NCBI GenBank assembly: GCA_010093605.1
Contig: MU004192.1
Location: 943,774-1,007,773 of the forward strand
From: Lophium mytilinum
Lineage: Eukaryota; Ascomycota; Dothideomycetes; Mytilinidiales; Mytilinidiaceae
DNA: 64,000 nucleotides
Direction of reading: 5' to 3'
The notes below the pieces were generated by a model. It had not been told where the DNA came from. It did not search any database and saw only the letters and a program-made list of their open reading frames with translations. Made by a program: the position numbers and the translations under genes. Position 1 is the stretch's first letter, and every line of letters starts with the position of its first letter. This document shows, piece by piece, positions 1-64,000 of this stretch.

Positions 1-1149
1 CAGGCTGGGCCGCAACCCGGGTTTTTGCTCTTCGGGATGCTAGCCGACATTCTCGCGACGCCCCAAAACCTGTGGCGGCTGTCGGCCAAAGAAGCGAAGG
101 CTAACAGACGCTGCGAGCCTGGCATTGGGGCGCGCTCCGCCTCCGGTTCGTGGTGGTGGCCAACGACAGGCGACGGCCCTGCCCTGAGATCCCCCCGGAC
201 GTGGATCTCCAGCCGTCCAGATCGCCGGAGCTCGATTCGCCAGGATGGGCCCGCGGCGGCCAAGGGCCCTGGCAGCAAGGGATCGGGCAGATAGCCGGCA
301 CGCGGCTGCAGCGTCGAGGTGCGTCGACCGTCGCCGAGAGGGGGGCGTCAGTTCAGCGTCAGTTGAGCGTCAGCGTCGCGACGAACTGGCACAAGCGACC
401 ATCGGGTAGCCGTTCACCGTTGGGTGCTTGGGCGCGCGGTACGGGAACATGGCAGGTCCCGGGCTGGGGCGTGCCGCTCACTGAGCACAAGCCGGTTTGA
501 GAGCCGCCGATCACAGCGGCGTGCCCAGAGCGCAGGAGGCCCGTCTGTGGCGCTGCCAGGCCCTTCGATGCGCCTTCTAGAAGCTCTCCCTGCCCGAGGA
601 CGCTCCGTGCACTGGCAGAATGGCTCTGCCACAGCGCCGGCACGCGGTCTGAGCGTGGCGCTGGACGGCGCGGTCGTGAAGGGTGGTTGATGTTGTCGCA
701 GGACGCCAGAAGTTCACCATCGTGGCGCCTAGTCCGTCTGCGTCAGGGCCGCCGCTTGCATGCAAATCGTGCTACATCGAATCATTACCATCGTCGATCC
801 CCTCCGCTCTCAATTGGCTCTCTCAACAGCTGGCCACGGCGAGCCCAATCGTGGCCCATGTACCGCCTAAAACGGCTCCCTCGAGCCCTAATTCCTCCCG
901 CCAGTCGTCTAGGCGAGGGACAAGAATGCAGACTGCCCCACATGTCTCCCTACGCCCGCCATGTGGTGTAGTTGCCTTCCCCCAGCCATTCAGCGTGAAG
1001 TGATGGCACCCATATCGTTTTGAGCCCGGACCATCTTCGACCCCTGACTTGAGCACACCAAGACAAAAGGGCGCCTTAGACAATTACAAATGCAAGAATG
1101 GCCTGAGGGAGTTTTGCTGCTGCCTTGGAGCAGGTGCCGCACGTCTTGT
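1..1149. other. GC-rich stretch, no supportable gene
   Basis: The first 700 bases are very GC-rich. Short overlapping frames are open on both strands, as expected in GC-rich DNA, and none shows a recognisable domain, an ATG with a convincing context or matching splice sites. The texture resembles the gene-less GC-rich stretch at 38-43 kb. I see nothing else here. Confidence 0.5.
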
Positions 1150-1584
1150 TCATTTGGGATGCGGTCCAGCGCCGTCGTGTTCCTGTTCGCTCGTCGTGTC
1201 CACTGTTGGCGCCAGACAGCGCGCCGATCCACCAACGCCCTCAAGAAATCCGGAGAGATCGCTGGCCCGGAATGACTCCCGCCAGTAGATTGCTCGGATG
1301 CTAGTGCCCAATTCGAATACCATCGCCTGGACGAGATAAGCCTTGTCGTCCATTGCCAGGAGCTGAACGAGCCCTTGCTCGCTGTTCCACTCCTCGACAG
1401 CTAGGAAACCTCCGCCATTGGACTGCCGAACGCCTTCTTGACGAATAAGATAGTCCGCAAGCGCTCCCGCCATTGCATATAGATGCACCGGTATGCAGCC
1501 AGTGCAAACTGTCATCAGACCACCCGACGGATCGGCGAAAACCGAAAAGAGTGCCAGTTCTTGATGGGGACTGGCTGCGTTCAT
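1150..1584 (-). CDS. Hypothetical protein, 144 aa
   Basis: I do not recognise this protein. It is an uninterrupted frame from a true ATG (complement of 1582-1584) to TGA, with even amino-acid composition and alternating hydrophobic and charged stretches. It has no signal peptide, membrane segment or low-complexity tract. The middle, around residues 75-110 (LLAMDDKAYLVQAMVFELGT and on), looks like a folded beta/alpha domain. The last 20 residues are polar. An upstream exon is possible because the ATG lies 6 nt after an AG. A chance frame in GC-rich DNA is the main alternative. Confidence 0.4.
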   Translation of the reverse strand: MNAASPHQELALFSVFADPSGGLMTVCTGCIPVHLYAMAGALADYLIRQEGVRQSNGGGFLAVEEWNSEQGLVQLLAMDDKAYLVQAMVFELGTSIRAIYWRESFRASDLSGFLEGVGGSARCLAPTVDTTSEQEHDGAGPHPK

Positions 1585-1957
1585 CCCCTCCTAGCTCTTC
1601 CGGGATTGGGAACTGTCGGCAGAGCTCCTGCATGGGGCGAAGGCTGTGCTGGCAGGCTCACTGTCCCCAGTCGGCAGGCCATCTCGCAGCATGACTGGCC
1701 ACTCATCATGCCCGACGTGCGATTGAGGGGTCCCAGAGTTCCGGTAAGGTGGGAGGACTGCAACCCTAGTCAAGTGGCTAGCGGCCTATCTGCTGTGCCG
1801 TTCACTGCGGACAGGCCTTGACCGGACTATAAGAATCGACCGACGGGTTTAGCTGCTGGAGGGCTCCGTTAAGACAAGGGATCCGCTGCTGATTTCGTCT
1901 GCTCCCTCACTCCACAGGCATCTTCCTGACTCGTGAACAGCTCCACATTGGCCAGCA

Positions 1958-2472
1958 ATGTCTCCCGTCCAAAAACCCCACCCGCCCAGGAGCGCGAGGA
2001 AGGAGGAGTTCCTTGCTCGTCTTGGCTTGAATGACGTTGAGCCTTCGCACAAGCTTCTATACCGACGCATGCTGGTATGTAAGAGCCCCTTGCCTCTCTG
2101 ATGTTGCTGATCCGAAATGGGGGGGAACAGGACGAAGCATCCGCTGGCAGGGATCGGTTGAGTCAAGATCCAAACAACCTCTACGCCCAGAACAGGCACG
2201 ACCCGAACATTCGACAACCATACTCGGCAGATAATATGACGGAGACGGCCATGCACCGGGAGGTCATGAATATCTGGAAGCTCGCTAGTGTTGAGACTCG
2301 TTCTTACTACGACTTCGGTTCGATCGGGGGCCAAGCCACGCCGGACAACTGGGTAATTCGGTGGTGCCTCTGGCATGTGTTCCGATATAGAGACAATCGC
2401 AACTCCAGACGTCCAAACGAGCTCAGAGAGCCGACTAATGGGCATGGGCAGCGCGGTGGTCAAGGTCAGTAG
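1958..2472 (+). CDS. Small basic hypothetical protein, 152 aa, two exons
   Basis: Exons are 1958-2074 and 2131-2472. The 56-nt intron starts GTATGT, ends AACAG and splits the frame in phase 0. The protein is basic at the start (SARKEEFLARLGL) and at the end (RYRDNRNSRRPNE). The segment around residues 55-95 (LYAQNRHDP, then HREVMNIWKLASVETRSYY) has the spacing of an HMG-box-like helix pair, with a W and a late Y in the usual places. That resemblance is my inference and is weak. The second conserved-looking block is PDNWVIRWCLWHVFRYRD. A 210-aa frame on the opposite strand is its shadow. The clean intron is the main reason to accept the gene. Confidence 0.6.
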
Positions 2473-4014
2473 CTCCAGCATGAGGTTGCGGCCATGCAGT
2501 ACCGAATGTGATAGTCGATCAAGCGCTAACCTTTCGAGTAGTGACGTACTACGATCCCGTCAGGAACACCCTTAGGGACTAGGACACATAGGGTGGCGGT
2601 GCTTGGTTGATGTGTGTATCTAACAGCGTCAGCCATCATCGCACATACCCAGGTACGCCGGTTTGAACAACAAAAAGAGTGTAGATGTCATACGCCGAAG
2701 GTGTTTTTCGGAGGGAAGAGCTACCGTAACTGGCTGGTTGAGCCATCAAGGTTCCTGGCGACGGTATGCTCTCGGGGAGTTCACGGTTTCTATATCTCCT
2801 TCTCTTCCTTTACGAGTCCATGTCCTTGTCTTGACACACCACTCGTTATAGCTGGAGGTAACACCGGAGTATAGCTTAAGTGACAGTATGTCTAACCAAT
2901 TAACCAATCCTGGGGCGTGACGTCCTAGCCCCTATCTTCTCATGGCTCCTGCGCCCCAAGCTCTTTCATGCTGATGTCATGCAATTGAAGTACTGAAAAC
3001 CACTCACATGTGTACGCCTGAGTGTGACCTAGGAGATATAAGCATTGAGAGCATAATTATAGCATGCTTGTATGCTTTGGCGGGGGTCTCAGATTGAAGA
3101 CGCCGAGCACGCGTCAGTGCCCAATTGAAACACAAGCAATAAAGCAACCGCGTGCCACGCACAAAACTCATAAACACAAAGCTGCAAGTGAGTGACCATT
3201 ATAGCATGAAAAGATCTGGAGCTTGCGCAAGGGAAGGGGAGCTGTTTCGCGGGGAAAAGGAGGCCGGCAGCGGGTGTTTTAAGCTGCGTCTATCTACCAG
3301 GCAAACGACGCCGGATCCAAGCTTCATGATGTCACAGGGTCTCCTACTTATTGAGGTCGCCGTTCCGCAGCGCAGGCACAACAACGCAGCGATGCTCAGC
3401 ACAGTTCGCCTAGGACGCAGGTGCTGTGAGAATCAGGCCATTTTACCAAGTAGAAGTGCTGATCGCAGCCACGCGAGGGTTGATCGGCGACGCCAGATAC
3501 TGCTTCAGGGCTACCAGTCCCCTCGACCAGCCATCTCCGGGCATCCCAAGTGACACCCACGAGGCTCGCGAGCTCAAAGATTCCAAATTACCACGAGTCA
3601 TGCCCCAAATGCCCATTCACTGACCCGCTGCCCTGCCAAGCGAAAGCCGTTGGACCAGGGCCGTCTCCACACTTTCCCGGCAGATGGTTGCGGGTGAGGC
3701 GGAGCTGGGTCCAACCCGAGCCATTGGCTCGCGGGAGCGGGACTCCCGTCCCACGCTCTCCCTGCGCGCGGGTACCGATCCATCTTACCGTCCCACGCGC
3801 CCGGTATTGGTATTACCTCACCCAGCGGGCGCCTGATACCCGTCGGCCGTGTCGTGCGTGCGGTTGGCCAGACGCACCTCATGAATCGCGACCGTAACAT
3901 GCAGATATAAATTCAGGGATCGACACGGACCATTGGTTTCCGGAAGCCGGTCCTGCCCCAGCCACAACGCCATCGCTATGAAAACAACGAGAGAATGAGA
4001 GAAGATCCGCAACC
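2473..4014. other. Intergenic, 1.5 kb, no supportable gene
   Basis: Only short frames without splice support or domain similarity are present. The stretch lies between the 3' ends of the gene at 1958-2472 (plus strand) and tfb1 (minus strand), so it probably holds terminators rather than promoters. I see nothing else. Confidence 0.4.
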
Positions 4015-6053
4015 CTATAGCATCATCTGGAGCTGGGACATCTGTGCCCTCTGTTCCTCATACGCCTGCTTATACTGTTGCAGCGCCGACCCGATTGCCC
4101 TCGTGATAGGTGCCATCATGTCATTGACGGCCTTGGAGCCGCCCTTAATCGAATTAGGGTCGAACTTCCTCCGCTTACCTGTCTTCTGGAGATGTTCTTC
4201 GATCCGCTTCTTCTGCTCTCCTAATTTGCGCTCTCGTTCTTTCTCCGCAGTATCAGCCACGGCTTTGATTCTTTCGAGCGACTTGGCCAGTGTTTCCACC
4301 AGCTTCTCGGCCTCAAGAGCCCGGTCTGCATCGCCAGACAGAAAGACTGTCCAGAAGTAGTGTAGGAACTCCACGGTGGTGTTGTGCGTCATGGCCAGGG
4401 TGTCAAGCACACCCGATGTCAGCCCGACCTTGGCAGCTTGCTCCGCAGTGGATGTGGTCGAGAGAAGCTGATCGTCTAGATGCAAGTGGCGCTGATTGAT
4501 CGCCCCCATGATCTGCACTGTGGCTGCCCCCCGGCTGTGTTTGTTGCCTACGCGAGCCTTCTTTTCTACGCCTTCTTCATCATCCTCGCTATCACTGTCC
4601 TCTTGGGTACCAATAGCTGTCTCGAGATTTAAGCCTCGGCCACTTGACATACCGTCCGAGATGTTCCGGACGTCTTCTCGTACTGCAGAAAGGACTTTGC
4701 CGGGACTTCGTTTCGCGTAAGTAGTACTGCTAGAGTTTTGCGTGCCGTGATTGCCAGTGAAGAATTTCTTCTTGTCGCTGATTTTGAGCATGATCCGGTT
4801 GTCATCAGCCCCGCGCTGAAGATCTCGAAGCTTTAGTTCCTTATACGTCTCCTCGTCCATACCTGCCGGTGCGTGCGGATCCGCGGCATCCGTAGGGGTC
4901 ACCTCCGCCAGCATCTTCTCACTCATAGTGTTGAGCACGCGTAATATGGGCACCTTTTCGTTCGTACTAGGTTGCATCGTCCAATCCAGCCGGTTCCCTA
5001 GCCGCTGGCTGTGATCTTGCTCATTCCCTTCTAAATCAATGATGTGGGGAACATGGGCCATGACGAATTGCTCAGTGCGGTCGGCGTCTTCGTTGAAGCT
5101 CAGGTACTGATCGAGTCTTGGATCGACCGCATCATTTTCGGTGATCTTTTCGCCTTTCAACTTCTTGAACAGTCGGCTACCAAAGAAACGACTCCAGAAG
5201 TCGCCCTCGTTCATCTTGGGCACGCTTTCATTGTAGACCTTCCTCACCATCGGGTGTTGTTTGAAAATGAGCTGGATCTGTTCCTTACTAATGTTGAGCC
5301 GCGTAGCACCGTCCACGTTCACTGGCTTAATTTCTGACAGCACGTTGTACGTTCCTTGATTTTGACTCTTCTCTACGGCATATGCACGTAGATCGTGTAC
5401 TCTTGCCGCCCAGAACTGTGTGGAGAACTGGATTATTGTTATCGTGTCTGGTTTCTCTCTCAGAGCTTGATTGAATATTTCGAAGAGCCTTGGTCTTGCA
5501 TTTAAAAGCTCCCTCTGGAGCTCGGTGTTTAACATCAGGCGACTATCTTCGTACATGTTTTCCTCAGCTCGTGCGCCTGCAGAAACTGCCTGGGCGATGG
5601 CTAGGGCTGCTGGCTGTCTGGGCGCATCTTCTGCTGCTGGTGCGGGTGTGTTACCGCCTGAGGCTCTTGCGAGTTCGATGTGCTTTCGGAGTAGGGCCGT
5701 TATTGATGCTTGCTCCGCCCGAGCGGACGTTGGTGACGTGAAGCTGAAGGTGTGGTTCTCTGGCGGGGTGCCTGGGATGCGCTGGACGACAATCTTGATA
5801 GACACCTTGGCACTTTTCTCCGGTGTCTGTTGGAGATCTGCGAGGACTAAAGTCAGCTTCCATGCGTGCGCGAGTGTCGCTGAGGCTGGATAGCCGATAT
5901 TCAAGGCTTGGGGAGCTTACTAGTGATCTCGGACGTAGCTATCGTCAACGACGACGCTGACGGAGCATTCGGTTTCCAGGTCACAGTCCTGCCATTTTGA
6001 GCTACCAGAAGCTTACCATCCTGCTTCTTGTAGGAAGTGGAGGCTTCTGACAT
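4015..6053 (-). CDS. tfb1: TFIIH core subunit Tfb1/p62, 651 aa
   Basis: Structural subunit of TFIIH, acting in RNA polymerase II initiation and nucleotide excision repair in the nucleus. Exons (coding order) are 5921-6053 and 4015-5837; the 83-nt intron (GTAAGC...CGCAG) splits an Asn codon. The ATG at 6053 gives the PH-domain start (KKQDGKLLVAQNGRTVTW), which resumes after the intron as NLQQTPEKSAKVSIKIVV. Two BSD domains follow: one with FW near residues 186-187 and one with EGDFWSRFFGSRLF near 258. The C-terminus has an acidic patch (SDSEDDEEG) and a Lys/Glu-rich coiled coil before the final helix, as in the family. Length fits fungal Tfb1. Starting at the internal ATG of the long exon would add intron-derived residues and lose the PH-domain start. 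Confidence 0.95.
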
Positions 6054-6634
6054 TCTTGGGGGTGGTGGGCTGGTAGAAATAGATGATTGCAGCGGTCTTC
6101 ATGCGACGCGATGAAGCGATACGGAAAGACGCGTTAATTGCGCTTGCCAAATTCCTTGGCAGCGGAGTGGAGTGGAGCGGAAAGCTTCCTTTTCACCTGC
6201 CAATCATGGACCCTGTAACGGTGAAGGGGGTTTGGACGGACCTCATATGGTTATATTCATGCAAGCGTTAAATTTCACTGCTCTTTGTCCTTGAGGTATC
6301 GAAGCGGGCTCACATTCCTTCGAGTTGCCAGCAAGACATGGAAGTAGTCTAGTTTACCATGCATCAAAGAAAGCATTCCCACACTCCACCGTCGTAAATA
6401 ACAGGCTCATCGCAAGAACGAAGAATTACTCGATGCCTGCCAATCTTGTACAAACACACAGCACCAGCCGCTGTCGAAATGTTATGCTCAAATCCCTAAA
6501 AGCCTACCATGGCGAGCTCCGTTCGTAATGAAAAGTCCGGGGGATATAGAAGTCCAAAACCTAAGGTGAATGAATCCCGTCTACGCCGTAGCCCAAAAGG
6601 TTGATCACCTTGCCTCATCACCTATATGCCATAC
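6054..6634. other. Intergenic between tfb1 promoter side and Sds3-like gene
   Basis: About 580 bases upstream of tfb1 and downstream of the Sds3-like gene, which are both on the minus strand. It should hold the tfb1 promoter. I recognise no specific motif and no gene. Confidence 0.4.
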
Positions 6635-8424
6635 CTAACCGCCCCTCCTGCCACCCCTCCGTCCCCTCCCGCTTCCCGTGCCTCGTACTGGTCCTGAATC
6701 CTCCCCAATTTCAGAATATCCCGCACCACTCGCCGTCCTCCGCATCCCGACACCACCGAGCGAGCTGCCTTCACCAAACCGATTCATCGCCACGCCTCCA
6801 ATTTCGCTAAAGCCACCCATACTGCTTTGCGCGCTCATTGTCACGCCTCCCATTCCGCTTAAGGCACCGCCAATGCCAACCTCCAGATGTGGTGCCACCG
6901 TCCGAATACTTGTGGTGATCTCCGGGACTGGAGGTTGCCAACCGGGGGGCTGGTACTGATACTCGCGAGTTCTAAGGGGTGCGACGGCATCGGCGAGGAG
7001 TTTCTCGTTCAGCGCATCGTTCGCGGGCGCGTCCCGGAATATGATCATGAAATCCTGCTCCGCATCTTGAGCTTGCAAAGGCGCAGGACTCGGAGCAGCG
7101 GCATTTGGCTTCGAGCCGATGTTGGCTGGCAGTATTATTGGTTGTGCCGCAGTGAACGGATATGAGCGTGTAGCGAGGGACGCCAGATCACCTAAAGCGG
7201 AACGAGTCGCGCCGCGTGTTGCGTGGTGTGACTGCGACATGGTACGGAGCATGTCAGGTGGCCCTGGGGGCGAGTCCGACTCGTGGTCTATCTCGTTGGA
7301 ATTGGCTTCGTTGTCGGAACCGTTGTCGTGGCTCACGCCATTCGTACCGTTCGTCGTGGGATCTTGAGAGGTTGTGTTATCTGCGTTCTTCATCTTAGCA
7401 AAGAAGTGTGCGGCTGCTATGGCAGCGTTGTTCATGGACATGGCGAGCTCCTTCTCGGTGAAGAGACGCTCTATCGAATATGCCGAGGCTTCGAACTGGG
7501 TGTGAATCGTCCTCGCCTTGGCGTCTCTGAAGGGCGAATTTGTTCCTAGGTCCGCGTTCCTGCCAGATGGTCCTGGAGAGCCATTGTCTTCTGCCTCAAA
7601 CAGCTTCCGCTTCTTCTTGTTCTCATTTGCGGCCGCTGCTCCCGCCAGATCGTCTGGGTCGATTCGATGTCTTGTATGCCGCGTTTTCCGATTGCTCTGG
7701 ACACCTCCGGGGCTGGCGGGGTTTGTTATGCTGAATTGGTTGGGATGGAGGAGCAGCGCATTGCTGTCTGCTAGGTCGAGCTGCTCTTTTTCGCGTAGCA
7801 ATCGCGCTCTGCGCGCCGTGATGCTCTGGGTGAGGCGCTCGCGCACCGTCGCAGCCAGAAGTCGGTGCTCTTCCTCGGCGACGCGAACCTTGTATTGGTG
7901 TGTGTTCTCGTGCTCTAGTCTAGCGCTTTGGTGCTTATTCTGTGGATTGAAGCCTGATTAGCGATTGTATAGTGGACGAGTGGAAGGGTTTGAGGTCGGG
8001 TACGCACCCAAAGCATGGTCAAGTTGTAGTCTCTTTCCTCCATAGCATCGTTGACGGCTTCCACGAATCGTGAGTAGTATGATCCCACTTGAGCGACGTA
8101 GTCTGTCTCCGCACTTGGCGCTGGGCGTGTGTGGTTGCCCAAGATGGTCTGAATGAGCTCGGCGGCTTCTTCACCACTGTCCTCCAAAGGTTTGTTCGCG
8201 TACGGGTCAGCCCGCATGATCAAGTTCATGTCAGCCTGTACCGCAGCCAGCTGGGCCTTGTAGTGGGTGTCCCTGTTGTCCGCGAAGGATGCCACCATCT
8301 CCTGAAGCTTGTCCGAGAGCATGTTCCTCCGTTTGTCCCGCTTCGACACCTGCGGCTGCGGGGAGGTTGCGGAGTGGCCCAACGGGAAGCCGTCGGCTGG
8401 CGAAATACTGCGATTCCGCGCCAT
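6635..8424 (-). CDS. Sds3/Dep1-like subunit of the Rpd3 histone deacetylase complex, 573 aa
   Basis: Exons (coding order) are 8008-8424 and 6635-7939, with a 68-nt phase-0 intron (GTGCGT...CACAG). I chose the ATG at 8424 (MARNRSISPADG); an ATG eight codons upstream is also in frame. The core is the Sds3-like region: SKRDKRRNMLSDKLQEMVASF, then a long helix, DADPY-like RADPYANKPL, and across the intron RVAEEEHRLLAATVRERL followed by an Arg-rich helix and LHPNQFSI. The second half is disordered, with RKTRHTRHRIDPDDL and a helical block (IERLFTEKELAMSMNNAA). It ends in an RGG-type tail (GRGRRGGRRGG). Family members tether Rpd3/HDAC to Sin3. Assignment to Sds3 rather than Dep1 is inference. Confidence 0.8.
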
Positions 8425-8636
8425 AGTGTCCCAGGGTGTGGTATGCAATACCGGGCGGGTTCTGCAAGGAAGGGTGCGGTGGTGAGGGAGAGCGGCCAGA
8501 AGCTAGATCGTAGGTGTCTATCTCGCGAGAGCTTCTGTGTCAGACTAGGGTTAGCTAGAGCATGTCCAGCAAGGTTTTGAGGTTTGTAAGAGGGGTAGGT
8601 AGACGTTTTGGACAATTGACAACATAAAGCTAGGAA

Positions 8637-8891
8637 TCATCCGCTGCCCATGACCCGTTCGTGCTCATGCTTTGAGCCTAGCGCCGGCTGTGGATTCTTC
8701 ACTTTCTTGGTCCGTGCGGACCCTGGCACGTGACGCAACCACTGCACAATACAGGCACAATTATCACTAAGCGGATTGTGCTTCAGATGAGCTGACAGAG
8801 TATCAACATAATGGTTCACGTCTGAGTGGTCTTCAATTTCTAGTAGTCGTTCACATTCATGGTTTAACTCATGCCAAGCGGAGGCCATCAT
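8637..8891 (-). CDS. Small hypothetical protein, 84 aa
   Basis: The frame opens with two ATGs (MMASAWHE) and runs to TGA. The first 55 residues look like a compact helical domain with two close cysteines (LSDNCACIVQWLRHVPG). The tail is basic (ARTKKVKNPQP). There is no signal peptide or intron. It sits between the Sds3-like gene and the BYS1 gene on the same strand. I do not recognise a family. The balanced composition argues for a real gene, but its size makes chance possible. Confidence 0.35.
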   Translation of the reverse strand: MMASAWHELNHECERLLEIEDHSDVNHYVDTLSAHLKHNPLSDNCACIVQWLRHVPGSARTKKVKNPQPALGSKHEHERVMGSG

Positions 8892-9003
8892 GCTAAACTA
8901 CAAGCAAGCAGAGTCAATTGAAACGCTCAGCATAGTGGTGTACAAGAAAGAGAAGAAGAAACAGAACGAAACCCTGGCTAAAGCCCACAGCGCCTCCAGC
9001 CCG

Positions 9004-9720
9004 CTACTGAATTGTGGTGTTCGTGCCTGCAATCTCTAAGAGCTTCGGGTGCGCCTCCAAGTCCGCTGGATGTGAAAGATCCCGACACATTCCACCCATG
9101 CAAAGCAGCCCGGGGCAGCAACCATGGCCATTGTAGAGGTGACCTACGCAGCCTCCTTGTGCAGATACACAATCCTCAGTCCTCCGTTTGTGGCCGCAAT
9201 CACCGGGTTCTGCCAGACCACAGAGCGTCAAAGTAATAGACAGACCATATTGGCATTGAGTGGTCCCATTGCCGGTTCCCTTCGGATCCTTCCAGTTGAC
9301 GCCAGTCGGCCAAGTGATGTCGTCTCCGCAGCCGGTCACCGATAATGGGCTTCCGTCAAAGGGATGTCCGTTGAGTTCGTGGAGGTTCATCCAAAGCTTG
9401 GGTGGCTCGGCGTTGTACTGCAGCAGGAGCTGTGGAGAGTTTTTGACGAAGAGGCCATTGGGTTCGCGGGTGATCTTGATGGCAACGCCAGCCCTTTTTT
9501 TCGCATCGACGTGCTTCCTGCCATCGACGTGGATATCTTCGGTGTATTCCTCATTGGGCTGGACAACCTCAGGGCCGCTGGACTTGCTGTCGACGGTCCA
9601 GATGTAGACCGGTTTGTCACACTCGTTCCTGACATTGGCGGTACCTTTGCTGGCGACTGCTGGGATGGATGAAAGAACCGAGAGGAGACAGACAGACGAC
9701 AGGATCATGGTGGAGTGCAT
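9004..9720 (-). CDS. Secreted BYS1-family protein with C-terminal cysteine-knot-like module, 238 aa
   Basis: I start at the ATG at 9720; a longer frame would begin with a non-ATG codon. Residues 1-24 are a signal peptide (MILSSVCLLSVLSSIPAVAS). Residues 26-170 match the BYS1 family (Blastomyces yeast-phase-specific protein; thaumatin-like beta fold): NECDKPVYIWTVDS, GVAIKITREPNGL, LWMNLHELNGHPFDGSPL, ITWPTG, and a closing LTLCG. Unlike the neighbour at 10.5-11.1 kb it does not stop there. A basic run HKRR (177-180) precedes a module with Cys at 184, 191, 201, 202, 207 and 212, spaced C-x6-C-x9-CC-x4-C-x4-C, the inhibitor-cystine-knot pattern. The last 24 residues are polar with one NTT glycosylation site. 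Kex2 release of the module is inference. Confidence 0.85.
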   Translation of the reverse strand: MHSTMILSSVCLLSVLSSIPAVASKGTANVRNECDKPVYIWTVDSKSSGPEVVQPNEEYTEDIHVDGRKHVDAKKRAGVAIKITREPNGLFVKNSPQLLLQYNAEPPKLWMNLHELNGHPFDGSPLSVTGCGDDITWPTGVNWKDPKGTGNGTTQCQYGLSITLTLCGLAEPGDCGHKRRTEDCVSAQGGCVGHLYNGHGCCPGLLCMGGMCRDLSHPADLEAHPKLLEIAGTNTTIQ

Positions 9721-10528
9721 CTTTGCCAAGTCAGTGAAAGCATCGGTGAGATGTAGAAGGGGCTTACTGCGTCAGGCCCAGACGGCCGTTGAAGTAGCCT
9801 AGTGGTACTGCAGAGTTGGAGACGGTTGAGGATGGGATTGTGGCGAGCGGACGAGAGGCGAGAGGGTGAGACAGGCGATGACGAGACGATAGAGCTCCGA
9901 GAGTGATGATGATGCTAATGAGTTGCGGAGCTTATCGAGTAATACTCTTGGTGGGAAAACTGTTGTTTGGAATGTGAGGGAGAAAGGGAAGAGGTGGGCG
10001 AGCACCATTATTTATTTACAAGACGGCAGGCTCGTGCCTACCATCTGCTCATCGACCTCCTCCTTCCAGTTGTTGTGTTTGGGTAGGGCTATTTTCTCGT
10101 CTTTGCTGCTACCAACCGATGAGGAGGAAGGAGTGTTGCCCAAAGAGAAGCAATGGTTTGCTTTGCCAGGCGCCAACCCGGGTAGTTTCGCACACAATTG
10201 CTATCTTGTTCCCGAATACAGTCTACCACTTGAATCCGCCAGTCGAGAACTAAGTTAGTACTCCTAGAAGAGCGGCAGGCACGAAAGGAAGTTACTTGTA
10301 GAAGCCGAAGCTATATTGACAGGAGTGGGAAGCGTCGAGTCACATGTCCTATGAGAGGGCACGGGGAAAACTTGCAAGTCTTCAGGTACCCGTTAGAATG
10401 TATGGAAAAACAATGAGATACATGAATCATCAATTAGTCGAAAACTTTTCATTTCGCAGCACATATGTCCTCGAACGGGAACGGGAACGCCCCTCAGCCT
10501 GCATATACTGTGCTACACCACCTTCCTT
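9721..10528. other. Intergenic between two BYS1 genes
   Basis: Upstream region of the BYS1-knottin gene and downstream region of its paralogue. No supportable gene. A pyrimidine-rich tract (coding sense) lies just upstream of the start at 9720, as is common in fungal promoters. Confidence 0.4.
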
Positions 10529-11071
10529 TCACGATCTTTCATTGCTGTGACAAATTAGTTTCAGTCTGTAGTTGTAATGGAAGAGTAAACGGTGAGGTAC
10601 CGTCTGACCACACAGAGCCAGCCAAAGGCTGGTGTCATCAGCACACGCCTGCGTTTGGCTACCAGCTGGAGGAATTCCCTCGGGCCAAGCGATGGACGGG
10701 CACTCTTGTTTGGCATACAGTAAAACGGTCTCATTCGCAAAAGGATCTCCAAAGACATCAGAGAGATCATAATAAACGGTGTGGTTTGCCGTGTCCAGAG
10801 CGTATGCGAAATTCAGTTGCGGGCTAGCATCGTAGAGGCCATTGTCTTTCGTCGTGACTTTGATAGAAATGCCACCAGCCTTATCATCGTAGTGTATGCT
10901 TTCATTATAGATGCTGTATTCATGGAGCGTAGTCTTGGGTCCAATGGCTGAGCCAACAGACCAGATGAAAATGTCGTGATCGCAGGCGTTGACGACGTAT
11001 GCTATTCCTACTCCAAATATTGATGGGATTGACGCTGCGAGAGCGAAGATGATAGCTAGGAGAGAACGCAT
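10529..11071 (-). CDS. Secreted BYS1-family protein, 180 aa
   Basis: The ATG at 11071 starts a signal peptide (MRSLLAIIFALAASIPSIFG). The mature part follows the BYS1 layout: YVVNACDHDIFIWSVGS, GGISIKVTTKDNGLYDASPQ, a YDLSDVFGDPFAN turn matching the NLHELNGHPFDG segment of the neighbour, SIAWPEGIPP and LWLALCG. It is single-exon. After the conserved final Cys about 25 residues follow (QTVPHRLLFHYNYRLK...) that look non-conserved. It is the paralogue of the 9.0-9.7 kb gene, in the same orientation. The two are clearly diverged, so the duplication is not recent. The likely site of action is the cell wall or outside the cell. Confidence 0.8.
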   Translation of the reverse strand: MRSLLAIIFALAASIPSIFGVGIAYVVNACDHDIFIWSVGSAIGPKTTLHEYSIYNESIHYDDKAGGISIKVTTKDNGLYDASPQLNFAYALDTANHTVYYDLSDVFGDPFANETVLLYAKQECPSIAWPEGIPPAGSQTQACADDTSLWLALCGQTVPHRLLFHYNYRLKLICHSNERS

Positions 11072-11213
11072 AACGAGCTGAGGAGTAAGTATCGAAATGA
11101 TCGTGTACGAGAGAGAGACGAGAACTTGATAGAAAAGAACAAGACTTTATAGAACCTCATGGCCTTGAGATCATTTCGTGCCACCTTACATCAAAAAAAC
11201 GCTGTGTGATCTA

Positions 11214-11441
11214 CAGCGCCTGGCGCATCCGGTGGCTTAGAATAGCGCGGAAATCATGCCACAGCTGGTATAAACGGGATTAGAGCGGAGGATGCCCTTT
11301 TCTGGACACATTCTAACCAAATATGAGCTGGATCTGCTATATGTACAGTACCGGGAGGCGTTACGGTCCAAATTATCTCGGTTTGGCGACATTTTCGTGG
11401 CTTGATTTCCGCGCTAAGCCACCGGATGCGTCCAGGCGTTG
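11214..11441. mobile_element. MITE-like element, 228 bp, TA target duplication
   Basis: The left end (11214-11262) and right end (11397-11441) are imperfect inverted repeats of 45-49 bp, sharing GCATCCGGTGGCTTAG and GCGGAAATCA; the left copy has four extra bases. The element is flanked directly by TA on both sides (11212-11213 and 11442-11443), the target preference of Tc1/mariner/pogo transposases. It has no coding capacity. It lies upstream of the 10.5 kb BYS1 gene. A weak third copy of the end motif (GCTAAGCCAC) sits at about 11487. Confidence 0.75.
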
Positions 11442-12416
11442 TATAGAATACCAGTGTTTCGAGTTGAGACCCGGATTGCGCCCACGCTAAGCCACAGGTC
11501 ATCAAGAGTACCTAAGGCTCTGGAAGGGTAATATTCGAGAGGCTAAACTGGAGCCAGGTGAGAAATCCAAGATTTGAAGCAGCGACATGATCCTGTCCAA
11601 TCTATTCCAAACCGTTCTGAATATGCGACGAGCTTGGTGTCACCAAGAGACCGAATCGCTGGCAGGCAGAAAGGAGTTGGTGAAAATACTCGCGCGAGTA
11701 CTCTCACAACTAACGCAATGCATGGTACTGTGTGCTTGTAGTTTGTATGTACCTTGCCGCAACTGTGAAGATTGTCTTCTAAAACGTGAAAGTCGTACCA
11801 GAACTCTACCATGCTACTCATAGGGAGTGTTGATGGAGCCGTCATACTGAATTCATACCAATACCCTCATGGCATAGGTCCTCATCTTCTCTTGACCGTA
11901 TGGTGATGTCTATGCCCATTGACGGGGAAGTCGGCTCTAGATGCAACCTCAAGATGCAGTTCTAAGGGAATTTCGGGATATCTTGGATTATGCGGTCATA
12001 CAAGATCCCTTACATTTTAAAGGAACGTCGCACGGCTGCGGGTGACAGCCCCTTCGGTGTCGCTGATGAACGAGGCAAAGGGACTTGTGCAGGTCGATGC
12101 CAGGGGCAGTAAATTACGGCAGACGATACCATACACTCACTTCTCGTATGCCGTACGTGTATGTAAGCTAATCCTTCGGAGCGGTGCAAGTCTTTCGATC
12201 GCCGAATGGTCCCCTTGAAACGCAGCGCGTGAAGAAAGCCGGCGGCAACGAAAACACCATGTGTTCTGTATCGTCTCCCCTCCCGTTAATTGTTCGTGAT
12301 CATACTCCACGGGATCCAGGATAGCTCCTCGTCTACTTCAAAGTAATCCAAGTCGTAATCTAGTGTCCACAACAACCTACAAGCTAAGCGCCGCAATATA
12401 TCCGCCAACCACCACA
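11442..12416. other. Intergenic, about 1 kb, no supportable gene
   Basis: Short frames only. The right part should contain the promoter of the SDR gene. I see no repeats other than the weak end-motif copy near 11487. Confidence 0.4.
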
Positions 12417-13633
12417 ATGATCCAAACGATTCCCGCGAAGATGCCCGAAGGCGCAACCATATCAGGCACTGAGAAGCCATGGCACCATTACCTAACCATC
12501 GACATCATCGTCAATGTTCTCAGCTACACGGTTCTACACCCATTCGTCGCGTGGATGATACCCCTCTGTCTTCGCGCCCAGGCAACCCCGTACGACCACC
12601 CGTCCATGCATGTCACTGTCGCATGGGCGTCCTTGCTTACGATCTACGGTATCTTGGGCCTAATCAACGACCGAATCGCCTACGGCCCGCCGCGCGAAGT
12701 CGATCTCAGCGAGGAGGTGATCGTGATAACGGGCGGGGCAAGTGGGCTGGGCGCGTTGATCGCCGAGGTGTACGGGATGCGGAATGCGAATATTGCTGTG
12801 TTGGATGTAAAGAAGTTCTCCGAGGACGAGGCTGAGGAGAAGGGCATTGCGTACTATGAATGTGATGTGGGAGACCCAAAGCAGGTGGAGGCTGCGGGGA
12901 AGCGAATCGTCGAAGAAGTATGCGATCTTGAATGTCACTTTGAGACTGGAGCAGTGCTGACTTGAGCCTGTACAGCTTGGTGTCCCTACGATTCTAATCA
13001 ACAATGCTGGCATTGTTCATGGCAAACCGCTGCTGGAGCTTTCATCTGAGGAGATAGAGAGGTGCTCACGACTCATCGTACTCAAGTATGCATAAGCTAA
13101 CTTACTCCAGAACATTCCGAATCAACACACTGTCCCACTTCCACACCCTTAAAACGTTCCTCCCGGGCATGCTCCAAGAAGAACGAGGCACCATAGTCAC
13201 AGTTTCCAGCGTACTTGGTCATCTTGGCGCGGCGAATCTGGCAGACTACACAGCCTCAAAAGCTGCTCTCCTCGCCATGCATGCCTCTCTAGAAGCCGAA
13301 CTCGCTAGGGACCCAAGAGGCCAATACATCCGCACAATCCTCTGCAAACCAGGCCAGCTTTCCACAACCATGTTCGCGAGCGTGAAAACGCCGTCGAGCT
13401 TTCTGGCCCCAGTTCTAGCACCGGTGGATGTAGCCAAGGAGATCATTCGTCTAGTAGATGGAGGTCGGGGCGGCACTATTGCGGTACCGCTTTACGCGAG
13501 ATGGATTGATATTCTAGGCGTGTTGCCAGCCGGTATGCAATATCTAGTGCGGCGGTGGAGCGGCGTTGACAACGCCATGGCGGGCGTCAAGCCAAGCTCA
13601 GCTAAGAAGTTTGAGACTGAAAAGCAGGGATGA
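12417..13633 (+). CDS. Membrane-anchored short-chain dehydrogenase/reductase, 369 aa
   Basis: Exons are 12417-12917, 12976-13061 and 13111-13633; introns of 58 and 49 nt have GTATGC/GTGCTC donors and TACAG/TCCAG acceptors. I chose the ATG at 12417 (MIQTIPAKMPEG). Residues 25-85 hold two hydrophobic segments, so the enzyme is probably ER- or lipid-droplet-bound. The catalytic domain is a classical SDR: cofactor loop TGGASGLG (105-112), NNAG (176-179), catalytic Ser 229, and YxxxK with Tyr 242 and Lys 246. The layout resembles retinol dehydrogenase/17-beta-HSD-like SDRs of the membrane type. The substrate is unknown. The 3' end faces the DJ-1-like gene with only 95 bp between them. Confidence 0.9.
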
Positions 13634-13728
13634 GAACCAGCTACGACGCATATTGTAGAGTATAAGATATGTATGTACAATATAACGAGAAAGCAATGCA
13701 ATGATCATCAACCAAACTTGAGCATTTA

Positions 13729-14675
13729 TCATTTCACGATTTCCCTGACCAGCTCAATTGCTTTCTCCGCCAGCAGCTGTGCATCCGGCGGAAATCTTCC
13801 GCTGAGATAATTGTACTTCTCATCAGCAACAACAAACCTAAATCACAAATGTCAGCACTCCACACCCTGACCGAGCCACGCAACAACTTACGGACTCCCA
13901 GAAAGGCTGCTCTTATATTGCGTCTCCGGCTCCCGCATCCTACCCCTCACCGCCGCCTCCACACTCTCACTTCCAGCCCCATACGTCTTATAGTAATCCC
14001 CGAGCACTGCCCTCGTCGCCCAGAAGATTCCCTGCTCCATGGTCCCCGGCAACGCCGTGGTCGTGACATCATACAGAACGCTTTTCCCATCCGGACCCTT
14101 TGCTTCAGACAGCCCGAGTACTCCGTGGCAGATCGCCGCCACGGCCTTCGCGGATTTCGAGGTCTTCAGAGTCTGAGGGAAGTACGCTGCGAGCTGGGAT
14201 TGGATGACAGGAGAATCGATGACTTGGCGGACGCCCTTTTCGTGGCCGCCGGGGAGGAAGACGAGGTTGTAGGGGGATAGCGTAAAATTGGGGGTGCTCC
14301 AAGAGATGGGGGATGTGAATGAGGAGGCGGACGACATCTCTTTATAGAGGTTCAGCGTTGCTTGATTGGCTCCCTAATGGCGTAAGACTCTAGATTCAGG
14401 TCGTGTGCGCTTTGAGGAGGGGCGACTGGGGGAGACCGACGAGGAGCTTCTGTGTCCATCCTTCGAGCATCTTCTTGTCGCACTCAGGCGCTTTCCCTAC
14501 TTCGGTTGCGAAAGAGACATCGAAGCCTGCATCTTTGAATGCTGCGTATGGGACGGCGGTCTCTGTGATGCATCAATTTCGGAACATGCATTAAGAAGAG
14601 GTGATCAGTGCTACCGGTAGGATCATGGCCGTAATCGGCCATCAAGAAGATAACCTTGGGAGTGGTTGATGCCAT
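13729..14675 (-). CDS. DJ-1/PfpI (Hsp31-like) family protein, 257 aa
   Basis: Four exons (coding order): 14615-14675, 14441-14562, 13892-14373 and 13729-13837. Acceptors are TCACAG, CATTAG and TTTAG; the second donor (GTCGGT) is atypical but joins KLL to GANQATLNLYKEM in frame. The protein has the class I glutamine-amidotransferase-like fold. Key parts are the N-terminal strand VIFLMADYG, the LVFLPGGHEKG loop (98-108), and the nucleophile elbow AICHG with Cys 143 and His 144. It ends FVVADEKYNYLSGRFPPDA and a final helix. Fungal relatives act as glyoxalase III/chaperone-type stress proteins; that role here is inferred. Read as one uninterrupted frame, the gene looks falsely like two short genes. 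Confidence 0.88.
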
Positions 14676-14978
14676 GATGTGCTTGAGGCAGTCTCGGAAT
14701 CGAAAGAAACAACGAGGTTAAGATGTAGTGGCCAATGAATAGAGTGACAATAAGATGTAAACGAGTTGCAGACTTGGATAGAAATGAAATATAAGTATTC
14801 GATATCTATCTGCCTTTGACTGGCGGATCGAAGTCCTGCGGTGAAACTATGTGGCTATACCTTGTACACGCACATGAAATATGTGGATACCCTGTGCTTA
14901 GACGAGTAAGTAGATTACGAGTTCAAATGATATGATATGTTAGGAGAGATGAAAGGTCGCGAACGTCCTCGGCTCCTT

Positions 14979-15300
14979 TCAGATTAGAATGTCGTCAGAC
15001 CTCCAACGCTTCTCCTCTTGCCGCACTTGTATTAGCGTGAAACCTTTTTTCTGAAGATAGTCCACTAAATATAGCTTAATCCGCGTCCCGCGTATATTTA
15101 GGAAGCGAGAAATAGTATCGTTATCTGGCGGAGGGCTCAGGAATAGGTATAGATATTGGAATCGTGCCGCCCAGTCACTCTCTTCATATCATAGAGTATT
15201 AGAAACCGTTCTCTCTACGGTAGAGTTATTCTCTACTGAATTCTTAGCAGATCCGAAGGATTTTACTTGAATCTCAATATTTATAGCCCGGAGGCCATAT
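14979..15300 (-). pseudogene. AT-rich coding relic of unknown family
   Basis: An AT-rich block in the spacer between the DJ-1-like gene and the CCDC124-like gene. One minus-strand frame reads like protein (for example SRFLNIRGTRIKLYLVDYLQ and GFTLIQVRQEEKRWRSDD) before a stop. The frame is broken upstream and has no start codon. The base composition is unlike the flanking genes. A decayed mobile-element ORF is plausible, but I do not recognise the family. Confidence 0.25.
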
Positions 15301-15453
15301 AATATTGATAGGAGCACCCATAGGGACTATTCCACTTCTGACACAATGGGCCCCCAAACACGACCCATTATTTTTCTCCACTCAACGAGCACTTCGTCAA
15401 GTATTCGTAACCTCATTACTCATCAGCCAGCTATGCAGACCCAACGGAGCTTC

Positions 15454-16214
15454 TCATCCAGTCGGGCTTGCAAGCCTCTTCTCCTTTTTGCCCTTCTCCT
15501 GGTCTCTAATCTCCGCCAGCTCCTCTTTCGTCGAGTTGAACTTGCCAGCCACTTGATTGAACGGATTGTCAGGATGTTTCTCAAACTCCTTCCTAATCTG
15601 ATCAATCTTCTGGTTCCGTCGCAGGCCCTTCTCATCCTTCATCTCCTCCATCCTCCTCTCCTCAAACACCGTGTAAGCCGCCTTAAATCGCCTCTCCGGA
15701 TGCCTCTCAACCTTGTCGTTGGAATCGGCCGCTACGTCAAGCGCATCCAAAGCATTCTCGATACCGGTCGCGTTGAGTGCCGAAGGCTTGTCGAAAGATC
15801 CCAGTGCATTGTCGATGCCTTTTGTCTTCTTCTGCGCGGTTTTGGCATTGCCAGTTTTGGCTTTGGGTAGAGACGCTTCCTCCTCTTTTAGCAGGGCATC
15901 TTTTTCGGCCTTCTTCCGGGCGGCTTCGGCGGCTTTAGCAGCAGCTGCTTCACTGTAGAGGGGTAATAATGTCAGCAAGTGCCATGATTAACGCAAAGGC
16001 TGCATCTAAGCACAGCTTAGGGCGGGCTTCGTGGCCTCTCAGGTGGTGGTACTTACGCCTTCGAATTTGACTTCGAGCCCTTGGTCCACTCCTTGTCCTC
16101 TTCAGCGGCCTTCTGGTTGTCTTTCGCGGCTTGCTTTGCTTGGGCAGCATCTGCCTTGCGGGCCTGACCAGCTGCTTTCTTCGAGCCCTCGCCAGCGACT
16201 TTCTTTGGTGCCAT
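15454..16214 (-). CDS. CCDC124/Lso2-family ribosome-associated protein, 218 aa
   Basis: Exons (coding order) are 16057-16214 and 15454-15952; the 104-nt intron is GTAAGT...CTACAG and splits an Ala codon. The start MAPKKVAGEGSKKA is the internal ATG at 16214. The N-terminal half is a Lys/Ala/Glu-rich coiled coil. The C-terminal conserved block is RHPERRFKAAYTVFEERRMEEMKDE followed by LRRNQKIDQIRKEFEKHPDNPFNQ, diagnostic for the CCDC124/Oxs1 family, whose yeast relative Lso2 binds ribosomes in starved or recovering cells. Length matches animal CCDC124 (about 220 aa) rather than short yeast Lso2. It probably acts on cytosolic ribosomes. Confidence 0.9.
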
Positions 16215-17324
16215 GATGGGTATTACGGGTGGAGTATTAGACGAGTATGAGGAGAAGCTCAAGGTGGCGAAACGTTCTTTCGAGAGTCTGCTGAGCAAAG
16301 CTAGGGTGAATGCGCTGTGACTCGAATGTGGGGGCGGGATGAACTGTCCCTCGTTCGAGTTCTAGATGGTCTGTGCGCTATCGACTTTCACGCGTCGACT
16401 TCTCCTCCTCTCTCCTCCACCATCATCATTCGGCTTTGCATATTCCCTGTTACCATCTCTTAAGCACCTGCACATCTCTTCAATTAGCCTGGCTGTCTTC
16501 GAAGCAACTCTCATTGCCCATCTTATCTCCGGGAATAGGTCGACGCGGCTGCACAAAGGACCTATTTTCGAAGCAATGCCTAGTTTCTCACCGCCTACCC
16601 ATCCAATACTAGTACTGTACCTGGACAATTGGTCGCTCGTGAGAGGCATGGATAGCAGCGTCAATCCGGATGGATTGCTGGAAATGGAAAGTGGTCCATG
16701 CGGCGGTGAATCAGTGTCGCAATTCTCAACTAACTCTCCTCTCCTGAACTTAAATGTCTAATGGCGTAGTCTAGTTCTATGTATGAAGCACTAGTTTCCT
16801 TTGTCATTCGATTCTTTGATTCCGTTCTTTTCGCTACTCTTGAACCCCAGCTTGTACTTCGACGGTGTTTGCGACTTCACGAAATGGGATAAGAGGGATC
16901 TATCCGCCTACAAATCAGGCCAAGCGAGTAAGTGTAAATTTAGAATGGCATACCATGATAGGCTGGATGATATTCTGTATCTTATTGGCTGATTCGCAAG
17001 CCACCCTAGTCATTTTCGTCCCACAACATCATCACATAATCACAAGAGTCCGAATCCTGCCCTATTTTTAATCTGTGGCTTTGGGAAGCAACGAGCAGAA
17101 TGGTAGTGCAACACAAGGCTTAGAGCTCGACTGGATCCGAATTGTCGACGCCAAACGGTCACAAATATACATCCAGCTCGTTTTAGCTCTCCGAAATGCT
17201 GACGAGCCATACTCAAGTATCTACCACACTAGGTCACCATAAATAGTTAAATACCGTCCCTCTCTGTTTCTGTTCAAGTTCAATTCGCACCTCAATACAT
17301 ACTCTGTCTTTAGTATACTCCAAG
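16215..17324. other. Intergenic, divergent promoter region
   Basis: 1.1 kb between two divergently transcribed genes (CCDC124-like to the left, rhodopsin-domain gene to the right). A 131-aa frame at 16366-16761 has no domain, is overlapped by other frames and looks accidental. No repeats seen. Confidence 0.4.
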
Positions 17325-18439
17325 ATGGCATACTATCCTTCCTCTGCCCTGATACCGATCTACGCCATGTTTCTCAGTATCGGCATCATTTTCACAACTC
17401 TCCGCATCTACATCCGCTTCTATCACAAAATTTCCCCCTTTCAAACCCGCAATTCCTTCTCCCTAGACGACTTCTTCATTCTCATTGGCCTCATCGTTGT
17501 ATCGACGTGTACAGCCATCCAATTCTACAACATCACACACGGAACTGCTGGCGGTGCCGTCTCAAATGCTACGAAAAACGAAGCAATTGTTATCGAATGG
17601 AAAGTCGAATATGCGATGATGGCGATTGAGAAGGTAGCTTTTGGCGCTATCAAGTTATCACTGCTATTCTATTACAAGAGAATGTTTTGGTCCTACCAGA
17701 GTTTCAACAGGATTAACAATATTCTTATTAGCTTGGTGGCATTATGGAGTGTAGCATTTCTTTTAGCAGACTTGCTCCTTTGTGGAAAACACTTCGAGCT
17801 GAACTTCGCCTTGGACCAGACAGTATCGCAGCAGAAGTGCGGCGATAAGGGCATGGTACTTGTTATGTTCGCAGCAACAAGTGTGCTCACTGATATATTT
17901 GTCGTGGGACTCCCACTGCCGTATATTCGAAAGTTGAAGCTGGAAAGGCGGAAGAAGAGGGCGGTGTATTTCGTGTTCTTGTTGGGTGGAATGTGAGTGG
18001 TCCTTGACTTCCCTCTTCCAAGATTGCCTTGATAGGAGAACGCTGACACGCACCCAGCTCTACAATTGCAGGCCTGCTCCGCTTCATTTTCCTCTGCGTG
18101 GCTTATCAGCTCGGCAGGCTCAAACGGGACTACAGAGCGCCTCCCGAAGCGAAAACACCCCATGTGCTTCAAGCCATCCAACCCACGTTCTGGGTGATGA
18201 TGGAAATGCTGATCGGACTGTGGGCTGCCAACCTGCCTGCTCTTGCCCCACTGTTGCGCATTGCCCAAAAAGGATACCAGAACAGTAGCTGGTATGGCAA
18301 ATTGCCGTCGTTTTCGAGATTCAGTGGCACAACGGACAGTGAGGAAAAGAAAGTTAAAGTCTATGAGGTGTTGAACAAGGACAGGTCGTTGGTGTCGTGG
18401 AAATCACGGGCGGGTTCCGATGATACAGAGGTGGTTTAG
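17325..18439 (+). CDS. Fungal rhodopsin-domain integral membrane protein, 349 aa
   Basis: Exons are 17325-17992 and 18058-18439; the 65-nt intron (GTGAGT...CCCAG) splits an Ile codon. About seven hydrophobic helices are visible, beginning with IPIYAMFLSIGIIFTTLRIYIRF and including FSLDDFFILIGLIVV, AFGAIKLSLLFYYKRMF, NNILISLVALWSVAFLLADLLLC and VYFVFLLGG. The SLDD motif after helix 1 and the KLSLLFYYKRMF segment are typical of the large fungal rhodopsin-domain family (Pth11-related in topology, lacking a retinal-binding lysine signature I can point to). One NIT glycosylation site is in the first outer loop. The C-terminal tail is soluble and acidic/basic. The ligand is unknown. Confidence 0.85.
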
Positions 18440-19040
18440 TCATCACTGGAAGTCGTTTCGCTTCGGTTTCATATTCTGTGTAACAATCTACAGATTTTAG
18501 AGAAGCCTGATGGTTGAGATTTTTTTGGACCTCAGTCTTGTCGCAGGAAACAAAACATTCTGGCAGGTTCAGACATTTGGGCGTGCAGCTTGCATGAGCC
18601 ACTAGTTGTCGCCGACTCCGCAGCGCAAGAGGGCGTCGCCGCGTTCGCCGGCCGCACACCTAGTGGAAGCGTAAACAGCTTATTTAGTGAGTAGAAAGAT
18701 GTGAGGTAGTGTCCACTTCGAAGAGTTATCCGGTAATGAAATGGTAAGCTTTACATCTAATAGTACGACATGTAGTCGCCTTTCGCAACGCAGAATAACC
18801 TCAACCTGCCACATCTCCTAGAACCACCTTCCCACAGCCATCGTGTGTCGAAGATCAACCTTCCAGCCTCATGATTTGTCTCCCGGTGTCTGACTAGCTT
18901 CCGCCCGCGCACAAATAGCGTCCTCTTTTCGAACGAGCGACCATGCTGTACAATCCCCCTCGCACCACAGAGCGCGCACACTCACAATAAGTAGAGACAA
19001 ATAATGCTTTAACAAGTAAAACGCTAACTTTACCTCACCG
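18440..19040. other. Intergenic, no supportable gene
   Basis: A 74-codon minus-strand frame at 18757-18981 reads like protein in places (FVRGRKLVRHRETNHEAGRL) but begins with a non-ATG codon directly after a stop. I do not accept it as a gene. Nothing else seen. Confidence 0.35.
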
Positions 19041-19334
19041 ATGCCGAACCATTACCACCTGGTCAGTTTAGCGGCCAATGAATACGATAACGGCAATGGT
19101 TACTTTGATGCTATGTGGGGTAACTACAATGACGATTAAATTCACAAGGCGACTAGACGTGAATTACGAGATGTAGTGTACGAGTAGGAAGAAAAACTCG
19201 AGGAGGAGGATCGGACTAAGAAGCAGCACGCGAATGAAAAGATCCAGTTGAACTACCAGGTGACCACGCTTCAGCAACTCCTTGGGCGTGAGATTTGGTT
19301 GGCACCGTCGGGACAAACCCGTGGTTCTTGGTAA
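19041..19334 (+). pseudogene. Decayed small gene with in-frame stops
   Basis: An ATG-started frame gives MPNHYHLVSLAANEYDNG and stays readable in one frame for 97 codons, apart from two stops. Its second half is a charged coiled-coil-like segment (EEKLEEEDRTKKQHANEK, then LQQLLGREIW). Preservation of one frame across two stops suggests a recently inactivated short gene rather than noise. The family is not recognised; unknown intron use is the alternative. Confidence 0.35.
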
Positions 19335-19622
19335 TGCCTCGGACCATGAGTGGATTTTGAAAAGCTAGCGAAAGATACGCCAATCCTACGACTCGCCATT
19401 CATCATGGCTGGTGTTTGACGCTGGCTTTTAGCTACCTTGCCGCTCACTCCAGTGCGCTGCCATTCGAGTGAGCTCATATCTGCATAAATCAATGCTGAT
19501 TGTCAGAAAATCAACGGTCTGTTTTCAACTTGGGGGAGTACAAGTATCACACGAAAGTAAATAGCGAGGCTTGATTCATTTCTGCATCCGACTTTATCTA
19601 ACGAGCCGCCCTTGTGCTGCAT

Positions 19623-20149
19623 TCACAAGTCGATGTCGCCAGCGGGACGAGCAATGTTGGCACGCCAATGATGCTTGTTGACAGGGTCCTTCTGATAGAC
19701 ATTCAGCTCGAAGAATTTGTTGTGGGTAGTGCATCTGTAATTCTTGAATCTGCTTATCCGTTAGCAGTGCGCTTCGGTCGATACCAAATTCCATATACAT
19801 GGGCCCTTGACAACTATCAGAAGAAAACTCACGAATTCAGCTTCTCATAGTTTTCCTGGATGAGCTGGTCCTCAGTGACCTCGATGAACGGCTCCGCTCC
19901 GTTCTTCCCCTTGGTGGCCACGAAATATCGTTTACTTTCAACTGTACCATAGTTGACCTGTCGGACAACTTGTACGACATAGGGGTATTCCAATTCAGAT
20001 AGGAGGAGCGCCGAATTCTTATGGTCCTCGACAGAGCTTGCTATCGGGAATGCCGCCCACTGCACGAACTCTTGGAATTTCGACTCGTGACTCAGGAATC
20101 GAGACTTGTAAGGACCAACCTGGGAGCAGCAGAATATGGAACTCATCAT
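19623..20149 (-). CDS. Hypothetical protein, 147 aa, two exons
   Basis: Exons (coding order) are 19833-20149 and 19623-19749; the 83-nt intron (GTGAGT...AAGCAG) splits a Ser codon. Exon 1 encodes MMSSIFCCSQVGPYKSRFLS and a domain with VVQVVRQVNYGTVESKRYFV. Exon 2 continues with FKNYRCTTHNKFFELNVYQK and HHWRANIARPAGDIDL. No signal peptide or membrane segment. I do not recognise a family. Splicing in a frame different from the longest downstream frame gives a far more protein-like C-terminus, which supports the model. Earlier exons upstream of 20149 cannot be excluded. Confidence 0.5.
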
Positions 20150-21224
20150 GTCTTGACCGTGAATCTGATGTCAGCTGGTTCCTAGGTGGCCTATGGATTG
20201 GGGGTCACACCTTTCTCCGAATATTGCCTACTTCGTGGCTGTGTTTGAAGCAAAGGGAAGAGGGTTGACAAGATCTGGTCGACAAGATTTGGTCGTTATG
20301 ATGCTTCAGGTAAGAGGGGAATCCAAGCTACTTTATATGCGCATTCAAGTTACGCGGCGCAAGATCTAACATGGCGCTTGGATTCAGGAAACCCTCATCG
20401 GGGCATGCCCAGCAGTGGCCAAGTCGTGTCCACAGACGTGCGGCCTATCATAACTTCAAATCATATACGGTCACTCCGAGACGGCAGCTCTCGACTGCAG
20501 TATGTCCTGCAAGACCTGACCGACTCTCAGCCAAACATGCTACTCAGTAGTCACCAGACACTTCACTATGCACTCAAATCCGCTAGGTAATATTTCTGGG
20601 ACCTTTCGTAGCCAATGCTAACCCTACGGCGGCAATGAATGATGCCCAAGATCGAAAAGCAAGGCCGGTTTGGAACAGTCTAGCATGCCATCACTTCACC
20701 GGATCATAGCGAAGACGCATTCCGATAAGCCCTGGCCAGTCGGATGCGATAGTCATGACACCACCCAACAGTTTCTACACAGTAGTGACGCGAGCAGTAT
20801 CCCGAGACCGTCACTTTCATGCATGGCCATCTACCTCTGCACGGTCTTAGCGAGGTAAGAACATCGAACCAATCAACGATGCGGAACGCCCGAAAATTGA
20901 GCAAAGACTAACGTCTGATTGGATATATTGACGAGTCTGAAAGTGGGGTCAAGGTTGGATGATGCCTAGCGAGACTTGGTTTTAAGACCAGATTGCGGCG
21001 GAGATGCTATATAGGGTCTGGTGTTCGCATCCGATTCCACTCTCTTTCTTTCTCTTCACTGCGGCGCTGCTGCGTTCGTTAGTCGCCACTCTTTTGCAGT
21101 CACTCCCATTCACTCCTTTCTTCACGTTGCTGTGCCTGGCCCTCCCTTTTTTCATTCGGTCTTTGAAGAAGTGACGTATTCGCTGCCGCGGCGCAAGAAA
21201 AATACACCCGGAGAAGTTTACTAG
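20150..21224. other. Intergenic, about 1 kb, no supportable gene
   Basis: Short frames only. The right end should contain the promoter and probably a first exon of the zinc-finger gene that follows, because that gene lacks an in-frame ATG in its visible exon. Confidence 0.4.
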
Positions 21225-21909
21225 ATTTCGAGTAATCGGGCAGTAACTTATTTTGCTGATCACGATCATCTACATTCTGGGACCATCGATCCGTCACTGC
21301 TCGACCTCCGGAACTACCCACCCTTCCCCCCGCTGCAGCAAGATGACGCTTCTTCACCGAATGAGCAAAGGCATAGCATCGTTCCTCCCCTCTTCCCGCA
21401 AGATACCAGTCCCTCTTTTGAGAATAACCAAACCACACTCGAGCACGATCTGCCGAATATCTGCCACAACGCGACAGTTTCACAAAATGATACGCGCGGT
21501 CTACCTCATAACTCGGCTAGTCTACAGCACGAAGCCGCCAACTCACAACCACCGGCGCGTGTCAGTACGACCACGCGGGTACCGCCCAGGCCCCTTCACG
21601 GCTGTCCGTTTTGTCCCCGGTCCTTCACCCCTAATACCTTGAAGTAAGTGCTCCTATAATCTCTCGACACTATAGCATTTCTCGATTTCCAGTCTGACTT
21701 ATCTGTTTGCCAGCACCCATATTACAGCGGAACATATCATTCCAGGTCCAGGCCCCATCATCAACCCACAAGGTGTCAACACCGACAATCACGAGAACTT
21801 CAACGATGGGCCGCCATTCCACTGCCCTGTAGCTGGGTGCACGTACAGCCCTTCGAAGAAAAGTAATCTCGCTAGGCATATGAAGAGCCGGCACGTGCCG
21901 TGGGAGTGA
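21225..21909 (+). CDS. C2H2 zinc-finger protein, 5' end unresolved
   Basis: Two exons are visible, up to 21643 and 21714-21909; the 70-nt intron is GTAAGT...TTGCCAG. The first finger straddles the intron: CPFCPRSFTPNTL before it and NTHITAEH after it (C-x2-C, H-x5-H spacing). The second is CPVAGCTYSPSKKSNLARHM followed by KSRH near the C-terminus, a canonical C-x4-C-x12-H-x4-H finger. The part before the fingers is Ser/Pro/Gln-rich and disordered (PPFPPLQQDDASSPNEQRH). The frame is open from 21225 but contains no ATG, so an upstream exon must exist, perhaps joined at the AG ending at 21224. Probably a DNA-binding nuclear protein. The overlapping 129-aa frame at 21253-21642 is a shadow. Confidence 0.65.
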
Positions 21910-22488
21910 TTTGTAGCGTAGAATCAAAGCATATCCGCGTTGTCAACTAAGCCCATGTTACCGTGAATCGGATTATGCCATCATAATTCGTCTCTTGCCG
22001 GTGGTGCGCTAGGGATCAACTATCGTTTAATGCGATAAATCCTGGTTTAGAGTAAGTGTGGAGGCACGGGGCGTCCAGGGCGGATCCAAGATAGACACCG
22101 TTCCCACTGCTAATCATCATTGGACAAGAGCGTTCACGCCTAAGGCTTGAAACCTCTCACCGGAAGTGGGGCAAGGCTGTATTTTGCTGAGCCACCACCA
22201 TTGCTGAAAGCTGCTCCTGTAATTGGATATTGCTGCATGAGACAACGCTTAGCCAATCGAGATCCCCCAGCCACGAATTTCGCTGTTTGACAACTCACTA
22301 GTCTCACCACCTCATCTCTAACATCCATCAAACCTACACCTTGAGACTTGTCTTTCGACATTTCTACTGCCGATACATGAAAGCACAGCTATTGGTCAGT
22401 ACCTAGGCGGCCGGTATTTGGGGTCGCTCATCCCATCGATTCGTCCTCTGCCTCGCAGTCAATTCATCAAATTCTCTCCCGTTTCGCG
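21910..22488. other. Intergenic, promoter side of the kinase-like gene
   Basis: About 580 bases with short frames on the minus strand but no supportable gene. I see no repeats. Confidence 0.4.
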
Positions 22489-25400
22489 ATGTCAGGCGCT
22501 TCTGAAATATGGACGAAGAACTTCTCGTCGCGACATTTACAGCTCAGCCAGAAAGAAAAGATCCCGTTTGAGAAGGGTCATGTGCTAGGTCAGGGCGGTG
22601 TCAGCACCGTCTACGAAACGAAAATGGGAGGCATAGCTCTGGCCTGGAAGCGAACGTACACGAGAGTCATCGGAGAGACTCAGCTTAACGAGATGAAGAT
22701 TCTACGAGAGATGCGACGGCACCAACACATTGTGGAACTTGTGGGGTCTTATATTCGTCACGGCAAGACTGGAGGCTTCCACGAAGTGGGGTTGTTAATC
22801 TGGCCAGTAGCCCATTGCGACTTCAGAATCTTCCTTCTGGAACTGGATAAACTCAGGGCACTAGTAGCAACGAATACCCTGATAGAACTTGAGGATGAAG
22901 AGGAGAGGACTTGCCAATTTCTCGCTACCCTCATTCCTCATCAAGAACGGTTTCCGAAATCTCCGGCCGAAGTCTACAATGCCGTAATCAAGCGACTATG
23001 TACCGCCTTTGGCTGCATTGCTCATGCAATTGAATACCTTCACAGCAATAAAGTCCGACACAGAGACTTGAAGCCTGACCAAATACTCATCTCGCGCGAT
23101 GGACTCTGGTTAACGGATTTCGGATGGTCGAAAGACGTCTCAAACCTCAGCACTAGCACTTCGGCCAATGGGGAGGTTATCAACAGGAAATACCATTCAC
23201 CAGAAAGAGCGCAGATGCAACCTGCTGGCCGATCTGAGGACATCTTCAGCCTAGGATGCATTTTCCTGCAAATGGCATATGGTGTCGCTCAAATACCTTT
23301 ACAACTGCTTGAAGAGCTCCGGGGTAATGGCGATAAATCTTTCCAAGCCAACCTCGGAAATGTGGATAAGTGGATATATCAACTGAGAAAAGGTGATTCA
23401 ATGAAGCTACGATTTTTAGCTGCCATAGTCAAGGATACTCTTTCGAAACAGCCGAAAGATCGTCCTGGGGCAGAAGAAATTATAGCTGTGCTGAAAGCTA
23501 TTGACGCTCTCCCAATTGAGTCTGATGCTTTGGTCCGATGTTCTTTCGTTCACTCCTGTTGCTCGGCTTCCCGAACGATGAGTTCATCGAGCCAGTCTAC
23601 CAAAATGAGAGAGCGTTCCATACTGAAAGACAAGGTTGAAGGCTTTTCAGATCTGTCCCAACTCTTGTATATGATAGCCGATAACAGTTTGGTCAGAGAC
23701 TATGCAAGGGCAGTTTCTGAAGCTGCGGACAAAATGTTAGCCGAGAGGCGACACGGGCTCTCTATTTCCGGAGGAACAGCGATTACCTCTGTAGAGAGAA
23801 GTTCTCATGGCCTGTCTGGTAACTACACTCCCAAAAAGTGGGACACACTCTATTCTACGAACCGAATACCTAGAGAACCAGAATCCTACGTCAACTGCAA
23901 AAGGAGCCTCAAAGCCTCCCAAACCGGAAGCATTACGCTGTTCTTCAACGACCAGGACGATGATCAACCTTTCGGCAAGTTCCAAGAGGTAAAACAGCTC
24001 TGCCAATACGCCAATCTTCAAGATGTTGCACTTGGATTAGGAGCCGCGGGACAAAGACGGGTCGCGTGGGTTGATGATAGGAGCATTGTATTGGAAGAAA
24101 ATGACGGAGTAAGTGGCGGGCACGTCAGAAAATGCCAGAACCCGTTGACCGCGACTGGCCTCCTTCGACACTTGAGCACACCGGTAAATAACGAATCTTG
24201 GCATCTGAGTTCCATAAGTAGCCTAACCAAAATATATCTAGAGGTTCAACAACACACAACTACCAGACGCGGACCGACGCTTGATGTAGGAATAATTTCT
24301 CCCAGTCTAAAGTAAATTGACTAACAAAATGTATCATCCAGCTATATACCAAACTTGGATCCCAACTTCATAATCGCCCTAGTAGAGACTGCACCATACC
24401 ACCAAGTACCTGCGCTAAGAGATGCTCTTCGCCAGTACCTAGCATTCGAAACATCAATGAGGGTCAAGGCTGTAAGGGTTCCTGTTACCTAACCCCTATA
24501 CCCTATTGAATGAAACATAAACTGACTAGTCGTATTAATGCTGTTCACGATATAGCCCCCCATAGGGTATCCTGTCTTCCGGATGCAACTGCATATTCCG
24601 TTCTTCGTGCTCACAACATGCCCAATGCCAACGCCATGCGACCGAACTATACCAGCAGGCCAGTGGGTTGATATTTCGTTTTTGAACGGGCAGACGTTGA
24701 ACCCCGTGCCTGGACCAAAGACTATATACAAATCACGATTCTCACTTATGATCTGTGGCTCGGACAACCAACGTTGGATTGCGTATGCTTTTGAGGATCG
24801 AGATTCTGAAGACGAAGCAATAGAAGAGGATGACTGTTCCTACGAGGTTATTCAAGAGGACTCAATTATCGCCGATGGTACGGACGCAAATCTACCAATT
24901 TGGGACCCGAGGGAATACTTCCTTCTGACTGTTGAAAGGCGCGGGAAGAATATTCTGGAAAAATGGGAAACTTTAATCAGTGCAGTTGAATCAAGAATCA
25001 ATGATTACGTACGTATAGTTCCATCCTCCCTTCCACGGTAGTTGACACTCGCAAAAGCGATCTCGCCATCCCGACTTCTTTTCACCCTATCTCGGAATTC
25101 GGGGAAATGGTTCGACGAAACACGAAAAGGAGACTTTTGGCTGGGCACTTAGGGTGGTAACCCTCTTGAGTCACCTTTTGGAAGTTCTCACAAGGACGAT
25201 CCAGACGTGGGAAAGATTCAGAGATCCTGAAAATGGAGACATTGGGTACTTTTACGACTCTGCCTCTCTGGGCTCTCCAAATACGAAATCGGAATCCTCG
25301 GGGAGATTTGTTCAATCCACACTCGGGAAGATCCGCGACACATTTGAGACGCTGGAAGAACGGCAGCGAATTCTGCAATCACTAAAACAGTCTTGCGATG

Positions 25401-25581
25401 ATTCAATTAAGCTTGTAAGTGTAGATGCATTTGTCCTCTTCATTACCATACCATTATATATATTGGTCTTGCTAACATGTAGAAATATAAAGTATCAGTT
25501 GCGTCACAACCAGGCTTCCATATGGAATTTCATGAGATCAATACCTACGATTCCGTGGAACCTGATATTCTCCATACCTAG
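22489..25581 (+). CDS. Protein kinase-like protein with long conserved-looking C-terminal region, about 953 aa
   Basis: Proposed exons: 22489-24311, 24342-24471, 24556-25008, 25058-25414 and 25483-25581; introns 30, 84, 49 and 68 nt. The kinase domain (about 27-340) has GQGGVSTV (34-41), Lys 54, Glu 68, HRDLKPDQILI with HRD 191-193, and DFG 210-212, so it should be catalytically competent. An insert with many acidic residues lies before the HRD loop. The C-terminal half (from about residue 460) has KWDTLYSTNRIPREPESYVN, SLKASQTGSITLFFNDQD and, after the introns, YIPNLDPNFIIALVETAPYH, GYPVFRMQLHIPFFVLTTC, GQWVDISFLNGQ and a helical tail. I do not know a name for this part. The 30-nt intron is the weak point: it restores the frame exactly but is very short, so two genes or a frameshift are alternatives. 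Confidence 0.75.
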
Positions 25582-26322
25582 GATATCGTGGGATTCGTGT
25601 TTTGCCCGCAGACAGCGCCCATTCCAAGGAAGAAACGATTTGGAGATGGTCTAGAACCCCAAGGACCGCAACATCGATGTCATGGATAACAGATTCCCAC
25701 AACGCCCAGATCCTAGAAGCCTAGATTTCAAATCAAGCTCTGGATTTTGACTTTGATTGTGCGGCTAGGGGTTCTTCACCGTCGTGCCTGATGTGTCAAG
25801 GCGCCTTGAGCACAGGCCTGATTCTCAGTCTCCCGGACGAGACACCAGGTTTGAGCCTGGATTCCACCCTCTTGACAACAGCGTGGAAATTCGAGGCTAA
25901 ACTAGCCCTTGAGGCCTTTTAATGTCGTCTAGACTCAACGCTTTTTTGGCTGCCAAGACTTGCCATATTAGGATGGGCAAGCAATCACGGGAACTCTGGA
26001 TGTCCCATATCCACGAGTGCGCTGGAGTTTTGGGCAAGGGTCTGAGGAAATTCGATCGTGATCTCTTTGCTGTCATCGTCTCATTTTTCATCTCTATAAC
26101 TCTACCTGTCAGCCCACGAGCGAAATCTCAAGCAGCAATAGAAAGACCAAAAGAAGCTTAGACAAGGAGTAGTAACTAGAGTGTATAAAACTATCGCGAG
26201 ACTTTACGCCTAACATACCCAGAACCAATAGCTCAGACCACCCTAAACGCCAGCCGCCATGCTATGCACACCCGAATGCCACGCTTCATGCCCGCATTGA
26301 CCCAATTCCCCTTTCCCGTTGA
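25582..26322. other. Intergenic between convergent genes
   Basis: 740 bases between the 3' ends of the kinase-like gene and cdc45. It contains a 14-bp palindrome TCAAGGCGCCTTGA near 25798 and a hairpin CCAGGTTTGAGCCTGG near 25846. Neither fits a tRNA. No gene seen. Confidence 0.35.
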
Positions 26323-28946
26323 TCACCCAACCACAGCTTTCATGCTCAAACTTTCCAAGAATCCGCTAAGATCCTCTTTCTTGACCTCAACAACGCAGTG
26401 CTCAAAGCTATCGATCTTTACACGCGCCCTCGTCTCATTAACGACTTCGTTGAACGCAAGTCCGAACCGATTTCTGCCGTAACCCCGCCGTTTCCTCGCC
26501 TCAGCCTCAGACCCGTCCTCATCGTCACTGATATCGCTCTCGTCGTCTTCCTCTTCGTCCTCGGTATCGTCCTCGATCTCGTCTTCGTCGAGTCCGGCGG
26601 CAACATTGCGGTCAATGCGTGCTTGCCGTTTCCTCTCCTTTTCCTGCTCCTTTTCCTCCTTCTTGCTCGCTTTGGCCTTTCGTTTGTCCTCCTTCTTCTT
26701 CTCTTGGTCCTTGGTTGCTCCGATCCCGCCTCCACTGCCTAGTCCGACAACTACGTAAAGCCCACGCGCCTCGTCTAGACCTGCTACGACAAGCTCACCC
26801 CCTTTCCGCCTCCCTTTGACGCCGTTGAGCTCGCCAATGGCTTCGGCGACCCACAAGGCGAGTTTGATCAGTGCACCGGGATGCGTGAAGAGCTGAACAT
26901 CGGGGCCTTCTTTGACGACAGCCATGCGGAAAGCACGGAGATGGCGAATCTGTTTCTTTTCAATGAGGCTGGTACCTGTGCGGAGGATAGCGCGGTGGAG
27001 ATGCTGGGCAGTAGTAATATGCGATACCAACAGATCTACCGACGATATGGCATCGTACGCCGTCCAAAAGCGAGCCGAGATGTGCTGCTGGGCGGTGTCT
27101 GAAGCTTCTACGACCTCGTCGTGTCCCGTCGTTTGAGATGCACCATTTCGGGCGCGGTCCTGAGATTCGAATTCGCTGGTTTGTTTGAAGTTTGTCGCAT
27201 CGCCGACTTCGAGGATGGCACCGAGGACTACACCGGCGTCTATTGCACTAAGACATGCCTTCCAACCCCAACATCTTACGAAGCCCCACCCGTCTTTTGT
27301 CTGCTGTGAAGGTGGTGGGACGAGCCCATCGAGGCCATAGACAGGAGCAAACTTCAAGAGACGTTCCCGCAGCCCGCGCTTCAGTTCCATATCCATGTGC
27401 GTGTAGTTTTGCTTGCATTGTGTGAGACTCACGCCCATTTTGGCGAGAAGTTTGTGCAGTCTACGCCGCCCTGCATCACTCCAGATATGCAGTCGAGCCG
27501 AAAGGTACGGAGAATGTAACATGCTATCGTAAAGACTCCAATGTCGAATCAAAAGAAACCGTGGTTCGGGGGACAACCGTATTGACATATCCGTGGGCGA
27601 TCGCGCATGCGTTGGTATCACGCCTCCAGAGTCCCCTAAACTGGTTTCGCGGGCTATGTCTTTTAAATCGATCGGATTAAGTCGGCGTACTTCGTCACGG
27701 AAGATACTTCGAACTCGTTCTCCTCGGTCACCATTCCAGCCAGAGGAGCCTCCAGCGGTCGAAAGTGGACTCAAGCTGACACCATTTTGCGTTCGACCAT
27801 ACAGCTCAAGACTGCTTACACCGACGATGGCTAGCCAAAGCAAGTCGTTGTCTTCTCGTCCGAGTTCCGAGGCGAGTGAGTAGACGATCGATGAGACTGG
27901 CTCCGAGTAAGACGCGCCGAGGGTGTAGTACTCTTCAATAGTCTTGTTGTGCTTTGCATGTAGTTTGATGAGTTCCCTGCGTAGAACCAAGGCAGATTTC
28001 TCCTTGGGCACGACTGGAGATGAAGATCGGCTGCGAGGAGAATCTGACCTAGAGAAATCTGAAGAGCCGCCGAGACGATGGGTGAGAAGACCACGCCGCG
28101 CCGGACGCTCTGCACGGTCTGGAGACGAGGGTATTGGGGATGACTGGGGCTGTTAGTCCACTGGTTCAACTCAAATGCAACAGCGTAACATACAGAATTA
28201 CTTCTTCGCTTTTGCCTTGGAGGACCATCGTCATCGTCGCTGTCGTCTTCATCCATTCCCCACGATTTCCTTTTCTTCGGCGCTTGACCCGAGATAGGAG
28301 CGTCGTCTTCCATCTCGGATTCGGCACCGTCCAACGCGTCATCCACATCGCCGAGCTCAGGCATTTCCTCGAGACTACAGTACGCGGTTCTTTCCGCAGC
28401 AAGCTCTTCCTCGATGTCTCCGTCATCAAATATCACCACTCCTCCTCTCCCCGGCTTATAGGCTTGAGATATTCGGCCTTGGTCGAGTCCTGGTTGCGCT
28501 CGCACCAATTCGCCGGTTTGCGGGTCTGGAAACAGAGGCGATCCAAACGCGTTGGTTAGGTTCCAAGGTCTTCTGGAATCCATGAGCCATATCTCGACCC
28601 CTCCAAATCCACCCTCCCCGTTCTCGTCCACCTCCAGTCCCAGCTCGTGCTCCAAATCCACCATGCCTCCAACACCCAGACAAATGACAACACCACCACT
28701 ACCTCCGTCCGTAGTTCGCATTGGTCGTACTAGCTCTTCTCCAGCACGGGTAAGGTCTCCATATCCGGCGATTGGTTGTATTTTGTGTTGTATATAATCG
28801 CGTTTCAAGAGCGCGGTCAGTATGCGGCATGCACACAGCGCGTCTGGTTCGAGAGCGACAAGGAGAAGGACGGGTGGTGAGAGAGTATGGTTCGTTCGGA
28901 GGAGGTGAAGGTAAAGTTGTGATATTAGTTCCCGTGGGAGATACAT
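26323..28946 (-). CDS. cdc45: DNA replication initiation factor Cdc45, 859 aa
   Basis: Cdc45 joins Mcm2-7 and GINS to form the CMG replicative helicase in the nucleus. Exons (coding order) are 28194-28946 and 26323-28149; the 44-nt intron is GTATGT...TAACAG in phase 0. The N-terminus, MYLPRELISQLYLHLLRTN, then PPVLLLVALEPDALCACRIL, is the DHH/RecJ-like start of the family. An acidic linker (DEDDSDDDDG) is followed by PKKRKSW and a Ser/Arg-rich patch around the intron. Later conserved parts are ELIKLHAKHNKTIEEYYTLG, EPRFLLIRHWSLYDSMLHSP, TWKLHKLLAKMG-like RRRLHKLLAKMGVSLTQCKQ, and the C-terminal FEHCVVEVKKEDLSGFLESL. A Lys/Glu-rich insert (KEEKEQEKERKRQAR) near the C-terminus is a fungal feature. 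Length fits filamentous fungal Cdc45. Confidence 0.96.
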
Positions 28947-29404
28947 GGCGGAGAATGAGTCTCAATGGTCGCTGGTTTCACGCGCCGCAGAGAGGAAAAC
29001 GCGTGTTTGGTAATGGATATTCAAAAGGCGGGCGGTTGCATGGCGTGGCTGATTGCAAGGTTGTGTAAAAGTGGAAGTAATTCCGTATGAATGCGTGAAA
29101 AAGGATAAATGGTGAGTGCTGAGGGCGTCACAAATTTGGTGGTGAAGGGTTCCAAAGCTGGGAGAGGTGACCCGCAGAATGGCGACGCGCTCCCTGGTTC
29201 CCGCTCAGACCACATTAGACGGAAACCAGCTATTTCAATCTTCGTGGCTCCGACATCCGACAACATGGCAGACACTATTCATTCTCTTTTTATCTCGACT
29301 GACTTACATATTACTTCCATGCCATCACGAAGATGGCTTGAGCAGTAGTCTTCCAATTTCACGAGCGTAGTCGCGTGCTCAAAATGGAGGCACTAGGCAT
29401 GAGT
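28947..29404. other. Intergenic, cdc45 promoter side
   Basis: 460 bases upstream of cdc45. No supportable gene or recognised motif. Confidence 0.35.
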
Positions 29405-30009
29405 GATCACATTTCTCAGCCTCGTATTCTACGATTCCTCTCAATCGTCCCCTCTTCGTTGTCATTGCACTGTGCCTAATCAGAATACTCGGCTTCGTTT
29501 CATTATACTCAACATTAAGACGTGTTTTAAGCCAAGTCCTTCTCCATATCAAGATAGAGTACCTGCTAGACGAGCGCGGACTCGAACTTAACGGTGCCAA
29601 TATCGTCCTGTGTCCATGGCCTGGTTATCATCACGAGTTTCCGGGGGTATTCGGAGCGAAAGGTGTTACCCTGTTTCCCGACTGTGATTCGTACTCTGAT
29701 TAGCGATGCTGGAGTGCACAAGTACGTATTCAATTGCAAGTACCTAATTGGGAGGCTTTGTCCGACGGAGCGGCGTTGGCCAGAATTCAGAGCATGCTCT
29801 TCTCTGGGGTATTGGAGCGTGCTTTTGGTGCATCGCTCACATTCGACGACTACGTCTTCGCGTCCTTTGAAGGGCCGGTTCTTCGCACCACTGATCCAAG
29901 GCCTATCATCAGGGGCTGGACCAGGATGCACTGTCTTATCGACTGGAGATTCAACCTTGAGGGCGCTTGCATACAACTCCTCACTTCTAATTGGAACCGC
30001 TGTCTTTGA
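29405..30009 (+). pseudogene. Remnant of a membrane-protein-like gene
   Basis: A single frame stays readable over about 200 codons with one internal stop and no ATG at its start. It begins with a hydrophobic helix (PLFVVIALCLIRILGFVSLY) and continues HIKIEYLLDERGLELNGANI, VLCPWPGYHHEFPGVFGAKG, VPNWEALSDGAALARIQSML and FSGVLERAFG. The composition and long-range frame conservation are those of real protein. It may be the 3' part of a gene whose upstream exons are lost or unspotted. I do not recognise the family. It opens the gene-poor stretch that runs to about 34.3 kb. Confidence 0.4.
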
Positions 30010-33000
30010 ACTTTTTAAGAAACTGTTCTAGCTCAGCAGCTTTATGTTGCGTTCAAAGGTCAGACCATTAAAGTGTAGGGCCTAGGGACGCGACTCTGAT
30101 GTGGCAGATGGCATATGTCCGAGACTGAAAAGAGAGCTCAAGCTGCTCGCCTATCCCGATCACACGAATCTCCCGTCACGCTGATGATGCTCCGGAATCG
30201 ATCCAGCAGCGTCCGGAGAGATGAAGCACTACACATCGCAACGACGTTGGGCTTAGGTATGAAGTCTGTCGCCCGAGACTACCACAATACCTTTTTGCAG
30301 GACGATGAGTTAATGAACAACATCTGGCTTTAAATTGTGGAAGCTTACCGCGGTATTATTTCAGCGGAGGTAACCAGATTCTGTTTCCGGGATTTAGATT
30401 TGCCCCCCGGTCTTTGATGAATCAAGATCTACATAACGTGTATCGTGCCAGGACTATAACGGATCAACGATAATTGAAAGAGGCAGTTATGCAACTTGCC
30501 ATGTAATGCAACTCAGGAGATTCGGAGAAAGCTATTGTCTTGCTAGTGAAGTCCTCGGATTCACTCTTCAAACGTTGAGTCTGCGTTTTCACCTACGTCG
30601 GTATGGATTTGAGACATGCTCTTTTGACATCGTTGTGCTCAAGAGAGTCCCTCGGGAGGCAGGCCATCCTAGGCAAGGGACAGTGCCCAGCTTTTCATAC
30701 TCGTGCCTATTCTGGGTTACTCTGACAAGTTCCACCAAAACGGAAGGTCTAGAATGCATCTAAGGACGGATCCCGTCGAAGTGATAATCATTGGATAAGA
30801 GTTCAGGTTTTTTTTATCATCGTTCTCTTTACGAACCGATTCACTTCCTCATGCACGATTAGTAGACGAAGACTGATAGCATTATTTGTGCTATCGCGAA
30901 GGGTGTTGAGAGGTCTGATCTGAATGTTCCGTGTTTATTCTCTACGTTCATCACGCTGTGAGAAACTTAGTTTCTATGGGGTCGAGCGTGTGTCCGAGGC
31001 GGAACTTCCAAATCTGCAATTATAGAGACACATAGCTTCAAGAAGGCGTGATCTCTCAATGACTAGCTAAATATGGCTAATGGGAGGTGTGGCATCGGCA
31101 GTTAGCATAGACACCGAAACGAATATCTGAAATTCGCCAGTCCCAGCAAAGTATATACGAATATATTCAGAGCTACGAAAAGACAACAGAGATTATGACT
31201 TTCACAATAAGGTCCTGAGGCTAAGATCTAGAGTTACAACTTGATAGGTGCACGATGTTTGTTGGATATCCTTAAAACAAGGCTGCTCGGTAGTAATCAC
31301 ATGTTTTTCAACGCTGGGCCCCTTATCGTTAGCCTCAGGCTACGCCACGCGAAGCGGGTCACCACGTGGAAGTTTGATACAACCTCACCTCGTACCATCC
31401 TCAACATAACTATAATATAAAATAAATACAACAACGCAACAGCTTGTTCAAGATTTCAGTGGTACATTATCGAGAACTGCAAGGCCTTCTCAGCGAAGAG
31501 TCAGCATTCCAAAGCCATCTATGGAAATTTTATGGGGCGCTCGCTTCACACACCAGAGTAAAGTGTTTCTGCTCCGCTCACAAATTTAACAACTAGATCT
31601 TTTTAGTAGACTTGCTAGATCCTTTGGCCAACCATAACTCATCATTAAAGCATACGTGCTCTAGCTTGATTGGCCGCTTGTGGCTCCGTGTGGGCTACCT
31701 TCCGAGATGCCGTCGAGCATTTGAACTTGGCCCAATTGCAGAAGTCCCCTCATGCTAAGAATGACCAATGTAAGCATCTATTTACCGCAATAGCGCTGTT
31801 AAATGTATGCAGAACAAGCATGTTATCCCCTTCCCCGTGTAGCGCAACGCTCGAGCCAAAGATTTTAGGACACCGTACTAAGCTGTACACAGCAGACGAA
31901 CTTCGCTGCAGTTCTCATCACCCAAAACATCTATTGGTTGCATCCTTATTGATAAAGAAGAGCCAAATGCGACGGGCAACAGATACATCTTTCGAGAGAC
32001 ACAAGTCAGATGAGAAATCTGCCATATTCTTTGAGCCCAAACTGTGTCCACTATAATCGTTCCTAGAATCTGCGTCGAATTTAGCGGGGTCCGGCGCTCC
32101 CAAGCACTGCGACCGAACACACGCCACACAAAAGCACGACAACCACAACCACGACCATCACCATCTTGGCTTACCTCCTATTTATCATTGTCCATGACTG
32201 CTGTGAAAGAGCACGTGTGAACGTCTATGCTATTTCGATATTTTTTCTTATAAACTCCGCACATGGCCCTTTCCCTTGTTCGTAGCACTATCACTGTAAG
32301 ACCTTCAGACGTCGCGCAGTGACTTTCAAGTCCGGAGTCTACCAGCCGATCCTTTACCTTCGTCTCTCTTCACAGTCTGGACGTAGTCTTAAATCCATGA
32401 GAATTTGCTTGATGTGAGCTCACTATTTAGTGTCAACTCCCTCGTCGCAACCTAGGCGTATTCAATAGCTTCCAAATCGCAACTTTACCTTGTTTCCTTC
32501 GAGAAAAGACTCCTATTCACTGGAAGCCAGAAGAAGATCGCTGCAAAGCTGGATTACCCGTCCATTGGACCTATGGCCACTCCTTGGTTGCGCAGCGTTG
32601 ACATCGCGGGCTTCATGCAAGCTATAATCCGAGCAGCGGACTTTGCATACTATGGTCAATCTTCTCTTGGAACGTGAGGAACTTGCGAGGTATTTAAACC
32701 GTTCATTATCACGAAAGAACGCGTGTGATTTTGCGCCTCTATCTTTAGAGCTCCAGGTAGGTTCTAGAACTCTCCTTTCCTCGCAAGACTGGCTGATTTT
32801 CGTGGATATACTCCACATAACACGTCATTTCTCTATTCATTAGTTCCTGTCTCAAAACTCCATCCACCAGACCGCCTTCCGCACCATGAATAGAACACTG
32901 TTCGGAGCGATGACTTGTGGTAGGTTGTCCGCGCTTCAGATGACTGGGAAAGAGACACATCGTTCCTATTCGAACCTTTCATATGATCACATCTACGCAA

Positions 33001-34338
33001 TGACATGCCCTAGATGACAAAACACCCAGGAGATACCCCTACTTTCGCCATTTTAGAAGGACTGGACTCCCTCAAGATTGAATACACACGGTTCAAACAG
33101 GTGGAGGGTGAACGTATGACTACCAACCAATTCACAAGCTCTTACGAATCTCGGAATCCTTGGAGCCCGCGACTCTGACCCCCTCTGGTAGCAATTGAGG
33201 ACCTAACCAGCATGAGCTCACCATTGCACCTGTGCTAGCGAGCTCTCAAAGGTGACGGTACGTATCCAAGCCAGCTTTGACGGCTCGCCCGAGTATTTCA
33301 TCTTCGCTTTGCCTTCAGGCCTGGAGATGCCCTATTAAGGGCACGGATGCGATGCCCGCCATCAGGTAGACTTTAATGACCCTCTACAAATGCGTCCTTG
33401 TGAAGTGTAGGCCGTTCCGTCTTGAAGCGACATTCTGTAAGACGAGGCAAATGATCGATTTGCTCGTCGGGGCCAGAAACTTTATCACGTTTCGGACAAC
33501 GTGGGATTGATGCCATCCTCTTAATTGGGGAAGATGGAGCGGCCCGCTACTCGATAAGCAAACAAAAGTGGATTGATCTTTGTCACGGATTGTTGTACTC
33601 GTTGTTTCTAGCCCACGGCAACGTGGGCGCGTGAACGACCTAGAGGAATCCCAAGCGGACTGGAGCGGTTCCAAGAATCGGAACCATTCATTCTCAAAAG
33701 CTTACCTCTGTTCGAAGATCAATGCTCTTTCATTGCGAAAAGCGTTTCCCTTCTCTAATTCCATACTTGCATCTTGCTTGTAATGCTAAATGTAAATAAT
33801 CGAGTGCTTTCAGGGAGCTTGGGACCATAAAGACGTCTGCGATTGACCAAGCGGGAATGTGTTCTTGCAGGACTTTATTTCATATTGCTCCGAATTTTGG
33901 GAGCTCTGCGGATCCGTAACCTTTGGTTCCGTAACTTGTTCCCCTGGGTGACTTGCCCCACGCTACGACCATGAGGCTTTCTCATTCTAGCCATCTGACA
34001 GTCTGGTATACCAGCTGGTAAGATCCAGCCTTCCTCTAGTTTTCAATAGAAGATACATATGGCTCGATATTTCTCATCGTCATTCATGTACAAAAGCCCG
34101 CTCCCCTCTCCTCATCGTTACTCCTTTCTCTAGTCACTTCCGTCAAGACACACAGGGCCAGTTGTTATGACTCCGAATGCCAGTCTTAACGACAGGCGGC
34201 ATTCCTAATCGCACATATCCCCCTCCAAATTCTCTCTTTCTTCCACAAGCCGGCATTCACTCCTCCTTGCCTTATTAGATATACCCCTCCCTATCTCACT
34301 CAATACAGCCTCTTAACCCACAAGATGAACCCCCTTAC
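30010..34338. other. Gene-poor stretch, 4.3 kb
   Basis: AT-richer than its surroundings. The best frame is 30115-30333 plus strand, 72 codons from a real ATG (MSETEKRAQAARLSRSHESP and on), with no family and no splice support. Other frames are short, overlap on both strands and lack structure. I find no tRNA, rRNA or intact transposon. A worn-down repeat region is the simplest reading, but I cannot name the repeats. Confidence 0.4.
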
Positions 34339-35350
34339 TTGCTATGTGTACCCCAAGCTCCTCCGATGAGCGATACCATCTATCATGATTCCACTATACA
34401 GACTCTACAGTCCTCACCACCGTCCTCCCCTTCACACTCCACGCACGATCCGACGAACAGCTCTAGCCAGCGAGGCAGCTCCTCAATAGTGCCCTCAAGG
34501 CCCCCCTCAAACAAACGAGGCACACAGCCAGAGCCCATTCAACCTTCAGATCGTCGCCAGGACCTACCTCGAAGACCATAAACACCTGATAGGTCTTGCC
34601 CTTGTCGTAGATAGGGTGCTGATCCTCGACGTCTTGATGCTTCTCAGTGTCTCCGATGTGGCTGGGGGCTGGGGAGCTACTCTTAAACCTTATGAGAATC
34701 TCTGCCTTGAGCACAGTGCAGGATAGCGAGCTTCGTCTTCAAGGATGGGTCCTTAAGCCCGTCAAGGTATGATACCTTTCGGTCTCTCTATCGCAGATAG
34801 GAAGCTACCTTGCTTCCCTTCCCACGTCGAGGAGTCCTTGACCTCATGTCGTCGGCTTCCTCTGCATAGAACCAGGACTCCTCCTCGACGACCGCTGTAA
34901 GCTCCATCCAGCGCACTCACTCTTCATACTGACGACGTGGATACCTTCGTATAAGATAGTAAGGGCCCGTTCCGATCACTCGTCCACTCCGCCCCATTCC
35001 AGCCTGAACACCAACACACCACTATGGGATGGTAGATATGACTAGGCGAGTCAGCCTCGCAACGCTGGATCCTCAGAAGAGCGGTCAAGTACCTAGACAC
35101 AAAAACAGACCAGCAAATCGAACAGTCGCTCCAACAGACTCATCGCCCATCAGCCATCGAACCTCATTGCGCTAGCGGCTGACGAGGCTATTGTATAGTC
35201 CAAGGATAGCAGCAAAGGAGAAACTATCACCCCCGCGGATCGGACTGTCTCTCCATACTATGACAGACTGCTTCCTCTGTGGAGCGAGTTCAAGAGCCTA
35301 GCTTAGTACCTCACCAACATCTGGCCAACAGTCGAGATAGCGTACTCACC
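34339..35350. repeat. Decayed mobile-element-like coding relics
   Basis: Several protein-like fragments occur on both strands, for example SPYYDRLLPLWSEFKSLA on the plus strand and AEILIRFKSSSPAPSHIGDT on the minus strand, next to a Ser/Pro-rich plus-strand frame. All are broken, with several breaks in about 1 kb. No terminal repeats are seen. The family is uncertain. The stretch ends directly at an inverted-repeat element. An old fossil of a transposable element is my inference. Confidence 0.3.
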
Positions 35351-35356
35351 CCCCTA

Positions 35357-35572
35357 CAGTCCTAGGCCACAAGCCTGGGCACACAGACTCAGCTCCAACT
35401 TGCCCACTCAACACCACTGTTGGGGGTAACCTGACTACAGAGTAAGCAAATAGCCAAGAGGTAGTCTAATCTGCACTGCTTGAAGCTTGGAATCGCCCTC
35501 GAGTCTTCAAAGCCCAGTGGGGTAACCCAAGCAGTGGCATACCAATATGCCCAGACTTGTGGCATATCACTG
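35357..35572 (-). mobile_element. MITE copy 1, 216 bp, CAGT...ACTG ends, TA-flanked
   Basis: The ends 35357-35384 and 35545-35572 are imperfect inverted repeats of about 28 bp, sharing GCCACAAG and CTGGGCA. TA lies directly outside both ends (35355-35356 and 35573-35574). The element is related over its whole length to the one at 41660-41871, which lies in the opposite orientation; roughly four of five positions agree and many differences are transitions. Its strand here is set by that comparison. It has no transposase. CAGT ends with TA duplications point to a Tc1/mariner-type parent. Confidence 0.8.
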
Positions 35573-36249
35573 TATCCCGCGGCTCGGAGCGTCTCGACTC
35601 TTACTGGAGGACCACAGTAGCCGCCAAGCGGCCCAAGATGTCGCATCACTCAACCACAATCACCAGGGATCACGAATTCACAGCAGCCAGCCTTGGTTTT
35701 GAAGTTTTTTTTCCCATTAACTACGGTTTTTCCACCATCCCGGACCCTTCGCACCTCGCACGAAACACGCATATGCAAAACATCAAACTCCGGACACCGC
35801 CTGAGCATCAGCAGTACTCGGGCCCTAAGAAACGCCGAACTCCGCGCTTCATAGAACCTTAGGTCTCTCGTACCCCGGAAAAACAAACGGTTAAACAGCA
35901 AGAACAGTAGAAAAGAGATGGAAAATATCACAAGAAAATCAAGAAATCCCAAACGTCCAAACAGTCCTAAACCAAGGACACACAAACACGCATGACCCAA
36001 ACACCACGCCTCCATGCCTTCGTCTTTCTGTATCCTCTTGACCGCCTTTTTTCATGCGTTAACACCTCCAGACTCCAGCACCAGAACAGTTCTTTTGTTG
36101 CCCATCACAACGGCAAAGCCTCATCAAGCCGAGCGTGACGATCGACAAAGAAAAAACCTGGAAAAATGCAAACAAGAATAGAAACAATTTTTATCACGCA
36201 TCAAAAAGCAATAAACCGGAACACCGTACTGAGAACTCCCCTTGCGCCA
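35573..36249. other. Intergenic, 3' side of the velvet gene
   Basis: 680 bases downstream of the velvet-domain gene, probably including its 3' untranslated region. Frames here on both strands are simple-composition and look accidental. Confidence 0.35.
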
Positions 36250-37839
36250 TCACTCCCATGGGGAGGGGTAGGTTATGCCGCTCACCAACAGACTGTCCGA
36301 CATCTGCAAAGCGCCCGGAGATGTAAGAGCTTGGTGGCCCCTGTCCCCATGCGTGGCAGATGCGTTGCGATAAGCGAGAGGCTGCGACGGGAAATTCTCC
36401 GCAATCCCGCTGTTCAGGGCTGTATTCAATCGATTGTCCGTGGGGCTGAGCTCAGTATTGGAAGAGCTGCCGCGGTAGGTAGGGAGAGAGTAACCCTCGC
36501 TGTAGGTAACAGGGGGCTGCACGGGTTGCTGTGGGGTACGCTGTTGTCCGAGGCTGTTAAGAGCTTGTTCCGGGCTGATTCCGTACTGCGAAGTGGTGTC
36601 GCTCGTCAGAGCACTCTGCCCTGAGGTAGAGACGCGCGACTCAGACTTGAGCTGGGGCAAAGCAGCTCCACTGCTAAAGTTGTAACTACCAAGCCCATTC
36701 GTACTCATCGAACTAAACTGGTAGTCTCTCGTAGTCACTGGACTATACTGGTAGTGGTAGGGGTGGACCGCGTATTGGGCGTAGTCGTTAGGCCTGGAGC
36801 GCTTATCGATGTGCCGACCAGATGAGTATGTCCCATCGTTAAAGTAAGTGCTGGAATATCCCTGCTGTGTGTATCCGTCCATAGATGGTCGGCGGGCAGC
36901 AAGCGGAGTGCTCGATGGACTGAACGGGAGATTGTTTCGCTTGCTTGGCTCGAGGTCAGCATCTTTTTCATCGTGGATCAGAATGGTGGGGACAAACTGT
37001 ATCATGGTTCTCGGCTCCTTTCGAAGCCTCAAACGAACACCTTGGTCTGCGAAGGTTCGCGAGAGCATGGTAGACTCTTCCATCCCTTGGAAATCCTTCT
37101 GTGACTGGACAACGAATTTGTCTGAAATAATGGAAGCACGGAACACGACTACTCCGGGTCCTCCGGGTCCTCCGGGTCCTGCGTCTTTCCTGAACTCAAA
37201 CAGGGTAAATTTCAGGCGGAAGGTGCCAGGAACTCTCGGGGAGATGTCTGAATAGACGAAGAAACAGCAGTCTTTCAATCTGTTAGTAAACGACTATCTG
37301 AATAGGAATACTTATGTCATTACCAGAGTTATCAAAATCTTTCAATCGGTGGCTGGAAGAAGTCAAGCTTCCTGCAAGGGACTTGCCAGGCTTGTCTTCA
37401 TAGTCTTGATCTATGTCCCCCTTATAAAGACTCACAGCCATGAAAAGATAGGGGTTGTTTAGATAGTGCTGCGATGGATCTACCCGCTGATCGATTTTCA
37501 ACTGAACAACAGGAGGCGGATCGACCGGCTTGCGATCTGGCACTTGTCAGCATCACCCCCGACTAGTAGCATGGAGAATAGAGCAAACTTACTTTTTTCG
37601 GTGCCAGTAGTCGAGAGTAGAGCCAGTTTCGGGTGCTGGCGGATGAAAAGGTGGTACTGTTCGCTGTGGGTGCCAACATTAGTCGCAGGTACAGCAGCGT
37701 GGGAGGCAGAGCGTCGCGGCGTCTTCAGCTCATACCTGGGCAAATCTCCTGGGGCCGGGAGACACGTGCTAGAGGCGGGCGGCTCAGGATAGACCTGGTG
37801 GTGGCCATAGGTATATGCCATCGAGGCCATCGAGGCCAT
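36250..37839 (-). CDS. vosA: Velvet-domain developmental regulator, VosA-like, 495 aa
   Basis: Velvet proteins are fungal DNA-binding factors that couple development with secondary metabolism; VosA promotes spore maturation and viability. Exons (coding order): 37593-37839, 37324-37542 and 36250-37271; introns 50 and 52 nt. The velvet domain runs through all exons: YHLFIRQHPKLALLST, KMPDRKPVDPPPVVQLKIDQ, NNPYLFMAVSLYKGD, LAGSLTSSSHRLKDFDNSDC and CFFVYSDISPRVPGTFRLKF, then FQGMEESTMLSRTFADQGVR and LRLRKEPRT. A short GPGGPGGPG insert lies inside it. The second half is disordered, Ser/Tyr/Gln-rich, as in VosA. The third exon acceptor (TTGAAAG) was chosen because it alone restores the domain. The start has three in-frame ATGs in a 9-bp tandem repeat (MASMASMA). 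VelC is the alternative subfamily. Confidence 0.88.
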
Positions 37840-40800
37840 CGAGAAGCGACTCGATAGTCTCAGCGTTGGTGAGCTTAAGCAACGATGAGGAACCTGTCCG
37901 TGGATCGAAGTGCTGCCCACACAAGAAGGCGGAAGGCTTGTGAGTGGTACAGTAAGGTAACTGTCACTTGGTCCCGAGGAGTAGCTGTATCTACCTCGTT
38001 GAGGAAAGGCCTGCGAGGTTCCTAGGCGGGCTTTGCACAGGAAGATGTGGGAGGCGCGGTGGAAAAGAATTACCTGGGTTCCTTGGGGAACGGTCTGGAA
38101 AAGGGACACGGTTGGCAGTGAGGAGAATATCTAGTGTCCAGCGGTGGTAATTTTGGCCTCGATGATGCGTCTTGTCTATATATAGCACAATGAGGCGGCT
38201 GCAAAAGCTTCTATAAGAATGCCAATGATTCACAGCGAGCCAGATGTCGAGGAAGAGAATTGAAGTTGCGTGGACAGTGGTCTCGCAGCATCGACTCTTG
38301 AAGAGGAGCCGGATTGTGCGAGTGGGCTTGAACACGGAACGGACGAATCACACCCACGGCCGGTGTTCTTCTCAAGAAGGTCTGGACTGGCTGAATGATT
38401 CGCAAGTGAGGGTCCTGTGGAAAGAACCGTGGCAGGGTCGGCACGAGGAGCGTCCAGTGCAGGCTCGATCCACCGAAATAGCCAGACCAGTCACGGCTAC
38501 CCGTCTTCAGAGTGTCTGCAGCGCTGCTTTAAGGCACCGTGATGGAGTGCATGCGCTGCCGTTGGGCGGGCTTGGAATAAGGTTGTGGGACTCGCCCGGA
38601 CGCGTGCCGGCGTGCGTCTCTCAGCGCAAGGTGTCTATTCAAACAGCGTTTGCTCCACCCGTCCCCCTCAGTTCGGGCCACACGCGCTATTCTGCTCGGG
38701 AGTGTGCCGAGAAGTCAACCCTGGGACGCAGCGGGAGATGGCGCAATCTTGGACAGCCTCTACACCTGGGCAGCGACACGCACGGGATCGCCTCAGTCGT
38801 CAAGAGTCAACCGTGGAAGCATAGCAGCCGGCAACCGTCCCGTCCCACGGATTGGCTGCAGCGGGAGCGCGTCGTGGAGCAGGTCGACACGGCCAGTGGC
38901 AGACGGCCAGGTGTCTCTAAATCAAGGAGCACAGCTGGGGCAGCAGTCGAAGGCTTCCGTGGAGTCATCAGTCGGCGTGGTCGATAGTGGAGAAACGACG
39001 GGCCCGATGGGACTGGCCGACGGACTGGCTGACGAATTGGACAACGGCGGGAGAGACGAGGCCCAGAGAGCAGAGAGTGAGGGCCACTGAGGAGGTCGGG
39101 CTAGCAAGAAGCAAGTGGATAGTGGGCGAACAGAGGGGAGGTTAGCCTTTGGGAGGTCGGCCGCAAGAGCTTGGCCTTTAGGACGCAGGGCAGGCCGAGC
39201 CGTAGCAACAGGCCTCGTTCACTGAGCGCTCAGTGCCGCTCGACGATCGAGGTGCAGCAGTAGGGGACCCGTGGACAGTACCTAGCTCAACGGCCGCCGC
39301 CACAGCACGCTCCAGCGTCGTGATCTCCGCCTAAGATATCTTCGCTACCAGACTTTGCTCCTGGTCGATCGCCGCGATGTCGATGCTCAGCTCTGCGTCC
39401 TCGCCCGCCAGGGACCAAGCACTACCCAGGCCTGCTGCTGCTGCCGCCTCCAGCCTCCGTGCTCGGTGCAGCTTGTCGTGCGGTCGGGATGGGGTTGTCG
39501 GCGGCGCAGTCTCAGCCGGGAACGCGATCAAGTAAGGAAGCTGGCCACCCAATCGCGCTGGGACATCTGCGGCCGGTGGACGGTACAGACACGAGCGACG
39601 CGGGAGAAGAGAGAGGCTGCTAGGCCGGTGTAGAGTGACGATGGCGCGCTATATGGCCTCACTGGCGCCGTGGAGTTGAAACAGTGCCAGTCCACTGGCG
39701 GTGCTGCAAACCGCCTGTCACATTCTCTCTCCGCCGCCCAGGCTCCCATGCAGCCTGAGTCTGCTGCTTGTGCACTCCAGGCGGCATCGGCGCTGGCAGC
39801 AGCATGGGTACGGCAGAGCCCGTCCCTCGTGCGTCGACGGCATCCGGGCTCGAAGCATGGGGTTGCTGGAACCTCGCAGCACGCAAAGGGCACCGGAAGA
39901 CCTGCCGCCATACGTCCATTTGCCCAGCGCGAGACATTTTAGCCATTAGTAGCGGGACGGCGTGTCTACTTTACTCGAGAGGCCGTCTATATAGCTGTCG
40001 CGGGCGCCCAATCTCTCAACCTACCTCTCCCGGCGCCGAGCCCGTCTTCCTCTGACCCGCGCAACCTCACAGCAACGACGTCCCCTTTAGTCGACTCCGG
40101 ACGGGCCCCGATCGCCCGTGGTGCCACGACACGTTTCGCACATGGCGTCTGGCGCGCGTGGCCGCCAACTGCTGGAAAACTGATAGAAGACTGCGAGCCT
40201 GCGAACCCCCCGTGGCTGCAGCCCCTGCCTGCCGTGCCACAGAAGGCCGAAAGAGACCGCTCCGGGCGACCCTGGACCAAGACGAAATGCAGGAACACGC
40301 TCCCGTTTCTTGCCATGGCAGCGGGCAGCGCCAGGGCATCGTCCCGAGCACCTCGGACGTCGAGTTGAGCGCAGACGGAGGCCAGAGCGCGGCCGTCAGG
40401 GCAAACAGAGAGGCATTGGCGCCAGTCGACGGCAAGCGGCAGGTCGGAGTAGCATGGCCCACAGTGCTGGGCTGGGAGGGCGAGAGCCGTGGCGATGGGG
40501 AGGTCGAAAGCTGGTGGCTGGAGTCGTCGTTGTTGTCGTCCAGGAGGTCTGAGCGTGATGGCTCACATCGCATCGCATCTCAACTCCTGCACCGCCGACA
40601 TTCTACGATGTTACACCTCACTCGAAACCCCTATTCGCCCGCGCCTTTAGCCACGACGCCCTCTCTTCTCCTGCGCACGCTGTCTGTCCGTCGGGAGTCC
40701 CCTCGTGGCAGCGTCTTAGCCAAAACTCTGTTGCTCGGCATTCTCCCCTGTTGACGTCGCCATATACCCGGCCCTGTTCATACTGCCCGTTGCCCGCCAG

Positions 40801-41659
40801 GATGCGACAATCAACCCCAGATTCCAGGCCCTCCGCCCAGGTGCTGAGGCAATCTCGCCGCCGTCAAACCTCTGCGGAACCGTGGGCCTTCGGAATCAGC
40901 TTCCTGGCTATCGCCCCCAGCACCTAGCACGTCAGGCCCTGTTCCGAGCTCTACAGAACCCCTCCCCGCTGTACCTGCATGATGCGCCGCCTGCCTTGTC
41001 CGCACGACGCAATTGCTGCTCAATTGCATATGATGCCGACGCCCCTCCTATAGCCTATTCTCGACGCCCACCTCCACCTCCGTTTCCGGGACTCCTTGTG
41101 GTGCTGGCCCACGCTTGCCACTCTGGGCCAGCCTAAAGCCGGCGCTGCAATGGCCTTGGACTGCCCGTGAAGTCCCCATGATTTCTACCCTCGGCCGCCC
41201 ACCGCCCGGGAAAGCCCTACAGCAGGACCCTCACCATGCTGGGATCAGTATCGAGCAGGGGCCGAAAGCGGTTCGAGCCCCTGCTTGACTGCCCGAACCG
41301 GGCAGGAGAGCAAGACGGAGCGGGAATGTCCAAAAGAAAGATCCTTCCACATAGCAGAAACGGACATCGCTTGTGCCACCAAACAGGCTGCTATTGATTC
41401 GCGAACAACATCTTGGCTGTATCTGGAGGAGGGCTGCTACTTGATCCCGCCCGCTTGATTCCCTGTAGCAGCTCTGGCGGTGCTTCGGCTGCACCTGCTG
41501 CTGAGACTTCCGGACCGCCAATCTACGCCGCGGGTGAGTGGTCTTCAACGTTAACTTGTTGAGAGGTGCTGCAATTGCGCATGTCGACGCTTACACCGCG
41601 TCTGCTCTCAAACAGGTAAGATCCCGGATCCTGCGTGTTGAATGAACCCTGATGATCTA
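37840..41659. other. Long GC-rich region upstream of the velvet gene
   Basis: GC-rich DNA with many overlapping frames on both strands (the longest is 247 codons at 38244-38987). None has a domain, a splice pattern or a believable composition; several are rich in Arg, Ser and Pro as expected from random GC-rich DNA. It may be an extended regulatory region or long 5' leader of the velvet gene. I cannot show a transcript from sequence alone. Confidence 0.4.
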
Positions 41660-41871
41660 CAGTCACAGGCCACAAGCCTGGGCACACTGTTATGCCACTG
41701 CCTGGGGTTACCCCCAAGGGTTCGAAGACTCAAAGGCGATGTCAAGCTTCAAGCAGTGCAGATTAGACTGCCTCTTGACTAATTGCCTGTTCAGCAGCCA
41801 GGCTACCCCCAACAGTACTGTTGAGTGGGCAAGGTAGAGCCGAATGTGCCTAGACTTGTAGCCTAGGACTG
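41660..41871 (+). mobile_element. MITE copy 2, 212 bp, CAGT...ACTG ends, TA-flanked
   Basis: Same family as 35357-35572 but in the opposite orientation. TA flanks both ends (41658-41659 and 41872-41873). The inverted ends again share GCCACAAGCCTGGGCAC-like sequence on the left and its diverged complement on the right. Inside, a frame of about 50 codons (FEDSKAMSSFKQCRLDCLL) is open in the same register as in copy 1. That may be chance or a trace of the parent element. Confidence 0.8.
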
Positions 41872-43600
41872 TACGTGCGAGCGCAGCATCATGCTAGAGC
41901 CTCTTCTACTAGCGCTTCAGGCTCGTACGAACAGTTGAAAGGTCAACTTCTCGGCTTTTTAGGTCCTTGAGGGCTTAAAGCGTGAAAGACTAGGGCAGCT
42001 AATCCTCGCAAATACTGCGGAACTGCCTTTTTGATGCATGTCGCTCAACTAAGATAGATCTCAGTGATCGGTGAAAGCCTGCAAGTTTCCGCGCCTCTCG
42101 GAGATTATAGCTGCAGCCTTGTCCTGCAAGGCAGACGGTTGAAACAATTGACCGAAAATCAAAATCAGAGAAAGCCTATTTTTCCCTCGTATATGTCTCG
42201 AGCACGGAAAAGAGTATAGCGTCTATCCGCCACAAGCAAAAAGTAGTCCCGACACGTTTTCTCAAAATAGCTTCAATAAGTCATCAGTTGTTCCGAGAGG
42301 TAGAGAAGCACCCGTTGAGTCGAGCTACTAAGCAGCATCACCCTAGACTACTCTTCCCCCCGCGCTAGCCTCTCCCGATATCTTTCCGTCTCCGACTGAA
42401 CTGGCAGAAAAGTCTTGCGCGTCGCCAGCACTTTTCACAAGCGTAAGAAGACCAACCGACTCACTTCCCACTGACACGCATCTAGTACAACACACTCCCT
42501 AACCCTCAACACCAAGATCAGTAAATTCCCCGACGGCCGCGCTTGCGCAAAAAGCCGTTGCATGCACAGCAAACAAGGCGCCCTTGCCTGTCCACCACGA
42601 GGCCCAAATGCGTCCTTGGCCATAAGCAGCGGACACCGCAGCATGTCCGTTCCCTCTGCCCGTCTGCGTCCCTGGACGACGCAGCATGCAGGAGGCCATC
42701 TGCCTCCCGAACGGGCCACCGCAGGCGTTCGGTTCGTCGACAGTGACAGGCACACGACAACCAAAGCACCCTTGCAAATCCGCATCCGCATCGCATGCCC
42801 CACACACCAGCAGCCCAAAGGGGAACTGCTGCTCTTTGCCATAGATCTCAGTCTAACTCTAAAGGGTCGCACTGCGCAGCTCTTTCAACTGCAGCCGGGC
42901 GGGGCTCCACTTCGCTGCAGCATGGCGATTTCGCAGCTGATCAGTGTAGCTGGCGCAGGAGACTATCGAGTGAATTGTCTTCTCTAGCCGGGGAAATGGG
43001 GTGGGCAGCCGAACGGTTCGGCTTGTGTGGATGGTCACGAGTTACCACGGTCTAATCGGAGTGCTTCGAGAGCGGACACTTCGAGGACCCAGGCCCACCC
43101 CACACCAACCCCCCTCCCTCAAGTCTGGTACGCCCAATCACGGCGCTTGACCACCTGGCAGCGTCTGTGCTGGAGGGACGACTGGCTCGCGGTGATCAGC
43201 AAGAGAATGCGGAGGTGAGATAAGATTAGCCTGGCTGACTTTGTCTTGTCTGAAGTGACGAGAGTCTAGATACACCGAGCCATTTACATCGCACATGATA
43301 TTCTTGGGTCTTTAGACACATCTCTTCACTTCGAGAAGACAGAACGCGCACTCGCTCAACCCAGGCAATCATGGGACTTACTTAGAGTGTCTATTTAATC
43401 ATTTTTCCTTCGTCACATTCGTTATCTACTACGTACCATATTTCAGCTGGTGATTACGGCCAACGCTATTACACTGACCCTCTCAGTGTCACCTCCAGAA
43501 CAAAGAGATACTTGCATGCTAGTAACGGAAGCTCCACACTGTTCAGCGACTGACGTACTGGCTACACACGGACTGGCCGACTGTCTAAAGCAGCACTGCA
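41872..43600. other. GC-rich to mixed intergenic, no supportable gene
   Basis: Continues the gene-less stretch up to the 3' end of the P450 gene. Frames at 42435-43000 overlap on both strands and carry no domain. Nothing else seen. Confidence 0.4.
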
Positions 43601-45558
43601 CTAGCCCGCAGACACAGGCACCAGCTTAATCAGCAGCTCATCGCTCGTCGGCGGCGCCGTATACGCATCGCGCTGCTCGATCCCCTCATCGTTCACAATA
43701 ATAGTCGTGAAGTTCGTGTATATGGCCGCGAGGATATATTTCATCTCTGTAGTCCACTTGTCAGCACATCAAACACCTGTACCAACCCTCCACGACTCTT
43801 CAGCAAGCAGAAGCCTCCTTCCCCCTTTTCTTTCTCAATCCCAAAGAAACTGGATCCACACTCACGATGAATAGCCAAATGCTTCCCAACACACATGCGC
43901 CCCCCGCTCCCAAACGCCCAAAACCACCGATCCATCTCCCTCCTCCTCTCCGTCCCCTCCTCCATCCACCGCTCCGGCTTCCACTCCCCAGCGCGCTCAA
44001 ACACACTCTCTTCTAGATGCAACAACCCCGCGCTCGCGCTCACCCGCACGCCTCCAGGCACCCACACGCCTTCGGGCCCTAACCTACACCCGCCCTCCGG
44101 CGTCACGCGCGGCTGCGGCCCCGGAATCGCGGGATGCAAGCGCAGCGTCTCCCAAACCACGGCGTGCAGCAGCGGCAGCGCATCCACGGCTTTCGCGCTC
44201 GGCAGCACCGGCGCAGAAGCCGGCACAATCGGGGGTGATAAATCCATCAACTCGGCCCGCAGCGCGGCTTGGAGGGTTGGCCGCGATGACAGCTCGTGCA
44301 CCACGTACACCAGCGTGATGCCGCTCGTGTCGAACCCCGCTGCGAAATGATCCAGCAGCTCTGACGCCGTTGTTAGCTGCGCTGTGCGGTCCACCACCGC
44401 CTCTCCTTCTTTAGAACTGGGAGCCGGCGCGACGGCCGCGTACATGGTCGCGTACACGGTCGGCGTGTGCTCAACACCCCCTTTCTCGGTGTCGGTTGTG
44501 GCGGTGGCGGCAGCGTCGCACATCCCCAGCGCCCACGCCTCAATCGCCGCGTTCGCGTCGTCGACGAAGGCAGGCGCGAGCCGGATCCCGAAGAGCCGCT
44601 GCGCCCACGTGCTGAGGGCGGGGTGCTCCTGGCCCCAGAAGCTGAAGCCCTGGCGCGAGGTGTACCAGCGCAGGAAGCGGTCGCGCGCGGGGGTGTCGAT
44701 GAGGAAGGTGGAAGAGCTGCGCAGGCCGAAGAGGTAGGCGGTGACGATGTCCATGGTGGCGGCGCTGAGGAGGGCGGAGATGTTGAGCTGGCCGCCGGCT
44801 GATTGGGTGGCGGAGAGGGCGGGGAGCAGGCGGGTGTAAAGAATGGTGGCGGTTTGGGCGGCGAGGGCGGGCGAGGCGGCGAGGGTGGTTTTGCTGTAGG
44901 TGCTGCTGATGAGGCGTTTGCGGGTGGAGTGGGGTTTGGAGGCGGAGGTGGAGAACATGTTTGGGATGCTGGCGTGAGGGGGGAGGTTAGTTGTGGGTTT
45001 GGGTGGGAGAGATGGGGATGTCGTTTGAGGGTAGCTTAGAAACAAAAGGTTGGAGAATGATGAAGATAGAAATTTTAAAGCATAGACTATAGTGCACCTA
45101 ATGAAAGAACCAACCCCAATGAGAACTGCAGATATAACGTCGCCTGACAAGCCAAAAATTGATCAAATTCCACAGTAACCTTGACATAAACATATCCACG
45201 AAACATCATCGAAGCGCACTCACCCGAAATTCTGGAAAAAGTTATAAAACCCCGCCTCCCCCGGCGGTTTCTCCATCCCGCCCGCATACACCTCTCTCAA
45301 ACCCCCCTGAACACAGTTCACACTGACCTCATTAGGCCCTAGTTGAACGATCGGCCCGAACCGTCTGTGCGCACCCCAGATAGCCGCGTTCTCGTGGCTG
45401 CGGTACCGTTGGAGGTTTATCCATAGTGAGGAGAAGCGAGCGGTCCAGTGGGCGGCGGGCAGACGGCCGAGAGGGGAGGCGAAGAAGACGGCGAAGAAAA
45501 CCGTAAAGAGGAGGTAGCAAATAGAGAGCACGAGGAGGATATGTATAAAGAGGGACAT
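43601..45558 (-). CDS. Cytochrome P450 monooxygenase, 527 aa
   Basis: ER-anchored haem-thiolate monooxygenase, substrate unknown. Exons (coding order): 45224-45558, 43866-44968 and 43601-43746; introns 255 and 119 nt. The start MSLFIHILLVLSICYLLF is a membrane anchor. Then come LGPNEVSVN, the C-helix region PNMFSTSASKPHSTRKRLIS (joined across the long intron), the I-helix FAAGFDTSGITLVYVVHELS, ExxR as WETLRLHP, the PERW motif (WKPERWM) and the haem loop FGSGGRMCVGKHLAIH with Cys near residue 471. The final exon restores QMKYILAAIYTNFTTIIV and ends LLIKLVPVSAG. Reading straight through the last intron gives a false C-terminus. No biosynthetic cluster surrounds it. Confidence 0.94.
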
Positions 45559-46289
45559 TTTTGTGGCGGCGAGCACTATATTGGGATGTGCAGTTAAGCC
45601 AGAAGGGAATGTCGCCAGTGGTGATCTAGCAACAAAGAACCCCGCCGTGATTAATAGTGGCTCCTCCAAGTTCTGCTTTGAAGGTCTCCACGGAGTCTGA
45701 GTAATTGTTAGGTATGCTAGAGAGCAAGGTGATGGTAGGGACGGAGGAAATGTGTACCAGTGTGCGAACAGGACAAACGTGACGTCGACTGGATCGTGAT
45801 AAGCTCGCATTAGCTTCAACGGGCGCTCTAACGACCATTCGCGTCGACTTACCCCTTATATGCAAGCGAGTACAGCATAAGGCAGTAATTCGGCGCCTTT
45901 AATTGGCTGTGCATCCTCACTCATCCTTCGAGCCTAGAAAAATACCAACAGGTTAAAGCACGTAGGTTACTTTCTTGACAGTTTATTTACGAACTGCTAC
46001 CGATCCAATTAAGGGGTGGATTACCTAAGCTATGCAACGCCATGCAGATTAGAAGGTATTCGGCGCAACGCAAGCCCGCTATCCTTTTCCCACCCGCCCT
46101 ATGTCCTCCAGATGAAAGAGGTGAGAAGCAGAGAAGTCTGGTTTAGACTGATATGATCAACGCCGCCAACACCCAGCACCCAAAAGCTGAACCGAGACAC
46201 CATGCCTTCAACAACCCCCCAAGTATCCAGCAACGCGACCGGCCTATACCGCCGCCATCTAAGCAAAGCCCCGCGTCAAATGACTACGT
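45559..46289. other. Intergenic, P450 promoter side
   Basis: 730 bases between the P450 start and the 3' end of the MYST gene, both on the minus strand. No supportable gene. Confidence 0.4.
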
Positions 46290-49200
46290 TCACGCATCCG
46301 CCATGACCACGTCCAGCGGCTCTTCCTCACCCTCTGCGTCGAGATCCTCGTCAATCTCCATCTCGATGACTTTTCCTCTTCCTCTAGTCGTTCGGGGACT
46401 CGTGCTCGGGACACTGGTACCGTTGACTCGGACTTCGCCTCCTTCGTCTTCGGGTGTCTCCCCTAGACCTAGGCTAAGCTCGAACCCGAGCCCATTGACG
46501 GATTCATGAAGCTTACTACGGGTCCTCCTCACCGTCGTAGACGGCGTGGAGACCCCGTTGCTTATGCCATTGAGCAGCGGCGAAGCCTTCCCCATGGCCT
46601 TGCCAGTGCCATTGCGTGATGGAGAGATCTGTGTGGAACTTCCAAGCGGCATAGGGAGTGGGGTGACATTGACGCTACTGCGCTTAGCTGGTGTGCTGGG
46701 GCGACGGCGAGCTCCAAAGGGACGGCCAGCCCGACGCTTTGGGGCTGGCATACCCGGAGGGGGAGGGTAGACCTCGAAGCGGGTGGGCGGGATGCGAGAT
46801 GCGGCGAGTACTGTAGGGGGTGTAGCAGCATTGCCATTGCCGTTTGTGAGGGGTGTGCCGGGTGCTGAAACGGCGATGGAGTCTAGGAACGGGGTCATGG
46901 GGTCACCCTCGTCGGCTTCGTTGTCTTGTGAGCCTGTATTAGACATAGGACGAGAAGTTCCCCCAGCTGAGCCGTTTACCAGCTTCGCCATGGCCATCTG
47001 AACGCCCATTTCTGGAACGGCATCGTCATCTTCCTGCTCCTCGTCGCGTGGCTGCACTGTGTGAATGGCAGGGCCGTCTTCGTATTGAGAAATGTTATTG
47101 TGGCTCATGACGTATGGGGTCCACACAAGAGAATCTTCTTTGACTCGTGGGTGATTGCGCGCGTTAGCCTTTTCAACATGCTGTTTGAAGAAGGCATAGT
47201 CGAGCCTGAGGGCGTATGTCTTGGTGATAGGGTCCCGTACTAGGGCGCGGAGACCTTCAAGCGCAGATATGATATCGTCTGGCGTCATGCCAGTACGCTT
47301 GGAGATTGTCGTAATGCTGATGGGGTAACGTTGGTCCTGCAATTCATTACATAGGACGAGACGCCAGTAGTTGCGGTAGGTGACAAGGCCCATGTCACTG
47401 AGAGGCTTCTCCGGACTGCCCGTTTTCTCCTCTTTGCGAGTGAGCAGGTACGAGAACTCGATTAGAAACTGGCCGTATCCTTTGCGCTGGTGGATGGGGA
47501 GCACCAGGATGCAGGACACATTGTTTTGAGAGCTCGGGCGTTTTTCCTTGGAGAAATAGCCTACGAAGTGACAGCCAAAGTCGTTGTTCTCCGTCATGAC
47601 ATAGAAGAGGAACGGTTCCACATCGTAGTAGAGCGTCTTGGACCCAAGAAAGAGCTTCGCAAGCAGGCAGAGGTTCTGACAGTAAACTGGATTCTTGCGA
47701 CCGTCGACTTCGAAGAAGCTGAACTGTTTATCGCGATATATCTCATCGCCTGGTGGGTGCTTGGACGGGCATTTCAACTGAAAGACGTTAGCTTTGCCGT
47801 AGCTTACGAACAAGGGAATAACGAACCTTGTGTCGCCATGCCACGTAATCTGAGTTCATGTACTTAAGACAAAACTCGCAAATATAGAGCACCCTGTTCT
47901 TGCTGTATTCTTCGGGGTATGGCGCTGCATGCCATGTGTCAATCTCCCAGCCACCAAAGCTAATGCATTTGATCTTGCTTGGAGGCCCCGATACCTTATG
48001 GGCCCGACTGGAAGCTTCCGGGATACCATAGAGAGCAACTTGTTTCTGCTTCCATTCTTCTTCGGCCTTCTGTCGAGCTTCCTCAAACCTCTTTCTATCA
48101 GATGGCCCGGGGTACGTCTTGGATGTGTCTGCATCCGCTTCAGAGAGAATGCCACCGTACGGTTTGTTCTTCGTCTCATCCACGTCCTTCTCAGCGAGTG
48201 CATAGAACGGCGCGGCAAAATGGCTTTGTATGGCAGGATAGTGAGATACTTCTGGCTCTTCGGCAGCGACCGGTTGCGTTTTCCGTGATCGATCACGGAT
48301 ACGTTTCTTCTTGGGTTTGGTTGATAAAATCTTCTGGAGGCGTTCGTTATCCAGATGGAACGCGACAATCAAACTGAGACCGGGAGAGTCCAAAATCCAT
48401 GCCAACTGCTTCTTCTCTACTTTCGATCTTGAACTACGAGCCCGCGATGACCGCTTCGGCGATGTCTCCTCGGCCCCTGTGTGATGGCCATCGTCAGTCT
48501 CAATAGCCTCAGACACTGCAATTCTCACAGCGCGAGGGGATGATGCGGCTAGAGAAACGTCAGGGGCTTCGTCATTGGAGGCTTCTTCTGACGGCCTGCG
48601 CTTCTTCCGCAATGGCCGAACAGGTGGTGGTTCTTCGTCGTTCGATGCCTTGCGTTTTCGTAGGGACCTTGACCCATCCATAGGATCGTCCGGCAATATT
48701 AGATCGTTAAACACGGAGTGTTGTCCTGGCTTGTCCACACCGCGGTGTGCAGGCAGGAGATCTCGTGCAAGTTTGGGCACTGATGATAACCTACGACGGG
48801 TGGTGGGCTCCGCGCTATGTTTGGTATCTTCTTCAAGCCCATTTTCTACACAGGTGTGGCATCGCCAGTGCTCTGCGTCTATATACGCGTTAGTAAGACT
48901 GTTTGATTGCTGGGCGAAGTAACAAAGCCTTACCATCATCGGCCCTAAGGGTATTAGCGGTTCGGGCGCATTGCCGATGTGCTGCAGGAACCAAAATCAT
49001 GTCAGCTACCCGATCCGTCAAACAGCCTTGCCGGCAAAAATACGCACCGTTATCCCCACACACGGCACACGCAAGGTACTCTTCAAACTCTTCGCTTGGG
49101 TCGTGCTCTTCGTCGTCTCCACAAAATCTACCAGCAATTAGCCTTTTAATGCACCACAACCAGCAAATGCACTTACACGCAGCGATTGGGATCGGCGATT

Positions 49201-49604
49201 TCGGCTTCGACTTCTTCGGCCGCATCGCTCTCTGCCTCCCACTCATTTTCCGCTTCGGATTCTGAGCTTGCATCGGAGCCCTCGCTGTCGCTAGGCTTGG
49301 CATCGGATTCAGATCCCATGTCCACTTCAGCGTCATTGTCCTCCTCGTCCCCGTCTTCGTCTTCGGAAGCCTCATCGTCTGCAGAGATCTTGACAGCCCC
49401 AACTGGATCCCCAGCTTCCTCATCATCTTCACCCTCGGCATCCTCGTCCGAGCCCTCTGCGTCTGTAGAGCCACCACCTGGTGTTGTTTCATGTGCTTCC
49501 GCATCCATGTCGACATCGTCCTCCTCGTGCTCGCCGTCTAGGTCGCTGTCCTCGGGGTCGTTGGGGTTCGTCCCTTGCCCCAAGAGGCGGCTCGGCTCAG
49601 CCAT
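46290..49604 (-). CDS. sas3: PHD-finger MYST histone acetyltransferase (Sas3/Mst2 class), 1031 aa
   Basis: Nuclear lysine acetyltransferase, by class expected to modify histone H3 in a NuA3-type complex. Exons (coding order): 49177-49604, 49048-49127, 48934-48981, 47827-48878 and 46290-47777. Residues 1-140 are very acidic. A C4-H-C3 PHD finger is assembled from four exons: Cys 142, 145, 163, 166, His 171, Cys 174, 192 and 195. A basic, disordered stretch follows ([22 protein letters not shown]). The MYST domain has its zinc ligands Cys 519, Cys 522, His 535 and Cys 539, catalytic-site Cys 625 and the acetyl-CoA loop QRKGYG (633-638), and Glu 659 in SPEKPLSD. The C-terminus is disordered with a GRPFGARRR basic motif and an acidic end. 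Esa1 is unlikely because there is no chromodomain. Confidence 0.93.
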
Positions 49605-50202
49605 GGCATATGTGACGGCGTTCGCCAATTTAGAGAAGTACTCCAGGGTAGCGTTGTTTGATCCGTCTAGAGTGATTTACATTGAAGGCGCGACCAACTG
49701 GCACCTCGGTGGTGCTGTCATGCAGTAAGGCCAGGCTGTTGACTCGTCGCGTCGAGGAGGCAGTCGCAACGCGCCGCAGGGCCCTATCGCGCACCGGAAT
49801 TCGCGCTGGAGGGTTCGAAAATGGATGGAGGCCCCTTCTGGGAGTGTGTAACTGATGAGAAGCTGCTGCAGTCGCGCTGTCAGTATCTGTGAAGCCGAAG
49901 ACGAGGCCGTGCGCACGGTTCTGCGCGAAACTGGGGCAGAAAGGGGGCACTTCCGCCATTCAACTTACAGTGCGGGGCTCAGTGACAAGTAGACAGGTGG
50001 TTCATGGTCCTGGTGATAGCTGAGCGATGAGGAGTGGCTGCTCCCCTTGAAAGTAGTGGTGGTCGCGGGTGCGCCAAGACTGCAGGTGCTCCCGCTCCGC
50101 TTCCAAACTTGCGCCCTCAAGTGACCTCAACGACGAGCAGCTCCTCACGCCCACTCCAATCCATTGCCTACACCACATACGCTCGGTGGACCTCTCGCAA
50201 AC
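49605..50202. promoter_or_regulatory. Divergent promoter region, MYST gene / NDUFA1
   Basis: About 600 bases separate the starts of two divergently transcribed genes, so promoters of both must lie here. I see no certain factor sites. Frames inside are short and overlapping. Confidence 0.45.
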
Positions 50203-50670
50203 ATGGGGGTTCCTTTTGAAGCTTTCCTTCCCTATGGGATCATGCTCGGCGTACGCTGCCCCACCCGTCGTCTTCCGGAAGAGAAGCTAGAAGCTCACGC
50301 AAACGCAGATGTTCGCCGTCTCTGGAGTCGGTCTGGCGCAGCTCAGGTACATGCAGAACGGCAGCAAGAGGAGCAGACGCGGACTCGATGCATGGGACAG
50401 GGTGAGTGATGGAATGCCTCGAATCGCAGCATCTGCTAACAGACCTCCAGCAAAGTATGACACCACCTCCGGCGCCCCGAGACCAACAAGCTAAGCTGCG
50501 CAGTGATGGACCGCGACCGACGATTGACTGGATTCGCGAGAGGACAAACCGACAAGGCCGTTGCGCCGGTGGGGTTCGAGCTGAACAATCCCTGGACGGT
50601 ATGTTGAATGTTGAGATCATTAATAGGGCCGGACTAATTGTCGGGATAGATGGAGAAGCGTTTCTACTAG
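50203..50670 (+). CDS. ndufa1: Mitochondrial complex I subunit NDUFA1 (MWFE/NIMM), 86 aa
   Basis: Accessory subunit of NADH:ubiquinone oxidoreductase in the inner membrane. Proposed exons: 50203-50250, 50309-50401, 50451-50454, 50504-50598 and 50650-50670; introns 58, 49, 49 and 51 nt. The product starts MGVPFEAFLPYGIMLGMFAV, matching the MWFE-type start and single membrane helix. It continues with YMQNGSKRSRR, then DAWDRQMMDRDRRLTGFARG, as in the family (W-x-MERDRR in animals), and ends ELNNPWTMEKRFY. The third exon is only CAAA: it supplies Gln and the first base of Met and is the only way to get DRQMMDRDRR. Both introns around it have GT, a CTAA-type branch and AG. The gene is convergent with the NAT gene. 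Confidence 0.88.
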
Positions 50671-51109
50671 ATCAGGTTGGAGCAATGAATATACCAAGTT
50701 CTCAAATACATATTCGTGCCGTTTGCTAGGCACCAACGTTGAAGACGCAGCCCATCATAAGGTCGGCTCTAGAAAGCAACACATATGCGCCCATGTCAAA
50801 TCACTGCAATGCCTCGTTACATTTCCTCATTTACTATCCTACCACTGCTTGCGGTGTGTCAATATGTGTTTGACTGCTCAAAGCAGACTGAAGTATTTCA
50901 TTTGTATAGCCAATGAACTCTTGGACTATCTCAAGCAGTCACGAGTACCTCGGGTGTAGGTATACCGACTCCGTATTGTCCCAAGGTTCCAGATCGCTAT
51001 CAATACATCTGGAGTCCCCCGGGCAGTGGCGAGAGGTGATTACAAGCAGAAGAGGAACCACACTACCAGCAGACCATCACGAGACAGGCTTTCTTTGCGA
51101 CTACACAGA
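50671..51109. other. Intergenic between convergent genes
   Basis: 440 bases between NDUFA1 and the NAT gene. No gene, repeat or RNA recognised. Confidence 0.4.
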
Positions 51110-52106
51110 TCAGAAATCCATCGAACTCCTAATCTCAGTCACCCGCGCTCGAATGCCATTCTGCTCTGCCGGACTCAGCTTGATCCTAAACACGTCCTCC
51201 AATGCCTTGAGACGGTCTGCCTCTGTCTCAAACTTTTGTTCGCGTTCGTTCTTCCCTAGCATTCTCCACTTCAGGCTATCTCTATGGAGTATCACTACAC
51301 CAACGATTTCCTTGTCATCGTCGCCACCAAGCACGTGTTTAGCACATATGATCATATGCGTGAACATGGACTCAGTGCTAGTGCTGGTGAAGTGATTCAT
51401 GACTGCGTAATCGCATGGCAGGAATTCCAGCTCGGTGAAGCAATAGACCTCCCCGAAATCAACGCCATCATTAATTCGGTGCTCGTATATCCACAGTCGC
51501 TGGTCCGGATCGGTGTTGTCTTCAATGTTTCTCCAAGAGAGTCGAATTGAGCCCGGAGCTATGTGTGGGTATTCTAGTCCTGATCGATCTAATTTGAGAG
51601 GACATAGGGCGCCATTTGGGCCAAACCCTACATCCACCATATATTTATCTTGCCCGACTGAGACGATGTTGATCATGTGGCCCCTTACTGATAGTAAGCA
51701 AAGGTAAAATTAGTACTAAGCCTTGAGCGCCTTACCAGCCAGTGTAACCATGTCCCTCATTCACACGCGCACCCGCAGAGTAGAGCTTGAAACCGAGGGA
51801 CTTTAGCAGTGTTCCAAAAAGGCGATTATTTTCCATGCAATATCCACCCCGCCCATCGCTCTCCACAATCTTATTGAAGAGTTCATCGGCGTGGATAGAG
51901 ACATGTCGATGGGGAGAATAGTGGACGCTGAGATTCTCAAAAGGGACTGCAGACAGATGATACTTTTGGAGAACGCCCAAGAATGCGAGTGCATCTGTAT
52001 TGCTGTCTTTCGAAACATCAAATTTTTGATACTTCGAGGGGAGCCGTATTCGAGCAAAGTACTTTTCAATCTGGTCCCTAGAGAAGGTGCGGATTTGGAC
52101 CGGCAT
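51110..52106 (-). CDS. Arylamine N-acetyltransferase, 314 aa
   Basis: Cytosolic enzyme that moves acetyl (or in fungi also malonyl) from CoA to arylamines. Exons (coding order): 51736-52106 and 51110-51683; the 52-nt intron (GTAAGG...AGTAAG) splits a Trp codon. The ATG at 52106 gives MPVQIRTFSRDQIEKYFARI, the usual NAT start; the longer frame upstream lacks an ATG. The catalytic triad is complete: Cys 90 in RGGYC, His 126 in WGHMINIV and Asp 141 in DVGFG. AVPFENLSVHY is the conserved segment before the active site. The C-terminus is ALEDVFRIKLSPAEQNGI. In plant-associated fungi such enzymes detoxify benzoxazolinone-type anilides, but nothing here shows the substrate. Confidence 0.95.
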
Positions 52107-52741
52107 GATTTCCGGATGGAAAGTATGGCAGTCTTTTCTTGTTGTAGAAGCAGGTGGAGCAGCAGGACGATGATAATTTGGCTGAAATGAAGATACAAAA
52201 ACAACGAAACAAAGGAAGAGAGTTAGAAAAGACGCAAAAGTAGTAACCAAGGCCGATGAAGGGAAGGCTCAGCGCTCTAAAAACTCAATACAGGTCTTTC
52301 TATATGCAGGTGACGTGCATGAAGAGGGTCAAAAGAAGGGACGCTGAAAGGACTCCGAAGTACCTCTCACGTGCCTCTTTAGCGCGGGGCAATATTGGAG
52401 CCACGTGATTGGCGCATTCTACAGTGCCCCTGCCAAGTACTAGCACGTTCTCCAGAGATCGGTCCCTGGCTGAGATGCCAGCCCCCCTGACCCCAAAAGA
52501 CCTTGGACCAAAGCGACTCGTCCTCTTTTTCGTACTCGACATACCTGCACCCCCCAGACCTCCCCTTTGGTCTTCACAATTTTCATACATCATGCGTCGC
52601 GCGCGGTGAACCTACTCTGTTGCCGCGCCTGCAGCTGTCTTTTACGCTCTGCATTCTTTGACCTCGATCACAGCGCTAAACCGCGATTCTGGCACCATTC
52701 CACCCAGGACCCGGGTTCCGACATCTACACAACCGTGGAAG
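52107..52741. promoter_or_regulatory. Divergent promoter region, NAT gene / uds1
   Basis: 635 bases between two divergent starts. It should contain both promoters. A 97-codon frame at 52300-52593 (minus) has no family and is probably accidental. Confidence 0.4.
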
Positions 52742-55575
52742 ATGCAGAACAACGGCCTGCGCAACCCCTATGCGCCGAATGGAGACGGCCTGAGTCCCCA
52801 GCCGTCCTACGACTACCCGTCGCCGAGCTCCAACTACCCGTCGTACATGGGCGGCACCAATCCCGCCTACGAAGACTCTGCCTACCAAGGGACGCCGCGC
52901 TATGCCAGCAACACCTTTGTTCCTCCGCCAGACGTGTTCCTCGAGGGACAGAGGAAGCCGATAACCAGCAACATGCCGGACAGCACGCGCGGGAGCCAGG
53001 AGCGCAGCTCGACAATCTTGAAACGGGACCCCGTGGCTATGCACCTTCTGGTTGAGACGGCTATAATTGACAGCCAAGGCTTCGAGATACTATCCTTCGA
53101 GGAGGTCGAGGCTTTGAAGAGGGAACAACAGACAATCAATGCACGCATCGATGCTGTTCAGCGCAAACTTGCCCTCGAATCCAAGGTGCGCGATGCCGCG
53201 CAGTCTCTCAACCGCCTATACTCGAAGAAGGGAAGAGATCAGGAGCGGGAAGCGGTTAAAAGCCACAGGAGAAGCTTTGGCAGTCGGAGCAGCATAGGCA
53301 GTGGGAACAGCGAAACTCTTGCGAAATCGGAAGACGAGTTTGCAGCCAGCTTGAAGAAGTGCGACGATCTAGGCCGTGAGCTACATCAACTGGAAACACG
53401 AGCACGACAAGTCGAGACGCAGCTACTGCAGCACACCGCAGGAATCCTGCAAATTACCCACAAAGGGCCCTCAAAGCGGAGCCAAGACCGAAACTCCGCC
53501 CTTCCTGGCGGTGAAGATGGTCGACCGGATAGCCCGGCAAGCATCTACACTTACGAGAATGGAAGGAGTAATCGTGCCAAAGATGATGGCAATTTTGATG
53601 AGAGGAGTCTGTACAGATCGCCAGAGAATCTGGACGGACTTATGCATGCGCTGAAGAACGGCACCCACCATATGCCTGCAGCAGACCACGATGCTATTGA
53701 ACGGCAGAATCAAGCTTTAAACTCGGTAGAGAAGCGATTGGAAGACTTCAATGATAGGTTGAGGGATCTGATTGTTTCGGCAAACCCTGAGCGCAACCAA
53801 GGTTACTCGCCGGCTCCAAGGGCGGCGCCAAACAGCCGGGACAGCCAAAGAGCTTCGATAGTCGAGCAACACTTGGACTTTCTAGATCAAGCGCTGCGTG
53901 ATATTGGCGCGGAGCATAACCAATTGCAGCGAAACACCAGGCACTCCCAGAATGCAACTGAAGGCCGACTCGAGGGCATCAACAACCAACTTTACGCTCT
54001 GATCAGCTCAGCCCAGGCAGAGAATGATGCGAGCTATCCACCACCTCCTGAAACATCAGGGCACAGCTCACAGGACCAGATCAACTACATGGAGGAGGCA
54101 TTCTACAACATTGAGCAACTGCATTACAACATGACCGAAGACTTGAACGAATTCCGCTCAAAGTCGACCGATCAGTACTCGCAGTCCTCCCAATACGAAG
54201 CTACCTTAACCGGCTTGTGGTCTATCATTCTTGCCGGCGAAGAAGAGGCTCGGCAAAAGAAATACCAGCGCCGCCAAATGCTAGCAGCGAACCACGACGC
54301 AGAAGACGATGTATCTCCAGACGAAGAAGGAAATGCCAACGAGGAATTCTCGCTAACCGCATTTTCTAACAAGGTCCAATGGCTTTACAGTCGTGCTACT
54401 ACGCTTAAGGAGAAAGAGGCTATCCTCCGTCGACAGATCAAGCAACAGCGAGAGCTCAACAGCAAATCGGATGAGCAGAAAGAGCACGACTTTGCCCGTC
54501 TCCATGATGAAATCAATCAAGCCCGCGCCCAACAAGCCAAAGCTGAGAGTGAGCTTGGCCGTGCCATTGATCATCTAGAGCATATAAACAGCCAAGAATC
54601 ACACCGCAACGCTGCAGACTCCGAAGCTCTTGTTGCCGAACAAGCCGCGCGGCGACAAGCAGAGGATCGCTACCACGAGCTTGAGTCTCACATTGGCGAA
54701 CTCCAAGATGATGCTCGGATTGAGGCTGCTGAGTTGCGTGCTGAGCTCGCTGAAGCATCGGCTTCAGTCGAGGCGCTCAGTGCATCACTACGCACTGCTA
54801 CAAGCGAGAAGGAGGCAGCCGAGTCGCATGCCAACGAGGCCGCAAATGCTGTCGCCAGCAAGGAACAAGAGCTGAGAGAGCTAGAGGGCGAAGTCATCCG
54901 ACTCCAAACCGAAGTCACCATCGCTCGCGCAGAACTAGACGGAGCTTATGGCACTCGTGCGCAACGGGCCGCCGAAGTCGCCGCGAATCCCACGATCAAG
55001 AAAGAGCTGGATGAGCTAGGCGCCAACAATGCCGCTCTTATCGCAGAGCTGGAGTCTCTCCGACGTGCTCACGACGCCGCGGCGCAAAGCGAAAACGAGG
55101 CTCGGGAAACAGAGCGCAACTTGAAGCAGGAGCTGGGCGCCATGGCTTCCGAGTACGAGGCGCTCACTAAAGACATGATCCAAAACGAAAAGGACCGTGA
55201 TAGGTTCGAGGCCATGATCGACTCCCTCAGAGACGAGAAGGAGAGCTTAGAAATGGAGCTCAGCGACGAGCGGGTGCGCTGGATAGGCGTCCGGAGTCCA
55301 GGTGCGCCGATGGCCCAGCCAGGCGCAGCGCCTGAGGCGACGAGCATCAGGATGCTACGGGAGGACTTTAGGAAGATGATGAGGGAGCGGACAGCTGAGG
55401 GCTTGAAGGCTTTGAGGGTACGTCCATCTCCCCGTATTAATTTCCTATTTATCATGCTAACATAGCCAAACAGGCCGAGCAAGAAGAACGCCGCAAACTA
55501 GAAGCGCTCGTCCGCACACTGCGCAGAGAACAAGCACCGCAGAAGTCGAGCTTAAGCAAGACCATGACCGCGTAA
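52742..55575 (+). CDS. uds1: Uds1-like septation protein, coiled coil, 925 aa
   Basis: Homologue of the fission-yeast family up-regulated during septation. Exons are 52742-55417 and 55474-55575; the 56-nt intron (GTACGT...AACAG) is in phase 0. I start at the first ATG (MQNNGLRNPYAPNGDG); the open frame extends upstream without an ATG. Residues 1-95 are Pro/Ser/Tyr-rich and disordered. The Uds1 domain begins AMHLLVETAIIDSQGFEILS (about 99-118) and continues FEEVEALKREQQTINARIDA and a basic SKKGRDQ patch. From about residue 560 almost everything is coiled coil, rich in Ala, Glu and Arg. The last exon adds AEQEERRKLEALVRTLRREQ. A role at the division site or cell cortex is inferred from the family. 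Confidence 0.9.
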
Positions 55576-56231
55576 AACCCCCGCCCTCAATCACCCACGT
55601 CGTCAAACAACACGAGACCTACGAACCTTCGCTTCGCTACAGCCTATTTGATTTACTTTCTTAACTTTTCGCGGCTTTTTTGCACTTTGAGCGATGTCGA
55701 GTTTGTGGATGGGAGCCCGGATGGGTTGCCAGATGGGTTGCCTGATTACTTGCCGGATTGAATTGGATTGGATGGCGGTGTGGTTTAGTGTAGTGTGCTT
55801 GTGATGTTTTGAGACACGTAAAAGGGAGCGATGGACGTTTTTGAGCGTTGAGCGTAGAGAGCGTGATTTTCCCAAAGCGCATATGTGGGTGTTAGGATGG
55901 CGTCTTGTCTGGGTGAGAATTTGCTGGTTCTTTAAGTGGGGGATGTAGAGGAGATGATGCGTTACTGGGCGGGCTTTTGGTGGGTTTCTGTATACCTAAG
56001 AATTGCATTTAATTGTATGGCTCGTGCTTGAGTTGGTTTTGTGGCTTAAGTGTGGACAGATGGTGAAGAAGGGTCTACCAAGTGAAGAAGTGTCTATCGA
56101 GTGACAAATGTCATTCGAGCAGAATGAAAACAGCCATCATCTCACGTTGAACTTTCTCTTATTAGTGGCACTCATGGGTAGTCTTGAACAAGTTCAAGGT
56201 CTGAGCGACAAGACGAGATTGCGCGCCCATA
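55576..56231. other. Intergenic, 3' side of uds1
   Basis: Probably the uds1 3' untranslated region and terminator. It holds short imperfect tandem repeats built on GATGGGTTGCC (about 55720-55745) and on GTCTA/GTGAAGAAG (about 56060-56100). No gene seen. Confidence 0.4.
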
Positions 56232-56447
56232 CCGTATAGTTTCTGAATATACGGACGCCACTCTTGGCAGCGCTATCTCAAGCATAAATTTTCAGCGTAT
56301 CAGGTCAACGCCAGCGAGCTGATTTGTGGGCCACCACCCCCTGAGTTGGCCTGACACCACCGATAGGACCCACTTTCCAACGCTCTTGAGTTTAGGGGAT
56401 CGGCGATCGTGCCAAGAGTGGCGTCCGTATATTCAGAAACTATACGG
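56232..56447. mobile_element. MITE, 216 bp, perfect 38-bp inverted ends, TA-flanked
   Basis: The ends 56232-56269 and 56410-56447 are perfect inverted repeats of 38 bp beginning CCGTATAGTTTC. TA lies directly outside both (56230-56231 and 56448-56449). Each end itself contains a small palindrome (CCGTATA ... TATACGG). The 140-bp centre has no coding capacity. Perfect ends suggest recent mobility. It sits between two convergent genes, so it should not disturb either promoter. Confidence 0.88.
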
Positions 56448-56642
56448 TATTAGAATCAAGATGTATCGATAAACCGTTATAGATGATGTCCTCCTATTTT
56501 AGAGGGATGCTGCCCACATGAAATCATTAATTCATTAGATTAATCCTTCCAAACACGAGACCAGGTATCGCGAGGACAAGTGAAAAGCGAAGAGTGTCTC
56601 GAAGTAATTCCACCAAACATATTGCAACACACGTTCATCACC

Positions 56643-59108
56643 TCATGATCCATCAACCCCAGTCATTGAGCTCGGAAACCGCGAGTCCCATTGCGTCCAA
56701 TCCCAATTCTCTAGGAAATTCGTAAGTACGAGGCTATCCGCTGAGTCTGCCCCATGGATCGCCGCATCATACCCGCCGATTAGGTGGCCAGGTATTTCGT
56801 CAGTAGCTGGATACATGGAATGAGCTTGCGGGTATGACCCTGCTGTCGGAATTCCGCCTAGGTCGTATGGCTGTACTATAGGATCCTGATAGTTGCTAGA
56901 AGCCGCACTGCTGAGTTGTGCAGGGGAATAATGGCTTTGGCTTTGACCTTGACTTTGAGGGTGGAAGTGGCTTTGGCTTCTCACTGGGAGAACACTTGTA
57001 GCAGCCACGGAAGGCTCACGACTGCGCCGCAGCCGATCGAGCATGATTCCCAGCACATCCCCGGCCTTTGATGCATCCGAGGTGTATGACAACAAGGACG
57101 TGTAGATGCGATGAGACCCCTGGAGCAGCGCAAACCGCTCGTTTAACCCTTCCTCCTCCTCTTTACTCTGCTGCAATGTCCTTGAGCCCGTGTGATGCTG
57201 GAGCTCCTGATCCATATCCATGCACAGTATCATTGCAGCGAGTAGCAAGTCGTGGCTCATAAAGGACAAGGCCCGCCAGTTCGCTGTCACAGTTCCGTAG
57301 TGCTTGTAAGACACTTCGTACATGCGCTGCTGATGACGTAGGACTTCTGAGGCGGCCTTCAAGCAAGCTTGCCGCGAGCGGGCGTATTTGGGATTTGTGC
57401 GTGCGGGAATAAGATACTTGCGATGTAAGATTATACGAGCACACTGCGCAAGAATATCAACCTCGATCAGGCGGCCGAGTGCGACCGGGGCCAGTGTGGT
57501 GTCATTGCCCGGTACGACAACCCAAGCGGGTCGTGATTCTAGCCGTGAATCCAACGCCTGGTCGAGATTAAGCACGTCGTCGAACGAGAGGTTTGCGGTA
57601 CTGGAACGGTCGGTGATGCGAGTGACGATCTCTAGGAGCTTTGTCTTGTAGTTCAGAAAACCGATGTTGGTTGGTACATTGCTTGGACGGGGTATAGGCA
57701 GCTCTGTCATTGTCGGATAGAGGTCTTCATCGAGCACGCTTACGGGTGGTGCCGTATCGGCTTGACGTTCGTCGATCTGGCGAGGGAGAGCACACTTGTG
57801 TGAGAACCAGACATCAATCTGGAATATGTGTGCCCAAAACCGTCTACGAATCTCGCCATCAAAGATAGATATGTTGGGGTAGTGACTTGGATCCCGGTGG
57901 TAGCCTGCACGCAAAGCCAGACGCACAATCATCGCGAACACCAGCGAGGCTCGAAAATAACCGTCTACGTCCCAAAAGTGCTCGCAAGCAAGATACATCA
58001 GCTTCTGTGTGTCAGTCAAAGCCCTATGTACCAAGGTAGAAGAGTCAACATACCATAGCTTCCAACGTATATGTCGTGGGCTTGCCGTAGTCAGACGCTA
58101 TCAAGCACTGAGAGGCTCTGTTCCGGTAAATGCGGATTGTTGTCTCAGGTAGCATGATACCATCCACATTCACCCCAGTACGCAAGCCCCATTGTAGCGC
58201 TAGGCACATTATTGCGTACAGCCGCGCCAGCCACGTTAAGGACACCGCATTAGGGTTGCTCCAGAACTCCTCACACTCCCTCAGGAGCGTTGGGACATGC
58301 ATTATATGGCTTCCCGGCAAGTCCATTTCCTGCGTGAACATGTGAACCAGATGGTCGGCGACAGCCTTGGTTGGCAGGGAGCATAACAGTTCCTCGACTG
58401 TCAGAATACTGTGGTCGCCGAAAAGGAGTTCCAGGCCGTGAGGCTCGTCGGGGTTGTCCCATCCCTCGGAGCTTTGGCTTGTATCTAGTTCATGTTTTAT
58501 ACTGTGAATCTAGAGAGTGTCAGTAGATTAAGGGGACAAGTCAGAGGTATCTTGCTGCGCTCACGTCCTCGAGAATAGCCTCCCAATGCGAAGAGTCGAC
58601 GAATCGAGTCTCTGGTCCATTCGCTGTAAGTTGAGGCGCAGGGTTCGCTATGTCATCTTCAATTGCCCGGCTCCTAATACCATCACCCGCATTACTCTCT
58701 GGTCCCGTGACATCTCCACTTTTTTCATGGGGTTGGGTTTCCGCCAGAGACGTGACCAGTCTTTCAAGACGACGTATTCGGCTATTAACGTTGCTGACTG
58801 ATTGATTCCTATTCGATGACGAGGTACCCACAGACCCAGTCATCGTTTTCCTGTTGTTATGAACCTGTGTTACATAGACGCAGCTCCCTGGCGGCTTCTT
58901 CACGCAGTTCTTGCATGGCTGGCCGCGGTCGCATTTCAATCTATTCCCCGATTAGCGAGCTCGGGGTATCATACAGCGCGATGACTGACTTGCGGCTTCT
59001 GCACAGGGTGCAGGAGAGCTGTGGCTTGGGCCGGGAGCGCGCCTCGGACAATGGGGGTGTATTCGTTTTGCCCGATCCGGAATGATCGACCGAAGGATTG
59101 AGGTTCAT
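56643..59108 (-). CDS. Zn2Cys6 fungal transcription factor, 770 aa
   Basis: Nuclear DNA-binding regulator, target unknown. Exons (coding order): 58990-59108, 58565-58940, 58054-58509 and 56643-58004; introns 49, 55 and 49 nt. The binuclear cluster has Cys 33, 36, 43, 49, 52 and 60 (CTLCRSRKLKCDRGQPCKNC) and is split by intron 1. A short coiled coil follows (NSRIRRLERLVTSLAE). The middle is the fungal-specific transcription factor domain: LARLYAIMCLALQWGL, LEAMKLMYLACEHFWDVDGY, LVFAMIVRLALRAGYHRDPS and GEIRRRFWAHIFQIDVWFSH. The intron-3 acceptor ending ACACAG was chosen because the nearer AG breaks the frame. The C-terminus is Gln/Ser-rich, ending NFLENWDWTQWDSRFPSS, a likely activation segment. 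Confidence 0.93.
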
Positions 59109-59961
59109 GGATAATGCCTTTGTCCCACACTGCTCCACTGGCTAATGACCTTGCGCGACATATGATACGAATAGAACGTAGGTGATAGGAGCGACCAAGG
59201 TCGGTCGGTGGGAAATGTTGTTGACGGAGTAACTCCGAGAAAAGCACCGTCCGGGTTGGCCGACCGTCCGAAGAACGGTCATCATTGGTGGATATGACGA
59301 TATAGAGTACCATGAGCTCTTGTACTCAACCTGAGAAGAAAACCGTAGATACAAGGAGTGAGGTATTCAATAAGCGGTCCTTTGTGATAGGCCAGAAATT
59401 AGGCCTCATTTCATTATAATGGCGAGTCAGACATGTACCATATGCGCTGATCTGCTGAATCGCTAGTCCTTTTCGTCATTTGTTTTTCCATAGTGTGGTT
59501 TCTTTTACACACGACAGAAGCCCTCTATTGCAGCGATGTCTAGGCTCATGTCCAGGGTGCTTTCCGAAAAACCCACTGTGTGGCTTGCTCTCGTTCCAAT
59601 CATAGACTTGTAAACATTCGTTGGCAAGTGCCTAGCAGTGGAAAAGTATTTACCCAATTGCCCCACATCAAGTGCCTCATATTGGATTGGTTCCATGTGA
59701 TATGCATTAATGTCGAAGCAAGAGCAGAAAGTATGGTTTCCGTTCCACATCTGTCAAAAGAATAATTTCTTTCTTCCATGCTCGGAGTTCAATATAAACC
59801 TTGAGTAAAACCGGACAGGGGTCAGGAAAGAGATATGGTGCCAAGACCTTAGTCATCCATAAGCGAGACGGAAATTGCCGCCCACAACTCCTCCGAATCG
59901 AACATCTTCAGCGGCACGCTCGACCACGCCAAATCATCGACAACCCGCCACAACCGACGAG
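59109..59961. promoter_or_regulatory. Divergent promoter region, Zn2Cys6 gene / rpl15
   Basis: 850 bases between divergent starts. A minus-strand frame of 81 codons from a real ATG (59505-59750, MWNGNHTFCSCFDINAYHME and on) could be a small gene but has no family or splice support. The rpl15 promoter must lie in the right half. Confidence 0.4.
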
Positions 59962-60935
59962 ATGGGTGCCCTCAAGTACGTCGAAGAGCTGCAGAAGCGC
60001 AAGCAGAGCGATGTCGTTCGCTTCTTGATGAGGGTCCGCTGCTGGGAGGTATGAACACCACACGCAATTGCTACCACTGCCCGCTTTCCGCCGACGTCTA
60101 CATACCATGCGCATCTGGGCTTGGATAGAGACGGCGGCGACTGATGGGCAGTGCTTGATGCCACTCGTTGAACATTAGCTGAGAGTGTCTTCATTAGCTG
60201 CGTCAATTGAACGTTATCCACCGAGGTAAGTTCGAATTTCTGCTGCGAAATTTATCAATAGCGGAGGACGATGAGGATTGACGATGCTAACGTCTGCATA
60301 GCTTCCCGCCCATCGCGACCCGATAAGGCCCGCCGCCTCGGATACAAGGCCAAGCAGGGCTATGTCATCTACCGTGTTCGCGTGAGGAGAGGTGGACGCA
60401 AGAAGTACGGCTCACAATCGTCAAACAACACCTGAGAGTGAAACGCTGACAATTTTCTACAGGCCAGTGCCCAAGGGTGCCACCTACGGTATGCAATACA
60501 CGGAGTCTCCCAGCGACCCAGGTCGACAGATCTCGAAAACAGCAACTAACATATGTTCTCTCCACAGGCAAGCCCACCAACCAGGGTGTCAATCAGCTCA
60601 AGTACCAGCGCTCGCTCAAATCCACCGCCGAGGAGCGTGTCGGCCGCCGCTGCGCCAACCTGCGCGTCCTGAACAGCTACTGGATCAACCAGGACTCGAC
60701 CTACAAGTACTACGAAGTCATCCTCGTCGACCCCCAACACAAGGCCATCCGCCGCGACGCCCGCATCAACTGGATCACCAAGCCCGTGCACAAGCACCGC
60801 GAATCCCGCGGCCTCACCGCCACCGGCAAGCGCTCGCGTGGTCTCGGAAAGGGTCACGGCTACAACAAGACGACTGCCGGTCGCCGCAAGACCTGGAAGC
60901 GTCACAACACCCTCTCGCTCTGGCGTTACCGTTAA
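59962..60935 (+). CDS. rpl15: 60S ribosomal protein eL15, 203 aa
   Basis: Structural protein of the cytosolic large ribosomal subunit. Exons: 59962-60048, 60198-60225, 60302-60404, 60463-60488 and 60568-60935; introns 149, 76, 58 and 79 nt, with short exons of 28 and 26 nt. Product: [20 protein letters not shown], then [80 protein letters not shown] and [17 protein letters not shown] at the end. This matches the eL15 family over its full length. The last exon is strongly biased to C-ending codons, as expected for a highly expressed gene. Spliceosomal introns are concentrated at the 5' end. I found no convincing snoRNA in the introns. Confidence 0.98.
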
Positions 60936-61641
60936 ACGGATCGCTAGTGGGTGGATGTTGTTGGGGATGTTTTCTGCGTGGGTTTGCAGCATGAATGGGT
61001 AGAGAAATGGGGAATGGAGAGCCAGTGTTGCGAGCAACATGTGGCTTTCATAGTGAGAAGAGGGTTACTTCGACTCAAAAAATCAAGTTTGATCAATGGA
61101 TGGCTTGGACGCCTTATACCACTACATTTTCTTTCGTGACGCTATCAAAATGAGATGTGGGTTATGAATGTGATTTCTAGACTCAGCGTCTCTACAAATG
61201 TGAAGCTGATAGAGGATGGATATCTCGAATGCCTAACCCTACGCCGAGTTTCATCCCAATAAGATCTCAGAGAAATAAAAAAAACGGTTGTACCGTGGTT
61301 ACTCCGGATACGCCAATGCGGAGCGAGCTCTTTACTCGTTTCTGTCAAATTTCTTTTTGATCGTGTCGTACACCCGTGTAGATGCTACGCATGGGAGCAG
61401 CTTTCCTTCGCTGATGTGATGTGCTTCTTGTCGTACAGGCTTGGATTACGACATCGAAGGCAGCATTGGAAGGGCTATGAGAATAGGCCTTGGCGATCCG
61501 GCACTTTAGTGCTCCAACGCTTCTTGCCTCCCAAGCCCAAACACTCTAGAGCCTACTGATCGTGGATGGAGCTGGCTCGAGACGCGGAGCTGTCGCCCGC
61601 TAGAGGCGATGGACGAGTGACAAGACTGTGGTGACCACGCC
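60936..61641. other. Intergenic between convergent genes
   Basis: 700 bases between rpl15 and the glycosyltransferase-like gene. Short frames only; no tRNA found. Confidence 0.4.
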
Positions 61642-64000
61642 TTAATGATCGCCCTCTAACTTTGTTTTTTCCTCAGCTTCGTCGCCCTCCAGCTTTTTCC
61701 GCTCCTTATCCCATTCATCCTCCTGTTTCTGATCGGCTTCAAATTTTTTCATCTCCTCATCAGCTTTCTTCTTATCCTCAGCTGATTTTTTCTTATCCTC
61801 GGCCTCCTTCTTCGCCTCCGCTTCCTGAACTTTTTTCTTAGCCTCCTCGACTTTCTTATTCTTCTCAGCTTCCTCCTGCTTTCTCTTCTCTTCCTCTTCC
61901 TGCTTCTTCTTATTCTCCTCCTCCTGTTTCTTCCTCTCCTCCTCCTGTTTTTGCCTCTCTTGCTCCTCCTGAGCCTTCTTAATCGCCTCCGCCGCCTCCA
62001 ACCTCATCCGCTCTGCCTCTCCTTCCTGCAACCACGGGCCCTTCCCATCCCCAAACACGCTCTCCACCATATCATTCCCGCCACAAACCCCATCCCCCTC
62101 GCCCCACCCCAGATACCGTCCCCGCACCGCCCACACCCCTCCCTTTCCCCCGCGCATATCCCACCAGCTATCCCCACCCACTGCCGCCGCATGCCAAGCC
62201 AAACTCCCCTGCTCAATACGCAGCGCGGAGCGCGCTAGCGCACGCGCATGGGGATAGAACCACATATCTTTCCAGTCAATCGCGAATTCTGGTTTCTTCT
62301 CTTTCTCGTCATCGTCCTCACGCTTCTCGTTAGGGTTGATCTCCGTCGGATTTTCGAGCGTCGTCTTGCCCTTCGGCTTCGCGGCGGCGTGGTTAAGATG
62401 CAGCAGTGCGGGAACAGCGCCCGTGTACGTGTTTGTCCAGAGCTGGATCTCGACCCAGGGCTTGTTGGCGGCGGGGAGCTCGTCGAGCTTGTCGTCGTGG
62501 ACGAGCGGTTTGATGAGGTAGGGGAGGGGGTTTGGGGAGGGGTCTTTAGAGGGGTCGAGGGTGTGGTAGGGGGGTGGGAGGTCCAAGAGGGCGTCCGGGA
62601 GGGTGAGAGGGGGCGTTGGCGTGTCGACGTGGTGGAGGGTTTGCATTTCGGAGTGGGGGCGGGAGAGAAGCTCTTTGGGGGCGGTGGAAGTGGTGGGTTG
62701 GAAGAGAACGTGGGCGTAGTCGAGGCCCATGGAGAACTCGAGGCGAGGGGGCGCTGTAGTGTTTTGTTCGGCTGAGGGGTTGGTCTTGCTGGAGAGCCAG
62801 CCGCGCCAGGCTCCCGGGGCTGTCTTTGCGGCTTTGAGAGCTTCTTCGCGGGCGGTTTCTTGCTTGGAGAAGAGATTGGAGAAGATGAGCTGAGCTGTTG
62901 GTTCGGTGCCGTTCACTTCCACCATCATTGGGAGTGCTGAGGCGAAGATGGCCCGGAGATCCTTTGCAGGGCCGATCACCGTACCAGCATTGAGGTATTT
63001 CGCACGGCTGAGGAGCTCGGTGTCATCCGTCTTGAGTCCATACGCGTTTGTTGGTAGCGGGGATTCCGGAACCGTTGGACACACCGTAGCATTTCCCTGC
63101 TCAGCCCCACAGAGCTTATCAGCGCCCCAGATAACCGTCTGATTGTACATTGCCCTTGTTACCTCATCTTTAGGATGTATATAACCATATTTGTCCCTTA
63201 ATCGCCGATTCGCCTCCGCGAGTATGTTTTGATACTCCTTCACAAGAACCTCCGACGGTAGCTGAAAATAAACATCTTGACCATCCACAATCATTACTAG
63301 ATCATCATTCCTCACATTCTTCCTATCGGACAAGTAATTCACAATATTCTTGACCTTCGCTCGCTCCAACTCTGTCGTATTCTTGAACTTTTCCTTGAAA
63401 TTTATGATCGTCGGGGCTGGGTAGTCCATAATCATAGCGGATAGCACAGTCTTGCAGAAGTTGGAGTTATCTTTTGTCGCTGGCATAAGGAGGTGGAAAT
63501 CCGGCGTCTCTTTTTTCAAATGGCTCGGTACATTCTTAATATCCCCGTTCTCGATCTCCAGTGTTAAGTTCGATGGTGTGAATATCTCTTTCGGCTCTGG
63601 AACCTCGACTGGGCCTGTTTTCCAAGAGGGGAGGTGGTAGTTGTCGAGGGAGGAGAGGTCTTTGTAGGATAGAGACTAGAAATTCCGATTAGCACAACTC
63701 CTTGAACTCTAAGTCGCGTCCAATTGGCACGTCTTCCCCAATTTTCACCTCCGCGTGAGACCTCTCCCATTTAGCCATGCTCAAAGAGCCACATTCGCCC
63801 CTCCTTCAAACGTTCCCAGCTTTCCTAGTGCTGAGAAAAGGTTTCAACCCACCTCAGCCGAACTCTGAATTAACAGCCCAAACATCACTACCGCAAAGAC
63901 AGCCGAGATGATCAGCGTTCTCCCTCTCCTTCCCTTTGCCAATTGCAACAACGCGTCCCACTTGTTCCCAGGCGCATGCCCGGGCGACGCCGGCACGCTG
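61642..64000 (-). CDS. Membrane-anchored PLOD-type glycosyltransferase-like protein, 5' end cut off
   Basis: Visible exons (coding order) are 63853-64000, running off the window, and 61642-63675; the 177-nt intron is GTGGGT...TTCTAG in phase 0. Exon 1 encodes a type II membrane anchor (TLIISAVFAVVMFGLLIQSS) after a short basic cytosolic stretch (AKGRRGR). The lumenal domain has FHLLMPATKDNSNFCKTVLS, and a DxD-like site in DLVMIVDGQDVYFQLPSE, as in the glycosyltransferase part of lysyl-hydroxylase/procollagen-type enzymes. The catalytic assignment is inference. After about residue 550 the protein turns into a Lys/Glu/Gln repeat (KKQEEENKKKQEEEEKRKQE) of some 140 residues ending LEGDH. Location in the Golgi or ER is likely. 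Confidence 0.75.

What the first reader, a model, noticed from the sequence alone, without database searches (positions are those of the whole stretch)
9004..9720. BYS1 protein fused to a knottin-like cysteine module behind a dibasic site
After a complete BYS1 domain the protein continues with HKRR (177-180) and six cysteines spaced C-x6-C-x9-CC-x4-C-x4-C, the inhibitor-cystine-knot pattern. Kex2-type cleavage would release a peptide of about 58 residues. The neighbouring paralogue lacks the module. A secreted protein in which a BYS1 domain acts as carrier for a small disulfide-rich peptide is, to my knowledge, not a described architecture. Cys pattern and dibasic site are seen; release and function are inferred.
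Basis: partly seen in the sequence, partly recalled or inferred. Interest (0 to 1): 0.75.

Follow-up and report, generated by a model that had tools for sequence, protein, structure and literature searches.

The report
BYS1 protein with C-terminal knottin-like module
A fungal gene encodes a secreted-looking BYS1 protein that continues, behind a likely protease cutting site, into a small six-cysteine stretch with the spacing of knotted peptides, an unusual pairing that may serve to make and release a tough small peptide, though release and function are not shown.

Summary
Window 9004-9720 (-) is one open frame of 238 aa: signal-like start, nearly full-length BYS1 domain (PF04681, E 2e-28), HKRR at 177-180, then C-x6-C-x9-CC-x4-C-x4-C. 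Two solved venom peptides align without gaps, all six cysteines in register. The loose pattern arose in 22 of 2,000,000 random tails, the exact one in 0. Of nine BYS1 loci found in this genome (a lower bound) only this one has the module.

The genome has a Kex2-type P-domain. AlphaFold models are of low confidence (pLDDT 55 and 44): both show a hairpin, neither proves a knot. One of two Cys-preserving shuffles matched a solved conotoxin better than the real sequence did, so the matches show framework, not homology. Codon evidence for the module is weak.

Best reading: a Kex2-processed knottin-type precursor with a BYS1 domain as pro-region; a new variant of a known kind. No fungal collection was available, so conservation is untested.

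The parts
9004..9720 (-). ORF of 238 aa in one open frame: signal-like sequence + BYS1 domain + polybasic linker + six-Cys module + tail
   Evidence: no intron with the donor, branch and acceptor classes scanned inside the ORF
9649..9720 (-). N-terminal signal-like sequence, residues 1-24
   Evidence: read by eye from the translation; no signal-peptide program was available
9220..9669 (-). BYS1 domain, residues 18-167
   Evidence: Pfam PF04681.18, E 2e-28, profile 4-144 of 145
9493..9501 (-). KKR, residues 74-76 (P4 would be Ala73): Kex2-type site inside the BYS1 domain, directly behind a 7-residue stretch (67-73) that the neighbour lacks; the neighbour has DKA at these three places
   Evidence: low-confidence segment 65-77 in a model that is mostly of low confidence
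9196..9198 (-). Cys175, extra cysteine between the BYS1 domain and the polybasic site
9181..9192 (-). HKRR, residues 177-180, candidate Kex2 site
9085..9171 (-). six-Cys ICK-type module, residues 184-212, C-x6-C-x9-CC-x4-C-x4-C
   Evidence: gapless match to 5FZX and 2N7F; hairpin at 205-208/211-214 in both low-confidence models
9007..9084 (-). C-terminal tail, residues 213-238, with sequon N234-T-T
10529..11071 (-). neighbouring BYS1 paralogue without the module (a candidate 56-nt intron, 10600-10545, lies near its end)

Best explanation
The gene encodes a secreted precursor. Shown from sequence: one open frame with a signal-like start, a BYS1 domain, a polybasic linker and an ICK-type six-cysteine module. 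Inferred: the chain enters the ER, the BYS1 domain folds on its own cysteines and the module folds as a cystine knot (1-4, 2-5, 3-6). A Kex2-type protease of the late Golgi cuts after Arg179 or Arg180. A peptide of about 58 residues, self-contained in six cysteines, is released or stays loosely attached, and the BYS1 domain acts as a folded pro-domain or carrier. Outside the cell the peptide would act as a stable binder (antimicrobial, inhibitor or host-directed); which one is open.
For: BYS1 hit and module in one frame. Exact ICK spacing, rare by chance. Gapless, Cys-in-register match to two NMR-solved venom peptides, 5FZX and 2N7F (that these are ICK folds is recalled). Two runs of the same predictor, both of low confidence, place a beta hairpin at 205-208/211-214, where ICK peptides have one (recalled). 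Of 16 weak Foldseek hits of the module model, 11 are spider, scorpion or cone-snail venom peptides and one a cyclotide. All six cysteines lie behind the polybasic site. The genome holds one P_proprotein domain (PF01483, E 5.2e-29, open frame 913 aa; its protease domain was not tested). No intron of the scanned classes removes the module. Kex2 processing of fungal effector pro-domains (PMC8528282, parts 1 and 2 of 3 read) and of Ywp1 (PMC6258133, abstract and section list) is published.
Against: Models have pLDDT 55.1 and 44.4 and no disulfide geometry could be measured; the best Foldseek E is 1.6, the tool warns that low-confidence models give meaningless matches, and no control was run for it. 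HKRR has His at P4 (Gly176 if the cut is after Arg179), while AKKR inside the BYS1 domain has Ala. An odd cysteine is left over. One of two Cys-preserving shuffles matched a conotoxin at E 0.0028, better than the real sequence (0.26), the other matched nothing: no homology to any knottin is shown. Codon signal over 169-216 is poor: own frame -0.31, below frame +1 (-0.02) and two of three reverse frames (0.01, -0.10). GC3 is 0.48, and the synonymous score lies at the 17th percentile of windows from frames taken as coding. No homologue of the module was found, in collections where fungi are absent or not expected, and no Pfam family matches it. Dibasic motifs also occur inside other BYS1 domains here (L010, L011). 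No expression data.
Confidence: 0.55

Rival explanations
1. A two-domain secreted protein that is not cut: the knottin-like module is a permanent C-terminal disulfide-rich domain carried by the BYS1 domain, the polybasic stretch being only a linker.
For: HKRR lacks an aliphatic P4 (motif rule in PMC8528282), and Cys175 lies close by. The BYS1 domain itself holds a KKR site, and the BYS1 frames of L010 and L011 hold RR inside the domain, so dibasic motifs here need not be used.
Against: The module's cysteines are even in number and all lie behind the site; KRR meets the P1/P2 rule; a P_proprotein domain is present in the genome.
Confidence: 0.25
2. The module is not in the mature mRNA or protein: a gene-model artefact (an intron, or 3'UTR read through) or a recent de novo extension by stop loss.
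For: GC3 over 169-216 is 0.48, against 0.67 in the BYS1 part. The own-frame codon score over the module is below that of three of the five other frames, with a coding-like tail after it (0.32). In-frame GT..AG pairs with weak signals exist. No copy was found elsewhere.
Against: No intron of the donor, branch and acceptor classes scanned lies inside the ORF. Exact ICK spacing arose in 0 and loose spacing in 22 of 2,000,000 random tails. GC3 this low occurs in 16% of 127 windows from frames taken as coding.
Confidence: 0.12
3. Kex2 also or mainly cuts inside the BYS1 domain at AKKR76, giving a two-chain BYS1 protein; the C-terminal module is secondary.
For: AKKR has basic P1 and P2 and an aliphatic P4 (rule). 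It directly follows a 7-residue stretch absent from the neighbour, which has DKA in place of KKR.
Against: The loop may be buried or structured in the folded domain; the model is too poor to tell; no experimental data.
Confidence: 0.08

Closest known systems
Kex2-processed pro-domain (K2PP) effectors, e.g. SnTox3, SIX1/4/6 (PMC8528282, parts 1 and 2 of 3 read)
   Same: N-terminal region, Kex2-type motif, then the presumed active part
   Different: published pro-domains are typically N-terminal, often lack secondary structure, and were sought in the first half of the protein; here the region before the site is a recognised domain family and the site is at 177-180 of 238
Fungal knottins: Avr9 / KNOTTIN 'Fungi1' family and Histoplasma yeast-phase knottins (PMC4503680, passages); AvrP4 homologue MLP124266 (PMC6889267, passages)
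   Same: secreted, C-terminal six cysteines with ICK spacing
   Different: no BYS1 domain is mentioned in the passages seen; sequence relation could not be tested here
BYS1 family PF04681 (Blastomyces yeast-phase-specific protein)
   Same: domain covered from profile 4 to 144 of 145
   Different: the other eight loci found in this genome have no such six-Cys tail
U5-scytotoxin-Sth1a (PDB 5FZX) and muO-conotoxin MfVIA (PDB 2N7F)
   Same: same cysteine spacing, gapless alignment
   Different: animal venom peptides; E 0.26 and 0.93, no evidence of common descent

Membership tests
BYS1 (PF04681) | match over the curated cut-off, near full length | tested here: met
   99.7 bits against 24.3, profile 4-144/145
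Inhibitor cystine knot (knottin) | six cysteines with ICK spacing | tested here: met
   gapless with 5FZX and 2N7F; fits the range Cys-X2-7-Cys-X3-10-Cys-X0-7-Cys-X1-17-Cys-X4-19-Cys quoted in PMC6889267
Inhibitor cystine knot (knottin) | disulfides 1-4, 2-5, 3-6 forming a true knot with a small beta sheet | tested here: inconclusive
   hairpin predicted, but pLDDT 55 and 44; bonds not measurable; Foldseek best E 1.6
Known knottin sequence families | profile match | tested here: not met
   no Pfam family for the module at E <= 10 and no NCBIfam family; PF07740 and PF11410 over the genome gave two matches each, none over cut-off and none at this locus
Kex2-processed pro-domain effectors | Kex2 motif (KR or RR) between pro-region and mature part; convertase in the genome | tested here: met
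   HKRR (the P4 preference is not met); P_proprotein hit
Kex2-processed pro-domain effectors | site in the first half, behind a disordered pro-domain (search rule of the published screen) | tested here: not met
   the site is at 177-180 of 238 and follows a BYS1 domain
Kex2-processed pro-domain effectors | cleavage shown and pro-domain absent from the secreted form | not testable with these tools
   needs secretome mass spectrometry

The most novel reading that the evidence does not exclude
BYS1 domains serve, at least in this fungus, as reusable carriers or pro-domains for Kex2-released C-terminal peptides of unrelated kinds: here a knottin, at L007 a His-rich tail behind SKR, at L012 an Arg-rich tail behind PRR (3 of the 9 BYS1 loci found). 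This would give the BYS1 domain, whose function a paper seen here calls unknown (PMC5412055, passage), a first general role.
Probability: 0.15. Interest if true: 0.65.

Novelty: new variant of a known kind. Interest (0 to 1): 0.42.

Why it matters
[quoted passage not shown] A BYS1 domain placed in front of a knottin-type module and a convertase site gives a direct test of whether the domain can act as a folding or transport partner for a disulfide-rich peptide. It also points to candidates that a screen restricted to the first half of a protein, as in PMC8528282, would miss.

Tried and rejected
Pfam and NCBIfam searches of the isolated module: no family. PDB sequence search of the 45-residue core: three venom peptides, E 0.26 (5FZX), 0.31 (2KNI), 0.93 (2N7F). 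Controls: full shuffle 1 hit a methylcrotonoyl-CoA carboxylase chain (E 1.3) and potassium channel toxin alpha-KTx 6.9 (E 1.6); full shuffle 2 hit an endoglucanase (E 6.9). Cys-preserving shuffle 1 hit conotoxin TVIIA (E 0.0028) and U1-TRTX-Sp1a (E 0.75); Cys-preserving shuffle 2 hit nothing. The PDB matches therefore reflect the cysteine framework, and descent from animal toxins is set aside as unsupported. Hevein/CBM18 was considered and set aside: its spacing differs (recalled), and no Pfam hit arose. Relatives of the whole protein: none in viral contigs; in genome contigs 143 pattern matches, none confirmed; little else was to be expected, the first being viral and the second bacterial and archaeal. 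Naming the organism by rDNA failed: no 5.8S hit. Codon statistics were too weak to decide whether the module is coding. One search read the minus-strand loci on the wrong strand; four were redone and all nine. The searches for Kex2 with knottin (2 papers) and for ICK with Kex2, propeptide and carrier (119 papers, 15 listed) gave no listing that named this architecture.

Full report
Observation. The minus strand of window 9004-9720 holds one open frame of 238 residues. Pfam finds one family, BYS1 (PF04681.18), E 2e-28, 99.7 bits against a cut-off of 24.3, residues 18-167, profile 4-144 of 145. Residues 177-180 are HKRR. Two features were not reported. Cys175 lies between the domain and the basic site, so a mature chain from about residue 25 has 11 cysteines: five before the basic site and six behind it. 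A second Kex2-type motif, AKKR (73-76), lies inside the BYS1 domain. It directly follows a 7-residue stretch (67-73) that the neighbouring paralogue lacks; in the alignment the neighbour has DKA opposite KKR.

Chance. The loose CC-type ICK pattern occurs once in the six-frame window, and so does the exact spacing, at the same place. In 60 dinucleotide shuffles the loose pattern occurred in 7 (mean 0.12) and the exact one in 0. Of 2,000,000 random 70-codon tails from a first-order model of the window, read to the first stop, 22 had the loose and 0 the exact pattern. Permuting the 70 residues behind the domain 200,000 times gave 893 loose, 6,717 with any six-Cys ICK spacing, 28 with a dibasic site close ahead of a loose pattern, and 0 exact. 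Given seven cysteines, some ICK-like spacing is only moderately surprising (3% for the widest pattern); to have the seven cysteines there, so spaced, is unlikely for a chance reading of non-coding DNA.

Gene model. A scan with three donor classes, a CTRAY-type branch and a YAG acceptor, lengths 45-160, found no intron inside the ORF. Weaker in-frame GT..AG pairs exist, with TTCAC as the only branch-like motif. Codon statistics do not settle it. They were trained on 13 long open frames of the window, 6 of which carry a Pfam match. Over residues 169-216 the own frame scores -0.31, below frame +1 (-0.02) and two of three reverse frames (0.01, -0.10). The BYS1 part (0.17) and the last 22 codons (0.32) look coding; the signal stretch does not (-0.13). 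Over 177-238 the own frame scores -0.11, between the coding mean (0.15, sd 0.14) and the off-frame mean (-0.24, sd 0.13), with one reverse frame a little higher (-0.07). In a synonymous-only score the module is at the 17th percentile of 127 windows, and its GC3 of 0.48 is reached or undercut by 16% of them. This is weak evidence against a well-settled coding stretch, and it leaves room for a recent extension.

Context in the genome. Nine BYS1 matches ring at E <= 1, all over the cut-off; the tool calls such counts lower bounds. I read the open frame of each without modelling introns; L010 and L011 had no Met ahead of the domain in frame. Behind the matched stretch the other eight have 0 to 29 residues, except L013, whose match stops at profile position 94 and whose frame runs on for 69 residues with five cysteines and no CC, which I take for the rest of its domain. 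Only this one of nine has the six-Cys module. Two others have a dibasic site behind the domain with a different tail: L007 (SKR, then a His-rich stretch) and L012 (PRR, then an Arg-rich stretch). Whether three of nine exceeds chance was not tested, and L010 and L011 have RR inside the domain. L007, L010, L011 and L013 have more cysteines than the neighbour's domain, so extra cysteines as such are not rare in the family, but this tail is. The module itself gave only its own place at E <= 10 in the genome. Pfam Toxin_12 and Antifungal_pept gave two matches each, none over cut-off and none here. The flanking genes look ordinary: of 58 open frames of at least 110 residues listed I sent 10 to Pfam, and 8 matched (TFIIH p62-type, Sds3 twice, short-chain dehydrogenase twice, protein kinase, CDC45, fungal rhodopsin).

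Structure. PDB sequence search of the 45-residue core gave three hits at E <= 10: 5FZX (0.26), 2KNI (0.31) and 2N7F (0.93), venom peptides that I know as ICK folds (recalled). The first and third align without gaps, cysteines in register. The controls qualify this: one of two shuffles that kept the cysteines in place hit conotoxin TVIIA at E 0.0028, the other hit nothing. Two full shuffles hit a carboxylase chain and an alpha-KTx scorpion toxin (E 1.3 and 1.6), and an endoglucanase (6.9). The match speaks for the framework and says nothing about ancestry. AlphaFold of residues 177-238 alone gave pLDDT 55.1, with strands at 205-208 and 211-214 and short bridges at 184-185 and 200-201. The full-length model, with a two-sequence alignment, gave pLDDT 44.4, the module below 50, and the same hairpin. 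The tool warns that low-confidence models give meaningless matches, and I ran no control. These results agree with an ICK but do not establish it. Coordinates, and so sulfur distances, were not available.

Mechanism. The genome has one P_proprotein domain, the mark of Kex2-type convertases (E 5.2e-29, open frame 913 aa); its protease domain was not tested. By the published motif (P1 Arg, P2 preferably Lys, then Arg and others, P4 aliphatic; PMC8528282, parts 1 and 2 of 3 read), HKRR meets P1 and P2 but not P4, whereas AKKR meets all three. Cutting after Arg180 would leave a peptide with a complete set of six cysteines (residues 181-238, 58 residues, one sequon at N234) and a carrier with five. 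That division favours release over a permanent fusion, but the odd cysteine is unexplained. The pro-region need not leave: the Ywp1 propeptide stays bound after Kex2 cleavage (PMC6258133, abstract). What the peptide does cannot be read from the sequence. Knottins reported or predicted in fungi include effectors and antimicrobial-like or toxin-like peptides (PMC4503680, PMC9632046, PMC12099005, PMC6889267; passages).

Comparison and novelty. Fungal knottins, Kex2-processed pro-domain effectors and BYS1 proteins are each known. Their combination was not met in the searches made: 'BYS1' with 'knottin' 0 papers, 'BYS1 domain' 9, 'BYS1' with 'Blastomyces' 9, any of four family names 60, 25 listed, many of them unrelated. 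Of these listings I saw passages of two papers only (PMC5412055, PMC5795981), and the library holds open-licence papers alone. The Venturia effector paper has no occurrence of 'Bys1' or 'Kex2' in its main text. No fungal sequence collection was available, so whether the architecture is common among fungi is not known. I file it as a new variant of a known kind. On checking, I corrected the place of the KKR site relative to the neighbour, the frame comparison, the shuffle controls and the description of the other BYS1 tails; none required a change of odds.

Noticed in passing
L007 (G000:C19:141603-142064, +), tail behind the BYS1 domain: A BYS1 protein with SKR followed by a His-rich tail of 21 residues ending in VRR: another possible Kex2-released C-terminal peptide.
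   Followed up: partly
L012 (G000:C24:117955-118227, -): A BYS1 protein ending in an Arg-rich tail with PRR and HRRR; a second BYS1 match (L009) lies about 0.7 kb away on the same strand, a possible tandem pair.
   Followed up: partly
window 10545-10600 (-): Candidate 56-nt intron (GTACCT start, branch-like site 14 bases from the end) near the end of the neighbouring paralogue, which would end the protein soon after its last domain cysteine.
   Followed up: partly
window 9493-9501 (-): Kex2-type AKKR site inside the BYS1 domain of the target, directly behind a 7-residue stretch that the neighbour lacks.
   Followed up: partly
L007, L010, L011, L013: BYS1 frames with more cysteines than the neighbour's domain (6 to 9), suggesting a more disulfide-rich subgroup.
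   Followed up: no
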